NCBI GenBank assembly: GCA_017798125.1
Contig: CP059070.1
Location: 1,426,001 to 1,490,000 of the forward strand
Direction: 5' to 3'
DNA length: 64,000 nucleotides
From: Cryomorphaceae bacterium
GTDB taxonomy: Bacteria > Bacteroidota > Bacteroidia > Flavobacteriales > ECT2AJA-044
Positions 1 through 64,000 of this stretch are shown here, piece after piece (within the stretch, counting starts at the first letter, position 1; every line of letters begins with the position of its first letter). A program made the position numbers and the translations under genes. Under the pieces are notes generated by a model. That model was not told the DNA's origin, made no database searches, and was given only the letters and a program-made list of their open reading frames with translations.

Positions 1-678
1 AAATCCGCCCGCAAGGGTGAAGTTTTTGATCTTTTGAGCGACTGCGAGTTTCGCCTGACTCACTTTGGTGTAGCCTAAAGCAGCAGCACGCGCTTCTGAA
101 TCGCGTTTTTGATCAATGTACCAAGGGGCGTTCCGAAAGGCGCGATAGAACCGACCGTATTGACCGGTGAAATCCTCGTGATGAAGGTGTAGCCAATCGT
201 AGAGGAGTAAAAGATCACTTAAAACTTCCTCGTCGTATACAACGTCATAGGGGATTTCGGCATACGTCAGGGCCAGAGTAACGGCGTCATCCCAGGGCTG
301 GGCTGTTTTGGGCGAGTATACCGCAATCTTGGGAGGCTTTTCCAACTTGACGGCATCCATGTTCACCTCCGGAGAGGAAATTTCTGCCAGAATCTGGTTG
401 GCTTGAACGTCGGCGATCAGGTTGTAGCTCACCCCGCGAATAATGCACTCGCGCTCGATCATCTCCCCGTAGGGGATCAGAAAACTTCCGCCTTCATAAT
501 TGAGGAGCCATTGCACGGTGACCTCGCGCTCGAGGACCCAATACGCAATACCATAGGCCTTTAAATGGTCCTTCTGTCCTGTCTCGCCCATCGGAATGAG
601 GATGTGGCGTGAGAAGGCATTGAAACTGAGCATTAGTCCCAAGAGGACTAAGCATATTTTAGAAAGGGGTTTGCCCAT
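1..678 (-). CDS. Partial protein of the Bacteroidota 'asparagine synthetase B'-like family
   Basis: The open frame runs without a stop from an ATG at 678 through the left edge, so 226 N-terminal residues are visible and the C-terminus is missing. Residues 1-23 look like a signal peptide (MGKPLSKICLVLLGLMLSFN, then AFS-RH), followed by HILIPMGETGQKDHLKAYG, a sequence I associate with proteins labelled asparagine synthetase B beside dnaB in flavobacteria. No SGGxDS ATP-pyrophosphatase motif is seen in the visible part, and an exported N-terminus is odd for a cytosolic synthetase, so the catalytic label should be treated as a family name only. The start lies inside the end of dnaB (20-base overlap, same strand), which implies translational coupling. 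Two small GATG hairpins (2-19 and 460-476) lie inside it. Confidence 0.6.
   Translation of the reverse strand, partial: MGKPLSKICLVLLGLMLSFNAFSRHILIPMGETGQKDHLKAYGIAYWVLEREVTVQWLLNYEGGSFLIPYGEMIERECIIRGVSYNLIADVQANQILAEISSPEVNMDAVKLEKPPKIAVYSPKTAQPWDDAVTLALTYAEIPYDVVYDEEVLSDLLLLYDWLHLHHEDFTGQYGRFYRAFRNAPWYIDQKRDSEARAAALGYTKVSQAKLAVAQKIKNFTLAGGF
2..19 (-). repeat. GATG-hairpin family, degenerate copy
   Basis: Minus-strand CACCC TTGC GGGCG GATT. One arm pair (A opposite C) is mismatched and the loop is TTGC, so this is a variant of the family defined at 17365. It lies in the sense direction of the partial gene at the left edge. Confidence 0.4.
460..476 (-). repeat. GATG-hairpin family copy
   Basis: Minus-strand TCCCC TAC GGGGA GATG, perfect 5-bp stem. 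Sense orientation within the partial gene, where it encodes LIPYGEM. The arm sequence is unlike any other copy in the window yet is fully self-complementary. Confidence 0.75.
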
Positions 679-2143
679 CATCGAAGGCATCGTCGTTCAT
701 TTTCGATTCTACAAATCCGCCGCCGGAGTAGCCGAAGTCATCGAGGTCCGCGAATTTGGCCAAGTGGCCGACGAACTTGAGGCGCACTTCATCCAGGGCA
801 CCGTTCCGGTGTTTGGCCAGGATGAACTCCGCTTGACCTTCACAGGGCGTGTGCTCTTCGTCGTCCCATTCGGTGAGACCGTAGTACTCGGGTCGGTAAA
901 TGAAACTCACGATGTCCGCATCCTGTTCAATCGCTCCGGATTCCCGAAGGTCAGACAACAATGGACGCTTGGATCCACCGCGCGTTTCCACCGCACGACT
1001 CAACTGACTCAGTGCAATCACCGGTACGTTGAGCTCTTTGGCGATACTCTTTAAGGAACGGGAAATGGTACTGATTTCTTGCTCTCGGTTTCCCCCTTTT
1101 TGGTCGGATCCGGCGGTCATCAGCTGGAGGTAGTCAATAATGATAATTCCGACGTTGTGCTGGGAAACCAGACGACGACATTTCGCGCGCAAGTCGAAGA
1201 TCGATAGAGCAGGGGTGTCGTCGATGAAGAGCGGTGCTTTTTCAAGATTCTTGATCTTGGCGTGGAGCTGCTGCCACTCAAAGTCTTCAAGACTTCCTTT
1301 TCTAAGTTTCTCGGAGCTCAGCCCGGTCTCGGAAGAGATCAAACGAGTGATCAGCTGTACACTCGACATCTCCAGGGAGAAAACTGCTACAGGTGTTTGG
1401 TGGTCGATGGCCATGTTTCGGGCCATGGACAAAACGAAGGCCGTTTTTCCCATACCTGGACGTGCCGCCAAAATGACGAGGTCACTTTTCTGCCAGCCTG
1501 AGGTGAGTTTGTCGATCTGCGTAAATCCGCTGGGGACTCCACTGAGTCCTTGCTTCCGTGAAATATCTTCAATGTTCTGCAGGGCCTGTTGAATCAGACT
1601 TTCGGCAGAATCGTAGTTCTTTTTGATGTTCCCTTCGGTAATCTCGAAGAGTCGGGCTTCCGCCTTGTCTAGGAGTTCGAGAACGTCTGTAGTTTCGTCA
1701 AAGGCATCCCGAATAATCTCACTCGCCACCCGCACCAGCTCACGTTGGATATACTTCTGTACAATAATGCGCGAATGGAATTCGATGTGTGCCGATGAGC
1801 TGACGCGCTGCGTCAATTGAGCCAAGTAGTAATCCCCGCCCGCAATATCCAATTTGCCTTCTTCTTTGAGGAAGTTGGCCACAGTAAGCATGTCGATGGG
1901 CTTGCTGTCTCCAAAGAGCGCTTTAATGGCGCGGAAGATCTCTTGATGGCTTTCTTTGTAGAACGCTTCGGCGCTGATGATATCAATCACCTCGTTTAGC
2001 GCGTTCTTGTCTATGAGCAATGCACCCAACACCGCTTCCTCGAGATCGACCGCCTGTGGCGGAACGCGACCGTGCTCCATGTCGATGACGGGCGCTTTGC
2101 TGCGTTGCGGAACTCGGGAGGGATTGTTTTGTACATTAGCCAT
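659..2143 (-). CDS. dnaB: Replicative DNA helicase DnaB
   Basis: Hexameric 5'-3' helicase that unwinds DNA at the replication fork and recruits primase. The 494-residue product has the all-helical N-terminal domain at about residues 30-130 (EEAVLGALLID), a linker, and a RecA-type core from about 195. The Walker A loop is ARPGMGKTAF (about 226-236) and Walker B is GIIIIDYLQLM (about 334-344), followed by the arginine-rich region SQLSRAVETRG. Length is normal for the family and no intein is present. It starts with ATG at 2143, 38 bases from a divergent lipoprotein gene, and its last 20 bases overlap the next gene downstream. Confidence 0.97.
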   Translation of the reverse strand: MANVQNNPSRVPQRSKAPVIDMEHGRVPPQAVDLEEAVLGALLIDKNALNEVIDIISAEAFYKESHQEIFRAIKALFGDSKPIDMLTVANFLKEEGKLDIAGGDYYLAQLTQRVSSSAHIEFHSRIIVQKYIQRELVRVASEIIRDAFDETTDVLELLDKAEARLFEITEGNIKKNYDSAESLIQQALQNIEDISRKQGLSGVPSGFTQIDKLTSGWQKSDLVILAARPGMGKTAFVLSMARNMAIDHQTPVAVFSLEMSSVQLITRLISSETGLSSEKLRKGSLEDFEWQQLHAKIKNLEKAPLFIDDTPALSIFDLRAKCRRLVSQHNVGIIIIDYLQLMTAGSDQKGGNREQEISTISRSLKSIAKELNVPVIALSQLSRAVETRGGSKRPLLSDLRESGAIEQDADIVSFIYRPEYYGLTEWDDEEHTPCEGQAEFILAKHRNGALDEVRLKFVGHLAKFADLDDFGYSGGGFVESKMNDDAFDDGQTPF

Positions 2144-2181
2144 ATAGCCTTCTTTGTTTCGGCCTTAAGGGCCAGGGTATC

Positions 2182-3474
2182 ATGCAAAAGACGTTAAAAA
2201 TAGCCTTTTTTCTAAGCCTTTTCGTGCTTATAGTTATCCACAGTTGCACCCCGGATGACAACACTCCACCCGTGGTCGAAATTGAGTTGCCCAGCGATGG
2301 AGCTTTTGTGGATGCAGGAGATACTATTTTGGTCAAAGCAACCGCCACAGACGATGAGCAAATCACCCGCTGGGTGGTTACCATGACAGACGATGCCTTC
2401 ATTCCCATAGGACCCCGAATCGAATTTGAGCCCAGTGGGAAGAACGTTCAGATCGAGACTGATTACCCCATTCCCATTGACCTTGCGAGCGGGACGTATT
2501 ACATCCGAGTGAGCGCCAGTGATGGTGAGGCCACGACCAATGCATTTTCCCAGTTGAATTTAACGGGTATTCCGAAGGATCGCCTCGGCCTGGTGGCCAT
2601 CGTGGAATCCAATGGGAACTATACTGCGAGGTACCGGATGGATGGTCAAGCTTGGCAGACCATTGCCGACTTGGGTGCCGAATTTGTAGGAGCTGACCTG
2701 AGTAGTGAAACGCAACGCCTAGTGACCTCGGGTTGGGAGACGGAACCCTTCCGTGTTTTCGACTTGAACACCATGCTCGAAGTCTATCAACGCGATTGCC
2801 AATCGGCACCGGGAGAACCCTGTGTCTCGGCTGTTGCAACGGACGGTGAATACTTCTTTATGGGGATGCGCGAAGGCCGGACACGGAGCTGGAGTGCCAG
2901 TGGACAGTTGGACAGCGATTTCACTACCCCCGAATTCAGATACCCTCGAGGATTTCATTTCCAAGACAATCGAATTTACACCGTGGAGCGTTCCTTCGCG
3001 GACAACTTCCAGCGCTGGGCTTCCTACAACGCGGACAACGGCTTTCCCCTTCAAGAAATACTGATCAACGGCTCGTACGTTGATGCTTTTCCGGTGACCA
3101 CGAACCAGACTCTGATGTTCTCGAACGAGAATGGACTAGGGCAAATGCGGTACTATTTCTATGTGGAAAATGGATTTCAGCTACCCATTCCCGGGCCAAC
3201 AGGAACCATTCAAGCAGCCGCCCAGCGGACTCCTGAAAAGTACTTTTATGCGCAGACCGATGGGATCTACAGCATAGATCTAAGTTCCACCAATAATCTT
3301 CTTTTTAAGGGAGGGGTTTCGGCCGAACATTTGGCCTATGACGGAGTGACCAACGAACTGGTCGCGGCCTTCGGAAATGTCATCATCGGCTACGATGCCA
3401 ACGATGGCGGACAACGATATCTCACCAGTCCTGGCGGGGAGGTGCAGGCGGTTTTTGTCTGGTTTACCCGGTAA
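2182..3474 (+). CDS. Lipoprotein with N-terminal Ig-like domain, function unknown
   Basis: 430 residues. A hydrophobic signal ends in the lipobox LIVIHSC (Cys22), so the protein should be lipid-anchored and exported. Residues about 27-125 ([20 protein letters not shown]) look like an Ig-like/PKD-type beta domain often found in surface lipoproteins of this phylum. The remainder ([20 protein letters not shown] onward) has repeated strand-turn segments and may form a beta-propeller, but I recognise no catalytic motif. The gene diverges from dnaB and its last 11 bases overlap the convergent accA. I cannot assign a function. Confidence 0.85.
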
Positions 3475-4414
3475 CCCCCATTTTGGAGAACTTGTCTCGA
3501 CGCTTTTTAATCAACGCGGCACTTTCCATTTCCTCCAACTTGGTTGTATGCTTGACGATCTCTTTTTTGACTAGGGCAAAAATGCCTTCTGGATCCGTGT
3601 GAGCGCCTCCAAGTGGCTCTTTGATGATCCCGTCAATCAACTTGTTCTTTTTCATGTCTTCCGCCGTGAGCTTGAGTGCTTCAGCGGCTTGTTCCTTGTA
3701 TTCCCAGCTGCGCCAGAGAATAGAAGAACAGCTTTCAGGTGAGATCACCGAATACCAGGTATTCTGCAACATGAGAACGCGATCTCCAATTCCAATTCCC
3801 AAAGCTCCACCTGAGGCTCCTTCGCCAATGATGATGCAAATGATGGGCACCTTAATCTTGAACATTTCGATCAGGTTACGGGCAATTGCCTCCCCTTGTC
3901 CGCGCTCTTCAGCTTCCAATCCTGGAAAGGCTCCGGGAGTGTCGATGAAGATGACAATGGGTTTGTTGAATTTTTCCGCTAAACGCATCAGGCGAAGAGC
4001 TTTGCGGTATCCTTCAGGATTGGCCATCCCGAAATTACGGTACTGACGAAGCTTGGTATTCTTTCCCTTTTGCTGACCAATCAGCATATAGGTCTTCCCA
4101 TCGATGCTGCCGAATCCACCAACCATGGCCTTGTCATCGCGAACGCCACGATCTCCGTGCTGCTCCAGCCAATCACCATCGGTTAAGGCCTCGATATAAT
4201 CTAGGGTATAAGGACGATTGGGGTGGCGGCTCATTTGCACGCGTTGCCAATCGCTCAAGTTCGAATAGATCTCCTTACGGGCATCGTTCAACTTCTTGTC
4301 CAGCTCCTTCAAGGTCTTTGTGACGTCGACCTGCGTTTCATCACCCAGCTGAACGGCCTTTTCTCTTTGCTCTTCCAATTCCTTGATTGGTTGCTCAAAA
4401 TCGAGATATTCCAT
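3464..4414 (-). CDS. accA: Acetyl-CoA carboxylase carboxyltransferase subunit alpha
   Basis: Alpha half of the carboxyltransferase that moves CO2 from carboxybiotin to acetyl-CoA, giving malonyl-CoA for fatty acid synthesis; it works with AccD. The 316 residues start [16 protein letters not shown], with the helical N-terminus and then the crotonase-fold core: [15 protein letters not shown], the glycine-rich [15 protein letters not shown] oxyanion region, and [13 protein letters not shown]. Length matches single-domain AccA proteins. ATG at 4414. The gene converges on the lipoprotein gene with an 11-base overlap of the 3' ends, leaving no room for a terminator. Confidence 0.96.
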
Positions 4415-4473
4415 AGCGTAGAATTTGGGGGTCTAAACTATCAAAATTTAACCGAAACGCCGCACGTAACTGC

Positions 4474-4481
4474 TATCTTTA
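4474..4481 (+). promoter_or_regulatory. Probable -7 element for ispE
   Basis: TATCTTTA, one base from the Bacteroidota -7 consensus TAnnTTTG, five bases before the ispE ATG. A transcript starting from it would be almost leaderless. No convincing -33 TTG is seen. Confidence 0.35.
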
Positions 4482-4486
4482 ACCGC

Positions 4487-5302
4487 ATGATCTACTACCC
4501 AAACGCCAAGATCAACCTGGGCCTCAACGTCCTGAATCGACGGGACGATGGCTTTCACAACCTCGAAACGGTCTTCTATCCCGTACCGCTAACCGATATT
4601 CTGGAGGTAACAGAAGGCGAGCGAGGCACTAAAGGCCATGTGCAGTTCAGCACCAGCGGCCTCCCGATCCCCGAAGGTGGAACCAACCTCTGCGAGCGCG
4701 CCTATCACCTGCTACTGGAAGATTTCGACTTGCCCTACACCCTCATACATCTGCATAAGGTGATTCCTATGGGCGCTGGCCTTGGTGGCGGATCCTCCGA
4801 TGCCGCCTACACCCTCATCGGCCTCAACGAGCTTTATGATTTGGGCCTACGGCCCGATGCACTCGCTCAGTACGCCGCTCAACTCGGGAGCGACTGTGCC
4901 TTCTTCGTGCACAATACACCTCTCTTTGCCACGCAGCGAGGAGATCATTTTCAAGAAATTCAGCTCGACCTCTCCGGCTGGCACCTCGCACTCGTCAACC
5001 CCAATATTCACGTCGGAACTGCGGAGGCCTATTCTGGGGTGGACAAAGACCCAGCCGGAAAAGGACTAATGAGTCACATTCAAGAACCCGTGGGCGAATG
5101 GCGACACCATGTGGTCAATGACTTTGAGAGCTCCGTCTTTCCACTGCACCCCATGATTGACTTATTGAAGGACCAGCTCTATGAAGAAGGAGCGGTTTAC
5201 GCCTCGATGAGCGGCAGTGGTAGTACCTGCTTCGGACTCTTTCGGGAAGCGCCAGACCTATCGCGATTCAGCGAGAACTTCTGCTGGCAAGGACAACTTT
5301 AG
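4487..5302 (+). CDS. ispE: 4-diphosphocytidyl-2-C-methyl-D-erythritol kinase
   Basis: GHMP-family kinase that phosphorylates CDP-methylerythritol in the non-mevalonate (MEP) isoprenoid pathway. The start chosen is the ATG at 4487 (MIYYPNAKINLGLNVLNRR), because NAKINLGL is the family's N-terminal substrate-binding motif; an upstream extension to 4223 would run back into the antisense of accA. The ATP loop is PMGAGLGGGSSDAAY (about residues 90-104) and GHMP motif 3 is SGSGSTCFGLF near 244. The 271-residue length is usual. The stop codon overlaps that of the convergent glycosylase by four bases. Confidence 0.95.
   Translation: MIYYPNAKINLGLNVLNRRDDGFHNLETVFYPVPLTDILEVTEGERGTKGHVQFSTSGLPIPEGGTNLCERAYHLLLEDFDLPYTLIHLHKVIPMGAGLGGGSSDAAYTLIGLNELYDLGLRPDALAQYAAQLGSDCAFFVHNTPLFATQRGDHFQEIQLDLSGWHLALVNPNIHVGTAEAYSGVDKDPAGKGLMSHIQEPVGEWRHHVVNDFESSVFPLHPMIDLLKDQLYEEGAVYASMSGSGSTCFGLFREAPDLSRFSENFCWQGQL
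4843..4859 (+). repeat. GATG-hairpin family copy
   Basis: GGGCC TAC GGCCC GATG, perfect stem, sense orientation in ispE, where it encodes LGLRPDA. Confidence 0.75.
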
Positions 5303-5922
5303 CTCCTCACAGGCTGCCTCCACCGCCATAAGTACCGCACGGCTAGCGATCGATTCGGTTTCCATCGATCTCCCAGTTCTCTAATACGCTCAGGGAGCTT
5401 CTTGTCTTCCTCAAAACCGTAGACCTCACAAACGGCTTTTTTGAGCTGATAGTCGGTTTCAGGAAATTCATCCGGACGCTCTAAGGTAAACAGCAGAATC
5501 ATCATCACCGTCCAGCGACTCACCCCTTTAACTGGTTCAAGAAGGTCGTAGATCTCGTTATTGCTCAGGGTATTCCAGTCAACTTGACTCAGGTTGAGCT
5601 CTTCCCAGTATTCCGCCCAAAGTTTTAGGGACTCCGCTTTTTGACGACTGAGCTTTAAAGGTCCCCAATAATCCGGGTCGTTCGCCAACACAAAGTCTGG
5701 AGTAATTGCTGCTCCTTGCATCAACTTTTTCAAGCGCTTGTAGCGAAAGGCCGCGTTCGAACCCGCATAGTGGATGCGCATATCCAAAATACAGCTGCAC
5801 AAGTCTTCAAAGACATCGTGGGTATTCGCGAACGAAGGGAAATCAATCGAATCAATGATTCCGCGAAGGACCGGATCGGTTTCCCTAAGCGCATCGCGCA
5901 ATTGAATTTCGTGGGACTGCAT
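5299..5922 (-). CDS. HhH-GPD DNA glycosylase, AlkA-like (3-methyladenine type)
   Basis: Base-excision repair enzyme removing alkylated bases. The 207 residues show the helix-hairpin-helix LEPVKGVSRWTVMMILLF (about 129-146) followed by FPETDYQLKKAV (about 155-166), whose Asp matches the catalytic aspartate of AlkA-type enzymes (usual form FPxxDxxLxK). There is no iron-sulfur cluster loop, which separates it from endonuclease III and MutY, and the N-terminal AlkA subdomain is short, as in many single-domain glycosylases. ATG at 5922; the stop overlaps the ispE stop by four bases. Confidence 0.88.
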   Translation of the reverse strand: MQSHEIQLRDALRETDPVLRGIIDSIDFPSFANTHDVFEDLCSCILDMRIHYAGSNAAFRYKRLKKLMQGAAITPDFVLANDPDYWGPLKLSRQKAESLKLWAEYWEELNLSQVDWNTLSNNEIYDLLEPVKGVSRWTVMMILLFTLERPDEFPETDYQLKKAVCEVYGFEEDKKLPERIRELGDRWKPNRSLAVRYLWRWRQPVRS

Positions 5923-5962
5923 GTTTCCTTAAACGAAATGATAGGGTACAAGTTTGAGCTCC

Positions 5963-7165
5963 CTACTTTTCAATGGCATTTTCGGTCGTGAAGCCGAATC
6001 TATAACGGGCTGAAAACTGGAAACGATTCAGACTCCCGCTGGTACCGTCAAACAGCTCTCGACTGGCCCAGGCGTACTCCAATCCCAATCGAAGCTGTGG
6101 GACGGGATCGTACTTCAAGTTGATGGAGGCGCTCATCGCTTTTTGGTTGGCTTCTTGAGAAATCGAAAAGTCCGGTTCAAGCAACTCAAAATAACCCACG
6201 TTCCCAGAGGAGGAGAGGATATTGGGAATCCAATAGTGATTGTATGCGATGTACCCATTTAGCGTAGGCAGCGATCGAATGGATTGGAAGTCTACATAAG
6301 CTGCATCGGAAACGAACGCTCCCGCTTGATAGCGTCCAACTCCTGATCCAGCACAAACGACCATTCTGAAATCGTCACCATTTTTTCCAACGGGAATTTT
6401 TCCTCCTGTGGTGATCCCAAAACCCGGAGTGCGATGGGTGCCGCTACTGTCTGAAATGCTCAGGAAACGGTACATTCCAGCAACAGACCAGGTTCCCCAG
6501 GATCCAGAAAAATTCTTGCGAACGACCACATCCGGCAAGTATTCTTGATCTGATATCAACTGCTCAGGAGCTCGTTGACTATACACTATAGATTCTGGAT
6601 TCTCTAAGGCGAATTGCCAGGTTCCTGCCTTGTACCTAAGCTGAGGTTGACGATTGGCTACTAACCCTTCTAGAGCACCTACAAAGTCCAAGTCATCGGG
6701 CACGACCACGACCATGAACGTGGACCACGTTTGTCCGATAAGCATTCGATCCCATTCAAAATAGAAGTGACGTATGCGGGGATTAAAGGAATTACTCACT
6801 TTTTCATCCCCCGTCGAAGACAGCATGAAATCGAGCTCGAGAAATCCGTGGATTTCAAATTCATTGATTTCAGTAGTCACGTCAAAATTGAAGCGCGATT
6901 CCTTGACATGTGCATCCAAGGTGCTCGAAGAAGTCCCATTACCTACTGGAATCTGACCTGGAAGAACAAAATCTCGCAAAGGACTGGTCCCACTTAGTGT
7001 TCCATTGTTGTAGGTCGTTTGAAGCACGTCCATTTTGACGTAGCCTCCATAGTTGAAGGTGGTGGTTTGAGCGTGAACACTGTCCATAAATCCTAAGAGG
7101 CACAGGAAAAGACAAATGAACCTTATTGAAGCTTTACCATTTATGTCTTTTACCCTATTTACCAC
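5963..7165 (-). CDS. DcaP-like outer membrane porin
   Basis: 400 residues with a signal peptide ending at VHAQ (about residue 33), then alternating beta-strand sequence and a C-terminal barrel end (FQFSARYRFGFTTENAIEK). The series NYGGYVKMDVL, HVKESRFNFDV, IGQTWSTFM and NRQPQLRYK matches the DcaP family of trimeric porins, which pass small anionic or dicarboxylic substrates; the actual substrate cannot be read here. It starts with GTG at 7165, overlapping the end of the upstream barrel gene by seven bases, so the two are probably co-translated. It is last in a three-gene block that starts at 11224. Confidence 0.82.
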   Translation of the reverse strand: MVNRVKDINGKASIRFICLFLCLLGFMDSVHAQTTTFNYGGYVKMDVLQTTYNNGTLSGTSPLRDFVLPGQIPVGNGTSSSTLDAHVKESRFNFDVTTEINEFEIHGFLELDFMLSSTGDEKVSNSFNPRIRHFYFEWDRMLIGQTWSTFMVVVVPDDLDFVGALEGLVANRQPQLRYKAGTWQFALENPESIVYSQRAPEQLISDQEYLPDVVVRKNFSGSWGTWSVAGMYRFLSISDSSGTHRTPGFGITTGGKIPVGKNGDDFRMVVCAGSGVGRYQAGAFVSDAAYVDFQSIRSLPTLNGYIAYNHYWIPNILSSSGNVGYFELLEPDFSISQEANQKAMSASINLKYDPVPQLRLGLEYAWASRELFDGTSGSLNRFQFSARYRFGFTTENAIEK

Positions 7166-7998
7166 GGAACATTGATGACGGGTGTTATTTGAAAAAACAC
7201 TCCCCAGCTAGGCCCTATCTGGTCCGGCCGGGTTGCAAAGTATTGACCTTGTACTGTTGCTTTAATCGGAGTGTTTCCCACCATTAAAGTTTTGGCTAAT
7301 CCTATGTTCAAGGGTATAGAAAAGTCTGTATCGACTCCATTGATGTAGTTTGCCGTGGCTATGGGACTTCCTCCAATTTGCCAACCTTTTTGCAGACTAA
7401 ACCAATAAAAGAACTGCGTGGTGCCGATATTCACTTGGTTCTGGCCCTCCGGGACATTCCCAACTCCCCACCAGTGTTGCCATAAGACTCCCAGAACACC
7501 CCATTTTTTTAGGATCCCGGCGAGAACCACCGGTCCCACTTGCCATTGCTCCTTACCCAGTCGAGGTGAAGAGGCAGTAGGTGCTATAACTGTAGGGCCA
7601 ATACCGTAAAGCAAACCTGTTTTGGTCGCCCTACCAACAATTCCCATAACGGCAATATCACCAAATCCTCTTTGAAGTTCCCATTCTCCTTGTTCATCAA
7701 GGTAGGGAGCAGCTGCAGTCGGGAAGCTTGGACGAACCGTCAAGTTGTACTTGCCGAGTTTAAAGGGCAGCGTTGGAAGAAAGATAAGCGAAGAACTCGT
7801 CTGATCACCCGCTCCCTCCAAGGATCCACCCCATAAATTATAATTGCCCTGGAGTACCAGGCTTGCCGTCAAACTCACCGGATTGGAGAGCTCTTGGGCA
7901 ATCTGGTCAATGGATTTCTTTTTTGAATCAGATTGGCCATGACTAGATAGCCCTAACCCTGTCATTATAAGACATAGAGAAACAATTTTTTTCGTCAT
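7159..7998 (-). CDS. Outer-membrane beta-barrel protein
   Basis: 279 residues from the ATG at 7998 (MTKKIVSLCLIMTGLGLSSH signal, cleavage near GQS). A longer frame to 8058 overlaps the BNR gene and adds nothing signal-like. The features SLVLQGNYNLWGG, PSFPTAAAPYLDEQ, FGDIAVMGIVGRA and YGIGPTVIAPTASSPRLG are typical of a proteobacterial and Bacteroidota barrel family often annotated, without biochemical support, as neuromedin U or phenol-degradation transporter. Glycine- and tryptophan-rich amphipathic strands continue to the C-terminal VPW. It sits 37 bases after the BNR gene and overlaps the DcaP-like gene by seven, so a joint export or uptake role is likely. Confidence 0.8.
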   Translation of the reverse strand: MTKKIVSLCLIMTGLGLSSHGQSDSKKKSIDQIAQELSNPVSLTASLVLQGNYNLWGGSLEGAGDQTSSSLIFLPTLPFKLGKYNLTVRPSFPTAAAPYLDEQGEWELQRGFGDIAVMGIVGRATKTGLLYGIGPTVIAPTASSPRLGKEQWQVGPVVLAGILKKWGVLGVLWQHWWGVGNVPEGQNQVNIGTTQFFYWFSLQKGWQIGGSPIATANYINGVDTDFSIPLNIGLAKTLMVGNTPIKATVQGQYFATRPDQIGPSWGVFFQITPVINVPW

Positions 7999-8035
7999 GG
8001 CAAATCGCTTTGTAGATACAAGACTCGGCAAGAGC

Positions 8036-11000
8036 CTAGTCCTGAATGCTCTTTTCAAACTTAGCTGCTAATCCATCCACATCCTTGTTGTAGGCTTCGT
8101 GAGCTGCTTGAGAATCCACTTTTAATTGTTCCAAAGTGGCTCGCATTTGCGCAGTCTCAGGCCCCTCTGATTGTTCCAAGATGGTACTCATAAAGGCCAT
8201 TTTAGAAAGAATAGTCGCGGGAAGATTGATGATCTCCGCCAAGGTGCGCCCAGTCGAAACAAAAGCGCCCTCATATTCTGTAATGTGACTCGTCAATGCC
8301 GCGGCCGCTTTCTCTGCTTTTTTAATGCTCCCAGAGCTCGCGCCAGAAGCCTTGTAGGCCTCAAGCTTGGCATTCACTTCATCACGAAGGGTGACGGCAG
8401 CAATTACTTTGTTTGATGATTCCTCAGCAGCAGCGTACATATCCATCCAGAAGGCAAACTTCTGGTCCATTTCTTCTTGAGTATACTTTTCTTTAGGGCT
8501 AGCCGCTACCGTGAACGATTCCTCTTCGGTCTGACCATCTACCGTTAAAACAGCCAAAAACGTTCCAGGTGCCGTAATGGGACGGATTGCAGTGGGCGGA
8601 CGATTCGGGATTCCTACAACCATATCCACCCGATAATCCCACACGAATTTGTTGAGACCACTGTTCAAATCACTGCCGTCGCCGTAGGTCAAGGTCATTT
8701 GATCCTTGGTGTAGGTTCGAAGAAGTGCTCCATCTGCATCCTTAATTTCTAGTTTGATGTCCGTAGGTTCCTGAGCCAAATAGAAATAGAAGGGAACACC
8801 CAATGGTTTTGGGTCACCTGCATCAATGAATTTTCGTTTCCGCTCTCCATTGACGGGTGTGAAACCTAGTTCGTAATAGGTGTGTCCGGGACGCATGTTT
8901 TGTACGAAGTAATTCTTCTTGTCTCCAGGATCTCCTCCAGGTACGTAGTCGATCCACCAGTTGTACCCGAAGCGCGTATGTGCAGGAGAAGAATAGAGAT
9001 GTATGGATTTTCCAGCTTGCTCTTCTTTAGACCTCAGTGGAGTTAAATCATCCATGATCCAGAATCCACGGCCGTTGGTGGCAATAACCAAGTCGTGATC
9101 CTTCAACTTCATGTCAACAACGCCCACGGAAGGCATATTGGCCTTAAGGGACTTCCAAGACGCGCCGTCGTCCATAGAATAGAATACACCAGTTTCCGTT
9201 CCAATGTAAAGCATACCCTGACGGTGAATGTCCTCACGGATGGTCTTGGTCACTTCTTCTTGAGGAAAGTTCGACGATAAATTCGTCCAGGTTTCCCCGT
9301 AGTCTGAAGTTTTGAAAATATATGGGCTGTAGTCATCGTAAGTGTTAAAGTTTGAGAATACTACGTACGCCGTTGCAGGATCAAAAGGAGATGCTTCGAT
9401 CTCATAAACCTGGGAGTATTCAGGCAAGTCTTTATCCTTGATGGATACGTCAATCCAATCGCTACCACCGTTTTTCGTGATGAAGATTTTGCCATCGTCT
9501 GATCCGGTCCAAATCAGTCCTTGTTGAACGGGCGATTCAATAATCCGGTGAACAGTGGAATATACCTCCTGACCAAAGTACTCGCTCAACCATGGCGTAC
9601 CCGAAATTTTTTGACGGTCTTCGATGTTGTTTGTTAGGTCAGGGCTGATGACTTCCCAGCTCATGCCTTCGTCTTCCGTTTTGAAGACTACGTTACCAGC
9701 CAAATAGATGGTTTTATTGTCGTGTGTCGAAAGCATCATTGGGGTATCCCAATTGAATCGGTACTCGAGGTCTGAAGCATTTAAACCAAACATAGGAAAA
9801 GGAGTGACCGATCGAATTTGAGACTGTCCCGTACTCAAATCATTTACGGCGAATGGAGCACCACTACCGAAAGGAGCCCCAGAGCCAATATTGTAGACGA
9901 TATCTGGATTGTTGGGATTTGGAATGGCATTACCCGTTTCACCATTTCCGATGATTTCCGTGTCGTAGCGTGAGATTCCGCCCCATCGAGAAGCGGAGGG
10001 AACTTTAAAGGAAAGTACATCCTGTCCGGTTCCGTACACATTGTATGGGAAATCGTTGTCTACATTGACTCGATAGAATTGAACGTTTTTCTGCGAGTGT
10101 TGACTGCTCCAAGTTTTACCCCCGGTGAGGGAGACTTGGCATCCTCCATCGTTTGTCCCAATCATGCGCATGGGATCTGTTGGGTCAATCCAGATGTCGT
10201 GGAAATCGTCCTTGATTCCAGGTTCTAGTACCCAAGTTTTACCTCCATCCATGGATTGGAACATTCTGTTGTTTGGACACCAAAGATTATCCGCATCGCT
10301 CGGATTGGCGTAGATATGGCTGTAGTAAAATGGACGACCAATGATTTGGAAGTAGTTGGAGACGAACTCCCAATTTTCACCTCTGTCGTCTGAACGATAC
10401 AAGGCCGGTTCTGTCTCCGAGTCAATCAAGGCATAAAGTCGATTGGGATCAGCGGCACTCATGGTCAAACCGGTTCGGCCTCGTCCACCTTCTGGCAGTC
10501 CATTGGCATAGGTGAACTCGGTCCAGGTGGCACCACCATCAGTGGTTTTATATAGACCGGATTCCGGTCCACCTGTTTTGGGCCCCCATACTTTTCGTTC
10601 GAACTCCCAAATAGCGGCGTAGAGTTCATCCGGGTTCTCGGGGTTCATGACCAAATCAATAGCTCCTGCTTTATCGCTTTTGTAAAGCACTTTCTCCCAA
10701 GTGGATCCACCGTCTGTGGTTTTGAAAACACCCCGCTCTGGATTGGGTCCAAAGGCATGCCCAAAAGCCGCTACATATACGGTATTTGGATCGGTCGGAT
10801 GGACTCGAACTTGAGCAATGTGGTGGGTTTCTTCAAGACCTAGATGTTCCCAGGTTTCTCCGCCATCGGTGGATTTGTACACACCGTCTCCCCAGCTGAC
10901 GTTGTTTCTCATTTGAGGCTCACCCATTCCAACGTAGATCACGTTCGGATCAGAAGGGGCAAATTCCATGGCTCCAATATTACCAGACTTGAAATAGTCG

Positions 11001-11224
11001 TCTCCAACAGGCATCCAATACAGTCCTGCATCCTCGGTTTTCCAAAGACCATTGCTGGCGCCGTGGTAAAAGGTGCTTTTTTCAGTCGGGTGTCCTAGTA
11101 CAACGGAGCCTCTGTTCCCGGCCACGGGACCTATGAATCGCCATTGCAGTGCGTCTAGTGATTGTGCAAAAAGAGAAGATAGCGCAAGGAAGAGCATCCC
11201 TGCTAGAGTGTAAAATCTTTTCAT
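8036..11224 (-). CDS. Large secreted BNR/VPS10-type beta-propeller protein
   Basis: 1,062 residues starting at ATG 11224 (MKRFYTLAGMLFLALSSLFA signal). At least ten BNR or sialidase-type turns of the form S/T-x-D-x-G-x-T/N-W occur (KSTDGGETWEHL, KTTDGGSTWEKV, RSDDRGENWEFV, QSMDGGKTWVLE, KTSDYGETWTNL), which fold as two propellers like the VPS10/sortilin and xyloglucanase-type proteins. From about 780 on there is a beta-sandwich-like part and a charged helical tail (about 900-1062). No catalytic residues of a glycosidase are evident, and no T9SS tail is present. Such proteins are often labelled glycosyl hydrolase on weak grounds. It probably heads the operon with the two barrel genes. Confidence 0.88.
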   Translation of the reverse strand: MKRFYTLAGMLFLALSSLFAQSLDALQWRFIGPVAGNRGSVVLGHPTEKSTFYHGASNGLWKTEDAGLYWMPVGDDYFKSGNIGAMEFAPSDPNVIYVGMGEPQMRNNVSWGDGVYKSTDGGETWEHLGLEETHHIAQVRVHPTDPNTVYVAAFGHAFGPNPERGVFKTTDGGSTWEKVLYKSDKAGAIDLVMNPENPDELYAAIWEFERKVWGPKTGGPESGLYKTTDGGATWTEFTYANGLPEGGRGRTGLTMSAADPNRLYALIDSETEPALYRSDDRGENWEFVSNYFQIIGRPFYYSHIYANPSDADNLWCPNNRMFQSMDGGKTWVLEPGIKDDFHDIWIDPTDPMRMIGTNDGGCQVSLTGGKTWSSQHSQKNVQFYRVNVDNDFPYNVYGTGQDVLSFKVPSASRWGGISRYDTEIIGNGETGNAIPNPNNPDIVYNIGSGAPFGSGAPFAVNDLSTGQSQIRSVTPFPMFGLNASDLEYRFNWDTPMMLSTHDNKTIYLAGNVVFKTEDEGMSWEVISPDLTNNIEDRQKISGTPWLSEYFGQEVYSTVHRIIESPVQQGLIWTGSDDGKIFITKNGGSDWIDVSIKDKDLPEYSQVYEIEASPFDPATAYVVFSNFNTYDDYSPYIFKTSDYGETWTNLSSNFPQEEVTKTIREDIHRQGMLYIGTETGVFYSMDDGASWKSLKANMPSVGVVDMKLKDHDLVIATNGRGFWIMDDLTPLRSKEEQAGKSIHLYSSPAHTRFGYNWWIDYVPGGDPGDKKNYFVQNMRPGHTYYELGFTPVNGERKRKFIDAGDPKPLGVPFYFYLAQEPTDIKLEIKDADGALLRTYTKDQMTLTYGDGSDLNSGLNKFVWDYRVDMVVGIPNRPPTAIRPITAPGTFLAVLTVDGQTEEESFTVAASPKEKYTQEEMDQKFAFWMDMYAAAEESSNKVIAAVTLRDEVNAKLEAYKASGASSGSIKKAEKAAAALTSHITEYEGAFVSTGRTLAEIINLPATILSKMAFMSTILEQSEGPETAQMRATLEQLKVDSQAAHEAYNKDVDGLAAKFEKSIQD

Positions 11225-11247
11225 TTCAAGGTTTGGTTTTCGTTTGG

Positions 11248-11274
11248 GTCGATTATAAAGATAGTACAATCGAC
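11248..11274. promoter_or_regulatory. Inverted repeat over the probable promoter of the BNR/porin operon
   Basis: Arms GTCGATT (11248-11254) and AATCGAC (11268-11274) with a 13-base spacer. The spacer holds minus-strand TATCTTTA (11263-11256), one base from the -7 consensus. The arms therefore bracket the predicted RNA polymerase contact 24-50 bases before the start at 11224, as an operator would. No regulator gene is adjacent. Confidence 0.35.
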
Positions 11275-11320
11275 AAATTTCGATCTCTCGTTAACCTAAC
11301 TCTTGGGCAATGAAATTGGT

Positions 11321-12208
11321 TCAGGCCGCTCTTCGCTTCACATACCTCCGAAAGAGCCCATTGCCAAAAACGGCAGCCAGAATCAAGAGGGTCCCTAAGT
11401 AAAAGCTCAAGTTCATACGCTCCGCATCGCCGAAGATGAGGAAGGCCATGACAATACCGTACACCGGTTCCATGTTGATGGACAGCACAACGGTATAGGG
11501 ATTCAAGACCTTCATTACGGAAACCGATACAATGAAGGCGTAGGCCGTACAAACGACACCTAAGAAAAGAAGCCACACCCAGTCCATGAGTGGCGGATTG
11601 AACATGGAAGCCGAAAATCCGCCCGTGAGGGCGAGATAAATAGAAATAACCAGGACGCCACCGAACATTTCGTAGGTGGTAATGACCGTCGGTCGGTAGG
11701 TCTTTGCGAAAACCCCGTTGATCACGGCAAAAGTAGCCGCTAAAAAAGAGGAGATGAGCGCCGTTAGAATGCCCCATTCATAGCCAGTGGTCACCTCGAA
11801 AATCACCGATATACCGGCGATGGTGAGCAGACCAAAGAAGATCTCGGAACCTTTGACACGCCTGCGAAAAACCAAGGGCTCAATGAGGCTCGTGAAGAAG
11901 GCTCCCGTGCTCAAACAGGCGAGGGTAATGGACACGTTCGAGATTTTGACGGCGTGGAAAAAGGTGATCCAATGACCAGCGGTGATGGCCCCTGTTCCAA
12001 TCATTTGGAGGGCGGGTTTCCAGCCCAAAGACAGGTCGATTTTCTTGATCCGAGTCCAGAGAAAAAGACTGAGGGCCGCGATGAGCATACGATGCCAAAC
12101 GAGTTGCGTGGCCGGAAGGGTGATGAGCTCGCCGAGGATGGCGGTAAAGCCCCATACGAAGATGACGAGGTGGAGCTGAATCTGACTTTTTAATTCACTC
12201 GAGGGCAC
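11321..12208 (-). CDS. EamA/DMT-family transporter
   Basis: Inner-membrane drug/metabolite transporter of the ten-helix EamA type: two related halves, the first beginning IQLHLVIFVWGFTAILGELI and the second around ISSFLAATFAVINGVFAKTY. Substrate unknown. No ATG lies near the start; the GTG at 12208 puts the first helix about 15 residues in, as is usual, while a TTG at 12238 would extend it by ten residues, so the start is tentative (295 residues if GTG). It overlaps the end of lptG by 14 bases and probably ends the tgt-lptG operon. One GATG hairpin lies at 11616-11633. Confidence 0.85.
   Translation of the reverse strand: MPSSELKSQIQLHLVIFVWGFTAILGELITLPATQLVWHRMLIAALSLFLWTRIKKIDLSLGWKPALQMIGTGAITAGHWITFFHAVKISNVSITLACLSTGAFFTSLIEPLVFRRRVKGSEIFFGLLTIAGISVIFEVTTGYEWGILTALISSFLAATFAVINGVFAKTYRPTVITTYEMFGGVLVISIYLALTGGFSASMFNPPLMDWVWLLFLGVVCTAYAFIVSVSVMKVLNPYTVVLSINMEPVYGIVMAFLIFGDAERMNLSFYLGTLLILAAVFGNGLFRRYVKRRAA
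11616..11633 (-). repeat. GATG-hairpin family copy
   Basis: Minus-strand CGCCC TCAC GGGCG GATT, perfect stem with the four-base loop. Sense orientation in the DMT gene (encodes ALTGGF). Confidence 0.7.
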
Positions 12209-13271
12209 GGCGATACAGGAATAAGGCGACGACGCCAAAAGTTATGTTGGGTATCCAAACGGCAAGTCCTGCCGGAAGGTTCCCATTGGTGGCAAAGGTC
12301 GTGCTGACCTGCATAAAGAAGATGTAGATGAAGATGGCTCCAAACCCGAGGGCGATGTTCATTCCCATACCGCCCCGTCGTTTCCGATAGGCAATAGAAA
12401 CACCGATCAAGGTCAAGACGTAGGTCGCCAAGGGCAGGGAAAAGCGACGGTGCCGCTCTACGTAGTAGTACACCAAATTCTCCGAGCCGCGGAATTCTTC
12501 TTGCTCAATAAAGGTATTGAGCTCCGGGAAGGTCATCGTTTCAATGGTGTAGAGCTTGGTCACGAGGTCTTCGGGCAAGAAGGCCAAGACCGTGTCTTTT
12601 CGATTCCCGCGCTCCAGAGTTTCTTCCCAGCCATTAATGCGTCGAGCATAGTAGTTCTCCAGACGCCATATGTTCTCCGTGGAATCCCAACGCAGGAAAT
12701 CGGCCAGCAATTTATACCGGAGACTATCACCAGAGAACTCTTCCAGCGAAAAATGATAACCGGCTTTCTTGGCGGTATTGAAGCTCTCCAGGTAGATGTA
12801 GGTGTCGGGCCCAATCTTTCGGTGCAGGTTTCGGTACCGATTGCTCCGACCTTCGTTGATGTAGGTCCATTCGAAGTCTAAGCGAGTTTCGTTGGCCCGC
12901 GGGATAAAGAAGTTGTTGAGATAAAGACTCAACAAGACCAGAACGGTGGCGGCGATGAAGTAGGGGCGAAGCAGGCGGTTGAAGCTAACGCCACTGGCCA
13001 GAATGGCCACAATTTCCGTGTTCTGTGCCAGACGACTCGTAAAGATGATGACGGCGACGAAAATGATGAGCGCCGAAAACAGATTGCCGTAGTAGAAGGC
13101 AAAATTCATGTAGTAGTCAAAGAGGATGTCGTTCAGTGGAATGTCGTGCTGAACAAAGTTGTCGACCTTCTCGCTCACGTCGAAAACGATGGCGATCAAG
13201 AGAATCAAGGAGATCACGAAAAAGAACGTGCCCAAGAATCGAAGGACAATGTAGCGGTCGAGCAGCTTCAC
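12195..13271 (-). CDS. lptG: LptF/LptG-family lipopolysaccharide export permease
   Basis: Inner-membrane permease of the YjgP/YjgQ family that, with LptB, lifts lipopolysaccharide from the inner membrane into the Lpt bridge. The 358 residues have the typical layout: MKLLDRYIVLRFLGTFFFV first helix, two further helices by residue 125 (AQNTEIVAILASGVSFNRLL is the family signature), a periplasmic beta-jellyroll of about 150 residues, and three C-terminal helices (YRKRRGGMGMNIALGFG). It starts with GTG directly after the tgt stop with no spacer. Bacteroidota commonly carry this gene next to tgt. LptF versus LptG cannot be separated with certainty by eye. Confidence 0.9.
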   Translation of the reverse strand: MKLLDRYIVLRFLGTFFFVISLILLIAIVFDVSEKVDNFVQHDIPLNDILFDYYMNFAFYYGNLFSALIIFVAVIIFTSRLAQNTEIVAILASGVSFNRLLRPYFIAATVLVLLSLYLNNFFIPRANETRLDFEWTYINEGRSNRYRNLHRKIGPDTYIYLESFNTAKKAGYHFSLEEFSGDSLRYKLLADFLRWDSTENIWRLENYYARRINGWEETLERGNRKDTVLAFLPEDLVTKLYTIETMTFPELNTFIEQEEFRGSENLVYYYVERHRRFSLPLATYVLTLIGVSIAYRKRRGGMGMNIALGFGAIFIYIFFMQVSTTFATNGNLPAGLAVWIPNITFGVVALFLYRRALE

Positions 13272-14402
13272 TTAGAGGCGATTTTCAAGTTTGGGCACCA
13301 TCATGTCTTTCCAAGCTCGGAAATCTCCATCAATAATGTGCTGGCGCGCCTCTTTCACTAACCAAAGATAGAAGGCCAAATTGTGTATGCTGGCAATTTG
13401 CTTGCCCAGGTATTCATTGCTGTGGATAAGGTGACGCATGTAGGCTTTGCTGTACGCGTGATCCACATAGCTGGTCCCGTTCGGATCCAATGGACTGTAA
13501 TCCATCTCCCACTTCTTGTTCCGGAGATTGATGATCCCTTCCGATGTGAAGATTTGCCCGTTCCGAGCATTTCGAGTGGGCATTACGCAGTCGAACATGT
13601 CAATCCCAAGTCCGATGCTTTCTAGAATATTCGCGGGAGTACCGACGCCCATGAGGTACCGTGGACGATCAGCGGGCAATATGTCCGTAACCACGTCAGT
13701 CATGCCGTACATATCCTCTTTGGGCTCACCTACGCTCAAGCCGCCGATGGCGTTGGCCTCCCGGTCCATACCAGCAATAAACTCAGCACTTTGCTTGCGC
13801 AGATCCGGATAGACGGAACCCTGAACAATGGGGAAGAGCGTTTGCTCGAAGCCGTAATTTCCTTCGCCCTGGTCAAAGTGGCTGCAGCAGCGCTTGAGCC
13901 AGCGATGGGTCATGTGCATACTGCGCTTGGCATAGTCGTAATCGCAGGGGTAGGGGGTGCACTCGTCAAAGGCCATGATGATGTCCGCTCCGATGGTCCG
14001 CTGGATATCAATGGCGACTTCCGGACTGAAAAAGAGTGCTCTGCCATCAATGTGGCTCTTGAATTTGACCCCTTCTTCCTTGATCTTTCGTGTACCCGCC
14101 AGAGAATAGACCTGATAGCCACCGCTGTCTGTCAACATGGGCTTGTCCCAACCGATAAACTTGTGCAGACCTCCGGCCTTTTCGAGGACCTCGAGTCCGG
14201 GGCGCAAGTAGAGGTGATAGGTGTTGCCCAAGATGATCTGGGCTTCAATGTCATCGACCAATTCGCGCTGATGCACGCCCTTGACGGTTCCTGCCGTACC
14301 TACCGGCATAAAGATGGGGGTTTCGACCTCCCCATGCGCCAGAGTCATTTTCCCCGCGCGGGCCTTCGAGGCCGGATCTTGTGCTTCCAACGTGAATTGC
14401 AT
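13272..14402 (-). CDS. tgt: Queuine/preQ1 tRNA-guanine transglycosylase
   Basis: Exchanges the wobble guanine of GUN-anticodon tRNAs for the queuosine precursor preQ1. The 376 residues carry the TIM-barrel signatures LGNTYHLYLRPGLEVL, MLTDSGGYQVYSL (nucleophile region), FDECTPYPCDYDYAKRSM, GGLSVGEPKEDMY and DCVMPTRNARNG. The canonical zinc ligands (C-x-C-x2-C...H) are not all evident in the C-terminal part, where the family usually has them, since DPNGTSYVDHAYSKAYMRHL lacks the expected cysteines. That region is worth comparing with homologues. ATG at 14402; a -7 element lies four bases upstream. Confidence 0.93.
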   Translation of the reverse strand: MQFTLEAQDPASKARAGKMTLAHGEVETPIFMPVGTAGTVKGVHQRELVDDIEAQIILGNTYHLYLRPGLEVLEKAGGLHKFIGWDKPMLTDSGGYQVYSLAGTRKIKEEGVKFKSHIDGRALFFSPEVAIDIQRTIGADIIMAFDECTPYPCDYDYAKRSMHMTHRWLKRCCSHFDQGEGNYGFEQTLFPIVQGSVYPDLRKQSAEFIAGMDREANAIGGLSVGEPKEDMYGMTDVVTDILPADRPRYLMGVGTPANILESIGLGIDMFDCVMPTRNARNGQIFTSEGIINLRNKKWEMDYSPLDPNGTSYVDHAYSKAYMRHLIHSNEYLGKQIASIHNLAFYLWLVKEARQHIIDGDFRAWKDMMVPKLENRL

Positions 14403-14406
14403 GGCG

Positions 14407-14414
14407 CAAAGTTA
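14407..14414 (-). promoter_or_regulatory. Probable -7 element for tgt
   Basis: Minus-strand TAACTTTG, an exact match to TAnnTTTG, separated from the tgt ATG by only CGCC, so transcription would start at or beside the start codon. No clear -33 element. Confidence 0.4.
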
Positions 14415-14430
14415 GGTATTGGCGAATTCT

Positions 14431-14438
14431 TAGTTTTG
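14431..14438 (+). promoter_or_regulatory. Possible -7 element for the glycosyltransferase-sigma-rsmG genes
   Basis: TAGTTTTG, an exact TAnnTTTG match, 34 bases before the ATG at 14473. No TTG at the right distance upstream. Confidence 0.3.
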
Positions 14439-14472
14439 AAATCGCCATTTTTATGTCCCACAACGCCTCTGC

Positions 14473-15552
14473 ATGACCTTGCTCGCCCTCTCGATCCTCA
14501 TTCTCGGGATCTATGATTTTCACTTTTACCGCAGCCTGCGGAGCGAGCCGCTGGTCCGCGAGCCCGAGCAGTGGCCTCCGATAAGCATCTTAACCTGTGC
14601 CCGCGATGTGCGGGAAGACCTTCTGCGCCTCACTGCGCGATGGCCCGAGCAATCGTATCCCGCTCCCGTCCAGTGGGTGGTCGTGGATGACGGTGCCTTC
14701 ATGCCCGCTGATTGGTCCCCTCAGCTGCCCCGTGATTGGACGTTCACCCACGTGCGATTGGAAGAAAAAGAACTCCCCGGGAAGAAAGGAGCCGTTCTGG
14801 CGGGATGGTCACATGTAGAACATGACTTCATTATGTCGATCGATGCCGATTGCGAACCGGTTCACGAAGACTGGCTCCGAGAAATGGTCCGACCGCTCGC
14901 TGAAGGTCGTCCGGCTGTATTGGGCTATGGCGATTACCGTCTGGGTCGAGGAATGCTGGGTCGCTTGATTCAGCTCGAAACGGTGCAGACCGCGATGCTG
15001 TATTTATCATCGGCCCGTAGGGCCAAACCCTATATGGCCGTTGGACGAAATTGGGGCTACCGAAGATGGGAAGGCATGGAAGACGACTTGCGGCGCGATG
15101 CCGATATCCTCAGCGGGGACGATTCCCTATTGCTCCACCGGCGAAAGCCCAAGGAAGTGGGTCTGCGGTGGAACGCAGCGGCCCATACCATTAGCGATCC
15201 GCCCAAATCGTTCGGCGAGTGGCTCAGACAAAAGAGTCGACACGCCCAGGCGGGCACTCGATTTCGGACAGGCCCCTTGCTCTACATCTGGACGTGGCAC
15301 TTGGCCCAAGCACTTTTCTTCTTCAGTATTGGGGCTCTTTTGCTCGGAGATGGGCACCCCGTGACGGCGGCATTCTTGGTGGTTTCCTATGTCTTGGTCA
15401 GCACTTTGCTGCGCTACCCCTTTTACAAGGCTCTGGGGAAAACAAGCTTGCTCTGGTGGCGTTGGTATTATGAGCCGATTTTACTCGGATTTATGTTTCT
15501 TTGGGGCTTGCGCAGCCTGAGACCCCGTAAAACCTGGAGCGACCGTGCCTGA
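14473..15552 (+). CDS. Membrane-attached family 2 glycosyltransferase
   Basis: 359 residues. An N-terminal membrane helix (MTLLALSILILGIYDFHFY) is followed by a GT-A fold: ISILTCARD nucleotide-binding start, WVVVDDGA, the metal-binding IDADCEP (about 124-130) and a later GDDSLLLHR acid motif (about 215-223), then WLRQKSRHAQAG, equivalent to the QxxRW region of processive-type GT2 enzymes. Two or three C-terminal helices follow. This is the layout of poorly characterised GT2 enzymes that glycosylate lipids or surface glycans. Acceptor unknown. The end overlaps the next start (GTG) by eight bases. Confidence 0.88.
   Translation: MTLLALSILILGIYDFHFYRSLRSEPLVREPEQWPPISILTCARDVREDLLRLTARWPEQSYPAPVQWVVVDDGAFMPADWSPQLPRDWTFTHVRLEEKELPGKKGAVLAGWSHVEHDFIMSIDADCEPVHEDWLREMVRPLAEGRPAVLGYGDYRLGRGMLGRLIQLETVQTAMLYLSSARRAKPYMAVGRNWGYRRWEGMEDDLRRDADILSGDDSLLLHRRKPKEVGLRWNAAAHTISDPPKSFGEWLRQKSRHAQAGTRFRTGPLLYIWTWHLAQALFFFSIGALLLGDGHPVTAAFLVVSYVLVSTLLRYPFYKALGKTSLLWWRWYYEPILLGFMFLWGLRSLRPRKTWSDRA
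15008..15024 (-). repeat. GATG-hairpin family copy
   Basis: Minus-strand GGCCC TAC GGGCC GATG, perfect stem; antisense to the glycosyltransferase gene (codes SARRAK on the plus strand). Confidence 0.75.
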
Positions 15553-16126
15553 AGCACCTGACACAGAACTCGTACTGATTACTCAAGCCCGAAGTGGAGA
15601 TGAGAAGGCGCGGGCCCATTTGGTCCAGCAGTATTGGATGCCTTTGTATCAGCATTTGCAATCGCGCACCCAGCGACCAGAAGACGCGGAGGACGCCACG
15701 GTGATCGCCTTCACCAAGGCGCTGCAATCCCTAGATCAATTCGATGATCAATACGCCTTTTCGACTTGGCTCTTTCGCATAGGACAGAACAGCTTAACAG
15801 ATTTACACCGCGCCCAGAAAGGCGATACGCTAAGCATGGACGATGAGCGCATCGGTGAGGCCATTCGCGCCATCTTGGTCGAGCGGCCCACGGCGGTCTT
15901 GAGTCCCGAAGAAGAGCTCGTTCGCAAGCAGCGGCACGATGCTGTGCACGAGGTCATCGGCCAGCTCAAAGAACACTACCGCCAACTCGTCGAGTTACGC
16001 TACCTCAAGGAGCGGAGCTATGAAGAAATCGCCACCGAACTGCAGATGCCCTTGGGCAGTGTGAAGGCGAAATTGTCCCGTGCCCGTGGCCTTCTTGCCA
16101 GTTTATTTCGATCTTCGCCTTTGTGA
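15545..16126 (+). CDS. ECF-type RNA polymerase sigma factor
   Basis: 193 residues with sigma region 2 at about 25-95 (DAEDATVIAFTKALQSLDQF and FSTWLFRIGQNSLTDLHR) and region 4 at about 130-188, ending in the helix-turn-helix LKERSYEEIATELQMPLGSVKAKLSRAR. It directs polymerase to a small regulon. No anti-sigma gene is adjacent, so signalling is unclear; it may be controlled at the expression level. GTG start at 15545 inside the end of the glycosyltransferase gene, and the TGA overlaps the GTG of rsmG. The three genes form one tight operon. Confidence 0.92.
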   Translation: MPEAPDTELVLITQARSGDEKARAHLVQQYWMPLYQHLQSRTQRPEDAEDATVIAFTKALQSLDQFDDQYAFSTWLFRIGQNSLTDLHRAQKGDTLSMDDERIGEAIRAILVERPTAVLSPEEELVRKQRHDAVHEVIGQLKEHYRQLVELRYLKERSYEEIATELQMPLGSVKAKLSRARGLLASLFRSSPL

Positions 16127-16752
16127 AGGTTGAACGCATTTTTCATTATTTCCCCGACTTGACCGACAAGCAGCGCTCGCATTTAGCGCAGCTGTATCCG
16201 CTGTATATGGATTGGAATGCGCAGATCAATGTCATTTCCCGCAAAGACACCGAGCATTTCTATGAGCGTCATGTACTGCATTCGCTTGCCCTTGCCAAGG
16301 TCCAGGGATTCCTGCCCGGGACCAAGGTCTTGGACGTTGGAACGGGCGGAGGGTTTCCGGGAATTCCCTTGGCCATTCTCTTTCCGGAAACGGAGTTCCG
16401 CCTGGTCGATTCGATCGGTAAAAAGATCAAAGTCGTTCAAGCCGTGGCCAATGAGCTGCACCTCGATAACGTGACGGCGGTGCACCAGCGTGCGGAAAAG
16501 GTGAAGGACAAATTCGACTTTGTGGTTAGCCGGGCAGTCACTCGTATGGATGCCTTTGTCCCTTGGGTGCGCAAGAAGTTCCTAAGTGAATCGCGTCATC
16601 CTCACGCCAATGGTATTCTGTACCTCAAAGGCGGTGATCTCAGAGAGGAACTAGCCTCCTTTCCGAAGGCGACCCTGACGCCGTTGAAGAGTTTCTTTTC
16701 CGAAGAGTTCTTCGAGACCAAGCAAGTGGTCCATCTGCCCGTAGGGCAATAA
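16123..16752 (+). CDS. rsmG: 16S rRNA (guanine527-N7)-methyltransferase
   Basis: Methylates G527 of 16S rRNA using S-adenosylmethionine; loss gives low-level streptomycin resistance in other bacteria. 209 residues with ISRKDTEHFYERHVLHSLAL (family signature) and the SAM-binding loop VLDVGTGGGFPGIPLAI (about 69-85), then FDFVVSRAVT (about 129-138). GTG start in a four-base overlap with the sigma factor stop. A GATG hairpin covers the last codons (LPVGQ) and could affect the 3' end of the message. Confidence 0.95.
   Translation: MKVERIFHYFPDLTDKQRSHLAQLYPLYMDWNAQINVISRKDTEHFYERHVLHSLALAKVQGFLPGTKVLDVGTGGGFPGIPLAILFPETEFRLVDSIGKKIKVVQAVANELHLDNVTAVHQRAEKVKDKFDFVVSRAVTRMDAFVPWVRKKFLSESRHPHANGILYLKGGDLREELASFPKATLTPLKSFFSEEFFETKQVVHLPVGQ
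16732..16748 (-). repeat. GATG-hairpin family copy
   Basis: Minus-strand TGCCC TAC GGGCA GATG, perfect stem; antisense over the last codons of rsmG, ending four bases before its last base. Confidence 0.7.
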
Positions 16753-16791
16753 AAGCTACCGTACTCCGGCGGCAGTTTGTACCTTGGGGAC

Positions 16792-17340
16792 ATGAAAAGA
16801 CTTGGGCTCCTGCTCCTTTTTCTTCCATTCGCTTTATCGGCTCAAGAAGCTGAAGAGCATCACGAATCCGTATTCCATACTCATGCCGAGAAACATCAGC
16901 TTTCTTTGATGTTGGGGCATATCTACGTCCCCAAGGCAGTGAACCTGGAAAATGAGGAATCGGTTGGAGTGGCCTTGCCCATCTGGTCCTTTGGCTACAA
17001 TTACCATTTGAAAGAAAAGTGGATTGTGGGCCTTCACGTTGACCTGACCGTACAGAGTTTTGAGGTGAAACAGAATGAAGATGAAGCGCGCTTGGAGCGT
17101 TCTTTTCCCGTTGCGCCCGTCTTGGTCGTGGGTCACCGGGTCCTACGACACGGGGTGATTGTTCTCGGCGGAGGGTACGAACTGGAATCGCATGAAAACT
17201 TCGTGGTCGCCCGCGCCGGATTCGAATGGGGTTATCACTTCCTCGAGCACATGGAAGTCTCCGCCGCCCTTGATTACGACTATCGCTTTGAAGCGTACGA
17301 CAGTTTTAGTTTGATGTTTGGCGTCTCCTATTTATGGTAA
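16792..17340 (+). CDS. Small outer-membrane barrel or periplasmic protein, function unknown
   Basis: 182 residues from ATG 16792 (MKRLGLLLLFLPFALSAQEA, signal peptide cut after SAQ). A His/Glu-rich start (EEHHESVFHTHAEKHQ) is followed by seven or eight alternating amphipathic strands (WIVGLHVDLTVQSFEV, HGVIVLGGGYELESHENF, SLMFGVSYLW) as in an eight-stranded barrel ending in an aromatic residue. The His-rich N-terminus suggests metal binding but this is only a guess. The stop overlaps the FGE start by seven bases, linking the two in expression. Confidence 0.75.
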   Translation: MKRLGLLLLFLPFALSAQEAEEHHESVFHTHAEKHQLSLMLGHIYVPKAVNLENEESVGVALPIWSFGYNYHLKEKWIVGLHVDLTVQSFEVKQNEDEARLERSFPVAPVLVVGHRVLRHGVIVLGGGYELESHENFVVARAGFEWGYHFLEHMEVSAALDYDYRFEAYDSFSLMFGVSYLW

Positions 17341-18458
17341 AAAGAATTCTCCTCATATTCCTTTGCGCCTACGGCGCGATGTCTTGTTCCAACCCCGCAT
17401 CGGACCGCGTTGGTTCCGACAAAGCCTGTGTGGGTTGCGACTCAACCGCTGAAAGCCCTCGTTCGGGTCTCGTATCCACAGACTTTGATATCCCTGAAGC
17501 ACCCGCCTCGGTCGATACCTCCAAAATGATCTACGTCCCCGGCCAAACCTTCTTAATGGGTGGTAGCGACAACAAGGGTCGGCGCGATGAATACCCCCAA
17601 CACTACGTACGGGTCAGCCCTTTTTGGATGGCGACTCACGAAATCACCAATGCTGAGTTCCGCGAGTTCGTGGAAGCCACGGGCTACGTCACCGTTGCCG
17701 AACGCGATGTGGACTGGGAACAGCTGAAAACACAAGTGCCTCCAGGTACTCCAAAGCCGGCGGACAGCCTTTTGCTTGCGGGATCGCTCATCTTCAATCC
17801 GCCCAGCCACGCCGTGGATTTGAGTGATTTCACGCAATGGTGGTCTTGGAAAACAGGTGCCGATTGGCGTCATCCACATGGCCCCGATAGTAATATTGAA
17901 GGTCTGGACAACCACCCTGTCGTTCAGGTGTGCTGGTTTGATGCCATGGCCTACTGTCAATGGGCAGGTGTTCGCTTGCCTACCGAGGCGGAGTGGGAAT
18001 GCGCGGCTCGAGCCGGACGTGTGGATGCGATCTATGCCTGGGGAACCGAATTTGTGGAAACGGGAGACCCCAAGGCCAATGCGTGGCAAGGAGGATTTCC
18101 GTATGAGAATCGGGCTGAGGATGGCTTTGCCGCTACAGCCCCTGTGGGGAGTTTTGCTCCGAATCCGTATGGCCTGTACGATATGTCTGGAAACGTTTGG
18201 GAATGGTGTTCGGACTGGTATGCGGCGAACTACTATGCTATGATGCGGGACACGATCATCGACCCGCAGGGTCCGGAAAAATCATACGATCCGCGCGACC
18301 CCTATGGGAGCAAACGCGCTCAGCGCGGTGGGAGTTACCTGTGCAATGAGGAATATTGCAGCAGTTACCGAGTCAGCGCTCGGATGCCGGGTTCGGAAGA
18401 TACGGGTATGCCGCATGTGGGCTTCCGGGTCGTGGTTTCGGCTACTCCGGATAAATAG
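17334..18458 (+). CDS. Formylglycine-generating enzyme (SUMF1/FGE family) lipoprotein
   Basis: Oxidises the active-site cysteine of sulfatases to formylglycine. 374 residues; lipobox AMSC (Cys18) predicts anchoring outside the cytoplasm. The C-type-lectin-like FGE domain spans about 65-370: YVPGQTFLMGG, HEITNAEFREFVEATGY, DNHPVVQVCWFDAMAYC, RLPTEAEWECAARAG, SGNVWEWCSDWY, GFRVVV. Both copper-binding catalytic cysteines of true FGEs are present (Cys337 and Cys342 in GGSYLCNEEYCSSYR), unlike most FGE-domain proteins, which lack them. A sulfatase with a C-T-A-G-R target lies 1 kb downstream on the other strand. The 3' end overlaps the convergent HAD gene by 17 bases. Confidence 0.92.
   Translation: MVKRILLIFLCAYGAMSCSNPASDRVGSDKACVGCDSTAESPRSGLVSTDFDIPEAPASVDTSKMIYVPGQTFLMGGSDNKGRRDEYPQHYVRVSPFWMATHEITNAEFREFVEATGYVTVAERDVDWEQLKTQVPPGTPKPADSLLLAGSLIFNPPSHAVDLSDFTQWWSWKTGADWRHPHGPDSNIEGLDNHPVVQVCWFDAMAYCQWAGVRLPTEAEWECAARAGRVDAIYAWGTEFVETGDPKANAWQGGFPYENRAEDGFAATAPVGSFAPNPYGLYDMSGNVWEWCSDWYAANYYAMMRDTIIDPQGPEKSYDPRDPYGSKRAQRGGSYLCNEEYCSSYRVSARMPGSEDTGMPHVGFRVVVSATPDK
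17365..17381 (+). repeat. GATG-hairpin family, type copy
   Basis: GCGCC TAC GGCGC GATG. Family definition used here: five-base arms of form N3CC and GGN3 (complementary), loop TNC or TNAC, then GATG (or GATT, GATA). On the other strand this reads CATC, hairpin with a GNA or GNNA loop closed by C-G. This copy lies in the FGE signal-peptide codons (LCAYGAM). Its 5' flank TTT and the arm are shared with the copies at 47895 and 53639. Confidence 0.8.
18257..18273 (-). repeat. GATG-hairpin family copy
   Basis: Minus-strand GACCC TGC GGGTC GATG, perfect stem; antisense to the FGE gene (codes DPQGP on the plus strand). The second copy in this gene, with unrelated arms. Confidence 0.75.
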
Positions 18459-19434
18459 TTGCCCAATCCTTCGCCATGTCGACGATGATCCAGTCGTTGT
18501 CTAAAGCGTATTTGTACCCCTTGTGAAACTGGCCAATGTGACTGTCTTTGTCGTAGGCCCATTCCCGAACCGAATCGGTGTGGTGGATGTAAACCTGCAT
18601 GTTCGCCAGCTCATTAGAGGCGGTGTACTGCAGCATTTGAAGATCGCCATCTGAATTGCCCACCGCCAGAATCGGAATCCGTCCGATGTGACGCTGAATG
18701 CCCACGGGTTTTCCTTCTTTGTCGTCCACAAAGTCCACTTTGCCTAGGCGTCGAATTGCCGGTCCATCACCGGTATTTTCGAAAATGGTCTGAACGCTAC
18801 TCCCGATGACTTGCTGTGGTGGAATGCCGTATACTTTCTGGGTCCACGGGCGCATGAAGTCGATGCCACCTCCAGACACAATCCACGTTTCAAAATCATG
18901 GGCTCTTAAGTAGTCGAGCAACTCCAACATGGGTTGGTAGACCATTTCTGTGAATGGCTTGTTCGTCTCCGGATGCTTCGCGGTATCCAACCATGCCGTG
19001 ACAATACCGTCGAATTCACGAGCCGTCATGGCGGTGTGGGTCAGACCGATCAGTTCCAACAAGGGTCCATACCCTCCCTCGAGTGCTTCTTCCGGGTGCT
19101 CAATGCCCAAGAGTTCAGCGCGATCCAGCGCAAAGTAGAGTTGGAAATACATGGGCTGTTCGCTCCACAATGTTCCGTCGTTGTCAAAAACAGCGATGCG
19201 CTCATCGGGTGCCACGTATTCCAAACTTGCGGTATCCGTTACACGAGCGACAAAGTCCAATATACGGTCTCGATGACGTCCGTCGTTCCAGGACGGAAGG
19301 ACTCGTGCTTCTTCAGACCGCTCTACCGCTACTGGTTCAGCAACGGCTTCCTCGGTTTCAGGTTGAGCTGGTGTGCATTGAATAAGCGCGGCACTTAGGG
19401 CCAGAAGGGAAAGGGAAAGGATCTTCTTTTTCAT
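18442..19434 (-). CDS. HAD-superfamily phosphatase, exported lipoprotein
   Basis: 330 residues from ATG 19434; signal ends in lipobox ALIQC. The haloacid-dehalogenase motifs are intact: motif I IAVFDNDGTLW (nucleophile Asp), motif II ETWIVSGGG, and motif IV ILAVGNSDGDLQML, so it should be a Mg-dependent phosphohydrolase of the phosphoserine-phosphatase-like branch acting outside the cytoplasm. Cap-1 helices lie between motifs I and II. It sits between the FGE and sulfatase genes, a neighbourhood suggesting use of sulfated or phosphorylated organic matter. The 3' end overlaps FGE by 17 bases. The gene is isolated from the sulfatase by a strong terminator. Confidence 0.9.
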   Translation of the reverse strand: MKKKILSLSLLALSAALIQCTPAQPETEEAVAEPVAVERSEEARVLPSWNDGRHRDRILDFVARVTDTASLEYVAPDERIAVFDNDGTLWSEQPMYFQLYFALDRAELLGIEHPEEALEGGYGPLLELIGLTHTAMTAREFDGIVTAWLDTAKHPETNKPFTEMVYQPMLELLDYLRAHDFETWIVSGGGIDFMRPWTQKVYGIPPQQVIGSSVQTIFENTGDGPAIRRLGKVDFVDDKEGKPVGIQRHIGRIPILAVGNSDGDLQMLQYTASNELANMQVYIHHTDSVREWAYDKDSHIGQFHKGYKYALDNDWIIVDMAKDWATIYPE

Positions 19435-19448
19435 GATTGTCTGAGCGT

Positions 19449-19477
19449 AAAAAAGCCCGAAGCAATGGCTTCGGGCT
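19449..19477 (-). terminator. Rho-independent terminator after the sulfatase gene
   Basis: On the minus strand, 10-bp perfect stem AGCCCGAAGC / GCTTCGGGCT with a CATT loop, running into TTTTTT. It begins 26 bases after the sulfatase stop and ends 15 bases before the HAD start, so HAD must have its own promoter or rely on read-through. Confidence 0.85.
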
Positions 19478-19503
19478 ATGAATTTAGTCAATTCAAGCGG
19501 TGC

Positions 19504-21069
19504 TTATCGCGCCCCCGCCGGGGTTTCCAGTTTATCCATGACTTGATCCAAGGAGAAACTGGCAGCCTTCATGCGCGGTGGGTATTCCTCAAAGGTTTTA
19601 AGGAAGTTGCCGACATAAGTCTGTGCGGGAACCAGTAAGAATACGTGATCCAATACCCAGTCGTAGTACGTATTTGAGGTGATGTTCGCGAATTCATAAG
19701 GATCTCGACGCAAGTTGAACATCAAGGGGACGCGCAGGGGCACAAAAGGCTCCGCCCAAACGGCTAAAGTTCCCGGGCTTTTCTGCTCCATGAAAATCAA
19801 CTTCCAATCGTCGTAGCGCAAAGCCGTCAAATCTCCGTCATCGCTGAAGTAGAAGATTTCATGACGCTCTGATTCAACCTCCTCGGTGTTCTTCAGGTGG
19901 TCCAAAATATTGTACCCGTCCAAGTGAACTTTGTAGGAACGACCGTTGACAGTTTTTCCTTTGAGGAGTTCTTCTTTAACATCGTCATTTCCAGCGGCAG
20001 CTAAGAACGTCGGGAACCAGTCCATACCGGAAACAATCTCATTCGAGACCTGTCCAGCGGGGATTTCCTTAGGCCAGCGAATGGCCGCAGGTACGCGCCA
20101 TCCACCTTCCCAATTGGTGTTCTTTTCTCCGCGGAACGGGCTGACGGCTGCATCGGGCCATGAATTTTTGTGTGGGCCATTGTCGGTTCCATACATCACA
20201 ATCGTGTTCTCTACAATGTCCAATTCTTCGAGCAGGTCGAGGAATTTTCCGATGTGCATGTCGTGTTCTACCATTCCATCAGCATACTCGTCCTGACCTG
20301 AAATACCGCGCAATTCTTCCTTGACATGTGTGCGGAAGTGCATGCGCGTTCCGTTCCACCATACAAAGAATGGCTCGCCTGCTTCAACAGCTTCTTTGAT
20401 GAAGCGAATCGCCGCTTCAGAAGTCTCGTCATCTACTGTTTCCATGCGCTTCTTGGTCAAGGGTCCGGTGTCTTCAATGCGTCCGTCCGAATAGGAGTGG
20501 ATAACTCCACGGGGTCCGTAGTTCTTGCGGAAGTCTGGATACTCCTCTGGATCTGGATAATCGGGAAGCTCAGGCTCTTCTTCTGCATTCAAGTGGTACA
20601 GGTTACCGAAGAATTCGTCGAACCCATGATTGGTGGGCAAGTGCTCATCTCGGTCCCCGAGGTGGTTCTTTCCGAACTGACCGGTGCGGTATCCGAGTGG
20701 CTTGAGCATTTCGGCAATGGTCGGATCCAATTCGGAAATACCTTGCTCAGCACCTGGCATTCCCACCTTGCTCAGTCCCGTCCGGAAAACGCTCTGGCCC
20801 AGGATGAAACTAGAGCGCCCGGCCGTGCAGCTTTGCTCCGCATAGTAATCCGTAAAAATGACTCCGTCTTTGGCGATCTGGTCGATGTTTGGCGTTCGAT
20901 AGCCGACCATGCCCATCGTGTAGGCGCTGATGTTGGATTGACCTACATCATCACCCCAAAGAACGAGAATGTTGGGTTGTTTTTGGCCAAATGCGGTCGC
21001 ACTACTGATCAAAGCAGCGGCGAGCGTAAAGAGCCAGCGCCCCTGAAGGCGGTGATTGGCAAACTGCAT
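19504..21069 (-). CDS. Secreted type I arylsulfatase
   Basis: Hydrolyses sulfate esters; the substrate (sugar or aryl sulfate) cannot be read from sequence. 521 residues from ATG 21069 with a signal peptide cut after TAFGQ. Alkaline-phosphatase-like fold: NILVLWGDDVGQSN supplies the first metal aspartates, and EQSCTAGRSS holds Cys81 in a C-x-A-x-R motif, the formylglycine site (the commoner form is C-x-P-x-R). Further motifs are GYRTGQFGKNHLGD and MYGTDNGPHKNSWPD (metal Asp-Asn). The intact FGE at 17334 is the likely activator. A terminator follows at 19477-19449. Confidence 0.93.
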   Translation of the reverse strand: MQFANHRLQGRWLFTLAAALISSATAFGQKQPNILVLWGDDVGQSNISAYTMGMVGYRTPNIDQIAKDGVIFTDYYAEQSCTAGRSSFILGQSVFRTGLSKVGMPGAEQGISELDPTIAEMLKPLGYRTGQFGKNHLGDRDEHLPTNHGFDEFFGNLYHLNAEEEPELPDYPDPEEYPDFRKNYGPRGVIHSYSDGRIEDTGPLTKKRMETVDDETSEAAIRFIKEAVEAGEPFFVWWNGTRMHFRTHVKEELRGISGQDEYADGMVEHDMHIGKFLDLLEELDIVENTIVMYGTDNGPHKNSWPDAAVSPFRGEKNTNWEGGWRVPAAIRWPKEIPAGQVSNEIVSGMDWFPTFLAAAGNDDVKEELLKGKTVNGRSYKVHLDGYNILDHLKNTEEVESERHEIFYFSDDGDLTALRYDDWKLIFMEQKSPGTLAVWAEPFVPLRVPLMFNLRRDPYEFANITSNTYYDWVLDHVFLLVPAQTYVGNFLKTFEEYPPRMKAASFSLDQVMDKLETPAGAR

Positions 21070-21156
21070 ACAATTCAAGTTTTAGTTAGAAGAACTACAA
21101 GGTAGTAGAATTCCAACAATCCTGAAGTTGTGAAAATGTGAAGCTTTCCCTTGGTT

Positions 21157-22932
21157 TCAGGAAGACTCGGCAAAGTAACCTTGAAGCTCATTGAGCTCTC
21201 GATACCGGGAGTCGGGTAGGGCCATCAGAGCTTCGTGTTTGCCCTGTTCCACAATTTTTCCTTGCTCTAGCACGAGGATGTTATCTGCGCTGCGAATAGT
21301 GCTCAAGCGGTGCGCAATGACCAAGGAGGTCCGCCCTTCCATGAGTTTCTCCAAAGCGTCTTGTACGAGTCTTTCGGATTCGCTGTCCAAGCTGCTGGTG
21401 GCTTCATCCAAAACGAGGATACATGGATCCTTAAGCACCGCACGGGCAATAGCAATGCGCTGTCGCTGTCCGCCGCTCAATTGAACCCCGCGCTCGCCTA
21501 CAACGGTGTCGAAACCCTCACTGAAACGTTCAATAAATTCAAGGGCGTTGGCCATTTTCGCAGCGTTGCGAATCTCTTCTTCGCTAGCTCCTGGTCGGCC
21601 GTATTCAATATTTTCTCTGATGGTTCCGCCAAAAAGCAGCACGTCTTGAGGAACCAAGGCCATTTGACCCCGCAAGGCGCTGAGCTCAAAGTCTTGTGCC
21701 GGCTTTCCGTCAAAGGAGATCTGTCCCTCTTGAGGAGTGTAGAACTGATAGAGCAGTTGCACAATGGTGGATTTTCCCGCGCCACTTGCACCGACCAAGG
21801 CAATCTGCTGACCGGGCTCCGCCTGGAAACTCATGCCGTCGATGACGGTCATATCCGAACGGCTGGGATAGGAGAAGGTGACGTTTTGGAAGGAAAGAGC
21901 GCCATCGAGCCGCAGGCTCCCGCGTTCATCCTGCAATTCTTCTGTTGGGTGCTCCAAAATTTCCATCAGCTCTTCTGTGGCGCCAATGGCCTTCTGGATT
22001 CGGGCGTACACGTCGGCAAGGCCGCCGATGGATCCTCCGATGAAGACGCTGTAGATCACGAAACTGAAGAGCTCACCAATCTGAATTTCACCAGCATTGA
22101 CCAGAACAGAGCCGCGCCAGATGACCGCGACGATGGCCCCGAAGAGTCCGGTGATGATGAAGCTGGAGAAGGCGCCGCGATATACGCCGCCCTTGATGGC
22201 CGTTCGGGCCACTTCATTGGTTTTCTCGGTGTATCGTTGGATCTCGAAAAATTCGTTGGCAAAGGCCTTGACGCTTTGAATGCCTTGAAGGGTTTCCTCC
22301 ACGATGGTGTTGGATTCCGCGACTTGCTTTTGCACGTCCTTGCTGAATTTGCGGATGAAGCGCCCGAAGAAAACCGCAATGATCATGATAGCCGGAAGAA
22401 TGGCGAGCATAAAGAGGGTCAGCTTGACGCTGGTGATGGCCAATAAGGTGATTCCACCGACGATGATGATCAACTGGCGGATGAATTCGGCTAGGGTAGT
22501 GGTGAAGGTTTCTTGGAGAAGGGCCACATCAGCTGAGATGCGGGAGTTCAATTCCCCGACGCGGCGCTCACTGAAAAAGCTCATCGGCAATTGGATGAGG
22601 TGCTTGTAGGTCGCTTGCCTAAGGGCGGCCAGCATCTTTTCCGTCACGCGCACGAAGATGACGATGCGGAAGTAGCTCAAGATCGCTTGAAGGACCAAAA
22701 TGCCAATCAGGATGAGGGCTACTTCATCAATGCGTTCAATGAAATCCTTGCTGGCGCTGTCGACCAGATCTCCTAAGTACTTGGGAAATGCAAGTGAAGC
22801 GAGGCTCGATCCGAGGAGGAAGAGCATCCCAATACCGAATTCGAGTCGGTGTGGGCGGAGGTAAACAAGAAGTTTACGCGCTTTCTTCCAAGATCCGGAG
22901 ATTTTGGGTTTGTCCTTCTTTTCCTCGCTCAT
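21157..22932 (-). CDS. ABC exporter half-transporter (MsbA/BmrA type)
   Basis: 591 residues: six-helix membrane domain at about 20-320 (LEFGIGMLFLLGSSLASLAF first helix) fused to a nucleotide-binding domain at about 350-585. Walker A is GASGAGKST, the signature LSGGQRQRIAIARA and Walker B CILVLDEATSS, then the H-loop VIAHRLSTIR; all are intact. It works as a homodimer exporting lipid or hydrophobic compounds; MsbA-like lipid A flipping is possible, but this subfamily cannot be fixed by eye. ATG 22932, with the upstream oxygenase stop overlapping in ATGA. One GATG hairpin at 21903. Confidence 0.93.
   Translation of the reverse strand: MSEEKKDKPKISGSWKKARKLLVYLRPHRLEFGIGMLFLLGSSLASLAFPKYLGDLVDSASKDFIERIDEVALILIGILVLQAILSYFRIVIFVRVTEKMLAALRQATYKHLIQLPMSFFSERRVGELNSRISADVALLQETFTTTLAEFIRQLIIIVGGITLLAITSVKLTLFMLAILPAIMIIAVFFGRFIRKFSKDVQKQVAESNTIVEETLQGIQSVKAFANEFFEIQRYTEKTNEVARTAIKGGVYRGAFSSFIITGLFGAIVAVIWRGSVLVNAGEIQIGELFSFVIYSVFIGGSIGGLADVYARIQKAIGATEELMEILEHPTEELQDERGSLRLDGALSFQNVTFSYPSRSDMTVIDGMSFQAEPGQQIALVGASGAGKSTIVQLLYQFYTPQEGQISFDGKPAQDFELSALRGQMALVPQDVLLFGGTIRENIEYGRPGASEEEIRNAAKMANALEFIERFSEGFDTVVGERGVQLSGGQRQRIAIARAVLKDPCILVLDEATSSLDSESERLVQDALEKLMEGRTSLVIAHRLSTIRSADNILVLEQGKIVEQGKHEALMALPDSRYRELNELQGYFAESS
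21903..21919 (-). repeat. GATG-hairpin family copy
   Basis: Minus-strand GAGCC TGC GGCTC GATG, perfect stem, sense in the ABC exporter gene (encodes SLRLDGA). The arms match the intergenic copy at 32390. Confidence 0.75.
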
Positions 22933-23741
22933 TTCTTGTTTTTGTCCTGGAAGTCCAGGCTTTTAACCCCGAGGTTTTTCAAGAGGCGCTTTCCAGAAAT
23001 TTTGGCGGTCTCCTTCAGGTTGGTCACCAACTTGCGGACCGGGTTGTCATCCGGGCGGCTGCGGAAACGGGAGTCTCTGTAGACGAAGTTCTCCGGCATA
23101 GGTGTGTAGAAGTAGGTGTAGAAGCTTTTGCGTGTTTCACCTTCTGGTACATTGATTTTACCGTATCCGTGTGGAGAGTTGTCGTCGGTTTCAAAGATGA
23201 CGGCTCTGTTGAAATTGGGCGCCAGTTTGTGGTGCATGACCTTCATTTCCTTGTCCCACAATTCCAAATGTCCGCCGTATTCGTCCTTCCAGTGTTTGTT
23301 GAGGTAGATGAGTAGGTTGATGCGACGCCAAAGTCCTTTTTCCGGGTTCATATTGACGTCTACGTGAACGTCGACGTAGCTTCCGTTAGCGCCTTGATGT
23401 ACTCCTGAGCCGAGGGCGTCGGTGGTCGTGTGCATGCCTTCGATGCCCGTGATGCGAGACATGTACTGGCAGAACTCATCACTCTTAATGAACTCACGCA
23501 GGGTGGAGAAGCTCTCGTGAAAGCGGTCAAAGTGGTAGTCTTCAGCTTTGTCCTCGTTCAGACTTTTACGGCGCACTTTGAGGTCATCCATGCCCGGGAA
23601 GTTCTCGTACAATTGCGTAGCGAGGTCTTCGGTTAAAAAATTATCGAGTGACAAAAAGCGGCACGGTTCGGCGTTGTCAAAATCACTTTTCAATTTCGCC
23701 TCAGCATCCGCGCCCCAATAAGCTTCGTTGATCAATCCCAT
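22929..23741 (-). CDS. 2-oxoglutarate/Fe(II)-dependent oxygenase
   Basis: 270 residues from ATG 23741 (MGLINEAYWG). The double-stranded beta-helix prolyl-hydroxylase-like core has the iron motif H-x-D in VDVHVDVNMNP, the distal His in NSPHGYGKI and the 2-oxoglutarate Arg in TRKSFYTYFYT, so it should be active. WRRINLLIYLNKHWKDEYGG is the conserved strand pair of enzymes of the PF13640 type. Substrate unknown; related genes often sit in glycan or exporter loci, which fits the four-base overlap with the ABC exporter. The C-terminus is lysine-rich. Confidence 0.9.
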   Translation of the reverse strand: MGLINEAYWGADAEAKLKSDFDNAEPCRFLSLDNFLTEDLATQLYENFPGMDDLKVRRKSLNEDKAEDYHFDRFHESFSTLREFIKSDEFCQYMSRITGIEGMHTTTDALGSGVHQGANGSYVDVHVDVNMNPEKGLWRRINLLIYLNKHWKDEYGGHLELWDKEMKVMHHKLAPNFNRAVIFETDDNSPHGYGKINVPEGETRKSFYTYFYTPMPENFVYRDSRFRSRPDDNPVRKLVTNLKETAKISGKRLLKNLGVKSLDFQDKNKK

Positions 23742-23780
23742 AGTACTGTACTTGTCGAGCCCCAAAAATACGAAATCGCT

Positions 23781-24584
23781 TTAGGCTTTCCGCGAAAGCC
23801 AACGCATGGTTGCGAAGAAGAGTCTCGGTGCCAGGGTCTTGAATGGAATCGATCCCAATTCCCAACCGCCCACATAGGCAAATGGCTTGCCAATGCGCAT
23901 GATCCGCTTGATCTTAATGGCGCATTGCTTGGGCTCCATACCCTTTTCTTGTGCTGGGCTGTTTTGGCCGTAAGGCTTGCCCTCTCCATCCAAGGACTTC
24001 ACGGTTACATCGGTCTTGATGAATCCAGGGGCAATGACCTGAATGGTTACATTCTTTTCGACCAATTCTTCACGCAGGCTTTCGTAATAGCCATTCAGCG
24101 CGTGTTTGGAGGCGGCATACGTGGCTACATCTGGTGCGCCGAACTTGGAGAGCATGGAGGAAATAACCGTGATCTGACCGGCATTTTGTTCCATCATATA
24201 CGGCAGTACAGCTTTTGTTAGGCCAATGTTGCCGAAGAAATTCACTTCCATGATGCGGCGATCCACTTCTTCCGAGGTTTCAAGAACAGAGCTCTTATGA
24301 CCAATACCGCCATTATTAACGAGGTAGTCAATGCGTCCAAAACGATCGATGACTTGCTTTGCGGCTTCGGTAAACGAATCGGGTTGGCTGAGGTCAAGTG
24401 GAAGAATCAGGATATGTCCTTCGGGTAGGTTCGTTTGCCCCGCCACGAACTCCAGGCAGTCAACTCTGCGCGCACTTAAGACTAGGTAGGGTTCATCGCG
24501 AGCAATTCGGTAGGCGAGGTGTTCGCCGATGCCGGAGGAGGCTCCCGTAATCCAAACGACTTTCTTGGTGAAGTGAAAGGCCAT
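23781..24584 (-). CDS. Short-chain dehydrogenase/reductase
   Basis: 267 residues from ATG 24584. Classical SDR: nucleotide motif TGASSGIG (about 11-18), LVNNGGIGH where NNAG is usual (NNGG is a common variant), and the catalytic Ser (ITVISSML), Tyr and Lys (YAASKHAL). The C-terminal tail (PFAYVGGWELGSIPFKTLAP) is hydrophobic, as in the DHRS7-like branch that associates with membranes. Substrate unknown. Transcribed from a shared divergent promoter with the GNAT gene; 39 bases before the oxygenase gene. Confidence 0.93.
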   Translation of the reverse strand: MAFHFTKKVVWITGASSGIGEHLAYRIARDEPYLVLSARRVDCLEFVAGQTNLPEGHILILPLDLSQPDSFTEAAKQVIDRFGRIDYLVNNGGIGHKSSVLETSEEVDRRIMEVNFFGNIGLTKAVLPYMMEQNAGQITVISSMLSKFGAPDVATYAASKHALNGYYESLREELVEKNVTIQVIAPGFIKTDVTVKSLDGEGKPYGQNSPAQEKGMEPKQCAIKIKRIMRIGKPFAYVGGWELGSIPFKTLAPRLFFATMRWLSRKA

Positions 24585-24588
24585 GTTG

Positions 24589-24606
24589 CGAAAGTAGTAT
24601 CTTTCG
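24589..24606. promoter_or_regulatory. Overlapping divergent promoters with an inverted repeat
   Basis: CGAAAG TAGTAT CTTTCG. On the plus strand it holds TATCTTTC three bases before the GNAT ATG, and on the minus strand TACTTTCG four bases before the SDR ATG. Both are one base from TAnnTTTG. The two start codons are only 24 bases apart, so polymerases for the two genes must compete. Confidence 0.4.
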
Positions 24607-24608
24607 GC

Positions 24609-25049
24609 ATGTGGCACATCAAAACGTGGGAAGAACTCTCTAAGGAAGAGCTGTACGCGCTCTTGAAATTGCGTCAGGAGATATTTGTCGTGGAGCAGTG
24701 TTGCCCCTTTGTGGACTGCGATGATATGGATCAGGCCAGTATACATGTCTGGGCAGAGGAGGAAGGGGAAATGATGGTTTATGGTCGCATCGTGCCGTCA
24801 GGCACAGAATTTCCCGAACTGAGTGTGGGGCGCTTTGTCACCGCTACTTCGGCACGAGGTCGAGGATGGGGTCGAAAAATCGTCGATAAGTGCTTGGAGG
24901 AGGCCTTCCAGCGCTTCGGAAAGCAAAGAGTGAAAATCACCGCTCAGTGGTTGTATGCAGATTTTTACGGGAGCTTTGGATTTGAACGTGCGGGGGAGGA
25001 GTTTCAATTGGATCATATCCCCCACGTTTACATGGTCTTGGACCCCTGA
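24609..25049 (+). CDS. GNAT acetyltransferase, ElaA-like
   Basis: 146 residues from ATG 24609 (MWHIKTWEELSKEELYALLK). ElaA-type features are LRQEIFVVEQCCPFVDCDDMD at the N-terminus, the acetyl-CoA-binding turn SARGRGWGRKIV (about 78-89), and YADFYGSFGFERAGEEF near the C-terminus. Substrate not known for the family. A 30-residue upstream extension was rejected because it overlaps the SDR coding region and the shared promoter. It is the last gene before the rpmH promoter. Confidence 0.92.
   Translation: MWHIKTWEELSKEELYALLKLRQEIFVVEQCCPFVDCDDMDQASIHVWAEEEGEMMVYGRIVPSGTEFPELSVGRFVTATSARGRGWGRKIVDKCLEEAFQRFGKQRVKITAQWLYADFYGSFGFERAGEEFQLDHIPHVYMVLDP
24789..24806 (-). repeat. GATG-hairpin family copy
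   Basis: Minus-strand GTGCC TGAC GGCAC GATG, perfect stem; antisense to the GNAT gene (codes IVPSGT). The arms and loop are identical to the copy at 54174 in ddl. Confidence 0.75.
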
Positions 25050-25079
25050 CTGGGGTATGTAGATTTTTGTGAACAGGTC

Positions 25080-25110
25080 TTTGTGGAATAAAGAAATCAC
25101 CTTATATTTG
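25080..25110 (+). promoter_or_regulatory. rpmH promoter, Bacteroidota type
   Basis: A -33 TTTG (25080-25083), a 19-base spacer and a perfect -7 TATATTTG (25103-25110) match the sigma-ABfr consensus TTTG / TAnnTTTG. The start site would lie near 25115, leaving a 5' leader of about 36 bases before rpmH. This is the best promoter in the window. Confidence 0.78.
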
Positions 25111-25150
25111 CACCCCGATTGAAGAATCACCCGATTAAAGATATTATACG

Positions 25151-25303
25151 ATGAAACGTACATTCCAACCATCACAGCGTAAGCGCCGCAACAAGCACGG
25201 CTTCCGCGAGCGTATGGCTTCTGCCAACGGACGTAAAGTATTGGCTCGTCGCCGTGCGAAAGGCCGTAAGCGTTTGAGCGTATCTGACGAATCACGCCAC
25301 TAA
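25151..25303 (+). CDS. rpmH: 50S ribosomal protein L34
   Basis: 50 residues, [20 protein letters not shown] at the N-terminus and ending [17 protein letters not shown]; extremely basic and colinear with L34 throughout (QPSxRKRxxxHGFRxRMxxxxGRxVLxxRRxKGRxxL). It has its own strong promoter and terminator, and no rnpA follows, unlike in many other phyla where L34 is next to rnpA and dnaA. Confidence 0.97.
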
Positions 25304-25334
25304 GCCAATGTACGTTCATTGATTGACCATATTT

Positions 25335-25366
25335 AAGGTGTTGCCACTTGGCAGCACCTTTTTTTT
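25335..25366 (+). terminator. Rho-independent terminator of rpmH
   Basis: Stem AAGGTGTTGCC / GGCAGCACCTT (one G-T pair) with a four-base ACTT loop, followed directly by a run of eight T. It lies 32 bases after the rpmH stop and 36 bases before carB. Confidence 0.88.
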
Positions 25367-25401
25367 ATGCCTAAATTTCCGCCCGCAAACGAATCCTCAC
25401 T

Positions 25402-28251
25402 ATGCCGAAAAATCCCAATATCAACAGCATCCTCATTATTGGTTCAGGTCCCATCATTATTGGACAGGCCTGCGAATTTGACTACTCTGGAAGCCAGGCT
25501 TCTCGCTCTTTGCGCGAAGAAGGAATCGAGGTAACCCTCATCAACTCGAATCCGGCGACCATCATGACCGATCCGGTCACTGCGGATCACGTGTACTTGA
25601 TGCCCTTGACCGTGGCATCCATCGAGAAGATTTTACAGGAGCAAGAAATTGATGCCGTGTTGCCGACTATGGGAGGGCAGACCGCATTGAACTTGGCCAT
25701 TGAGGCTGAGGAGCGAGGCATTTGGGAAAAGTACGGTGTGGAAATGATCGGTGTGGACATCGACGCCATTAACATCACCGAGAACCGCGAGCAGTTCCGC
25801 AAGCTGATGGAGCAAATTGGTGTAGGAATGGCTCCTCAAGCTACGGCTACTAGCTACTTGAAAGGAAAGACCATTGCACAGGAATTCGGATTTCCACTCG
25901 TTATCCGTGCCTCATTTACTTTGGGTGGTGCGGGTGCTGCCATCGTATATGAGAAAGAAGATTTCGATGATGCATTGAACCGCGGGCTTGAAGTGTCGCC
26001 GATCCACGAGGTCATGATCGACAAAGCTCTAATGGGGTGGAAGGAGTATGAGTTGGAGCTCTTGCGCGACAAGAACGACAACGTCATTATCATCTGTTCC
26101 ATTGAGAATATGGATCCTATGGGTATCCACACTGGGGACTCCATTACCGTGGCGCCGCACATGACGCTCTCGGATTCAGCCTATCAGCGCATGCGCGACA
26201 TGGCCATCCACATGATGCGTTCCATTGGAGACTTCGCGGGAGGTTGTAACGTCCAGTTCGCCGTGAGCCCGGATGAAAAAGAAGACATTTATGCCATTGA
26301 GATCAACCCTCGGGTTTCGCGTTCGTCTGCCTTGGCCTCTAAGGCCACAGGATATCCGATCGCGAAGATCGCTGCCAAGCTGGCTATTGGTTACACGCTC
26401 GATGAGCTAGACAACCAGATCACCAAGACTACGACGGCTTATTTTGAGCCGACCTTGGACTACGTAATCGTGAAGATTCCTCGTTGGAACTTCGACAAGT
26501 TCTCTGGATCAAACCGCGTACTCGGATTGGCGATGAAGTCCGTAGGGGAGGTTATGGGAATTGGCCGATCCTTCCAAGAAGCGCTGCACAAGGCCACACA
26601 GTCGCTTGAAATAAAAAGAAATGGCCTAGGGGCCGATGGAAAGGGCTACAAGGATCAAGACCTCATCCTCAGCAAGCTCCGATATGCGAGCTGGGATCGT
26701 GTCTTCGTGATCTACGACGCCATTCAGCTCGGTATTCCGCTCCGCAAAATCCACGAGATCACCAAGATCGACATGTGGTTCCTCAAGCAATACGAGGAGT
26801 TGCACCACTTGGAACGCGAGATTGAGAAATACGAGATCGAGTCTATCGATCGCGAGCTCATGCTGGAGGCTAAGCAAAAAGGATTTGCGGATCGCCAGAT
26901 TGCCCACATGCTCGGATGCCTCGAAAGCGAGGTGTACAACAAACGTGTTGAAATGGACATCAACCGGGTATATAAACTAGTGGATACCTGTGCGGCAGAG
27001 TTCCCAGCACAAACGCCTTATTACTACTCCACCTTTGAGCAAAACTTGGTGGAAGCCGGAGGTACACCGTATGCCGAGAACGAAAGTGAAGTGACCGATC
27101 GCAAGAAGATCGTGGTTCTGGGATCTGGACCAAACCGAATTGGTCAAGGAATCGAATTCGATTACTGCTGTGTCCACGGGGTACTGGCCGCCAAAGAATG
27201 CGGTTACGAGACCATCATGATCAACTGTAACCCAGAGACGGTGTCGACGGACTTCGATACAGCGGACAAGCTCTACTTTGAGCCTGTTTTCTGGGAGCAC
27301 ATCTACGACATTATTCGCCACGAAAAGCCAGAAGGCGTGATCGTTCAGCTCGGAGGGCAAACGGCCTTGAAGCTCGCTGAAAAGCTCGACCGCTACGGTA
27401 TTCCGATCATCGGAACACCTTATCAGGCACTTGACTTGGCGGAAGATCGTGGACGCTTCTCCACCTTGCTTCGCGATCAGAACATTCCATTCCCTGAGTT
27501 TGGGGTGATTGAAAATGCCGACGAAGCACTGGAATTGGCCGACAAACTAGACTTCCCCATCTTGGTGCGTCCAAGCTATGTACTCGGAGGGCAGGGAATG
27601 AAGATCGTCATCAACAAAGACGAGTTGGAGCACCACGTGGTGGATTTGCTCAAGAGCATTCCCGGAAACCGCGTACTGCTCGATCACTACCTTGACGGTG
27701 CAATTGAAGCCGAGGCCGACGCCATTTGCGACGGAGAGGATGTGTACATCATCGGTATCATGGAGCACATTGAGCCTTGTGGAATTCACTCCGGTGATTC
27801 ACATGCCGTTCTTCCTCCGTTCAACCTCGGTGAATACGTGATGCAGCAGATTGTGGACATTACCCACAAGATTGCTTTGGCCCTCGAAACCAAGGGGCTG
27901 ATCAACATTCAGTTTGCCATCAAGAACGACACGGTATATGTAATCGAGGCGAATCCACGTGCATCGCGCACCGTACCGTTCATTGCGAAGGCGTACCGCG
28001 AGCCGTATGTGAACTACGCGACCAAAGTGATGCTCGGTGAAAAGAAAGTCAAAGACTTCAATTTTGAGCCGCACCGCGAAGGATACGCCGTGAAAATACC
28101 GGTCTTCAGCTTCAACAAGTTCCCGAAAGTGAACAAGGAGCTCGGACCAGAAATGAAGTCCACGGGAGAGGCGATTCAATTCATCGATGACCTGCGGGAC
28201 GAGTTCTTCCTCAAGGTATACAGCGAGCGTAATCGTTACCTCAGCCGATAA
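25402..28251 (+). CDS. carB: Carbamoyl-phosphate synthase large subunit, short form
   Basis: Makes carbamoyl phosphate from bicarbonate, ATP and ammonia delivered by CarA, for arginine and pyrimidine synthesis. It has two homologous ATP-grasp halves: the first starts NSILIIGSGPIIIGQACEFD (residue 8), the second KKIVVLGSGPNRIGQGIEFD (about 569), and each half carries its PNPRxSRSSAL/ANPRASRTVPF carboxyphosphate or carbamate motif. At 949 residues it is about 120 shorter than the roughly 1,070 of E. coli. The protein stops soon after the second ATP-grasp (ERNRYLSR), so the methylglyoxal-synthase-like domain that binds UMP, IMP and ornithine is missing. DUF4834 follows after three bases. Confidence 0.96.
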   Translation: MPKNPNINSILIIGSGPIIIGQACEFDYSGSQASRSLREEGIEVTLINSNPATIMTDPVTADHVYLMPLTVASIEKILQEQEIDAVLPTMGGQTALNLAIEAEERGIWEKYGVEMIGVDIDAINITENREQFRKLMEQIGVGMAPQATATSYLKGKTIAQEFGFPLVIRASFTLGGAGAAIVYEKEDFDDALNRGLEVSPIHEVMIDKALMGWKEYELELLRDKNDNVIIICSIENMDPMGIHTGDSITVAPHMTLSDSAYQRMRDMAIHMMRSIGDFAGGCNVQFAVSPDEKEDIYAIEINPRVSRSSALASKATGYPIAKIAAKLAIGYTLDELDNQITKTTTAYFEPTLDYVIVKIPRWNFDKFSGSNRVLGLAMKSVGEVMGIGRSFQEALHKATQSLEIKRNGLGADGKGYKDQDLILSKLRYASWDRVFVIYDAIQLGIPLRKIHEITKIDMWFLKQYEELHHLEREIEKYEIESIDRELMLEAKQKGFADRQIAHMLGCLESEVYNKRVEMDINRVYKLVDTCAAEFPAQTPYYYSTFEQNLVEAGGTPYAENESEVTDRKKIVVLGSGPNRIGQGIEFDYCCVHGVLAAKECGYETIMINCNPETVSTDFDTADKLYFEPVFWEHIYDIIRHEKPEGVIVQLGGQTALKLAEKLDRYGIPIIGTPYQALDLAEDRGRFSTLLRDQNIPFPEFGVIENADEALELADKLDFPILVRPSYVLGGQGMKIVINKDELEHHVVDLLKSIPGNRVLLDHYLDGAIEAEADAICDGEDVYIIGIMEHIEPCGIHSGDSHAVLPPFNLGEYVMQQIVDITHKIALALETKGLINIQFAIKNDTVYVIEANPRASRTVPFIAKAYREPYVNYATKVMLGEKKVKDFNFEPHREGYAVKIPVFSFNKFPKVNKELGPEMKSTGEAIQFIDDLRDEFFLKVYSERNRYLSR
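26623..26638 (+). repeat. Possible degenerate GATG-hairpin copy
   Basis: GGCC TAGG GGCC GATG in carB (codes GLGADG): four-base stem and an off-consensus loop. Included only because GATG sits in the right place; it may be chance. Confidence 0.25.
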
Positions 28252-28254
28252 TCG

Positions 28255-28509
28255 ATGATCAAGGTACTTCTCATCCTCGGACTGCTCTATCTTGGCTTTC
28301 GCCTTTTTTGGGGTAATCTTTTCCGTGCCTTGACTGGAATGACGCCGCGTGAAATGCGCCAGCGCCAGCAAGAGGCATATGAACGAGGTAGGGCCTCACG
28401 GCCCGATGCCCGAGCCGAAGGAGAGGTTCGCGTCGAATCCTCTAAAGACAAAAAATCCCCACCCAAAGATGTGGGCGGGGAATATGTCGACTTCGAAGAA
28501 GTAGATTAA
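28255..28509 (+). CDS. DUF4834 family small membrane protein
   Basis: 84 residues: one N-terminal membrane helix (MIKVLLILGLLYLGFRLFW), then a strongly charged cytoplasmic tail ending KDVGGEYVDFEEVD. The G-[DE]-Y-V-D-[FY]-E-E-[VI] end is typical of the Bacteroidota-specific DUF4834 family, whose function is unknown. It is three bases from carB and is presumably co-transcribed. Its 3' third contains the terminator of the convergent peroxidase gene and one GATG hairpin, so this short gene carries several overlapping signals. Confidence 0.85.
   Translation: MIKVLLILGLLYLGFRLFWGNLFRALTGMTPREMRQRQQEAYERGRASRPDARAEGEVRVESSKDKKSPPKDVGGEYVDFEEVD
28391..28408 (+). repeat. GATG-hairpin family copy
   Basis: GGGCC TCAC GGCCC GATG, perfect stem with four-base loop; sense in the DUF4834 gene (encodes ASRPDA). 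Confidence 0.75.
28450..28481 (-). terminator. Terminator of the peroxidase gene, inside DUF4834
   Basis: Minus-strand stem TCCCCGCCCA / TGGGTGGGGA (one G-T pair) with a CATCTT loop, then TTTTTT. It starts 29 bases after the stop of the gene at 28510-29679 and lies wholly within the coding sequence of the convergent DUF4834. Confidence 0.8.
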
Positions 28510-29679
28510 TCAGTTTACAAAGGGATCGCCAAAGCGCTCTTCTGTGGCTAAGGTGTTGTCCGTCAAGGTCAACAAAAAGGCCTTCAGTGCATCCTTCTCT
28601 TCTTGAGTTAAGTTTAGTCGTCGAATCTGCCCGTTACCCAACCTAAGTGGGGGGCTCAGATTCGCATGGTTCTGTACGCCTGAATTGTAGTGCTCGATGA
28701 CCTCGTCCAAGGTCGCAAACCTTCCATCGTGCATGTATGGAGCCGTCAGCTCAATGTTGCGCAGACTCGGTGTTTTGAAGAGGCCGTAATCTGTCAGGTT
28801 TCCCGTGACTTCGCCAAATCCAATATCCGTAGGGTTCGCGTCCAAACCATTGCTTCGGGGTGCTGGGGCAATCTGAACGGGTGTACCATGACAGGCGCCA
28901 CATGCTCCTCTCGCGGGGTCTTCAAAAATTTGCTTGCCCAAGTTCTGCTCATCCGTAAACCCTATTAAATCTCCGGTCGGAGGTCCAGGGGTAGCGGCAA
29001 CAGCTATATCATACGGACTCTGGTAGCTGACAATGGAACGGACAAACTGCGCCAATGCTCTTGACACGCGGTCCTCATCAATATCTTCCGTCCCGAATGC
29101 CTCTTCGAAAAGCTCTGGATAGTACTCAAGTGTTTGCAAACGAGCGATGAGGCTATCTAAGGTCATGCCCATTTCGACCTGGTCTTGAATGGGCATCAAT
29201 ACTTGATCTTCAAGCGTCTCCGCGCGCCCGTCCCAAAAGAAGTGCTCGGGTGCGTAGTAGCGCGCATTGATTAAGTTCATAGAATGACGACCCGTTTCAC
29301 CACCTTCGAACCCGACCGAAAATGCTAGAGGATCACTGAACCCCGCAGTGGCTTGGTGACACGAAGCACAGCTCACGGTGTTGTTTAATGATAATTGGGT
29401 GTCGTAAAATAGCACGCGTCCCAGGGTAGCACCTTCGTCTGTTGTCGGATTCGTTGCGGGAGTATTATCCGCATTGGCAACGGGGCCACCGTTAAAATGA
29501 TTCGGTAGGTTGAGATTGGCGTAATTGAACGGGGTATCCGGTAGATTGAGGACTACTGGATCAACGGGAATGTCCCCAGATCCGTTGTTTCCGCTATTGG
29601 TTGGCTCCTCATCTTTTTGGCAACTGGACAGGCCTATCGCGAGCGCGACGGCCAGTAGGGAGAGACGTTTCATGATCAT
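28510..29679 (-). CDS. MauG/di-heme cytochrome c peroxidase-like lipoprotein
   Basis: 389 residues; lipobox LSSC after a short signal (MKRLSLLAVALAIGLSSCQK). It has two c-type heme sites, SCASCHQATAGF (about residues 100-111) and GACGACHGTP (about 255-264), in the layout of bacterial cytochrome c peroxidases and MauG proteins, which reduce hydrogen peroxide or oxidise a partner protein in the periplasm. GRHSMNLINARY, WDGRAETLEDQ and the C-terminal APYMHDGRFATLDEVIEHYN are conserved family blocks. The start is either of two ATGs (29679 or 29673). A paralogue lies at 59402. Confidence 0.92.
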   Translation of the reverse strand: MIMKRLSLLAVALAIGLSSCQKDEEPTNSGNNGSGDIPVDPVVLNLPDTPFNYANLNLPNHFNGGPVANADNTPATNPTTDEGATLGRVLFYDTQLSLNNTVSCASCHQATAGFSDPLAFSVGFEGGETGRHSMNLINARYYAPEHFFWDGRAETLEDQVLMPIQDQVEMGMTLDSLIARLQTLEYYPELFEEAFGTEDIDEDRVSRALAQFVRSIVSYQSPYDIAVAATPGPPTGDLIGFTDEQNLGKQIFEDPARGACGACHGTPVQIAPAPRSNGLDANPTDIGFGEVTGNLTDYGLFKTPSLRNIELTAPYMHDGRFATLDEVIEHYNSGVQNHANLSPPLRLGNGQIRRLNLTQEEKDALKAFLLTLTDNTLATEERFGDPFVN

Positions 29680-29877
29680 GGTTTTGGTTTAAGATGCTTC
29701 AATTAAGCATAGGTTTAAAGGAAGTACGAGAATAACTTAACATGGGTTAGTTGCCGAAAATTTGTAATTTGAGGTCACTGTTCAGGACGTTGAGCTGCAC
29801 TGAACTTAGCTATGTCTTCCCTCTATGCCCTGAACCGCCATGGGTAATGGAGATTGTATTGGCTAGGAAATAGTAGC

Positions 29878-32355
29878 ATGGAACAACTGAAAACATCGGC
29901 ATTTACCTCCTTCGAGCATCTCCCATTACCGGTGCTGATTATCCACAACGGACTTGTTGTTTATACCAATGAAGCGTATCTAGAGCTTCGAGATCGGGAA
30001 GATTCCCTAGTAGGTCTGAAGACCGTCGAATTGGATGAATTCATCATTCCTCCAGATTTACACTGCATGATCGCGGACCTTGATGATCACTCTACCAAAT
30101 CCATTGAATATTCTTTCTTGAATCGCGATGGTCTCGTCAGATGGGAAAGTGCCAATGGAAATTCAACTTTTATAGAAGAGGTAGGTGAGTGTAAAATCAT
30201 ATTGTTTGAAGACTTAACCAGCAGAAAGAAAATTCGCGTAGGCTCTGGCCTCTGCAGCGTTCCCACTCCAGTATTTCATAAGGATCACAATGGACGATTC
30301 ACCATAGTCAATAAATCTTTTTGTGCCTTTTTCGGCTTGACCGAAGAAGAGATTCTGGGAAGAAGATTTGAGGATTTAGGATTCATGTCAGAAGATGAAT
30401 CGCTTCAAGAGTCTGATGCTCAGCTCATGCGCGGTGAAGTAGAGCAAGTTGAGTACTCCTTACGATTGAATATCAAAGGAGAAAGCCGTCGGGTTGAGGT
30501 GTGTAAGAAAGCCGTTGTTGACGAAGAGGGTCATGCCGTAAGTATTGCGGGGTCTTTTACGGATCGTACCGAGCAGGATAAACGACTTCAAGACCTAATA
30601 CGATATCGTCATCATTCAGAACAAGCGATGTCCATCGGTGAAACCGGAGCTTTTGAATTCGATTCGGAATCCATGACCATGTATTGGGAACATCCTCTTA
30701 CGAGTGAGTTGTTAGGTTTCCCCAGCGAAAAACGTTCGTGTACTCCGAAAGAACTGTGGGCTAACTTTTATGAGGAGGATCAGGAATGGTTAGCACCTCA
30801 TTTTGATCACTTTTGGGAAAAGGACCCTATTGACTTTAGGCACAGAATTTACACTGCGGAAAAAGAAATCCGATGGCTCCGAATTCAAGGCCGTGCGGTA
30901 ACTGGCATCGATGGAAAGACAAGGTACTTGGGAGTACTTCGGGACATTACGGAAGCGCGCTCTTCCCGTCTCGAATTGAAGGAAACGCGAAACAGACTTC
31001 AATTACTGATGGATAGCATGGGTCATATGATCTATTCCGTTGATCGATCATATTGCTTGAGAGAGTATAACCGAGAACTCGTGAATAGTTTTCATGCCTT
31101 CTCTACTCAAAAGATCACTGCGGGTATCAATATGACTGAGCTCGACCAACTTCCCCAGGACTTCAATATTCGACTCAAGGGTTATTTTGATCAAGCCTTT
31201 CAAGGTGAGGAGCAGACCGGGACGGAAGTTGTTGATTTGGGCGACTCAGGTGCGCTCTCCTTCAAATACAACATTGGTCCTTTATACGGTCTAGACGGAA
31301 AGGAAATTATTGGAGCGATTTCCTATGTGGAAAACATATCAAGTGCAGTCAGCACTAAAAAGGAGCTTGTTCAGACGGAACAACGCTTGCAAAATATGAT
31401 CAACAGCATGGGGCATATGATCTATGCGGTGGATCGATCCTATTGTTTGAAGGATTTCAACGCTGGTTGGGAGCAGGCTTATGAGTTCTACTACGGAAAA
31501 CAGCCCGTCAAAGGAGCTAATATTCTCGAGTTCCAGGAAATCCCTCAAGAGCTCAGAAGCCGGTTTAAAGAATATTACGACAGCGCTTTTGAAGGTAAAG
31601 AGACCAGATTTGAAGAGTACGTTCCGAGGGATGAAGAACAAGGACTCTATGCAGAAACTACTATTTTACCCATCCGAGATGCTGAGGAGTCAGAAGTACT
31701 AGGTGCGGTGGTGTATGTTGAAGATGTTACCCACAGAGTAGAAGCCGAAAAACGATTGAAATCAAGCGAAGATCAGCATCGAATTATATCCGAAAACATG
31801 CCCAACGTGCTTTGGCAGGCTGACAAGGATGTAAACGTGCAATATGTCAATCCAGGAGGGTTGAAGATGCTGGGATTGGATAATCCCAAGTTCGGACCTG
31901 AAAAATGGGTAGACATTATTCATCCTGATTTCATGGATGCACTTCACGCTAAATGGGGTGAGTGCATTCAAAATAAATCCAACTACGAGTTGGAAGTCAA
32001 GATGAAAGTTGCGAGTGGCGACTACCGTTGGTTCAAGTCCTTCGCGACACCTTTCTTAAACAATGAAGGCGAGATAGAAAAGTGGATCGGATTGTCAATT
32101 GACGTTCATGATTTGAAAGTGGCATTGACGGAACTTGAACGGACCAACGAACGCTTAAGAGAAATATCCTGGGTTCAATCGCATGAAATGCGCGCCCCAC
32201 TCGCCCGAATTATGTCTTTGGTCGACCTTTTGGACCCTTCGGCGAGCGATTTTAATGAAATTCGGAACTACCTAATGGATGCTTCGAATGAACTGGATAG
32301 GGTCATCAAGCGCGTGGTTTTGGCGGCTCGATCCATGGAAGATTTGGATTTGTAA
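29878..32355 (+). CDS. Multi-PAS sensor protein with a DHp-like helix but no kinase domain
   Basis: 825 residues from ATG 29878, no signal peptide or membrane helix. I see about six PAS-type modules near 8-100, 125-235, 250-365, 375-490, 505-625 and 635-755; the fourth and fifth are near-duplicates (DSMGHMIYSVDRSYCL and NSMGHMIYAVDRSYCL). The last 60 residues (ISWVQSHEMRAPLARIMSLV) resemble the histidine phosphoacceptor helix of a sensor kinase with His769. The protein then stops and the next gene begins 93 bases later, so no HATPase catalytic domain exists. It may be phosphorylated by another kinase or act only through PAS-mediated binding. Lower GC than its neighbours and no GATG hairpins. 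Confidence 0.88.
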   Translation: MEQLKTSAFTSFEHLPLPVLIIHNGLVVYTNEAYLELRDREDSLVGLKTVELDEFIIPPDLHCMIADLDDHSTKSIEYSFLNRDGLVRWESANGNSTFIEEVGECKIILFEDLTSRKKIRVGSGLCSVPTPVFHKDHNGRFTIVNKSFCAFFGLTEEEILGRRFEDLGFMSEDESLQESDAQLMRGEVEQVEYSLRLNIKGESRRVEVCKKAVVDEEGHAVSIAGSFTDRTEQDKRLQDLIRYRHHSEQAMSIGETGAFEFDSESMTMYWEHPLTSELLGFPSEKRSCTPKELWANFYEEDQEWLAPHFDHFWEKDPIDFRHRIYTAEKEIRWLRIQGRAVTGIDGKTRYLGVLRDITEARSSRLELKETRNRLQLLMDSMGHMIYSVDRSYCLREYNRELVNSFHAFSTQKITAGINMTELDQLPQDFNIRLKGYFDQAFQGEEQTGTEVVDLGDSGALSFKYNIGPLYGLDGKEIIGAISYVENISSAVSTKKELVQTEQRLQNMINSMGHMIYAVDRSYCLKDFNAGWEQAYEFYYGKQPVKGANILEFQEIPQELRSRFKEYYDSAFEGKETRFEEYVPRDEEQGLYAETTILPIRDAEESEVLGAVVYVEDVTHRVEAEKRLKSSEDQHRIISENMPNVLWQADKDVNVQYVNPGGLKMLGLDNPKFGPEKWVDIIHPDFMDALHAKWGECIQNKSNYELEVKMKVASGDYRWFKSFATPFLNNEGEIEKWIGLSIDVHDLKVALTELERTNERLREISWVQSHEMRAPLARIMSLVDLLDPSASDFNEIRNYLMDASNELDRVIKRVVLAARSMEDLDL

Positions 32356-32389
32356 ACCGCCAAATTGAATAGGAATTTCTGAGTCCGAA

Positions 32390-32406
32390 CATCGAGCCGT
32401 AGGCTC
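32390..32406 (-). repeat. GATG-hairpin family copy, intergenic
   Basis: Minus-strand GAGCC TAC GGCTC GATG, perfect stem, between the PAS gene and the YfhO-like gene (43 bases before the latter). It is the only clear copy outside coding sequence, showing that the element is not a by-product of a protein motif. No T run follows, so it is not a classical terminator. Confidence 0.8.
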
Positions 32407-32448
32407 TTAAAAATCCATACCTTAGGGCCTAGCTAGAAACCACTGGGT

Positions 32449-34890
32449 ATGAAACAAATTTGGAAGCAAGCTTGGCCGCACGTCTTGGCGGTCATTTTAT
32501 TTTTAACCCTCGCCTTTGCTTATTTTACTCCGCTCTTGGAGGGAAAGGTGTTGTTCCAGAGTGATATCGCCAATTACCGCGGTATGAGTAAGGAAATTTG
32601 GGACCATCGCGAGGCCTTCGGAGAGGAGCCGCTTTGGACCAATTCACTTTTTGCCGGAATGCCCGCATACTTCAACTCGGTGCGGTATCCGGGGAACTTG
32701 ATTCACACCGTCTTTTTTGAGCCTGTTAAGGCCATTCCCGCCCCTGCGAATTACCTCTTTTTACTTTTTGTCGGCTTCTACATTCTACTGGCCGGGCTTA
32801 AATACAATCCTCGGCTTTCCTTTGTCGGGGCACTGGCCTTCGGACTGTCGACGTACTGGTTCCTCATTATGGAAGCCGGGCACAACAATAAGACTTGGGC
32901 CGTGGCTCTTTTTGCTCCCGTATTGTTGGGGATATTGACCGTGTTCCACCGCAAAAAACTGCTGGCAGGTGGTTTGATTGCCGCCTTGGCACTGGCTTGG
33001 GAGATCGATGTGAACCACATTCAGATGACCTATTACTTGGGTATCGCGGTGTTCTTGCTCGGGATATTTGAATTGGTCGAGGCCATTCGAAAGAAGACGC
33101 TTTTACATTTCGCTAAGCAGGTCGCTGTTCTCTTCTTGGCCTTGGGATTGGCCGTTGGGGCTAATGCGAGTCGCCTCATCACCAGCTACGATTATGGAAA
33201 ATACAGTACACGTGGGAAGTCGGAGCTGACCATTGACGATGTTGCGGGAACGAATAAGACCGATGGATTGGATCGGGACTACATCACCGCTTGGAGCTAC
33301 GGGATCGCAGAAAGCATCAATGTCTTTATTCCCTATTTCATGGGTGGCGCCAGCACCGAGCCTTTGGATTCGGATTCGCACATGGGTGAGGCCCTTCGCG
33401 GCCGAGTGCCCAATCCGCAGCAGGTACTGGAGAATATTCCAACGTATTGGGGAGATCAACCCTTCGTGGTCGGTCCGTACTATATGGGCGCCGTGGTGAT
33501 CTTTCTCTTCTTCTTTGGACTCTTCTTTATAGAGGGCCGATACAAGTGGTGGCTCCTGGCAACTACCATCTTGATCTTCGCGCTCTCCTGGGGTAAAAAC
33601 CTCATGTGGCTAACAGATCTGTTCATCGACCATGTGCCCATGTACAATAAATTCCGAGCGGTGGCTTCCATCTTAGTCGTAGTGATGCTCACCCTTCCGC
33701 TGTTGGGTTTTATGGCTTTGAGAAAGCTCTTTTACGATGAGAATGTCGACACGGACGGGGCTATGAAGGCACTCAAAATCAGCGCAGGAATCACCGGTGG
33801 GTTCGCCTTGTTGATGGCTTTGATGGGTGGAAGCCTTTTCGATTTTGAAGGCCTTCGTGATGATGCCTTCGCCAATGCGGGTTTGCTTGGAGATTTGATT
33901 GCCGATCGCAAGGCCCTTATGCGGGCCGATGCCTGGCGTTCCTTCATCTTTGTACTCTTATCGGGCGGTGCGCTCTGGGCGTTTTTAACCGGAAAGATCA
34001 AGAGGGAAATGGCCCTAGGAGGATTGGCTTTGCTCATTGTGGTCGATTTGTGGACTGTAAATAAGCGCTACCTAAATGAGGAGGATTTTGTTCCGAAAAG
34101 ACGAATGGAAAGCCCCTTTACTGCGACCGCTGCCGATCAGCAAATCCTTCAAGATCCGGACATCAACTATCGCGTCTACCACTTGGGCGAGCGGCTCGAT
34201 GCCGGTGCACGTACAGCCTACTTCCACAAATCGCTCGGAGGATATCACCCGGCCAAATTGAAGCGCTACCAGGAGCTCGTGGACAACCAAATCAACCAGC
34301 GAAATCAGGCGGTGATTAATATGCTCAACGTCAAGTATTTCTTGGTTCCCGATCAAAATACAGGACAGCTGCGCGCTCAACAAAACCCCGGAAACTTGGG
34401 AGATGCTTGGTTCGTTGAAGAGGTGCAGATGGTGCCGAATGCCGATGCTGAAATGACGGCCTTGAACTCCTTTGACCCAGCCAAAACCGCGATTGTCGAC
34501 GAGCGCTATGCCGATCAACTTGAGGGGATCACGATTAAAAAGGACCCGAACGGCATTATCCGCTTACAGGAAATCAAGAGCAATAGGCTGGTCTATCAAA
34601 CCAATGGTTTCACAGATCAGGTTATGGTTATGAGTGAAATTTACTTCGGCTATGAAGGCCGAGGGTGGAATGCCTACATCGATGGTGAGCCTGCCGATCA
34701 CTTCCAAGCCAACTACGTGCTGCGCGGAATGGTCGTCCCAGCGGGTCCTCATGTGATTGAATTTAAGTTCGAGCCCGAATTGTACTACACCGGAGAGAAA
34801 ATCTCCTTGGCCAGTAGCGCGATCCTGCTGCTGGGAAGCATCGCTCTGCTTTTCATGCAGTGGCGCAAAACCCGTGAGGAAGAGGAATGA
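32449..34890 (+). CDS. YfhO-family multi-pass membrane protein
   Basis: 813 residues with about 12-13 membrane helices in the first 530 and two near the C-terminus (SLASSAILLLGSIALLFMQW). LEGKVLFQSDIANYRGMSKE and EEPLWTNSLFAGMPAYF are typical of the Bacteroidota branch of YfhO, a GT-C-like glycosyltransferase fold; the Gram-positive members take part in glycosylating cell-wall polymers. GHNNKTWAVALFAP and WEIDVNHIQMTYY look like conserved loops. Between the helix blocks lies a soluble beta-rich domain (about 570-770). The stop overlaps the next start as ATGA, so it is linked to the glycosyltransferase that follows; envelope glycan synthesis is the likely role. Confidence 0.82.
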   Translation: MKQIWKQAWPHVLAVILFLTLAFAYFTPLLEGKVLFQSDIANYRGMSKEIWDHREAFGEEPLWTNSLFAGMPAYFNSVRYPGNLIHTVFFEPVKAIPAPANYLFLLFVGFYILLAGLKYNPRLSFVGALAFGLSTYWFLIMEAGHNNKTWAVALFAPVLLGILTVFHRKKLLAGGLIAALALAWEIDVNHIQMTYYLGIAVFLLGIFELVEAIRKKTLLHFAKQVAVLFLALGLAVGANASRLITSYDYGKYSTRGKSELTIDDVAGTNKTDGLDRDYITAWSYGIAESINVFIPYFMGGASTEPLDSDSHMGEALRGRVPNPQQVLENIPTYWGDQPFVVGPYYMGAVVIFLFFFGLFFIEGRYKWWLLATTILIFALSWGKNLMWLTDLFIDHVPMYNKFRAVASILVVVMLTLPLLGFMALRKLFYDENVDTDGAMKALKISAGITGGFALLMALMGGSLFDFEGLRDDAFANAGLLGDLIADRKALMRADAWRSFIFVLLSGGALWAFLTGKIKREMALGGLALLIVVDLWTVNKRYLNEEDFVPKRRMESPFTATAADQQILQDPDINYRVYHLGERLDAGARTAYFHKSLGGYHPAKLKRYQELVDNQINQRNQAVINMLNVKYFLVPDQNTGQLRAQQNPGNLGDAWFVEEVQMVPNADAEMTALNSFDPAKTAIVDERYADQLEGITIKKDPNGIIRLQEIKSNRLVYQTNGFTDQVMVMSEIYFGYEGRGWNAYIDGEPADHFQANYVLRGMVVPAGPHVIEFKFEPELYYTGEKISLASSAILLLGSIALLFMQWRKTREEEE

Positions 34891-36182
34891 AACGCGTTCT
34901 GATCATCGCCTACTATTGGCCACCCGCCGGAGGAAGTGGTGTTCAGCGCTGTCTGAAGTTTGCCAAGTTCTTGCCAGAGTTCGACTGGGAGCCCGTGGTT
35001 TATACCTGTGAGAATCCAGCGGCCTTCACTTGGGACCACAGCTTGGAGAAGGACGTTCCGGAAGACCTGGAAGTCCACAAAACGCGAATCTTTGAGCCCT
35101 TTGAACTCTACAAGAAGATTACAGGGCAAGGGAAGGACGCCAAGGTGACCGACGTAATGGTCCAGACCGGACAGGAATCGACCATCAAGAAAGCCGCTAT
35201 TTGGCTCCGAGGTAACCTCTACGTCCCTGATGCCAAGGTCGGTTGGGTGCGCCCCTCTGTTCAATACCTCACGCGATACCTGCGAAAGAATCCCGTTGAT
35301 ATGATCCTCAGCAGTGGGCCGCCTCACAGTGTCCATTTGATTGGTCAGAAACTGCACAAGCAATTTGGAACGCCTTGGGTCGCCGACTTCCGGGACCCAT
35401 GGACCAATATATACTCGAATCGCTTTATGAAGCGAACGGCCGCTGCAGAAAGACGGGACTTGAAACACGAAACTTCAGTACTGCATGAAGCCAATGCCAT
35501 TTCGGTAGTTAGCCCCGGCCTGGAAGCGGAATTTGGAGACCGCGCTCAACGCGTCGCACAAATCTACAACGGCTACGATCCCGATGATATCCCCACCCCG
35601 AGTTCCGTTTCTCGAGAGTATTTCGAGCTGTGCTACACCGGGAATTACAAGGCCAACCAGGATCTACCCGAGCTGTGGAGTGTCATCAAAGAATTGAGCG
35701 CTGAAATTCCTGGATTCTCCGATGAATTCCGCCTTCACTTGGTAGGGAAGGTGGCCAACAATGTCTGCAATAGTTTGGGCGATGCGGGCATCGACTCCAT
35801 GGTTCGGTATACGGACAGCGTGCCGCATCAAGAGGCCGTAGAATTCATGGTGGACAGTGAATTGCTTCTATTCCCCATCCCGCTGGACAAGACGAACAAA
35901 CTCATTCTGACCGGTAAAATATTCGAATACTTGGCCTCCCGAAGCGAAATCTTGGGCATCGGCCCCGTGGATGGAAATGCCGCCCGAATCCTCTCCGATG
36001 CAGACCGTCACGGCATGATCGATTACTGCGATCGCGCTCAATTGAAGGATCGTCTTCGTACGAGCTTCCTTCGCTGGAAAGAGAAAGGGAGTGCCTTACG
36101 GCACGATGGTGATGCCCATGAGCGCTACTCACGACGAGGACTCACAGGTCAACTCGCTCAACTATTCAACGAACTCGTTTAA
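34887..36182 (+). CDS. Family 4-type glycosyltransferase
   Basis: 431 residues of GT-B fold. It starts RVLIIAYYWPPAGGSGVQRC, the glycine-rich N-terminal loop of GT4 enzymes, with ILSSGPPHSVHLIG, WVADFRDPW and ANAISVVSPGLEAEF in the first half, and FELCYTGNY, FPIPLDKTNKLILTGKIFEYLAS in the second, equivalent to the EGxGxPxxEAxA donor-binding region in a diverged form. Sugar and acceptor unknown. It overlaps the YfhO-like gene by four bases and is followed after five bases by a GTG-started gene. One GATG hairpin lies at 36091. Confidence 0.9.
   Translation: MKRVLIIAYYWPPAGGSGVQRCLKFAKFLPEFDWEPVVYTCENPAAFTWDHSLEKDVPEDLEVHKTRIFEPFELYKKITGQGKDAKVTDVMVQTGQESTIKKAAIWLRGNLYVPDAKVGWVRPSVQYLTRYLRKNPVDMILSSGPPHSVHLIGQKLHKQFGTPWVADFRDPWTNIYSNRFMKRTAAAERRDLKHETSVLHEANAISVVSPGLEAEFGDRAQRVAQIYNGYDPDDIPTPSSVSREYFELCYTGNYKANQDLPELWSVIKELSAEIPGFSDEFRLHLVGKVANNVCNSLGDAGIDSMVRYTDSVPHQEAVEFMVDSELLLFPIPLDKTNKLILTGKIFEYLASRSEILGIGPVDGNAARILSDADRHGMIDYCDRAQLKDRLRTSFLRWKEKGSALRHDGDAHERYSRRGLTGQLAQLFNELV
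36091..36108 (+). repeat. GATG-hairpin family copy
   Basis: GTGCC TTAC GGCAC GATG, perfect stem with four-base loop; sense in the glycosyltransferase gene (encodes SALRHDG). Confidence 0.75.
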
Positions 36183-36187
36183 CCACT

Positions 36188-37288
36188 GTGGAAACTCAGC
36201 ACATTGATCTATCCGCCTTTGATCACGACCCGGAACACTTCGGGGATCGAAGACTGGCGGTGACCATTAAGAGCTTCGATCTTCAGGCCATTCGAGCCCG
36301 GTACTTGGCGTCCAAACAAAACAAGAGTGGTCGTCGTGGCAGCGTCGAACGACGCGAAGCAGGAATTGGCGGAGTCGCCTACGTTGAGCTGCAGAATGGA
36401 CAGTTGAGGTCTGAAATTATTCATCGAATGAAGGAGCCTCGTGGTATTGACGCCTCGGGAGATTGTTTTGCCATCGCCGCCGAAAGCACGGTTTTTGTTT
36501 TTGATTCAGGAAGAACCTACCGACTGCATTATCCCTGGTTCAGCTACATCCACACCATTGCTTTTTCGCCGCACCGCGATCATACGCTGCTCATTGCTTC
36601 AAGTGGTCTGGACTGCATATTCGAATTTGATTATCGCTCGGGGAAGCTCCTTTGGGAATGGTACGCTTGGGAAAATGGATTCAATCAGAGCTTCGACGCC
36701 GAGGGCAAAGAACAATACCTCTGTCGAACACTCGATCAAAAAACCGCACTTGAGCAGGCTGGAAAAAAAGCAAAATGGATCAAGGATCCCGTTCAGGATA
36801 GCCTTCCAACGGCACAGCGAGCCGCTTTTATCAATTCGGTCGCCTACTGCAAAGATTCAGGATCGATTCTAGCAACTTTTTTCCACGAAGGGAAGCTGTT
36901 CTCTATTGATCGGAATTCTGGAATGGCCAGTCCTTTGATTTCGGATATGCGAAGCCCGCATGGTGGTAAGGACCTGGGAATAGCGTTCTTAGCAACATCG
37001 ACGGCCACAGGAGAAGTGGTGCTGCGGTCCGACTCTTCTGAGCAGCGTTTTCAGTTTCGCGAGCTGCCCAATAAGGCGCCTGAAATGGGATCATCAGAAT
37101 GGCTTCAGAACACCATCGCCGATGGCCATATTTACATCACTGTAGATTCCAATCGAAATGCCTTTGTTCTCTTTGATCCAAAAGCCAAAAAGTGGTCTTT
37201 AGTACCCTACGACCCCAATTGGGCGGTACAAGACTTGGTTTCGATTTCCTTCGAAACAGAGAAGCTCTTCGAATTACAACCCGTTTGA
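36188..37288 (+). CDS. Beta-propeller-like protein, possibly arylsulfotransferase-related
   Basis: 366 residues, no signal peptide, GTG start at 36188 five bases after the glycosyltransferase stop. Repeated four-stranded blocks (DCFAIAAESTVFVFDSGRTY, HTLLIASSGLDCIFEFDYRS) and the turn SGKLLWEWYAWENGF resemble six-bladed propellers of the arylsulfotransferase-like type (his-rich IHTIAFSPHRDHT, then a GKLLWE turn). I cannot point to a catalytic His with confidence. Its position after the glycosyltransferase suggests modification or sensing of the same glycan, for example sulfate transfer. That is inference. Confidence 0.7.
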   Translation: METQHIDLSAFDHDPEHFGDRRLAVTIKSFDLQAIRARYLASKQNKSGRRGSVERREAGIGGVAYVELQNGQLRSEIIHRMKEPRGIDASGDCFAIAAESTVFVFDSGRTYRLHYPWFSYIHTIAFSPHRDHTLLIASSGLDCIFEFDYRSGKLLWEWYAWENGFNQSFDAEGKEQYLCRTLDQKTALEQAGKKAKWIKDPVQDSLPTAQRAAFINSVAYCKDSGSILATFFHEGKLFSIDRNSGMASPLISDMRSPHGGKDLGIAFLATSTATGEVVLRSDSSEQRFQFRELPNKAPEMGSSEWLQNTIADGHIYITVDSNRNAFVLFDPKAKKWSLVPYDPNWAVQDLVSISFETEKLFELQPV

Positions 37289-37312
37289 TACGAGGGCATT
37301 TTTCTATCTTTC
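37285..37312 (+). promoter_or_regulatory. Probable promoter of the LamG-GH53 gene pair
   Basis: TTG (37285-37287, part of TTTG), 17-base spacer, TATCTTTC (37305-37312), one base from the -7 consensus; 20 bases before the ATG at 37333. It overlaps the stop of the preceding gene. Confidence 0.45.
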
Positions 37313-37332
37313 CAGTATCTAAACCTATACCT

Positions 37333-38694
37333 ATGACTACTGCCCTTCGACATAGCGTGTTGAGCGCTTTTGTTTTGTGTTTTGCCCTATTCTCTAATGC
37401 TCAAAACGCACTGAATTTTGATGGGACCGACGATTATGTTCAAACCTCTTATCCCGGCGTTTCAGGCACTGCGAACAGGACCTTTGAAGCTTGGGTCTAC
37501 GTGCAAAACTCTGCCTCGTCCAATATGTGTATTCTGGACTACGGATTGAATGCCGTGGGTTCTAGAAATACATTTTCTGTGGGCCCTGGTGATAAGCTTG
37601 TCTACATTTCTGGTGGAACCAACGCCAATATTTCATCACCTAACGGAACCTTTCCCATCGCTCAATGGAATCATGTGGCTTTTGTCCTAGAGAATGGAGT
37701 AGGGTACCTCTATGTCAATGGGACTCAGGTTGGAACGGGGTCTTTGACTACGGTAAACACGCCTACAGGACAAGCCAATATGACCATTGGAGAGCGTGTA
37801 ATGGGCGGCAGTATCCCATTTAGTGGAATTATTGATGAGGTTCGGATTTGGAACTATGCTCGTACCGCATCAGAGATTATGGGAAGTATGAACGCCGAGT
37901 TTTGTCAAATCCCCGTGGGACTAGAGGTATACTATAAAGCTAATTCTGGAGTAGCCTCTGGCAGTAACGCTGGTGTAACGACTCTTGTCGATGATGCCTC
38001 TGGGAGTTTCGACGGAACGCTGACCAATTTTGCTTTGAGTGGGTCTACATCGAACTGGGTGCTGGGTTCAGGAATAAGTTCTGGCAATACAACGGTTTCC
38101 TTTCAGGAATCTGCATGCAACCAGTACGTCGCTCCAAGTGGGGCGGTCTTTGACACTACGGGAATCTATACGGACATCATTCCCAACGCGGCTGGTTGTG
38201 ATTCCGTGATGACTATTGACGTGGATATTACCGAAGTAAACGTAGATGTGACCGAGAATGGCGACCAAACCCTTACGGCAAACCAAGGGGGTGCCTTCTA
38301 TCAATGGTTGAGCTGTACTCAGGGGTTTGCACCCGTATCCGGTGCAACCAGTCAGACTTTTGTGCCCACCCAGATTGGTCAATATGCTGTGGAGATTACC
38401 TACAACGGTTGTGTGGATACCTCGAATTGCTACAACATTACCAGCATCGGTTTAACGGAGTTCGGTCAGGAACTGCTCGAGGTATTCCCGAATCCGGCCG
38501 TAGGCCGTCTTCATCTTCAAGCAACGCAAAACGGAAGGGTATCGATCTTTGACGCTACTGGAAAATTAGTCTACAAAAGCCTAGATCGAGGGTTGACTCA
38601 TGAAATCGATTTAGAGGATTGGGCTCCTGGAAATTATGTCCTGCGTTTCAAGACCGCTTCAGGGGTCCACACCAGATCCGTACAGGTGCGATGA
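37333..38694 (+). CDS. LamG-domain protein secreted by the type IX system
   Basis: 453 residues from ATG 37333 (MTTALRHSVLSAFVLCFALF signal, cut near NAQ). A concanavalin/LamG-type jellyroll covers about 20-210 (ALNFDGTDDYVQ, FEAWVYVQNSA, AQWNHVAFVLENGVGYLYVN, IDEVRIWNYARTASEI), typical of carbohydrate binding or adhesion. A middle region has two Ig-like segments rich in Cys (FQESACNQYVAPSG, YQWLSCTQGFAPVSG). The tail LLEVFPNPAVGRLHLQ to HTRSVQVR is a type A T9SS sorting domain, so the protein goes to the cell surface or outside. The stop overlaps the GH53 start (ATGA). Confidence 0.9.
   Translation: MTTALRHSVLSAFVLCFALFSNAQNALNFDGTDDYVQTSYPGVSGTANRTFEAWVYVQNSASSNMCILDYGLNAVGSRNTFSVGPGDKLVYISGGTNANISSPNGTFPIAQWNHVAFVLENGVGYLYVNGTQVGTGSLTTVNTPTGQANMTIGERVMGGSIPFSGIIDEVRIWNYARTASEIMGSMNAEFCQIPVGLEVYYKANSGVASGSNAGVTTLVDDASGSFDGTLTNFALSGSTSNWVLGSGISSGNTTVSFQESACNQYVAPSGAVFDTTGIYTDIIPNAAGCDSVMTIDVDITEVNVDVTENGDQTLTANQGGAFYQWLSCTQGFAPVSGATSQTFVPTQIGQYAVEITYNGCVDTSNCYNITSIGLTEFGQELLEVFPNPAVGRLHLQATQNGRVSIFDATGKLVYKSLDRGLTHEIDLEDWAPGNYVLRFKTASGVHTRSVQVR
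38491..38507 (-). repeat. GATG-hairpin family copy
   Basis: Minus-strand CGGCC TAC GGCCG GATT, perfect stem; antisense in the LamG gene, at the NPAVGR codons of its T9SS sorting domain. Confidence 0.7.
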
Positions 38695-39746
38695 AGCCGC
38701 TCGGGATCATATTCGCCGCTATTCTTCTCATTTCTTGTGGAAAGGAAGATCCTGATCCATCGCCTAGCACTTCTTTGTCTTATCGCGGTCTAGATGCCTC
38801 GCTTGTGCCGCATATTGAGGGAAGAGGCGTTCAATACAAAAATGGAGACGGTCAAAATGAAGACTTTCTTCAGATTATTTCCGCAGCGGGTATGAATACG
38901 GTGCGATTGCGGTTGTGGTATGATCCCATTGATTCCCGATCAAGTTGGGATGAGGTATTGGCATTTTCGAATCAAATCAAATCCGAGGGCCTCAAGCTTT
39001 GGTTGACCGTTCACTACAGCGATACCTGGGCGGATCCAGCTCATCAAAACCCGCCCGCTGCATGGGAGGGCCTCTCCATCGAAGAGATGGAGGATAGTGT
39101 CTTCAATTATACCGCCCGCATTGCACAAGAAATGCAGCCGGATATCATTCAAATTGGGAACGAGGTCAACAATGGTTTTCTTCATCCACTGGGGCATCGA
39201 TGGAACTCGCCGGAGGGCTTTCATAGGTTGTTTGAGTCTGGTTCCGCAGCAGTTCGATCCGTAGACCCGGATATTAAAGTGATGCTGCAGTTTGCCGGAT
39301 ATCGAGGTTTGGAATCCATGCTTCTTGAAACAGATTCCCTGGACTACGATATGGTTGGTCTGTCCTATTATCCCATGTGGCACGGGAAAAGCCTTGATTC
39401 ACTTTCTTTGGCCCTCGCTTCCATCTCCGAGGAACATGAGAGAACAAGTCTGCTTGCGGAATTCTCCTACCCCTTCACCCTAGATTGGGCCGATTGGACC
39501 AATAATATCGTAGGTCTGGAAAGTCAGCTCTTACCGGACTATCCAGCGACACCTTCGGGACAAGAGCGCTACGTCCAAGACCTAGTGGCTTTGTTGAAGT
39601 CCACGGAGTCTGTGGGTATCTGTTATTGGGGAGGCGAGTATATCGCTTTTGACGGACCGCAATCTACGGAAGGCTCTCCGTACGAAAACCAAGCACTTTT
39701 TGACTTTAACTTTGCAGCGCAGCCCGCGCTCGAAGTCTTTGATTAA
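38691..39746 (+). CDS. GH53 endo-beta-1,4-galactanase lipoprotein
   Basis: Cleaves beta-1,4-galactan side chains of pectin (arabinogalactan type I). 351 residues from ATG 38691 with lipobox LLISC (Cys16), so it is anchored to a membrane, probably displayed outside. Family 53 signatures are GRGVQYKNGDG, MNTVRLRLWYDP and the catalytic pair Glu158 in IQIGNEVNNG (acid/base) and Glu257 in LLAEFSYPF (nucleophile). A terminal GICYWGGEYIAF closes the barrel. The start overlaps the LamG gene by four bases, so the binding protein and enzyme are made together. No SusC/SusD genes lie nearby. Its stop overlaps the convergent PIG-L gene by four bases. Confidence 0.93.
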   Translation: MKPLGIIFAAILLISCGKEDPDPSPSTSLSYRGLDASLVPHIEGRGVQYKNGDGQNEDFLQIISAAGMNTVRLRLWYDPIDSRSSWDEVLAFSNQIKSEGLKLWLTVHYSDTWADPAHQNPPAAWEGLSIEEMEDSVFNYTARIAQEMQPDIIQIGNEVNNGFLHPLGHRWNSPEGFHRLFESGSAAVRSVDPDIKVMLQFAGYRGLESMLLETDSLDYDMVGLSYYPMWHGKSLDSLSLALASISEEHERTSLLAEFSYPFTLDWADWTNNIVGLESQLLPDYPATPSGQERYVQDLVALLKSTESVGICYWGGEYIAFDGPQSTEGSPYENQALFDFNFAAQPALEVFD

Positions 39747-40375
39747 ACGACGTATCGAATCAGTTCGAACGCTTCGGCATAATCGGTATTGACTTGAATA
39801 CCACGGGTTTTGGCCAGTCCGAAAAAGAATTCATCGTTCATATAAGGCCGTCCTTTCTGCGAGCTGTATTCGTGTAAAGCCCTCATCTTAGCATCGATGT
39901 GGTTTCGATCCAAGGTGACGTGAAAGTTATTGATGACCGTCAAGTTGTTCCATGGGAGCTCATACCCAATCAAGGAGGCATGTTTGAATGCGCGGATACC
40001 TTCTCGGTGAATGACCTGGTGGTCCTGATGAACATCGTGGCTATTCGGCATCAAAACGAGGTCTGGATTGATCTCTTTCTTAAGTCCAAGTAGGGTGTCG
40101 AGAATCAACTGTCGATTCGCTGGAAATTCGCGCACCGGAAAGTCTAAAACGCGAACGTTATTGGGATTCAATCCCAAGATTCCTGTAGCCTTCAACAGCT
40201 CATGATACAACCGGTCTGGTTCGGATCCTTCAGGTAAACTCTTCAAACAGGGTGAAAAGGCTACATAGTGCACATCCTTTCCTTCTTCTGTCCACCGCTT
40301 CAAGCTTCCTCCTGCCCCAAACTCTCCGTCATCGGGATGAGGAGCTAAAACCAAAATCCTGTTCACTTCTTTCAT
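39743..40375 (-). CDS. PIG-L (LmbE-like) zinc deacetylase
   Basis: 210 residues with the N-terminal zinc motif LVLAPHPDDGEFGAGG (His, Asp-Asp) and the later HDVHQDHQVIHREG His motif (H-x2-H). Members remove an N-acetyl group from glucosamine-containing substrates, in glycolipids, small thiols or surface sugars. Its neighbour across the divergent promoter is a sugar N-acetyltransferase, so both probably handle the acetylation of an amino sugar. ATG 40375. The stop is shared over four bases (TTAA) with GH53. Confidence 0.92.
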   Translation of the reverse strand: MKEVNRILVLAPHPDDGEFGAGGSLKRWTEEGKDVHYVAFSPCLKSLPEGSEPDRLYHELLKATGILGLNPNNVRVLDFPVREFPANRQLILDTLLGLKKEINPDLVLMPNSHDVHQDHQVIHREGIRAFKHASLIGYELPWNNLTVINNFHVTLDRNHIDAKMRALHEYSSQKGRPYMNDEFFFGLAKTRGIQVNTDYAEAFELIRYVV

Positions 40376-40410
40376 AGGCGACTAAAATAGGCATTTACCG
40401 GCTTTTCCCG

Positions 40411-40418
40411 TATTTTCG
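40411..40418 (+). promoter_or_regulatory. Possible -7 element for the sugar acetyltransferase
   Basis: TATTTTCG, one base from TAnnTTTG, five bases before the ATG at 40424. No clear -33. Confidence 0.3.
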
Positions 40419-40423
40419 CCGCT

Positions 40424-41005
40424 ATGACGAACGAGTATTTTGCGCACGAAACGGCAGTTGTGGATGAAGGCGCGAGCATCGGAAAAGGCAGCAAGATTTG
40501 GCACTTTAGCCACATCATGCCTGGAGCTGTGCTTGGAGACGGATGTAATATTGGTCAAAACGTGGTGATTAGTCCCGATGTAGTCTTAGGAAAGAACTGC
40601 AAGGTTCAAAACAACGTCTCTATTTACACCGGAGTGACCTGTGACGATGATGTATTCATGGGCCCAAGCATGGTGTTTACCAACATTGTTAACCCGCGAA
40701 GTGCCGTCGTTCGTCGAGGCCAGTATGCGCGAACGCATGTGGGACGAGGAGCCAGTATTGGGGCGAATGCAACGATTGTTTGTGGTCATGACATTGGTCC
40801 ATTTGCCTTCATAGGAGCAGGTGCTGTAGTGACCAAAACAATTCCGGCCTATGCTCTTGTAGTGGGGAACCCTGCGCGTCAAGTAGGATGGATGAGCGAA
40901 TATGGTCATCGGCTCGAGTTTGATGAAGCGGGTCGCGCTCAGTGTGAGGAAAGTAAGGAGTGGTACAACCTAGAAGACGGGATCGTAAAAAAAGAAGCAG
41001 TATAA
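40424..41005 (+). CDS. Left-handed beta-helix sugar N-acetyltransferase (WbpD-like)
   Basis: 193 residues of hexapeptide repeats: SKIWHFSHIMPGAVLGDGCN, GQNVVISPDVVLGKNCKVQN, RTHVGRGASIGANATIVCG, IGAGAVVTKTIPAYALVVG. The sequence FTNIVNPRSAVVRRG matches WbpD/WlbB enzymes, which acetylate UDP-2-acetamido-3-amino-2,3-dideoxyglucuronate to the 2,3-diacetamido form for O-antigen. The stop and next start overlap (TAATG), and the next gene is a WbpB-like dehydrogenase of the same pathway. The partner aminotransferase (WbpE) is not in the window. Confidence 0.9.
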   Translation: MTNEYFAHETAVVDEGASIGKGSKIWHFSHIMPGAVLGDGCNIGQNVVISPDVVLGKNCKVQNNVSIYTGVTCDDDVFMGPSMVFTNIVNPRSAVVRRGQYARTHVGRGASIGANATIVCGHDIGPFAFIGAGAVVTKTIPAYALVVGNPARQVGWMSEYGHRLEFDEAGRAQCEESKEWYNLEDGIVKKEAV

Positions 41006-42036
41006 TGGTATTGATTGAACGAGAGAAAATCCACTTTGCGGTTGTAGGCGCCGGGCATATCGGAAAACGGCATTGCACCATGATCATGCGTAATCCAGAG
41101 GCCGAATTGGTTGGTATTTCGGATGTGAAGGCTAAGGAAGAGCTTGGGTTAGATGATTTCGGTGACATCCCGTTCTTTCAATCCGTAGATGATTTGTTGA
41201 CTGCTGATTTGGATATTGACGTTGTTGTAATCTCGAGTCCAAACGGCCTACATGCGGAACAGGCAATGAAGGCCCTTGATGCTAAGAAGCACGTGGTCAT
41301 TGAAAAGCCCATGGCTCTTTCCAAGCAGGATGCGGAAAAAGTCATTTACAAGGCCTTGCACGTTTCGCGACACGTCTTCGGAGTAATGCAAAACCGCTAT
41401 TCTCCGCCAAGTGCTTGGATCAAAGAGATGATTGAAGAAGGCAGGCTAGGCGACATATACATGGTTCAAGTGAACTGCTACTGGAACCGTGACGAACGCT
41501 ATTATGGTCGGGATACCTGGCATGGTGACAAGAAGCTCGATGGTGGAACGCTCTTTACTCAATTCTCACACTTCATAGACATTATGTATTGGCTCTTTGG
41601 AGATATTGAAAACATCCAAGGCCAATTTGCTGACTTCAACCACGCCGACTTAACCGATTTTGAGGACAGCGGAATGGTCCAGTTCGAGTTTGTCAATGGT
41701 GGAATGGGCTGTATCAACTACAGCACGTCGGTTTGGAACCAAAACCTAGAGAGTTCCTTGACCGTGATTGGAGAAAAAGGAAGCGTGAAGATTGGTGGCC
41801 AATACATGAACGAGGTAGAGGTGTGTAATGTACAGGACTACGAGATGCCTGAATTACCACCGGCCAATCCTGCCAATGATTATGGAGCCTACAAGGGTTC
41901 AGCCGCAAACCATGTCTATATTACTGAGAATGTCGTCGACACTTTGAAAGGGAGAACCAGCATTACGACAAATGCCCTGGAAGGACTGAAGGTCGTCGAC
42001 ATTATCGAGCGTATTTACGCGTCGATGAAGCACTGA
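41005..42036 (+). CDS. Gfo/Idh/MocA-family sugar dehydrogenase (WbpB-like)
   Basis: 343 residues from ATG 41005. N-terminal NAD-binding fold FAVVGAGHIGKRH (about 10-22), ISSPNGLHAEQAMKAL, and the catalytic-lysine motif VVIEKPMALSKQDA (EKP). The C-terminal half has VNCYWNRDERYYGRDTWHG and GGTLFTQFSHFIDIMYWLFG, close to WbpB/WlbA, which oxidise C3 of UDP-N-acetylglucosaminuronate. Coupled to the WbpD-like gene by a one-base overlap, so 2,3-diaminated uronic acid synthesis is likely. The end overlaps the convergent ligase gene by 22 bases. Confidence 0.9.
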   Translation: MVLIEREKIHFAVVGAGHIGKRHCTMIMRNPEAELVGISDVKAKEELGLDDFGDIPFFQSVDDLLTADLDIDVVVISSPNGLHAEQAMKALDAKKHVVIEKPMALSKQDAEKVIYKALHVSRHVFGVMQNRYSPPSAWIKEMIEEGRLGDIYMVQVNCYWNRDERYYGRDTWHGDKKLDGGTLFTQFSHFIDIMYWLFGDIENIQGQFADFNHADLTDFEDSGMVQFEFVNGGMGCINYSTSVWNQNLESSLTVIGEKGSVKIGGQYMNEVEVCNVQDYEMPELPPANPANDYGAYKGSAANHVYITENVVDTLKGRTSITTNALEGLKVVDIIERIYASMKH

Positions 42037-43823
42037 AACCACTTCTCTAAGAATAGAAGTTTGTAGGTTTTTTTGGGGAAGAGCGCATCGTTCTTTTTCC
42101 GCAATCCCGCAATGGCCTGGGCATCCAAGAACCCTCTGCTCACCAATGATTCAATGAGCTCGGCAGCGGTATCCTGCAATTCGTGCTCGAGCCAATAGCC
42201 CATCGGAAAACTAAAGCCCAGCTTTTGCATACCCACAACCTCCGGACTTACCCAGGGCCGCGCCGCGTCCTTCAGGACCACTTTTCGGTCGTGACCGATG
42301 ACTTTATAGTCGGCAGGTATGCGCATGGCAAGGTCGACGAAATCGTTGTCCATGAAGGGGTGAAGCCCAAAAACGCCATGGTCTTTAAGAGATTGCCCCA
42401 TGCGGTACATCTGCTCGTGCGGCGTGTTGGCTGTCATTAAATATAGCATGACGTCTACATCATCGCAAGGCGCAGTTGCTTCGGGATAAAGTTCCCGAAT
42501 ATGGGCGAAGGTGTCAAAGCCGCTTCCCGGCCAAATCTTCCGTTTTTCCCGCTCCTTAATCACCACGAAGTTGTGGGTGTAGAAATCGATCATTTCGCGG
42601 GCTTCAAACATCTCTGAAAAGCTGTCCAGTTTCTTGATCTTCCCCTTTGGGATTAGTTTCCAGAGCGGTGCTCCCCACAGGTATTTACGCCACATTCGGA
42701 TGTACCGGAAGTATCCAAATCCGCCGTAGAGCTCGTCCGCGCCCATTCCAGTCAGTACATTCTGGAATCCCGCTTCACGTGCTGCCTGACCAGCGAAGTA
42801 GTAGGTGTTGAAGGTGCTCCCGGGCTGTTCAAAATTATCGATGACATCATCCCATTGTGACAGGATGTCCTCGGGCTTTCGATAGACCACTTGGTGCGGT
42901 ACTCCATGCATTTGCGCATTGATTGCCGCAATACCGCTTTCGTCCGCCGCTTTGAAACGTTCCCCTTCCAAAGTCAAGGTCACCGCGCGCAATTCCGGGG
43001 CATGCTTTTTCCCCAAAGCCGTGTAGAAGGTGCTATCGACTCCTCCGCTGAGTAAGGAGCCCGCGTTTACGGTTCCTTCTATTTGGCGCCTTACGGCGCG
43101 ATTCAAGGCGTCCTCAATGGCTTCGGCATATTCCTTTCGACTTGGGTCTCGATCCTTTTCACAATAAGGAAGGCGATGAAACGCTCGAGTGCTTAACTGC
43201 CCATCTTTCCATTCGATATGATGCCCTTTAGGCAGAGCGTAGATATCGGCAAAGGCTGTGTAGGGCTGTGGTGTGCATGGAAAGCTCAACCCGTGCCACA
43301 AGGATGCGTAATGAGGTTTCGCTTCAACCAATCCCGACGCGAGAATGCTTCGAATGTTTGTTCCGAAGATTAGGAAATCCCCCTGATGCGTATAGAAAAG
43401 CGTCTCTTGTCCAAAACGATCATGTGAGAGTACCCATTGATTGGGCTGAACACGAAGAACACTGGAAAACTTGCCGTTAAATTCATCAGCAAAATTCCAA
43501 CTCTTTTGGGCCCAAAGGCTCATGAAGTATTGGACCTCGGAATCTCCCCGGACAAAGCCGTCGTCAAATATTCGGCCGTAGAAAAGCCCTTCAACGCCTG
43601 AAACGTGGGATTGCCAACCCCGGCTATTCAAAGGTTGTGCGGCAAAATGCTGGAAATGGCGAAAGGCGATGAGCCCGGTTATAGTGCCCCTAGCGTCTTT
43701 GATCTCCACGATGCCGTCTTCAGTATTGTCAGAACGACTAAGGGCTCGGGACATCTTCTCGAGTTTTCCTTTCCAAGAAGGATCGAGTGCACGCGTTGAT
43801 AAAATGCCACAAATTCCGGCCAT
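42015..43823 (-). CDS. Asparagine-synthase-like ATP-dependent amide ligase without glutaminase cysteine
   Basis: 602 residues. The C-terminal synthetase half is intact: PP-loop GSLLSGGVDSTFYTAL (near 255), TGMGADELYGGFGYFR (near 364), and HGVFGLHPFMDND. The N-terminal half keeps the class II amidotransferase shape (HDRFGQETLFYTHQGDFLIF) but begins MAGICGIL: the obligatory Cys2 nucleophile is Ala, and the NGEIYN block is replaced by YGRIFDDG. It cannot release ammonia from glutamine in the usual way, and should use free ammonia or another amine, as beta-lactam synthetase and lasso-peptide cyclases do. Third gene of an operon with the decarboxylase (18-base gap) and PLP enzyme. Confidence 0.9.
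   Translation of the reverse strand: MAGICGILSTRALDPSWKGKLEKMSRALSRSDNTEDGIVEIKDARGTITGLIAFRHFQHFAAQPLNSRGWQSHVSGVEGLFYGRIFDDGFVRGDSEVQYFMSLWAQKSWNFADEFNGKFSSVLRVQPNQWVLSHDRFGQETLFYTHQGDFLIFGTNIRSILASGLVEAKPHYASLWHGLSFPCTPQPYTAFADIYALPKGHHIEWKDGQLSTRAFHRLPYCEKDRDPSRKEYAEAIEDALNRAVRRQIEGTVNAGSLLSGGVDSTFYTALGKKHAPELRAVTLTLEGERFKAADESGIAAINAQMHGVPHQVVYRKPEDILSQWDDVIDNFEQPGSTFNTYYFAGQAAREAGFQNVLTGMGADELYGGFGYFRYIRMWRKYLWGAPLWKLIPKGKIKKLDSFSEMFEAREMIDFYTHNFVVIKEREKRKIWPGSGFDTFAHIRELYPEATAPCDDVDVMLYLMTANTPHEQMYRMGQSLKDHGVFGLHPFMDNDFVDLAMRIPADYKVIGHDRKVVLKDAARPWVSPEVVGMQKLGFSFPMGYWLEHELQDTAAELIESLVSRGFLDAQAIAGLRKKNDALFPKKTYKLLFLEKWFQCFIDA
43086..43103 (+). repeat. GATG-hairpin family copy
   Basis: GCGCC TTAC GGCGC GATT, perfect stem with four-base loop; antisense to the amide ligase gene (codes NRAVRRQ on the minus strand). 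Confidence 0.7.
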
Positions 43824-43841
43824 GAAGTCAAAAGTCGGCTT

Positions 43842-45083
43842 TTAATCCCAGAATCGGGCCGCGTCCATAATGTCTTGTCGTTGCTTGCCAACAGTGACTC
43901 TTCCACCGCGGGTAACTAGGAACAGCTTTGGAAAGGGGCGCGAACAGTGATGACTCCATAAGCTGTAGCTGTTGGCTCCTGTATCTGCTATGACTACCCA
44001 ATCACCCTTCTCTGCTTGCGGTAACTCAATTTCCTTGCCGTAGAAATCGCCGCCGAAACATAGTGGACCACCCAAGTCCGTAGTTATTCTAGGGCCTTTT
44101 TTTAGGCTCCCTCGGTCGTTTAAAATGAAGAACTGATGGGGCCATTTTTCGCGATTATACGATTCGCGCACAAATGTATCGGCCCCTAAATGGGTGATGA
44201 GCACTTGGTGATCCTCAAATCTTTTGACTCCTTGAACGCGCGCAAGGGAGAAACCGGCATGGGCATGGTAGTACCTTCCAAATTCGGTGATGACTTCGAA
44301 GGTGCCTTCCCAAAGTTCAGGACACCTTTCGCGGAGCATGGACCCGTATTTTTCGATTTCATGGGAGTTCTCTGTCCCGTAATCTACGGGAAAGCCTCCG
44401 CCGATATCGATCCACTCAAGTCTGCGACCGGTGTGACTTTGAATTTCATTCATAAGGTCTAAAACCACTCGAATTCCCTCGACCATTTTGTCGTAGTCTG
44501 AAGACTGTGAACTAGTGTGGACGTGTAATCCGGAAAGGATAGGGTTTTGCTGAAAAGCACCTAATATCGCCTCACGTTGTTCAATCGAAGCGCCAAATTT
44601 TGAATACTGTCCACCCACGCTCATACTGGCATCTGCCGAACTGCCAACCAGCGGATTTATTCGCAGACCAATCCGTGCGCGGATGCTCTTTGGAAGATCT
44701 TTGAGCTCATCCAAGTCATCGAGGTTAATGGTGACTCGGGGATTGTCGGCCACTTCTGCTAATTCTTCGGGCGTTTTAGCCGGGGAGTCGTATACAATGT
44801 GACCAAAGCCAGGGATACGACGGGCTTGATGATATTCCCCTAAACTGGCAGCTTCTGCTTGTAATCCCGCAGCGTAGCACGATCGAAGAACCGCTGTTAC
44901 TGGGTTTGATTTAACGGCAACAGCATGCCTGGTTTTCGGCGGGAATGCCTGCTGGACACGCTGAACGCGATCCTGAAGAATTCGTGTATCGTAAAAGAAA
45001 AGGGCAGTGTCTTCCGAATCTACCCGGTCACGGAGCACTCGTTGAAACAGCTGCTCGTAGTCCGATGCAGCGTGCCGTTTCAA
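43842..45083 (-). CDS. PLP-dependent decarboxylase of the Orn/DAP/Arg (fold III) family
   Basis: 413 residues. N-terminal TIM barrel with the PLP lysine in HAVAVKSNPV (near 57), GLHVHTSSQS, and the phosphate-binding WIDIGGGFPVDYG; C-terminal beta domain with LGGPLCFGGDFYGKEIEL, which carries the Cys-Asp region of the active-site partner, and VIADTGANSYSLWSHH with the PLP-contact Tyr. Substrate is probably a basic or dicarboxylic amino acid, but the specificity helix is not one I can read. It starts with TTG at 45083, overlapping the stop of the upstream PLP enzyme as TTGA; no other start lies within 150 bases. Downstream is the amide ligase. Confidence 0.88.
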   Translation of the reverse strand: MKRHAASDYEQLFQRVLRDRVDSEDTALFFYDTRILQDRVQRVQQAFPPKTRHAVAVKSNPVTAVLRSCYAAGLQAEAASLGEYHQARRIPGFGHIVYDSPAKTPEELAEVADNPRVTINLDDLDELKDLPKSIRARIGLRINPLVGSSADASMSVGGQYSKFGASIEQREAILGAFQQNPILSGLHVHTSSQSSDYDKMVEGIRVVLDLMNEIQSHTGRRLEWIDIGGGFPVDYGTENSHEIEKYGSMLRERCPELWEGTFEVITEFGRYYHAHAGFSLARVQGVKRFEDHQVLITHLGADTFVRESYNREKWPHQFFILNDRGSLKKGPRITTDLGGPLCFGGDFYGKEIELPQAEKGDWVVIADTGANSYSLWSHHCSRPFPKLFLVTRGGRVTVGKQRQDIMDAARFWD

Positions 45084-46492
45084 TAGCGACCCTCCTTAAT
45101 GAAATGCTCGATGGTTTGAACCAAGGCGGTATCCTCGCTCAAGTCCATTTCGCTATCCAAGAGTTGGCGCACATTGTGTGACCCAATGGCAAAACGGATA
45201 AAGCTGTTGTCTCCGTAGGCGACAGGTTGTCCAATAATGAGCTTTCTGTATTGAGGCAAAAGGGGTGACTGCTCCGTCACAATGGCTTTGTGCAAGATTT
45301 GCAATTGCTCATGCGAAAGGTAGTTGCCGTCCACTTTTACACGGAAGCTGATGATAGAGCTATTGGTCTTCTCTTGATCACGCATGAGATCAAAATAAGG
45401 AGAAGCATTCAGAAGCTCCGTGATGTGTTGATTCCAGCGGCTAATGGTCAAGTTTGCCGCACTTTCCTTGTATTCGCTCAACAAGTTCATCTCGACGATG
45501 GCGCATTCCCATCGGAGCAGAAGGCCGTAGTTCTTGTAGTCGGCAAATTGATCACGTAGCGCTTTAAGCTCTGTAGGGAAGTCGTACTTGGTATAGACTT
45601 TTTCAAAGCCCCATGTTTTTGGCTCTGCTCGGTCAAGTTTTTCATTGATCGTATCGGATACGAGCAAAGCTCCGCAGAAAGGAGGGGACTGATAGAACTT
45701 TGAACCCGTGATCATCACGATACAGTTCAATTTCAGGAGCTTTTGAAGAAGTTCGCGGCTGGTTCTCAGTTGGCAAAGATCCACTACCCACAGAACGTCC
45801 TCCGAGCATTCTTCAATAATGCTGATGTTGTCTTCGATACCGGATTTTGAACCAATCACCAGATTGCCGATGATGGTATATTCATCCTTATACTGACGAA
45901 TCGTGTCTTTAATGGCCTCGTGGTGATCCAAGATAACCCCGTGCTCATCACGTGCATTAAAGCTCTTGTATTCAACCGTAAGGTCCGGATTGACCGGAGC
46001 GCCTTTCGTAACAGAGGGCAGCAATTGATTCTTTTCAGAAAAGAACAGACCTTGGTTGGCCATGGCGGATCCAGAGCCAAGTTCTTCTGGACAGGTGACC
46101 AAGCTCATGATGGGCTTGTCTGGACTGATCAGTTTGCTGAAAAGTAGGGGGTAGTAGCACAAATCACTTCCAGAAGGAGCAAAGAAAATGTGGTAGTTCA
46201 AATCCACATTATTCAAAAGGCGCTTCAGGTTTTTGACCTGCTCGGTCCGAACTTCTTCGAAACTGATCTTTCCTTTTTGGAATCCGTCAAACAAATAGCT
46301 GACGCGTTCATGCGCCTCGTCTGTGAATACAGAGCAGGTGCAGGTTCCGCGATTAAATACGTCTTGGTTGTCGCTTGGGTTGATGTGGTACTTGTTCAAC
46401 CCGTTGTGAATCAGTTCGATTCGCTCGTCTCCTCCGCTCGTAATGGTCTTTTCAAGACTCTCGAGCCCCGTGTCGATCTGTGTGCTTTGCAT
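45080..46492 (-). CDS. Unusual fold-type I PLP-dependent enzyme, function unknown
   Basis: 470 residues from ATG 46492. The C-terminal part of the large domain has the signs of a PLP aminotransferase fold: FFAPSGSDLCYYPLLF in place of the phosphate-binding Gly/Ser loop, WVVDLCQLRTS with Asp238 for the pyridine nitrogen, and MITGSKFYQSPPF with candidate Schiff-base Lys265. The N-terminus (GTCTCSVFTDEAHERVSYLF) has close cysteines. It is not a recognisable class I/II, III or V aminotransferase. First gene of the operon, overlapping the decarboxylase by four bases, with a -7 element upstream. Aminotransfer, decarboxylation or C-S/C-N chemistry are all possible. Confidence 0.72.
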   Translation of the reverse strand: MQSTQIDTGLESLEKTITSGGDERIELIHNGLNKYHINPSDNQDVFNRGTCTCSVFTDEAHERVSYLFDGFQKGKISFEEVRTEQVKNLKRLLNNVDLNYHIFFAPSGSDLCYYPLLFSKLISPDKPIMSLVTCPEELGSGSAMANQGLFFSEKNQLLPSVTKGAPVNPDLTVEYKSFNARDEHGVILDHHEAIKDTIRQYKDEYTIIGNLVIGSKSGIEDNISIIEECSEDVLWVVDLCQLRTSRELLQKLLKLNCIVMITGSKFYQSPPFCGALLVSDTINEKLDRAEPKTWGFEKVYTKYDFPTELKALRDQFADYKNYGLLLRWECAIVEMNLLSEYKESAANLTISRWNQHITELLNASPYFDLMRDQEKTNSSIISFRVKVDGNYLSHEQLQILHKAIVTEQSPLLPQYRKLIIGQPVAYGDNSFIRFAIGSHNVRQLLDSEMDLSEDTALVQTIEHFIKEGRY

Positions 46493-46510
46493 GGCTGGCC
46501 TTTGCAGGGA

Positions 46511-46518
46511 CAAAAGTA
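46511..46518 (-). promoter_or_regulatory. Probable -7 element of the PLP-decarboxylase-ligase operon
   Basis: Minus-strand TACTTTTG, an exact TAnnTTTG match, 18 bases before the ATG at 46492. No TTG at the usual -33 distance. Confidence 0.4.
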
Positions 46519-46593
46519 GTTCATTCTGACTTAAGAAGCTAATAGACTACCTTAGTCCACTCGAGCGTTTCCCATAAATTAGTACGCTGTACC

Positions 46594-47502
46594 ATGCCGA
46601 AACCGATATTTTTAGAAAACTGGTGGATTAAAGCCCTGTTGGCAGAGGCTTTGTGCGAAGTCCGTTGGGAAAAAGGAGGGGTTCAGGCCTACTGGCCGAT
46701 GGAATCGAGGTCCAAGGTCGGATTGAAGATTCTGAACACTCCTGATCTAGCTCCTTATTTAGGGCCTTGGTTTGATTTTCCAAAAGATGTTGGAACGGCC
46801 AAGCGCGAGACTTATTTAAAGGAAGGCGTTGAAGCCTTGATGGCACAACTGCCCGATCACGATGTGCTTTTAGCACGATTACACCCGGAATTCGAGTACT
46901 TCTTGCCGTTTGTTTGGCAAGGCTGTCAACTAAGTCCTCGAGTGACGTATCGATTGCCTGCCGAATTGGATTTGGACGGAGTGACCCAGGGATTTCGATC
47001 CAATGTAAAGAGGAATCTAAAAAAGGCCGAATCCGCGATTCAATTACGGCCAGGGTCTACGGTAGATGCCCTATGGGACTTAAGCCTCAAGACTTTTGAC
47101 CGGCAAGGAGAAAAACCACATTTTGACCGCGATGATCTGCATCGAATCCATAAAGTCTGTTTAGAACACCATTCAGTCAATCTGATCGAGGCGGTGGATG
47201 ATCAAGGACGTGTGCACAGCGCTGCGATGTTCCTAAAGGATGCGCAGCGAGTATACTATTATAAGGGGGGCTCAGATCCAGAATTACGCGAAAGCGAGGC
47301 CTTTAGTGCCGTGCTTTACGAGGGAATACGTTGGTCGAGGGAGCTGGGCCTGGAGTTTGATTTCGAAGGGAGTATGATTGAACCGGTGGAGCGATTCTTC
47401 CGATCTTGGGGTGCTCAGCGAACCGTATATTATGAATTACGTCGCTTCCGAAACAGTAAGGTCAAAGGCCTGTACTTTTTGAAGAATCCTGATCGATTCT
47501 AG
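46594..47502 (+). CDS. FemAB/GNAT-like acyltransferase
   Basis: 302 residues, ATG 46594. GFRSNVKRNLKKAE (about 131-144) and the C-terminal AAMFLKDAQRVYYYKGGSDP, LEFDFEGSMIEPVERFFRSW are the hallmarks of the double-GNAT (FemAB/BioF2-like) fold, which transfers aminoacyl or acyl groups to sugars or peptides. In this phylum such genes are frequent in surface-polysaccharide loci. It is divergent from the PLP operon with 101 bases between the start codons, and its stop is two bases from the convergent DUF2147 stop. Acceptor unknown. Confidence 0.85.
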   Translation: MPKPIFLENWWIKALLAEALCEVRWEKGGVQAYWPMESRSKVGLKILNTPDLAPYLGPWFDFPKDVGTAKRETYLKEGVEALMAQLPDHDVLLARLHPEFEYFLPFVWQGCQLSPRVTYRLPAELDLDGVTQGFRSNVKRNLKKAESAIQLRPGSTVDALWDLSLKTFDRQGEKPHFDRDDLHRIHKVCLEHHSVNLIEAVDDQGRVHSAAMFLKDAQRVYYYKGGSDPELRESEAFSAVLYEGIRWSRELGLEFDFEGSMIEPVERFFRSWGAQRTVYYELRRFRNSKVKGLYFLKNPDRF

Positions 47503-47504
47503 GG

Positions 47505-47942
47505 CTACTTGGCTCGGACCCAAGTGGTGGTGCGACCGAGTAAGGAGAAACCCATATAACCGCGCAGCTTGATGGTGTTCTTGTCCGGCATGGTGGCCAT
47601 GGCGCTGTAGGTGTTTCCGGATTCTGGGTCGTAAATGTCGCCATCGTCCCATTCCCCGTTTTTCCATTTCAGCCCGGTCATAAGAATCATCCCTTGAATG
47701 GGTTGGTTACGAAGCTCTTTATTGGGGTTCTTGTCATCGATCAAAGGGGTCTTTCCGTCTTCTTCGAAGGGGTCGCTGAGCCAAATGATCTGACCGATGT
47801 AGGCGCCATCTTTTTTTGTGATTTCGACTTTGGAATCGTTATCTGCAGTAAACCAGGTGCCGAGAATGTCGTCTGCTTGCTGGGCAAAAGAAGGCATCGC
47901 GCCGGAGGCGCAAAGCAGCAGGACAAGGAGTCTTTTTTTCAT
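47505..47942 (-). CDS. DUF2147 family exported protein
   Basis: 145 residues with a signal peptide cut after SFAQ. ILGTWFTADNDSKVEITKKD, YIGQIIWLSDPF, GMILMTGLKWKNGEWDDGDI and YDPESGNTYSAM match DUF2147, a small periplasmic or surface beta-barrel of lipocalin-like look, function unknown. The stop overlaps nothing, but the start shares ATGA with the yihY-like gene upstream. Its signal-peptide codons LCASGAM contain a GATG hairpin at the same place as in FGE. Confidence 0.9.
   Translation of the reverse strand: MKKRLLVLLLCASGAMPSFAQQADDILGTWFTADNDSKVEITKKDGAYIGQIIWLSDPFEEDGKTPLIDDKNPNKELRNQPIQGMILMTGLKWKNGEWDDGDIYDPESGNTYSAMATMPDKNTIKLRGYMGFSLLGRTTTWVRAK
47895..47911 (-). repeat. GATG-hairpin family copy
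   Basis: Minus-strand GCGCC TCC GGCGC GATG, perfect stem; sense in the DUF2147 signal-peptide codons. Preceded by TTT, as at 17365 and 53639. Confidence 0.75.
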
Positions 47943-48916
47943 GATTCGTCTTTGTTTTGGCGGGAGAGCCGTACATGTTGTAACTCGATTTCGTGACTCG
48001 ATGTTTTACGGGCATGGACAATGCTCGCATTGAGTTCAAAGCCGAGGAGTAAGACGATGGAGTTGAGGTAGATCCAAAGTAGGATGATGATGAGCGTTCC
48101 GATGGAGCCGTAGATTTGATTGTAGCTGGCAAAGCCGTTGACATAGGCGGCGAATCCGAAAGAGGTGAGCCAGAGCAGCAGGGTCGTTAGAATGGCTCCA
48201 GGGGAGAAGAATCGCTGTTCTTTGCGGTTCGCTGGACCGTAATAGTACAGCAACGTCACGCTGAAGAAGATGAGGGCGATGACCACGATGAATTGTGCGA
48301 AGCCCAATAGCTGGCTTTCAAAACGTGATACGATTTCGAGGACCTCGAGGCGATTGATGATGGTTTCGCTGAAGATTACGAGGGTGACGGACGTAATGAA
48401 CAGTACGGAAAGGACTACGGTCAAAGCAATTGACGCTCGTAGTTGGCTGAAGAAGGTGCGGATTTCGATGCTGTGAAAGGTGGCGTTGAAGGAGGTTAGA
48501 ATGGCATTCACTCCATTGTTGGCGAAGAATAGGGCCAAGACGAAACCAAGTGAAAGAAGGCCTCCTCTTCGGATTTGAATAATGTCTGTAAGGGTCTTGT
48601 CGATGGCCACCCAAGTGTTTGGAGGGACGACCTGCTCGAGCAGCTCAATGAGCTCCATCTGAAAGTTGTCGATAGGGATGTAGGCAATGATGGTCAGCAA
48701 GAAGATCGTAAAGGGGAAAATGGCCAGAAAGAAGCTGAAGCTAATGCTGGCTGCACGGGTGGTCAGGTATCCTTCGATGAGTCCGGTTGCGAAGAATTTT
48801 AGAACCTGATAGAGGTCAACTCCGCCAAACCCGGGGACATATATACGCTGCAACAATCGGCGCAAGGCCATCATGGGAGAGGAATACCAGAATTGACGAA
48901 GTAGACGATCGATCAT
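47939..48916 (-). CDS. YihY/BrkB-family inner membrane protein
   Basis: 325 residues from ATG 48916 (MIDRLLRQFWYSSPMMALRR); a longer frame overlaps nadC and lacks sense. Six to seven helices with the family blocks TTRAASISFSFFLAIFPFTIF, AIDKTLTDI, LFFANNGVNAILTSFN and NQIYGSIGTLIIILLWIYLN. Once called RNase BN by mistake; the actual role is unknown, possibly transport. Start and nadC stop overlap in ATGA, giving an operon nadC-yihY-DUF2147. Confidence 0.92.
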   Translation of the reverse strand: MIDRLLRQFWYSSPMMALRRLLQRIYVPGFGGVDLYQVLKFFATGLIEGYLTTRAASISFSFFLAIFPFTIFLLTIIAYIPIDNFQMELIELLEQVVPPNTWVAIDKTLTDIIQIRRGGLLSLGFVLALFFANNGVNAILTSFNATFHSIEIRTFFSQLRASIALTVVLSVLFITSVTLVIFSETIINRLEVLEIVSRFESQLLGFAQFIVVIALIFFSVTLLYYYGPANRKEQRFFSPGAILTTLLLWLTSFGFAAYVNGFASYNQIYGSIGTLIIILLWIYLNSIVLLLGFELNASIVHARKTSSHEIELQHVRLSRQNKDES

Positions 48917-49773
48917 TCGACGGCTTTTAAACTCATGTCGAGGTTGTGCACACTGTGGGTCAAGGCCCCGACGCTGATGAAGTCTACGCCGCATTCGGCG
49001 TATTCGCGAATGGTCTCGTGCGTGATGCCTCCGCTGGATTCTGTTTCGCAGGTGTCCCCAATAAGCGCTACAGCTTCACGGGTATCCGCGTAGGTGAAGT
49101 TGTCGAGCATGATGCGGTCCACGCCGCCAACGCTCAGAATGGCTTTAACCTCTTCTAAGTCACGAGCTTCCACCTCAATTTTAAGGTCCTTGCCTTTTTC
49201 GGCCAGATAGGCCTTGGTCTTGGCAATTGCCGGAGCAATCCCACCGGCAAAGTCCAAGTGGTTGTCCTTGAGCATAACCATGTCGTACAGACCATATCGG
49301 TGATTCTCTCCGCCGCCAACCACTACACTGTATTTTTCAAGAAGGCGCAGGCCCGGAGTTGTCTTTCGTGTATCCAGAACGCGGGTGGAAAGACCTTGGA
49401 GTAGATCTTGGTAGCTGCGCGTTTTTGTAGCCACCGCGCTCATTCGCTGTAGGAGATTAAGGGTTAGTCGCTCTCCCGTCAATAGTGCCTGAGATGGGCC
49501 TGTGACTTTAAAAGCCACATCGCCTGATTGTATGCGGTCACCGTCCTTTAAGAAGTATTCTACCCGGCAATTTGGGTCAACTCGCTGAAAAATCAGTTCG
49601 GCAAGGGGCAGTCCAGCAATAACTCCTTCCTGCTTGCACAGAAGCTGAGCGGTACCGGTGGCTTCCGCCGGAATGCACGCGAGGGTGCTGTGGTCGCCGT
49701 CTCCAACATCCTCCCGTAGGGAGCGGTCTATGAAATCCAGTAGTTCATCGCGATGGTCCTCGAGCGCTATCAT
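48913..49773 (-). CDS. nadC: Nicotinate-nucleotide pyrophosphorylase (quinolinate phosphoribosyltransferase)
   Basis: Converts quinolinate and PRPP to nicotinate mononucleotide in NAD synthesis. 286 residues from ATG 49773. Motifs: SLREDVGDGDHST at the N-terminus, NLLQRMSAVATKTR, RVLDTRKTTPGLR (PRPP and quinolinate binding), KDNHLDFAGG, LKIEVEARDLEEV and ESSGGIT. The strand and residue pattern is full-length. A longer TTG start (49794) has no support. A GATG hairpin covers the SLREDVG codons, a conserved protein block. Confidence 0.95.
   Translation of the reverse strand: MIALEDHRDELLDFIDRSLREDVGDGDHSTLACIPAEATGTAQLLCKQEGVIAGLPLAELIFQRVDPNCRVEYFLKDGDRIQSGDVAFKVTGPSQALLTGERLTLNLLQRMSAVATKTRSYQDLLQGLSTRVLDTRKTTPGLRLLEKYSVVVGGGENHRYGLYDMVMLKDNHLDFAGGIAPAIAKTKAYLAEKGKDLKIEVEARDLEEVKAILSVGGVDRIMLDNFTYADTREAVALIGDTCETESSGGITHETIREYAECGVDFISVGALTHSVHNLDMSLKAVE
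49707..49723 (-). repeat. GATG-hairpin family copy
   Basis: Minus-strand CTCCC TAC GGGAG GATG, perfect stem; sense in nadC over the conserved SLREDVG codons. Arms differ from all other copies. Confidence 0.7.
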
Positions 49774-49779
49774 TTGTGC

Positions 49780-49787
49780 TACCTTTG
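49780..49787 (+). promoter_or_regulatory. Probable -7 element for rlmH
   Basis: TACCTTTG, an exact match, 27 bases before the rlmH ATG. It forms one arm of an inverted repeat CTTTG-AATG-CAAAG (49783-49796) whose other arm contains a near-match facing nadC. Confidence 0.4.
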
Positions 49788-49813
49788 AATGCAAAGTACG
49801 GAAGAATTACCGA

Positions 49814-50281
49814 ATGAAATGGGTGCTTTTACAAGTAGGGAAAACCGACGCGGGCTGGCTTCGTGAAGGGGTACAGCAGTACGAAAAACGACTGCCGCAT
49901 TACCTGCCGTTTGAGGTGATTACGATACCCGACGTCAAGCGTGTGCGGGATGAAAAGGACCAGAAGGAGCAGGAGGGACGTGCGATCTTGGACAAGCTGA
50001 AACCCGCTGATTTTATGGTGCTGCTCGATGAGCGCGGAAAATCCTGGACCTCTCGTCAGCTGGCGGAATTCGTTCAGCGTAAAATGAACGAAAGCACCAA
50101 GCGTCTGGTTTTTGTCATCGGTGGTCCCTACGGATTCTCGCCGGATGTATATCAGCGGGCGAACATGAAACTGTCCTTGAGTGCAATGACCTTTTCCCAC
50201 CAAATGGTTCGGCTCTTTGCTGTGGAGCAGATGTATCGGGCCATGACCATTTTAAGAAATGAACCCTACCACCATGATTAG
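49814..50281 (+). CDS. rlmH: 23S rRNA (pseudouridine1915-N3)-methyltransferase
   Basis: SPOUT-class methyltransferase acting on pseudouridine 1915 of 23S rRNA. 155 residues from ATG 49814 (MKWVLLQVGKTDAGWLREGV). Motifs: YEKRLPHYLPFEVI, MVLLDERGKSWTSRQLAEFV, FVIGGPYGFS (SAM-binding knot) and LSLSAMTFSHQMVRLFAVEQMYRA. Length is standard. An upstream extension in frame would overlap nadC and was rejected. Confidence 0.96.
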   Translation: MKWVLLQVGKTDAGWLREGVQQYEKRLPHYLPFEVITIPDVKRVRDEKDQKEQEGRAILDKLKPADFMVLLDERGKSWTSRQLAEFVQRKMNESTKRLVFVIGGPYGFSPDVYQRANMKLSLSAMTFSHQMVRLFAVEQMYRAMTILRNEPYHHD

Positions 50282-50351
50282 AGGATGGTTTAAGAAGAAG
50301 GAAACTAAGGGCCCAAAAGTGGCCCTCAAGGCCCCGGGGATTGATGAGCCC

Positions 50352-50930
50352 ATGGAGCTCGTTTTTGCCACAAACAACCTCAATAAGCTCAAAGAAGTGC
50401 AGGCCATGGTGCCCCAGCACATAAAGCTGTTATCGCTCAAAGATATCGGATGTGAAGAGGACATTCCCGAAACGCAACCGACCATAGAAGGCAATGCCCT
50501 GCAAAAGGCTCGATACATTCAAGAACATTACGGTCGTGATTGCTTTGCGGACGACACCGGATTAGAGGTTACTGCTCTTGACGGGCGTCCGGGAGTGCAC
50601 AGCGCACGATACGCGGGTCCTGAGCGAGATGATCGCGAGAACATGTTCAAGGTCCTGCACGAGCTGGAAAACGAAGCGGATCGAAGTGCTCGCTTTAAGA
50701 CCGTAATAGCATTGATTGTGGACGGTCACGAGAAAACCTTTGAGGGATTGGCCAATGGGCACATCACCGAAAAGCCGTCAGGCGATGGAGGATTCGGGTA
50801 CGATCCTATTTTTGTCTTCAATGGGGATACAAAAACCTTCGCCGAAATCACTCAGGACGAAAAGAACGCCATAAGCCATCGGGCGCGTGCGACGGAAAAA
50901 CTCGTTCAGTTCCTAAATAAGTTCTACTAG
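50352..50930 (+). CDS. rdgB: XTP/dITP pyrophosphatase (RdgB/HAM1)
   Basis: House-cleaning enzyme hydrolysing dITP, XTP and ITP. 192 residues from ATG 50352 (MELVFATNNLNKLKEVQAMV), chosen because the family begins at this strand; an earlier ATG at 50259 would add 31 residues of non-conserved, lysine-rich sequence and overlap rlmH. Motifs: CFADDTGLEVTALDGRPGVHSARYAG, FGYDPIF and ISHRARA. The stop (TAG) is shared over CTAG with the convergent BNR gene. Confidence 0.94.
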   Translation: MELVFATNNLNKLKEVQAMVPQHIKLLSLKDIGCEEDIPETQPTIEGNALQKARYIQEHYGRDCFADDTGLEVTALDGRPGVHSARYAGPERDDRENMFKVLHELENEADRSARFKTVIALIVDGHEKTFEGLANGHITEKPSGDGGFGYDPIFVFNGDTKTFAEITQDEKNAISHRARATEKLVQFLNKFY

Positions 50931-53407
50931 AGCTTGATAATGATTTGTGCTCCTTCCGAGCTCCGCAATACGTACTTACCCGTGGAGAGATCGCTCACGT
51001 CCAAGCGGTCAATAGGCGTACTCCATTGACGCAAAACTCGGCCTTGTAGATCCATGAGAACACCATCATCGAGCGCTTGTGAGAATCGGACCTGATCCCG
51101 AGTCGGATTCGGGAAAACGGACCAAGTAGCCACCTCTTCCTCGTCCAAACTCACTGCCGGATTCTGAAGGCTTAGATCCCACAACCCGCGCGCATGTGTT
51201 CCCCAGCGTACAACGTCTAAAGCGTCGATGTATTCCACACTCCAGCAATTCACGTCAGGCATGCCCATGGCTGTTAGGTCATACCATTGATCATCTCCGC
51301 TGACGTAGACAAAAGGTCCTACTTCGGTCGCTGCGAAAAGCAAGGAGTCCGTTGGGTCCCCCGTGATTTCATGAACCAGCGTTGGAGGCAGTCCATTGGT
51401 CATGGACGTAAACCCGCTTCCGTGGTTGGTGGATTTATAAATCGCCGGATTACTGTATCCACTTCCGCCGATGTAAACCGTTCCCAATTGATCGGGTGAG
51501 GGGTAAATGTACATGCCGTAGAAGTAGTGAGTGCCCGGTGCGTTCTGAATCAGTGTAGAAGTCCAAGTGGATCCCGCATCTGAAGAATGGAAGAATCGGC
51601 CATTCTCGGTAAGCACGTACCAGTGGTTGTTGTCAATAGGGCTGTAGGCCATAGCTGTTACGTCTCCAGCACCTCCTTGATTGAAATTGTAGGGCATCTG
51701 CGTGGGCGTGATGTCCCCGCTGTGCGTCAATTTGATCATGTGCGATCCACCTCCTCCGTTGAGGTTTCCGGCTAGGTAGGCCACATACCCATCATTTGGG
51801 TCGGCCATCAAGGGAGGAAGCCAAAACTGATTGGCGCCATTGAAGTCCCAGCTGACGCTTTGAGCCCATCCATAGGGTGCATCGGTCCAGTGCATGGCAA
51901 AGCCAGGATAATTCATCCACACGCTGTAACCTCCGTCGGAACTGACCAGCCAGCCATAATCGCCGGAGATTTCTTGATTGAAGGAAAGCACTCCTCCGTT
52001 GTCCTGCATGACGCGCTGATACCCCTGATCCTGTGTGCCGACGTAGATAGCACCGGGTTCAAAGGTTGAGCTGAGGTGATCGTAAATCCGCGAGACATTG
52101 AGGTTTTGCAAACCTAAATTGCTCACGGTTAAGCCGTTGTTCGTGGATTGGTATACAGAGGCATCGGTGCAAATCATCAAGACCTCGTTTTGGTTATCGT
52201 CCCAGAAGGAAAAGATTCCCGGAATATCCGCGTGTAATTTAGTGGCTTCGAGACCGTAGTACTCCCACCAGTTATTGACTTTGAAAAAGGTCTGCCCTTG
52301 GTTCAAAGAGCGCCAGCATTCAACACCTCCGAAGAAAATGTGGTCCTTTTCGTCGACGGAGCACTCGAAACTGTTTCTACGGAACGGACCACCGTTGGTC
52401 GGACCTGAGAAAGTCCAGTTTAGACCTTTGTTGTTGCTTCGAAAGATGTCGCCTCCTGCGTAGGCGTAGAGGACATCGGATTCATGTGTGTCCGAAGCAT
52501 ACCCCGTAAGGATCATGTTCCCGCTGGCTCCAGGGATGGTACCTTGGAAGTAACGAGCTGAATCGCCTGTTAATTCGTAAACGGAATCTTGAACCACCAA
52601 GAAGGCAGCTTCTTCATATCGGTGGCTCCACAGGTCAATTTCTCCTCCATAGCCAAAAGTGCCGACCGGAAAATTGAACAGGGCGTGAAAACTGGCCCCG
52701 TGGTCTGTGCTTCGATAAATACGGTTGACAACCGGGGTTGTCCATTCTGTAGAAAGCAAGTACAGGGTCTTCACTGAGTCGTTGAGCATGACTACGTCTC
52801 GAACGCTGCGGTCGTTGCTGGGGAAACCCGTGGCGGTATCCCAAGTTGCTCCCATGTCATCTGTGTAGTAAAACCAGTCTCCACCTACACCAGATAAAAG
52901 CCGTTGTCCTCCGTTGTGGTCCACGAGACGCAAAAACAGACCGTTCTCCATTCGGAATTGCTCATTCACCGGTTGCCAGGCAGAGCCATCTTCAGGGCCG
53001 CTGTATAGAATGCCTCCAGCAGTCTGAGCATAAAGCAGATCGTTGATGGTGTCCCACTCAACGGTCATAATACGGCCGCTGTTGAAGTCACATCCGCGTT
53101 CCTCAAACTGACCGATCACCTTTCCTCCCGCTAAGGAGTCCTGTGCATTTCTAAAGCCAAGTCGTTGTTGACGCTCAAAGCGGTATTGGTGCTCCATGCG
53201 CTCGGGATTTACACCAGGAGCGGCCTTTTTCATGCCTGTGAGCCAGTCCTCTTTTTGGCGATGGCGCTCTTCTTCAGAAGTGCTGTCACGAACGATGATC
53301 GTCCCTTGCGGGGCGGGTCGTTGGGGGTCGAAGGATGGTTGGTCCAGCCAAGTGGCGAACACGGGCACGAGTAGCAAGCCCGCAAACCATACGATCGATT
53401 TCTTCAT
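50927..53407 (-). CDS. Secreted BNR-repeat protein with probable T9SS tail
   Basis: 826 residues. Signal peptide MKKSIVWFAGLLLVPVFATW; then repeated BNR/sialidase-type turns with D-x-G-x-T/S-F/W (YYTDDMGATWDTA, RSTDHGASFHAL, RSNNKGLNWTFS, HSSDAGSTWTST, KSTNHGSGFTSM), giving two propellers. The end VATWSVFPNPTRDQVRFSQA to STGKYVLRSSEGAQIIIKL is a type A T9SS sorting domain. No enzymatic residues seen. It lies one base after ddl on the same strand, so ddl's operon may include it. It is unrelated at the ends to the larger BNR protein at 8036. Confidence 0.9.
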   Translation of the reverse strand: MKKSIVWFAGLLLVPVFATWLDQPSFDPQRPAPQGTIIVRDSTSEEERHRQKEDWLTGMKKAAPGVNPERMEHQYRFERQQRLGFRNAQDSLAGGKVIGQFEERGCDFNSGRIMTVEWDTINDLLYAQTAGGILYSGPEDGSAWQPVNEQFRMENGLFLRLVDHNGGQRLLSGVGGDWFYYTDDMGATWDTATGFPSNDRSVRDVVMLNDSVKTLYLLSTEWTTPVVNRIYRSTDHGASFHALFNFPVGTFGYGGEIDLWSHRYEEAAFLVVQDSVYELTGDSARYFQGTIPGASGNMILTGYASDTHESDVLYAYAGGDIFRSNNKGLNWTFSGPTNGGPFRRNSFECSVDEKDHIFFGGVECWRSLNQGQTFFKVNNWWEYYGLEATKLHADIPGIFSFWDDNQNEVLMICTDASVYQSTNNGLTVSNLGLQNLNVSRIYDHLSSTFEPGAIYVGTQDQGYQRVMQDNGGVLSFNQEISGDYGWLVSSDGGYSVWMNYPGFAMHWTDAPYGWAQSVSWDFNGANQFWLPPLMADPNDGYVAYLAGNLNGGGGSHMIKLTHSGDITPTQMPYNFNQGGAGDVTAMAYSPIDNNHWYVLTENGRFFHSSDAGSTWTSTLIQNAPGTHYFYGMYIYPSPDQLGTVYIGGSGYSNPAIYKSTNHGSGFTSMTNGLPPTLVHEITGDPTDSLLFAATEVGPFVYVSGDDQWYDLTAMGMPDVNCWSVEYIDALDVVRWGTHARGLWDLSLQNPAVSLDEEEVATWSVFPNPTRDQVRFSQALDDGVLMDLQGRVLRQWSTPIDRLDVSDLSTGKYVLRSSEGAQIIIKL

Positions 53408-53408
53408 A

Positions 53409-54398
53409 TCAACTGGGGTCGTTTAGAATTCGTTTTAACTGATCTCCGAAGAACGTACGTAAATCAAGTCCAAATTGTTGAGCCTGTTGCGGCACAATAC
53501 TCGCTTCACTCAAGCCCGGAACAGAGTTGACTTCGATGAGGTGGGGCACATCATTCCGTACGATATAATCCATCCGGCACACACCTTTGAGACGCAGGAG
53601 TTGGTATATGCGTTGGCTGGTTTCTTGAATGTCTTTTTGCGCCTGCGGCGCGATGTCCGCCGGCGTCACTTCTCGACTTTCGCCTTTGTATTTGGCTTCG
53701 TAGTCGAAAAATTCATTGTCACTGACGATTTCCGTTACCGGCAATGCCGTCACCTCGGACCGATGCTCAAAGACCCCGCAGGTCAATTCACGGCCGTCCA
53801 AGAATTCTTCGACAATGACCAAATCGTCAAATTCTAGAGCAAACGCAACCGCGTCCTCGAGTTCATCGGCGGCTTTGACCTTGCTCACGCCATAGCTCGA
53901 TCCCGCCTTACTGGGCTTTACGAATACTGGAAGTCCCAATTCGGCGATAAGTCCTTCAGGGTCAATTGAATCGCCGGCACCTAATAAGACAGATCGTCCC
54001 ACCTTGATGCCGTACTGGCGCAAAAGCTGATTGCAGACTCCTTTTTCAAAGGTCAGGGCCGCTTCAAAAGACCCACAGGTGTTGTAGGGGATGCCCAGCA
54101 GGTCAAAATAGGCCGTGAGCTTTCCGTCCTCTCCGGGCGTACCGTGGATGGCGTTGAATACGGCGTCAAATTTTATCGTGCCGTCAGGCACAGAAACAGA
54201 GAAATCTCCGCGATTCACTGGAGTGCGGGTTCCGTCTGGAGCAACATGACTCCACCCTTCCAGTGCAATGTCAATCAGATGCACCTCGAATTCATCTGGA
54301 TTGAGGTGTGCCATCACAACTGATGCACTTTTTAAAGAAATTTCGCGTTCGCTGGAGTAGCCACCGGCAACTACAGCAATGACGGACTTCGCAATCAT
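53409..54398 (-). CDS. ddl: D-alanine-D-alanine ligase
   Basis: ATP-grasp ligase making the D-Ala-D-Ala end of peptidoglycan precursors. 329 residues; N-terminal VVAGGYSSEREISLKSAS, FNAIHGTPGEDGKLTAYFDL, central VKPSKAGSSYGVSKV (ATP), EEFLDGRELTCGVF, and C-terminal RMDYIVRN and IEVNSVPGLSEASIVPQQA with the metal-binding Glu and Asn. Two GATG hairpins lie inside, one in each direction. Opposite the PASTA gene with 74 bases between, a neighbourhood conserved in the phylum. Confidence 0.96.
   Translation of the reverse strand: MIAKSVIAVVAGGYSSEREISLKSASVVMAHLNPDEFEVHLIDIALEGWSHVAPDGTRTPVNRGDFSVSVPDGTIKFDAVFNAIHGTPGEDGKLTAYFDLLGIPYNTCGSFEAALTFEKGVCNQLLRQYGIKVGRSVLLGAGDSIDPEGLIAELGLPVFVKPSKAGSSYGVSKVKAADELEDAVAFALEFDDLVIVEEFLDGRELTCGVFEHRSEVTALPVTEIVSDNEFFDYEAKYKGESREVTPADIAPQAQKDIQETSQRIYQLLRLKGVCRMDYIVRNDVPHLIEVNSVPGLSEASIVPQQAQQFGLDLRTFFGDQLKRILNDPS
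53639..53655 (+). repeat. GATG-hairpin family copy
   Basis: GCGCC TGC GGCGC GATG with the TTT 5' flank; antisense in ddl (codes DIAPQAQ on the minus strand). Confidence 0.75.
54174..54191 (-). repeat. GATG-hairpin family copy
   Basis: Minus-strand GTGCC TGAC GGCAC GATA, perfect stem; sense in ddl (VPDGTIK). Final base of the flank is A instead of G. Arms and loop identical to 24789. Confidence 0.65.
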
Positions 54399-54405
54399 AG
54401 GGCCT

Positions 54406-54413
54406 TAAAGGTA
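54406..54413 (-). promoter_or_regulatory. Possible -7 element for ddl
   Basis: Minus-strand TACCTTTA, one base from consensus, seven bases before the ddl ATG. Confidence 0.35.
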
Positions 54414-54422
54414 CTGCACATT

Positions 54423-54456
54423 TTGAAACGGAGCCAGAGGCAAAATCTTATCTTTG
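54423..54456 (+). promoter_or_regulatory. Promoter of the PASTA-T9SS-rluD genes
   Basis: TTG (54423-54425, within TTTTG), 23-base spacer, perfect -7 TATCTTTG (54449-54456), 16 bases before the ATG at 54473. Confidence 0.6.
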
Positions 54457-54472
54457 CGCCGACTTTAGGGGT

Positions 54473-55309
54473 ATGGGAGACATCATCGAATTCTTAAGGA
54501 GCAAGTTGTTCTGGCGCAACGTCATCGTCTACGGGATTATTCTCGTGGTCGGATTCTTCGGCCTAACCTGGTGGCTCAGCAGCTACACCCAGCATGGAGA
54601 AACGGTCCTGGTCCCTGATTTGAGAAGCTATACCCTGACGGAAGCAGGTTTGGAACTTGAGCCTATTGACTTGGGGTATGCGGTGATTGACTCCGCAGAA
54701 TTTAACCCTGAATATCCACGCGGAGCAGTCGTTGGACAGATTCCTGGGCCGGGTAATGCGGTGAAGCGGGGAAGAACGATTTTCTTTACCGTCAATCCGC
54801 GAAATGTTCAAAAAGTCATTCTTCCGAACTTGATCGACCGGTCCAAACGGCAGGCTATTTCATACCTCGAGACCTATGGTTTTCAAGTAGGTGAGTTGAC
54901 TTTTGTGCCCGATATGGCGCGCGATGTCGTCGTCGGAGTGGAGTACAACGGTGAAGAGGTCGAGGCGGGAGATCCGCTACCTAAGAGAGCCGTCATCGAT
55001 TTGATCCTGGGAAATGGACTGAGCGATGAAAAAATTTCTGTTCCCTGGACCCCTGGTTTGACCTTAGAAGAGGCGGAAGACCGATTGAAGGAATTGAGCT
55101 TGAATGTAGGAGCGCTTAGTTATGACGAGACCGTCGAAGATTCTTCTGCTGCTCGTGTTTATCGTCAGTACCCTGACCCGAACCCCCGTCCAGTGATTCG
55201 ATTGGGAATGTCGGTTGATCTCTGGCTTACTGAGGACAGTACGAAAATCCCATTGGATACGTTATTCATCACAGAACCCGATACGCTTCAGAATGAATTG
55301 GTGCAGTAA
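54473..55309 (+). CDS. PASTA-domain membrane protein
   Basis: 278 residues: a short cytoplasmic start, one membrane helix at about 15-35 (NVIVYGIILVVGFFGLTWWL), then three PASTA-like repeats outside (VPDLRSYTLTEAGLELEPID, LPNLIDRSKRQAISYLETYG, VPWTPGLTLEEAEDRLKELS). PASTA domains bind peptidoglycan or its stem peptides; here no kinase or transpeptidase domain is attached. In Bacteroidota this gene sits between ddl and rluD, so a peptidoglycan role is likely. The end overlaps the next gene by 17 bases. Confidence 0.9.
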   Translation: MGDIIEFLRSKLFWRNVIVYGIILVVGFFGLTWWLSSYTQHGETVLVPDLRSYTLTEAGLELEPIDLGYAVIDSAEFNPEYPRGAVVGQIPGPGNAVKRGRTIFFTVNPRNVQKVILPNLIDRSKRQAISYLETYGFQVGELTFVPDMARDVVVGVEYNGEEVEAGDPLPKRAVIDLILGNGLSDEKISVPWTPGLTLEEAEDRLKELSLNVGALSYDETVEDSSAARVYRQYPDPNPRPVIRLGMSVDLWLTEDSTKIPLDTLFITEPDTLQNELVQ

Positions 55310-57110
55310 GGCCCTCGCGGCGATGATGATTTTGGCTCTTCCGAGCGCATACGCTCAGGAGCTTTTAGCGCCGCTGGCGACCAATCCGGTAATCGAGGCT
55401 TATGCCGAGCGTGTTGGAAGTATGTCGGCCCGATCGACGGCGGCTTCGGACACCTTGTCTTTGCCCTTTTACGACGATTTTAGTGATCCCCTTCCCGTAC
55501 CTAGTCAAAACCGCTGGTTGGATTTTTACACCTATGTGAATCTAGATATGCCTTTGGCTCCTCCGAGCTTTGGGGTGGCCACTTTTGATGGTCTCAATCA
55601 ATACGGACAGGCGTACAACATTGCGAATGCTTCATCTTATGGGGTGGCGGACTACTTGACTTCTGCACCTTTGGACTTGAATTACTTGCCCGGCGATTCG
55701 GTCTACCTGAGCTTTTACTACCAAATGACCGGTTTGGGTAATCCTCCTGAGGAAGAGGATTCCTTGGTTTTGGAGTTCAATTCGCCGGTAGATACCCTGG
55801 AGTGGATTCACATCTGGTCTACACCAGGTGATTTGGCGGATACCACCTTCCGCTCGGTTTACATTCCCATTACCGACACGCTCTGGCTGCAGCGTGGATT
55901 TCAGTTCCGCTTCAAGAACTACGCAACGTTGAGTGGGAACTTGGACCATTGGCATGTAGACTACGTGATTGTCAACGATGGTCGTTCGCGTTTGGATACC
56001 GCCATCGACGATATTTGTATCTCGGAACGGCCACCCTCCATTTTGAAGGATTATTACTCCGTTCCATGGCCTCATTTCAGTTCGCTAAACGATCCGTATA
56101 AGGACAATAATGTGGTGTACTTCTGGAACCGTGCATCGGGGATTCGAAATGTGAATTTCGGTTACCGCTTGTACCAAGATGATCAGAACGTCTTCAATTC
56201 TAATGTCCTCTTTAAGAACTCGAATCCGTTCGCGTATGATTCGGTCAATTACATCTACTTGACCAATCTGGAAGACAACATCACTACGAACAATAACGAC
56301 AGTTCAGAAGTCGTCCTGAAGTACTTCATTCAGTCCGTACCCGACGTGCGTCCGGAGAATGATACGCTGACCTTCCGACAAAACTTTTACAACTACTACG
56401 CCTACGATGATGGAACGGCGGAACGGGGTTATGCCCTAAACGATTTGAGCGCCAAGATGGCGTATTACATCGATCCCTTGGTCTCCGATTCACTGCGTGG
56501 TTTATTGCTTTACTTCCCACCGACCTTGGTGGATGCGACAGAGAACGAGTTCCGCATCGGCATTTGGACCATTGATACCCAAACGGGTGGGCCTTCTACG
56601 CTTTTGTATAAAACCGATAGCGTGTACGAGCCGCGTTACACTGGAACGAATTACTACGCGCGCTACTTGCTGGATGTACCTCAATGGATTGATCAGCCGG
56701 TGTACATCGGAATTGAGCAGGTGTTGAGCAACGAGATGTACGTGGGCTTTGACCGCAATCACGATAACTCCGATAAGATGTACTACTTCGTGTCGGGGAT
56801 TTGGCTCCCGAGCGAATTGAAAGGCTCGCTGATGATGCGCCCCATGTTCGGAAAGACGGTGAGTAGCGATTTGAGCTTGAACGAATCGGACCGTGAGGCA
56901 TTCCAAGTGTTCCCGAACCCTGCGTTGGAGGTGATCCGATGGAAAGGGGAAGAAGAAGGCGCATGGCGCATTGTGGATATTCAGGGAAGAGAGGTCGCAT
57001 CGGGCCGAGGAACGACGGCCCCCATCCGACATCTAGCGCCCGGAACCTATATTCTTTTCACCGATGGCGATCGACCGAGACATGCGCGCTTTATCAAGGC
57101 TGGACTATGA
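55293..57110 (+). CDS. Secreted T9SS-sorted protein, function unknown
   Basis: 605 residues from ATG 55293 (MNWCSKALAAMMILALPSAY signal, cut after YAQ). The first half has a jellyroll-like segment (LPFYDDFSDPLPVPSQNRWL, SVYLSFYYQMTGLGNPPEEE, GFQFRFKNYATLSGN) that resembles MAM/LamG-like domains; the centre and second half are beta-rich. The tail FQVFPNPALEVIRWKGEEEG to GTYILFTDGDRPRHARFIKA is a T9SS type A sorting domain, so the protein is surface-attached or released. It overlaps both neighbours (17 and 4 bases), so it is part of the PASTA-rluD operon. Proteins at this position are conserved in flavobacteria, but function is not known. Confidence 0.88.
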   Translation: MNWCSKALAAMMILALPSAYAQELLAPLATNPVIEAYAERVGSMSARSTAASDTLSLPFYDDFSDPLPVPSQNRWLDFYTYVNLDMPLAPPSFGVATFDGLNQYGQAYNIANASSYGVADYLTSAPLDLNYLPGDSVYLSFYYQMTGLGNPPEEEDSLVLEFNSPVDTLEWIHIWSTPGDLADTTFRSVYIPITDTLWLQRGFQFRFKNYATLSGNLDHWHVDYVIVNDGRSRLDTAIDDICISERPPSILKDYYSVPWPHFSSLNDPYKDNNVVYFWNRASGIRNVNFGYRLYQDDQNVFNSNVLFKNSNPFAYDSVNYIYLTNLEDNITTNNNDSSEVVLKYFIQSVPDVRPENDTLTFRQNFYNYYAYDDGTAERGYALNDLSAKMAYYIDPLVSDSLRGLLLYFPPTLVDATENEFRIGIWTIDTQTGGPSTLLYKTDSVYEPRYTGTNYYARYLLDVPQWIDQPVYIGIEQVLSNEMYVGFDRNHDNSDKMYYFVSGIWLPSELKGSLMMRPMFGKTVSSDLSLNESDREAFQVFPNPALEVIRWKGEEEGAWRIVDIQGREVASGRGTTAPIRHLAPGTYILFTDGDRPRHARFIKAGL

Positions 57111-58132
57111 GCGATCAGGAATTAGAGGAGAATGAAGAGCTCTATGAGCACCATCGATTTGTCGCTGAGCCGGGCCAAAAACCGCTTCGGGTAGACAAAT
57201 TCCTCAACAACTTCATCGAAAATATTTCGCGGAACAAGATTCAAACGGCAGCAGAGGCCGGGAATATTCACGTGAACGGAATCGCCGTTAAATCCAACTA
57301 CAAAGTAAAGCCTGGCGATGTCGTTCAGGTTGTGATGAGTACACCCCCTCGGGAGATTGAACTGATTCCTGAGGATATTCCTCTGGACATTGTCTATGAG
57401 GACGAGGATTTGGTGGTGCTCAATAAAAATGCAGGTTTGGTGGTGCATCCCGGCCATGGAAATTACACCGGGACCCTGGTCAATGCGCTCATCTATCACT
57501 TTGAAAATCTACCCGTCCGAAATGAATCGGACCGCCCGGGACTCGTCCACCGCTTGGACAAGCTGACCTCTGGGCTTATGGTCGTTGCCAAGAACGAGCA
57601 TGCGATGGCTCATTTGAGCAAGCAATTCTTTGACCGGACTATTGAACGACGCTATTTGGCCTTGGTTTGGGGTGACTTTAAGGAGGAATCCGGGACCATT
57701 ATCGGGAACATAGGTCGCAGCTTGAAGAATCGAAAGGTTCAGACCGTTTTCCCAGACGGCGAGCTAGGCAAGCACGCAGTGACGCATTGGGAAATTGTGG
57801 AGCGGCTCGGATATGTGACCCTCATTCGCTGTAAACTGGAAACGGGTCGCACCCATCAGATTCGTGTTCACCTTTCACACGAAGGACATCCGCTCTTTGG
57901 AGACTTTGAATACGGTGGTGACAAGATCTTAAAGGGGACTACTTTTACCAAGTACAAGCAGTTCGTTCAGAATTGCTTCAAGATTCTACCGCGTCAGGCT
58001 CTTCACGCCAAAACACTGGCCTTTGAGCATCCACGAACAGGGGAGTGGCTTTCTTTTGAAAGTGAATTGGCCGACGACCTAACTGAGGTTATTGAGAAGT
58101 GGCGTAACTACGCCAAGCACTCCAAAGATTAA
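57107..58132 (+). CDS. rluD: 23S rRNA pseudouridine synthase, RluD family
   Basis: 341 residues from ATG 57107. An S4 RNA-binding domain (LRVDKFLNNFIENISRNKIQ, about 28-90) precedes the RluA-type catalytic domain: VVHPGHGNYTGTLVNAL, the catalytic aspartate in GLVHRLDKLTSGLMVVAK, and GRTHQIRVHLSHEGHPLFGD. E. coli RluD modifies U1911, 1915 and 1917 of 23S rRNA, which is also the site RlmH (49814) methylates. ATGA overlap with the T9SS gene; its stop is shared over TTAA with convergent mqnE. Confidence 0.95.
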   Translation: MSDQELEENEELYEHHRFVAEPGQKPLRVDKFLNNFIENISRNKIQTAAEAGNIHVNGIAVKSNYKVKPGDVVQVVMSTPPREIELIPEDIPLDIVYEDEDLVVLNKNAGLVVHPGHGNYTGTLVNALIYHFENLPVRNESDRPGLVHRLDKLTSGLMVVAKNEHAMAHLSKQFFDRTIERRYLALVWGDFKEESGTIIGNIGRSLKNRKVQTVFPDGELGKHAVTHWEIVERLGYVTLIRCKLETGRTHQIRVHLSHEGHPLFGDFEYGGDKILKGTTFTKYKQFVQNCFKILPRQALHAKTLAFEHPRTGEWLSFESELADDLTEVIEKWRNYAKHSKD

Positions 58133-59304
58133 TTGGACAAGGCTTGCTCGCGCAAGTCCTCAACGTCATATTCCAAGTAGTCCTTAATGTGGTTGTACAC
58201 CGTATCGCGTTCGATCGGGTGACGACCTGCATCCTTGATTAGGCTCACCAGCTGGCCGGTAGTCATGGCCGGAGTTTGCTCTTCAGCACCCGCCATAGAG
58301 TATATTTTGGTGCTGTCATCAATAGTTCCATCGATGTCGTTGACACCAAAACCGAGTGTGAGCTGAGCGGTCTTACGGCCGATCATAGGCCAATAGGCCT
58401 TAACATGAGGGAAGTTATCCATATAGATGCGCCCAACCGCATACATCTTGAGGTCTTCAATCATGGTTACCTCAGGAACATCGCTCATCTGATTGTCTCC
58501 GTTGCGGAATTTGAGCGGAATAAAGGTGTTAAATCCACCGGTGCGATCCTGCAATTCCCTCAGGCGGTTCATGTGGTCTACCCGATGCTCGAACTTTTCG
58601 ATGTGTCCGTAGAGTAGGGTGGCATTGGAGGGCATGCCCAACTTATGCGCGGTTTCGTGGATCTCCAACCACTGAGCGCTGCTGCACTTGTCCGCACATA
58701 TGATGTTGCGAATTTCTTCGTCAAAAATCTCTGCTCCTCCTCCTGGAAGGCTATCTTGTCCGTGCTCCTTCAAAATGCGCAGGCCTTCTTCATAGCTGAC
58801 CTTGGCCTTCCGGCACATGTATTCCAATTCCACAGCGGTAAAGGCCTTGACATGGATATCGGGCCGAATTTCCTTCACTTTTTGGATGAGGGAAGCGAAG
58901 TAGTGCAGACCCATTTTTGGATGTACCCCTCCAACGATGTGCACCTCGGTGATGGGCTGACCATCGTAGGAGCGCACTTTTTCCAGAATTTCTTCTTCGC
59001 TCATTTCCCACCCTTCGCTTTTGTGCTTCAGCAAACGGCTATAGGCACAAAACTTACAGTCGAATACGCAGATATTCGTCGGCTCTACGTGGAAATTGCG
59101 GTTGAAGTAGGTGTAGTTTCCGTGACGCTCTTCTCGGATGAAGTTCGCCAAGGCGCCCAAATAGCCCAAGTCACCTTTTTCAAATAGGAGTACTCCTTCG
59201 TCAAAAGTGATGCGCTCTTTGGCTTTCACTTTTTCGGCGATGGTTTTCAAATCGGAATCTAGCGGGGCCTTGAGAATGGCCTCAATACTTGCGGGCTGTT
59301 TCAT
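58129..59304 (-). CDS. mqnE: Aminofutalosine synthase (radical SAM)
   Basis: Joins the chorismate-derived 3-(1-carboxyvinyloxy)benzoate to S-adenosylmethionine's adenosyl part in the futalosine route to menaquinone. 391 residues from ATG 59304. The radical-SAM cluster motif is CVFDCKFCAYS (C-x3-C-x2-C, near 78-85), preceded by NFHVEPTNI; further blocks are VHIVGGVHPKM, KAFTAVELEYMCRKA and LPGGGAEIF, all MqnE-like rather than MqnC-like. It means the cell makes menaquinone without the MenF-D-C route. Upstream frame to 59523 rejected as it runs through intergenic sequence. Confidence 0.93.
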   Translation of the reverse strand: MKQPASIEAILKAPLDSDLKTIAEKVKAKERITFDEGVLLFEKGDLGYLGALANFIREERHGNYTYFNRNFHVEPTNICVFDCKFCAYSRLLKHKSEGWEMSEEEILEKVRSYDGQPITEVHIVGGVHPKMGLHYFASLIQKVKEIRPDIHVKAFTAVELEYMCRKAKVSYEEGLRILKEHGQDSLPGGGAEIFDEEIRNIICADKCSSAQWLEIHETAHKLGMPSNATLLYGHIEKFEHRVDHMNRLRELQDRTGGFNTFIPLKFRNGDNQMSDVPEVTMIEDLKMYAVGRIYMDNFPHVKAYWPMIGRKTAQLTLGFGVNDIDGTIDDSTKIYSMAGAEEQTPAMTTGQLVSLIKDAGRHPIERDTVYNHIKDYLEYDVEDLREQALSN

Positions 59305-59389
59305 ATCCGTGAAATGTGACCACAAAGGTACGAAGCCTTTGTCGTTTTGAATAAAACAAAGCCAACCCACCTTTCGTTTATTCATTGCG

Positions 59390-59397
59390 TAAGTTTG
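59390..59397 (+). promoter_or_regulatory. Probable -7 element for the second MauG-like gene
   Basis: TAAGTTTG, exact match, four bases before the ATG at 59402; a leaderless message would result. No TTG at the normal -33 distance. Confidence 0.45.
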
Positions 59398-59401
59398 TAG
59401 T

Positions 59402-60472
59402 ATGAAGAAGTACGTTTTATTCATAGGGCTCTTAAGTCTCGTGACCGCTTGTGGTCCGGATGAGCCGGATAATCCTGGGGAAGGGCCAGAGGAGAATCCG
59501 GAATACGTATTTGACGTACCCAATTATTTTCCACCGCTGAATCAACCGGCGGACAATATTGCCACCGTCCGCGGCGTCGAATTAGGGCGCTACCTCTTCT
59601 TTGAAACTCAATTGAGTGCGGACAACTCCATGAGTTGCGCGAATTGTCACCTTCAGTCTTCTGGTTTTTCAGATCCGAACGCCACATCCATTGGGATTGA
59701 TGGGATTGCTGGAACCCGGAACGCCATGGCCATCATCAACTTGGCTTACCGCGTAAATGGACTGTTTTGGGATGGTAGATCTCCAACACTGGAGATTCAG
59801 GCCGAGGAACCCGTACCCAATCCGATCGAGATGCATCAAGAGTGGCCGGATGCTTTGGACAAGCTTCGGGCGGATGCTATTTATCCTCCCTTCTTCGAGG
59901 ACGTATTTGGTGATACGGCCATCACCGTGGATCGGGTGACCAAGGCCATTGCCCAGTTTGAGCGAACCCTTATCAGCGGGAACAGCAAATTTGACAAGTT
60001 CTTGCGTGGAGAGGTTCAACTTTCACCAGAAGAAATTCGCGGGTTCGATACCTTCGAGAACGAGACGTCTGACTGTTTTCACTGCCACGGTGCTTATGCC
60101 ACGGCGTTCCAGTTTACGGATAACGCTTTCCACAACAACGGATTGGACAGTGTTTGGCCACCGGTGGATAAAGGTCGATTTGAAATCACGGCCAATCCTG
60201 CCGACATGGGTTTATTCATGACGCCTACCCTGCGTAACATAGAACTCACCGGGCCGTATATGCACGACGGCCGTTTCGAGACATTAGAAGAGGTAATCGA
60301 ATTTTACAATATGGGAGGGCATCCTTCACCTACCATTGATCCGAATATGAAGGCGGCTGGCGTTGGGCGAAACTGGACTCCACAACAGAAAGCAGATTTG
60401 ATTGCCTTCTTGAAAACGCTTACTGATCCGGACTTTATCGATAATCCGGACCACAGCAACCCACACGAATAA
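59402..60472 (+). CDS. MauG/di-heme cytochrome c peroxidase-like lipoprotein (paralogue)
   Basis: 356 residues; lipobox VTAC (Cys17) then an Asp/Glu/Pro-rich linker. Two c-heme motifs: SCANCHLQSSGF (about 79-90) and DCFHCHGAYA (about 224-233). Conserved blocks WDGRSPTLEIQ, TPTLRNIELTGPYMHDGRFE and TLEEVIEFYNMGG match the paralogue at 28510, including the family's C-terminal heme-adjacent MHDGRF. Role is peroxide reduction or oxidation of a periplasmic partner. The two copies have different linkers and different spacing between hemes. Confidence 0.92.
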   Translation: MKKYVLFIGLLSLVTACGPDEPDNPGEGPEENPEYVFDVPNYFPPLNQPADNIATVRGVELGRYLFFETQLSADNSMSCANCHLQSSGFSDPNATSIGIDGIAGTRNAMAIINLAYRVNGLFWDGRSPTLEIQAEEPVPNPIEMHQEWPDALDKLRADAIYPPFFEDVFGDTAITVDRVTKAIAQFERTLISGNSKFDKFLRGEVQLSPEEIRGFDTFENETSDCFHCHGAYATAFQFTDNAFHNNGLDSVWPPVDKGRFEITANPADMGLFMTPTLRNIELTGPYMHDGRFETLEEVIEFYNMGGHPSPTIDPNMKAAGVGRNWTPQQKADLIAFLKTLTDPDFIDNPDHSNPHE

Positions 60473-60539
60473 TTGCGTTTCCCTTTTTTTGGCACGACCT
60501 TTGGTTTCTTATCAACAGAAACTAAATCATTGTACTGCC

Positions 60540-61115
60540 ATGAAACGTATTGTATCCTATAGCATTATCGGGGCGGTGTTACTAAGCGCCGCTTCATTGA
60601 CCTCCTGTAAGAGTAAAAAACTTGAAGCGCCTAAAGGCGAAGTAGAAATCGCGGTTCCATGTAGTGGAGAAGATTTCTGGTCAGCCGAGGGAGTTTTCCG
60701 AGCGAACGCAGTAGGTGAATCCAAAGATCAGATGGTCTCCAAGAAGAAAGCGATGAGCAATGCTCGTGCGGACTTGGCCAGCTCGATCAACACGACCATC
60801 AAAGGAACCATTGACAACTACGTCAACTCCCGCGAATTCAACAACCAAGAAGACGTTGAAGAACGTTTCGAAGGATTGACTCGCGAAGTGATCAACCAAG
60901 AGCTCGCTGGTGTTCAGACCATCTGTGAGAAGATGTTCACTACGGAAGATGGTACGTACAAGACTTATATCGCAATTGAAATGACCGGTGAAAGCCTCTT
61001 GGCGGCGATGAACGCCACGCTAAGTCAAGACGAGCGCTTGCGTATCGACTACGACTACGAGAAGTTCAAAGAGGAATTCAACAAGGAAATGGATAAGCTT
61101 GAAGGAGGCAACTAA
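60540..61115 (+). CDS. LPP20-like lipoprotein
   Basis: 191 residues from ATG 60540 with lipobox LTSC (Cys23), followed by a lysine stretch. The domain SEGVFRANAVGESKDQMVSK, KKAMSNARADLASSINTTIK, NYVNSREF and EGLTREVINQELAGVQTICE matches the LPP20 family (helix-strand fold, named after a Helicobacter surface lipoprotein). Function unknown; related proteins sit in the periplasm with trafficking or envelope genes. A larger relative is at the right edge (62751). The last 25 residues are a highly charged amphipathic helix. Confidence 0.8.
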   Translation: MKRIVSYSIIGAVLLSAASLTSCKSKKLEAPKGEVEIAVPCSGEDFWSAEGVFRANAVGESKDQMVSKKKAMSNARADLASSINTTIKGTIDNYVNSREFNNQEDVEERFEGLTREVINQELAGVQTICEKMFTTEDGTYKTYIAIEMTGESLLAAMNATLSQDERLRIDYDYEKFKEEFNKEMDKLEGGN

Positions 61116-61130
61116 TCATACCGCTGTTGC

Positions 61131-62045
61131 TTAAAAAGCAAAAGCCTCCTTAAATTCTGTCAACTCCTGATGGAGCTCCTTTTCAGGCCAGGGTATCGAA
61201 CGGCTCAGTTTTACGGGCAATTCGATACTCTGGTTTTTCATTTTCATTACGTGCGTCACGTTCATCATTTCCATCTCGGGATATACGGCCTGAATAGCAT
61301 CGGCAACGTCCAAAATACTCAGGTTGTGCTCTCCTAGATTATACGTTCCAGGCTCAGCATTTCCTTCGGGAAGACGCGCTAGAACGTGCACAGCCTTATC
61401 GATGTGAATAAAGCTTCTGTTCTGCTCACCCGAACCATGGATGGTGATCTTACCGTTAAAGTGAGCTTCGAACATAAACCGGTTCACCACGGCGTCGATC
61501 CGAAAAGCGGGATTATATCCGTAAATATTGGCAGATCGAATGATGAACAGCTCGGTGTTCTGAAGGCGCTCGACTTGGCGCTCACCCTCAAATTTGCTGA
61601 TGCCGTAGAAGGAGTTTGGATGAGGTTCATACCCTTCATCGACTTGTTCTGCACCATCGCCGTAGACGGAGGCACTGCTCAAATAAACCAGTCCTTTTAC
61701 CGGACTTCGTTCAATGCTCTGGGCCAGTTGAGCCGAACCCCAATGGTTAATTTGGTCGTAGAAATGAGATTCTCGGTCAGCGAAAGGCGTGGTCACCTTT
61801 GCAGCCAAGTGATATACCCAGTCAACTCCCTCAAGGGCCTTCTCCAGTTTACGACCGTCGAGGATGTCTCCTTGCATGAAGCGCACCTTGCTCTTGTCCA
61901 TAGGCTCACCGGTAAAGAAGTCGTATCGACGGCTAGACAAGTTGTCGTAGATCACAATTTCCTCGATGTCTTTATTCGTCCGAAGAAGTTCACGAGTGAG
62001 CCCGTAGCCCAGATAGCCGGTTCCACCGGTAATTAAGATTTTCAT
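61131..62045 (-). CDS. NAD-dependent sugar epimerase/dehydratase
   Basis: 304 residues of the extended-SDR type: NAD loop ITGGTGYLGYGL (about 4-15), DWVYHLAAKVTTPFAD, the Ser region VYLSSASVYGDG and YxxxK in FYGISKFEGERQV (about 146-158), RSANIYGYNP. Closest in look to UDP-glucose 4-epimerase-type enzymes and UDP-glucuronate decarboxylases, but specificity cannot be fixed. The start shares ATGA with the cysH stop, which is an odd pairing functionally; perhaps simply a shared transcript. A LPP20 gene ends 15 bases beyond its stop, convergent. Confidence 0.9.
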   Translation of the reverse strand: MKILITGGTGYLGYGLTRELLRTNKDIEEIVIYDNLSSRRYDFFTGEPMDKSKVRFMQGDILDGRKLEKALEGVDWVYHLAAKVTTPFADRESHFYDQINHWGSAQLAQSIERSPVKGLVYLSSASVYGDGAEQVDEGYEPHPNSFYGISKFEGERQVERLQNTELFIIRSANIYGYNPAFRIDAVVNRFMFEAHFNGKITIHGSGEQNRSFIHIDKAVHVLARLPEGNAEPGTYNLGEHNLSILDVADAIQAVYPEMEMMNVTHVMKMKNQSIELPVKLSRSIPWPEKELHQELTEFKEAFAF

Positions 62046-62716
62046 GCTTTCGCGAGATCAGTATGAAGTCCGCATTCACTTTTTTTCATTCCGGCCCATC
62101 GCCCCTGACGATCCGTATCGCCGCTCAAATCAAATTTTCGGGTACATGGGGCACAGCCGATGCTCAAGAATCCTTGCTCCTCTAATGGGTGGGTGGGCAG
62201 TTGATGCTCCTTTCGGTACTCCCAAATCATTTTGCTGTTCCACTCCAACATGGGATGACAACGCGTGGTGCCGTGCTTACCCGGTTGTTCATAGTCGAAG
62301 TTCTTGCGCACAGAACTCTGATCCCGACGAACACCTGAAATCCAAACATCATATTCCCTTAGAACAGGCTCCATCGGGAGGGTCTTGTTCAAGAAACAGC
62401 AATGGTCCGGATCGCTGGAAAACAGTAAATGACCGTGTTCGTCCTTTTGCTTTACTTTTTCAATGGGAGAGCTCACAACTTCGATTCGAAGCCCAAGGAG
62501 TTCCGCGATTTCATCTCGAAAAGCATAGGTTTCCGGGAAGTGATAGCCCGTGTCCAGAAAGTACACAGGGATGTCCGGCTGCAAAGTCGAAATGAGGTGC
62601 AACATGGGGATGCTGTGCGACTGAAAGCTGGAACTGGCAAAGACTCGTTTGCCTTCTTGTTTGTATCGGTCAAGGGTTTTGGCAAACCGATCGACCTCTG
62701 GGGTGATAAGATCCAT
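62042..62716 (-). CDS. cysH: Assimilatory APS/PAPS reductase (4Fe-4S, CysH type)
   Basis: Reduces adenylyl sulfate (or PAPS) to sulfite in sulfate assimilation with thioredoxin. 224 residues: SSSFQSHSIPMLH in the PP-loop position, FLDTGYHFPETYAFRDE, the cysteines DHCCFLNKTLPM and GCAPCTR that bind a [4Fe-4S] cluster, and KKSECGLH with the catalytic Cys. The CC plus CxxC pattern marks the iron-sulfur, APS-using class. ATG 62716 with a perfect -7 element eight bases upstream. Other cys genes are not in the window. Confidence 0.94.
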   Translation of the reverse strand: MDLITPEVDRFAKTLDRYKQEGKRVFASSSFQSHSIPMLHLISTLQPDIPVYFLDTGYHFPETYAFRDEIAELLGLRIEVVSSPIEKVKQKDEHGHLLFSSDPDHCCFLNKTLPMEPVLREYDVWISGVRRDQSSVRKNFDYEQPGKHGTTRCHPMLEWNSKMIWEYRKEHQLPTHPLEEQGFLSIGCAPCTRKFDLSGDTDRQGRWAGMKKSECGLHTDLAKA

Positions 62717-62724
62717 AGCTTATG

Positions 62725-62732
62725 CAAAGATA
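62725..62732 (-). promoter_or_regulatory. Probable -7 element for cysH
   Basis: Minus-strand TATCTTTG, exact match, eight bases before the ATG at 62716. A TTTTG lies 12 bases upstream, too near for a normal -33. Confidence 0.45.
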
Positions 62733-62750
62733 GCTATAGAACGTCAAAAT

Positions 62751-64000
62751 TCATCGGGTTGGTCTAACACGATCGACCCACAGCGGAAGGACTTCGTAAG
62801 TCAACCAGTCAACTCCTTCACGGTAGGCCGCCATGCCTGCATTTTGATAGTTCAATTGCACTCCTTTGATCTCGTGAAAAGAGGTACGGTAGATTTCTTC
62901 CACACCGCGCTTGATGATCATCTGCCCACGCAAGTAGCAAGTGGCCATATTGCGCGAAACACCAGAAGAGTCCGTATCACTTTCGATGTGAATGCTGTAG
63001 TCTGGATTGGTTGTGTCCGAGGCAAACCCATTTTCCAATAAAACCGAACGAACGGCGGAAGCGAGCATGGGCGTAGAAAGGGGAGTGCCCAGATTACTTT
63101 CCAAACTGGCCACCCTGAAAGTAGGGGCGAGGACTTCAAGTTCGACGACCGTTTCTTTGACTTTTTTTACCAATCCTTCGAGCACGTCACGTACCAGTCG
63201 GTTATCGGTTACTTGTTGTTGCCAGCGTTCGCTGTCAAATCGAGCCCGGATGTACTGAGTCCGCTCATTGGTCCGAATGACGGGAACCGGATAGGTCACC
63301 TGACCACTCTCGCCACTAGTGAAAACCGTCCCACGACTCAGTTGCTCGGAATACTTGATCAATACGGGAAGGCCACTTTGCGGAATGTCGGATTCGTTGA
63401 CCAGAATGAAATCCAAGGACTCATTCTCTTGAAGGGTACCCTGTTTCATCGTTCTCTTGGAGACCTCGGATGCCACGTTCAGGCCTTGGAGGGTTTCCGC
63501 TAGTCGGAAATAGACTTCGTTCCCGTAAAAGTGCTTTTGACCTTGATCGTCGAATTCTTCCAAGGGTTCGCCCAGATAGGCTTCAATGGACTCCAATGCT
63601 TTTACATAGTAGGTGAGCGCCTCCACGGCGCGATGCTCTTCATCGGCCCGTAGGGCTTTTCCGTACCAGTCTTTGGACTGCGCCACTGCCTTGCGTTTCT
63701 TGGCTTCCTGCGCTGCCGCCCAATCCCTTTTACTCAATCGATAGAGGACATAGTAGCGCTCGTTGTCTTCCCAGGTGTCATAGACCTCGAAGCCTTCGAG
63801 TTCGATATCCGTCCGCGTGCGAATTTGACTACGGTACGATTCCGCGTACCCGGATGGGTCTTCGGTCTGGCTCAAAACGCTATTGGCGTTGACATTGACC
63901 GAGATTTCTCCCGCCAGGTCTTCGAGGGCATTTTGCTTAGCCACGGCGTTGTAGTCCAGTGGGTTCAGGGATTTAGAGGATCTCCCTAAACCGATGTAAT
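62751..64000 (-). CDS. LPP20-domain protein, N-terminus cut by the window edge
   Basis: The frame runs off the right edge; about 416 residues are visible. It opens YIGLGRSSKSLNPLDYNAVA and NALEDLAGEISVNVNANSVL, the LPP20-like domain, continues with a charged helical part (KRDWAAAQEAKKRKAVAQSK, one or two TPR-like helices near EHRAVEALTYYVKALES) and ends in a beta-rich domain (about 240-395) containing HIESDTDSSGVSRNMATCYL. I know similar architectures from Bacteroidota but no function. The true start, probably with a signal peptide, lies outside. It lies 34 bases upstream of cysH's start codon on the same strand order cysH-last. Two GATG hairpins occur close together in it. Confidence 0.75.
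   Translation of the reverse strand, partial: YIGLGRSSKSLNPLDYNAVAKQNALEDLAGEISVNVNANSVLSQTEDPSGYAESYRSQIRTRTDIELEGFEVYDTWEDNERYYVLYRLSKRDWAAAQEAKKRKAVAQSKDWYGKALRADEEHRAVEALTYYVKALESIEAYLGEPLEEFDDQGQKHFYGNEVYFRLAETLQGLNVASEVSKRTMKQGTLQENESLDFILVNESDIPQSGLPVLIKYSEQLSRGTVFTSGESGQVTYPVPVIRTNERTQYIRARFDSERWQQQVTDNRLVRDVLEGLVKKVKETVVELEVLAPTFRVASLESNLGTPLSTPMLASAVRSVLLENGFASDTTNPDYSIHIESDTDSSGVSRNMATCYLRGQMIIKRGVEEIYRTSFHEIKGVQLNYQNAGMAAYREGVDWLTYEVLPLWVDRVRPTR
63617..63635 (+). repeat. GATG-hairpin family, five-base-loop variant
   Basis: GCGCC TCCAC GGCGC GATG. Arms and flank are perfect; the loop is one base longer than elsewhere. Antisense in the LPP20 gene (codes EHRAVEA on the minus strand). 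Confidence 0.6.
63641..63656 (-). repeat. GATG-hairpin family, four-base-pair variant
   Basis: Minus-strand GCCC TAC GGGC with C then GATG; the outermost pair (A opposite C) is broken. Sense in the LPP20 gene (ALRADEE). Lies five bases from the previous copy in the opposite direction. Confidence 0.55.

Follow-up and report, generated by a model that had tools for sequence, protein, structure and literature searches.

A PAS sensor protein of a Cryomorphaceae bacterium that ends after its DHp domain, and a class of single-domain receivers as its candidate partner

The sequence of a Cryomorphaceae bacterium indicates that a sensor protein with about six PAS modules ends directly after a DHp domain that keeps its phosphoacceptor histidine. 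The protein is encoded in the window, by which we mean the whole stretch of 64,000 nucleotides that was analysed. It is one member of a large family of DHp proteins in related bacteria that lack a catalytic domain (CA-less), and thus is probably a sensory step in a relay and not a defective kinase. Computed support comes from the domain order, the end point common to the family, the conservation of the histidine, the loss of signature residues, and the linkage, fusion and co-occurrence with RR2, one class of single-domain receiver. With modest confidence, we favour a model in which the window protein, controlled by its PAS modules, serves RR2 as a sensory histidine phosphotransfer partner or as a phosphate drain. 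Specifically, the PAS modules would read a signal and thereby determine which state is adopted by a DHp dimer that lacks a catalytic domain. His769 would then exchange phosphoryl groups with RR2: it would accept one from the phosphorylated receiver, and this group would be either passed onward, as in a relay, or drained; the phosphate sink proposed in an earlier note on this DNA would be one of these two directions. Dimerization of the DHp domain and phosphorylation of the histidine are presumed in this model, as are the direction of phosphoryl flow and what lies downstream.

The gene and its immediate surroundings comprise the following features.

29878 to 32355, forward strand: gene of the sensor with about six PAS modules and a DHp domain, without HATPase; 825 amino acids plus stop, alternative TTG start at 29854
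29878 to 32133, forward strand: PAS array, six segments scanned one by one against the Pfam PAS families
29878 to 30262, forward strand: N-terminal PAS segment, weak (0.018)
30241 to 30603, 30601 to 30993, 31366 to 31749 and 31747 to 32133, forward strand: clear Pfam PAS segments
30988 to 31365, forward strand: fourth PAS segment, blank in Pfam and identified solely as a duplicate of the next module
32134 to 32352, forward strand: DHp (HisKA) helical hairpin, from Pfam on the tail and an AlphaFold model
32182 to 32184, forward strand: codon of His769 (numbered from the ATG), the conserved phosphoacceptor position
32353 to 32355, forward strand: stop codon TAA, 56 residues past His769
32356 to 32448, forward strand: intergenic gap of 93 bases
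32449 to 34890, forward strand: next gene, an 813-aa ORF, outside the system as far as seen

The open frame runs uninterrupted from the ATG at 29878 (or the TTG at 29854) to the TAA at 32353-32355 over 825 codons. The protein contains SWVQSHEMRAPLARIMSLV, in which the histidine is residue 769, and around this phosphoacceptor it reads His-Glu-Met-Arg-Ala. Pfam finds no HATPase in the window sensor protein, and none of the HATPase_c places of the genome (E 0.01) falls inside the 64-kb window. The gap behind the gene has stops in all three forward frames and, at 93 bases, leaves no room for a catalytic domain downstream; the 813-aa ORF that follows has a congener counterpart with 81% identity. 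Measured against a sensor histidine kinase (HisKA-HATPase), the HisKA domain with its phosphoacceptor histidine is present and the HATPase required C-terminal to the DHp domain is absent. The earlier note had described a sensor that stops after its phosphoacceptor helix, free of a frameshift and followed by a gap too small for an HATPase, and each of these points is borne out. Its placement of the histidine at residue 769 also holds, while its count of 57 residues from there to the end has to be lowered to 56.

The end of the protein coincides with the end of a folded unit. HisKA (PF00512) is matched over profile positions 10-62 of 66; the whole protein scores 24.3 bits, below the cut-off of 26.9, and the tail alone scores 28.4, above it. 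An AlphaFold model of the tail (32056-32352, with 68 relatives) has a mean pLDDT of 91.6 and shows a complete helical hairpin with helices at model residues 18-44, 46-58 and 66-98, which suggests that the protein ends after a finished DHp domain and not in mid-domain. No Hpt model is among the eight Pfam families that the window protein matches up to E 1, and NCBIfam returns PAS and generic regulator matches, with the PAS model alone above its cut-off. As for the sensory part, four of the six segments match Pfam PAS families, with the N-terminal one matching weakly, and modules four and five are visible internal duplicates of each other (GHMIYSVDRSYCL and GHMIYAVDRSYCL, window 30988-31749). 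Since the fourth segment thus duplicates the fifth, the original estimate of about six PAS modules is reasonable. Within the same interval, GHMIY..VDRSYCL occurs twice, in PAS modules four and five.

The same end point recurs throughout the close relatives of the window protein. The profile used for this comparison (A1) spans only the DHp domain and a few residues after it, so that a trailing HATPase would carry no score penalty. Among 60 relative genomes (the window's own included), for which nearly all candidates were scored, 14 are matched at 1e-8, and nine of these reach 1e-15 or better; the loci of at least this strength that were read from the nine genomes end as the window protein does, except for one with a receiver behind the DHp domain. 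In a phylum sample of 395 genomes, 240 have a match at 1e-6, and in all 30 top-scoring genomes of these 240 the best locus stops 51-74 residues past the histidine. At most 14 DHp and 10 RR2 candidates were scored per genome in this sample, which makes absences there soft. A set of 94 members was then defined by a score of at least 55 bits and a complete end, with identical cores merged (the window protein and loci L032-L225; it includes the 30 best loci of the top genomes and 40 further listed rows). Of these, 92 stop 51-78 residues past the histidine and two continue into a receiver. Lower-ranked matches, including long-tailed kinases, are only partly sampled in this set, and some of the regions were picked because a receiver stood near the DHp domain; tails of HATPase length occur only in weaker relatives below 55 bits. 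Several CA-less members can share one genome, with at least 11 in G079 and at least eight in G163.

A tree of 134 DHp domains (72 columns, rows labelled by tail length rather than by Pfam) groups the two DHp-receiver fusions with 98 of the 100 short tails on one side and places all 30 long-tailed rows, those of HATPase length, on the other. The separating branch is weak (support 69/57), so that a single origin of the short-tailed clade is likely rather than proven. The two short-tailed rows on the long-tailed side are L211 and L131_119; the latter reads as a kinase, comes to a stop and is followed immediately by an HATPase-like ORF. The nearest DHp relatives of HATPase length are the SHNLRAPLSN kinases of the same phylum, which have about 209 residues after the histidine, a catalytic domain read from length and sequence rather than from Pfam, and likewise RR2 behind them. 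A plasmid search with the whole sensor was little informative, giving 640 records, every one below 60% identity. On the Emticicia oligotrophica plasmid pEMTOL02 (L283 3284-4621), a relative annotated as 'PAS domain S-box protein' has a c-type cytochrome-domain gene on one side and a glycoside hydrolase gene on the other. The placement of the window's genome in Bacteroidota agrees with one named relative from Cytophagales and with a match to PorX (T9SS) at 833.9 bits, against a cut-off of 300 that none of 14 control genomes reaches. The sole match of a contig scan, L031 of Rhodopirellula, was rejected as a relative, as the linker had been matched and the frame is diguanylate cyclase-like by eye.

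These data bear directly on whether the window gene is what remains of an ordinary kinase, either recently truncated or decaying as a pseudogene. The congener, of which one draft genome was searched, lends this some colour. One of its CA-less genes contains an in-frame stop and codes for Tyr at the position of the histidine; in a second, the PAS homology and the DHp homology fall into separate frames, which makes a frame break probable. Moreover, the congener slot that corresponds to the window gene is occupied by a different signalling gene, so that the window gene cannot count as a conserved ortholog; this slot (L251, G001:C32, 6123-7222) has REC and kinase-like readings in two overlapping frames and is flanked by a cytochrome-peroxidase-like gene and the 813-aa ORF. 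However, the window frame itself is intact, its end point is common to the best loci of 30 genomes, which already contradicts a truncation, and short tails cluster apart from long tails, albeit across a weak split. Close relatives with an in-frame catalytic domain, which the earlier note had named as the mark of a truncated copy, do not appear among the strong relatives, which stop at the same place. Based on the shared end point and the tree, we rule out a truncation and assign it a very low residual probability.

The residues around the histidine provide a second line of evidence. Across the 94 members, the histidine is retained in 93 and the Arg at H+3 in all 94. An acid at H+1 is present in 30, the window copy with its Glu among them, and missing in 64. 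No member has Thr or Asn at H+4, a position taken by Ala (56), Arg (14), Lys (11), Gly (8), Ser (3) and Gln (2); the window protein, with Ala, thus departs from the H-E/D-x-x-T/N phosphatase signature. In HisKA proteins, according to passages of PMC3510030, the acid after the histidine is required for autokinase activity and the Thr or Asn at H+4 for phosphatase activity. Retention of the histidine together with the frequent or complete loss of the signature residues makes the family look like a phosphoryl carrier rather than a kinase or phosphatase. However, the long-tailed SHNLRAPLSN kinases likewise have neither the acid nor the Thr/Asn, which means that these residues by themselves do not mark the absence of an HATPase.

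The same pattern informs a reading in which the window protein would lack kinase activity and serve as a phosphatase of phosphorylated RR2. Receivers can be dephosphorylated by HisKA domains, and passages of PMC5847659 suggest such a role for the archaeal 'HisKA, no HATPase' look-alikes. Nevertheless, the residue that HisKA phosphatases require at H+4, as stated in part of PMC3510030, is found in none of the 94 members, and we consider this reading improbable.

Another reading holds that the DHp domain is not phosphorylated and only docks or heterodimerizes, thereby holding or inhibiting a receiver or kinase in the manner of DivL or RetS. A structural search with the DHp domain gave no match at E 0.001 or better; DivL ranks first (E 0.018, 27% identity) in a list whose top ranks mix kinase structures with unrelated helical proteins, and RetS is among the PDB matches of the DHp profile (E 0.002). 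The Tyr in one congener copy would also agree with a histidine-independent role. Yet the gene of this copy has a stop codon within its frame, and among the 94 members, which are diverse, all but one retain the histidine. We therefore view a regulator that is not phosphorylated as rather unlikely, and the conservation of the histidine also weakens the suggestion of a pure ligand sensor without phosphochemistry.

The earlier note had further raised phosphorylation in trans. In this reading, as spelled out here, the DHp domain would pair with a complete kinase present in the cell, and the HATPase of that kinase would phosphorylate His769. Split CheA systems provide a precedent for such a reaction. 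The Glu at H+1 of the window copy could make it a substrate of a foreign catalytic domain, and kinase-like readings stand near the CA-less DHp gene in several neighbourhoods. In the genome, 30 HisKA places are found at E up to 1, and 27 of them have an HATPase_c place close behind. The other three are the window gene, L024, which has 205 residues after the start of its HisKA match, and L028, which is unlike a kinase, and the window gene alone among the 30 ends right after the DHp domain. L024 (G000:C1:1943248-1943433) is a degenerate kinase in its own right, with Arg in place of the phosphoacceptor histidine (SRDVREP) and about 200 residues behind it that give no HATPase_c match at 0.01. Against phosphorylation in trans stand the missing acid in 64 of 94 relatives and the lack of a close long-tailed DHp relative in the genome, where the window gene alone matches the family profile at 1e-8 or better; a mixed four-helix bundle would accordingly join dissimilar halves. 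Bare HATPase proteins are likewise missing from the 34 HATPase_c places of the genome (E 0.01), all of which sit in open frames of at least 352 aa. As such, phosphorylation in trans is weakened by these data; we regard it as unlikely overall and as less likely than exchange with a receiver.

Exchange with a receiver, the preferred reading, rests on RR2, which stands directly behind many CA-less DHp genes and in which the receiver Asp, Ser and Lys are invariant (14 of 14 sequences, alignment A2). RR2 lies directly downstream in 20 of the 91 members with enough room, at gaps of -11 to 105 nt, and, by hand count, in 11 of the 30 top genomes when only the best locus of each is taken. Conversely, 13 of 14 stand-alone RR2 genes are directly behind a CA-less DHp gene, in 40 neighbourhoods that were chosen around DHp genes. 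In two proteins, the RR2 receiver is naturally fused behind the DHp domain. The two components also co-occur. Among the 60 relatives, RR2 at 1e-20 is found in all nine genomes with a DHp match at 1e-15 and in seven of the 51 others (one-sided Fisher 8e-7), and in the phylum sample RR2 at 1e-30 is found in 37 of 38 DHp-bearing genomes and in 38 of 357 others (8e-30), p-values that overstate the case because the thresholds were fixed after the tables had been seen and the genomes share ancestry. A model of a DHp-receiver fusion has a mean pLDDT of 91.6 and a pTM of 0.59, with an unsure linker (101-108) and a docking geometry of histidine and receiver that is unreadable.

The association is neither universal nor exclusive. 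RR2 is absent directly downstream in 71 of 91 relatives and beside the window gene, and of 20 weaker relatives whose tails are as long as an HATPase requires, 13 also have it behind them, so that it is not exclusive to CA-less proteins. The RR2 class appears to belong to the wider DHp family, with the CA-less members having kept it. In the window's genome, one orphan RR2 (G000:C1:1324813-1325199) scores 121.7 bits, with the runner-up at 84.1, and no match of the DHp profile lies in the 16 kb around it; we infer that this receiver is the window protein's own partner. Its gene is overlapped at the end, by 4 bases, by a gene (L176 8197-8997) that we take to be FRG-domain-like, and a functional link between the two is possible. 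In the congener, the RR2 ortholog (L252, G001:C66, 7554-7925) is 55% identical, sits at a contig end and keeps its place, with six upstream genes at 73-90% identity; its invariant receiver Lys is gone, the Lys-Pro having been replaced. Parallel decay of the DHp genes and of RR2 in this one draft genome would fit a functional pair. Thus, a response regulator of matching distribution, which the earlier note had proposed to look for, is at hand as an adjacent, fused and co-occurring class. The interpretation in the earlier note as a whole is supported in part: the common end point and the receiver speak for it, and its alternatives of phosphorylation in trans and pure sensing have lost ground.

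The wider gene context offers a framework for how such a pair might be embedded. In seven of 18 neighbourhoods, a receiver (presumably Rcp1-like), a REC-DHp protein and RR2 follow in succession. The REC-DHp proteins have an N-terminal REC and a C-terminal DHp domain; six are about 340 aa long with a PAS domain and one has 222 aa. In 11 such proteins, every N-terminal receiver retains Asp and Lys, with the acidic pair altered in some. A kinase-like reading stands ahead of the set in six of the seven, with the HATPase confirmed by Pfam for L114 only. The stretch that separates CA-less sensors from RR2 in G163 and G079 contains a CheB/CheR-PAS gene and a kinase, a pair checked by Pfam in G163 only; CheB-CheR-PAS genes near CA-less sensors are L181 2073-5507 (by Pfam) and L183 7930-11280 (by sequence). 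These sets are putative parts of a His-Asp-His-Asp relay. For the Bacteroidota clade of PAS sensors more generally, we tentatively propose that the signal may enter the relay at the histidine step, with many CA-less sensors of one cell sharing or competing for few single-domain receivers and gating or draining phosphate that originates elsewhere.

The architecture itself is not new, as archaeal and P2CS proteins of the same build are already catalogued. The window protein has the features of the 'HisKA, no HATPase' class, namely sensor domains, a C-terminal HisKA with its histidine and no HATPase. Such proteins were noted for Archaeoglobus in 2005 (in a passage of PMC1183210), and archaeal PAS/GAF-HisKA proteins without HATPase have been suggested to act in phosphotransfer or as phosphatases; REC-PAS/GAF-HisKA versions exist, their partners are stated to be unknown, and look-alikes are misannotated as kinases (passages of PMC5847659). 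The P2CS database, as described in part of PMC2716373, counts proteins that have HisKA but neither HATPase nor receiver among the phosphotransfer proteins and also has a class of 'possible incomplete histidine kinase'. The PAS/GAF sensors, C-terminal HisKA, retained histidine and missing HATPase are shared with these entries, so far as the passages describe them. In contrast to the archaeal class, a receiver partner is proposed and the phosphatase residue absent here, and the likeness is one of architecture to proteins described from archaea. In a search of literature listings, no description in print of the Bacteroidota clade, its residue pattern or the RR2 link was found. A CA-less DHp protein cannot be its own kinase, so that counting it as one inflates kinase numbers and hides a relay step. 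The proposed partner class makes the partner question for 'HisKA, no HATPase' proteins testable with two small proteins.

Among individual systems, Spo0B and ChpT appear alike as DHp-type histidine carriers in relays. Both retain a degenerate catalytic-like domain and lack a PAS array; the former feature is absent from the window protein, which ends after the DHp domain. The atypical kinases DivL and RetS, the structural and the profile match of the window DHp domain, respectively, use DHp-based control of other two-component proteins and keep an ATPase-like domain. PhyK and LovK of Caulobacter and PhyT of Sphingomonas, which are of the HWE/HisKA_2 kind, appear alike in placing a DHp phosphotransferase behind a single-domain receiver. 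Together with the receivers MrrA and SdrG, they would be the nearest worked example for the preferred mechanism. Specifically, passages of PMC5964349 and PMC5898713 describe PhyK, LovK and PhyT as phosphotransferases in the alphaproteobacterial stress response, to which the single-domain receivers MrrA and SdrG donate. PhyK and LovK keep the ATP-binding part that is gone in the window protein, whose DHp domain is of the HisKA type, and autokinase activity is dispensable for the role of PhyK, according to parts of PMC5964349.
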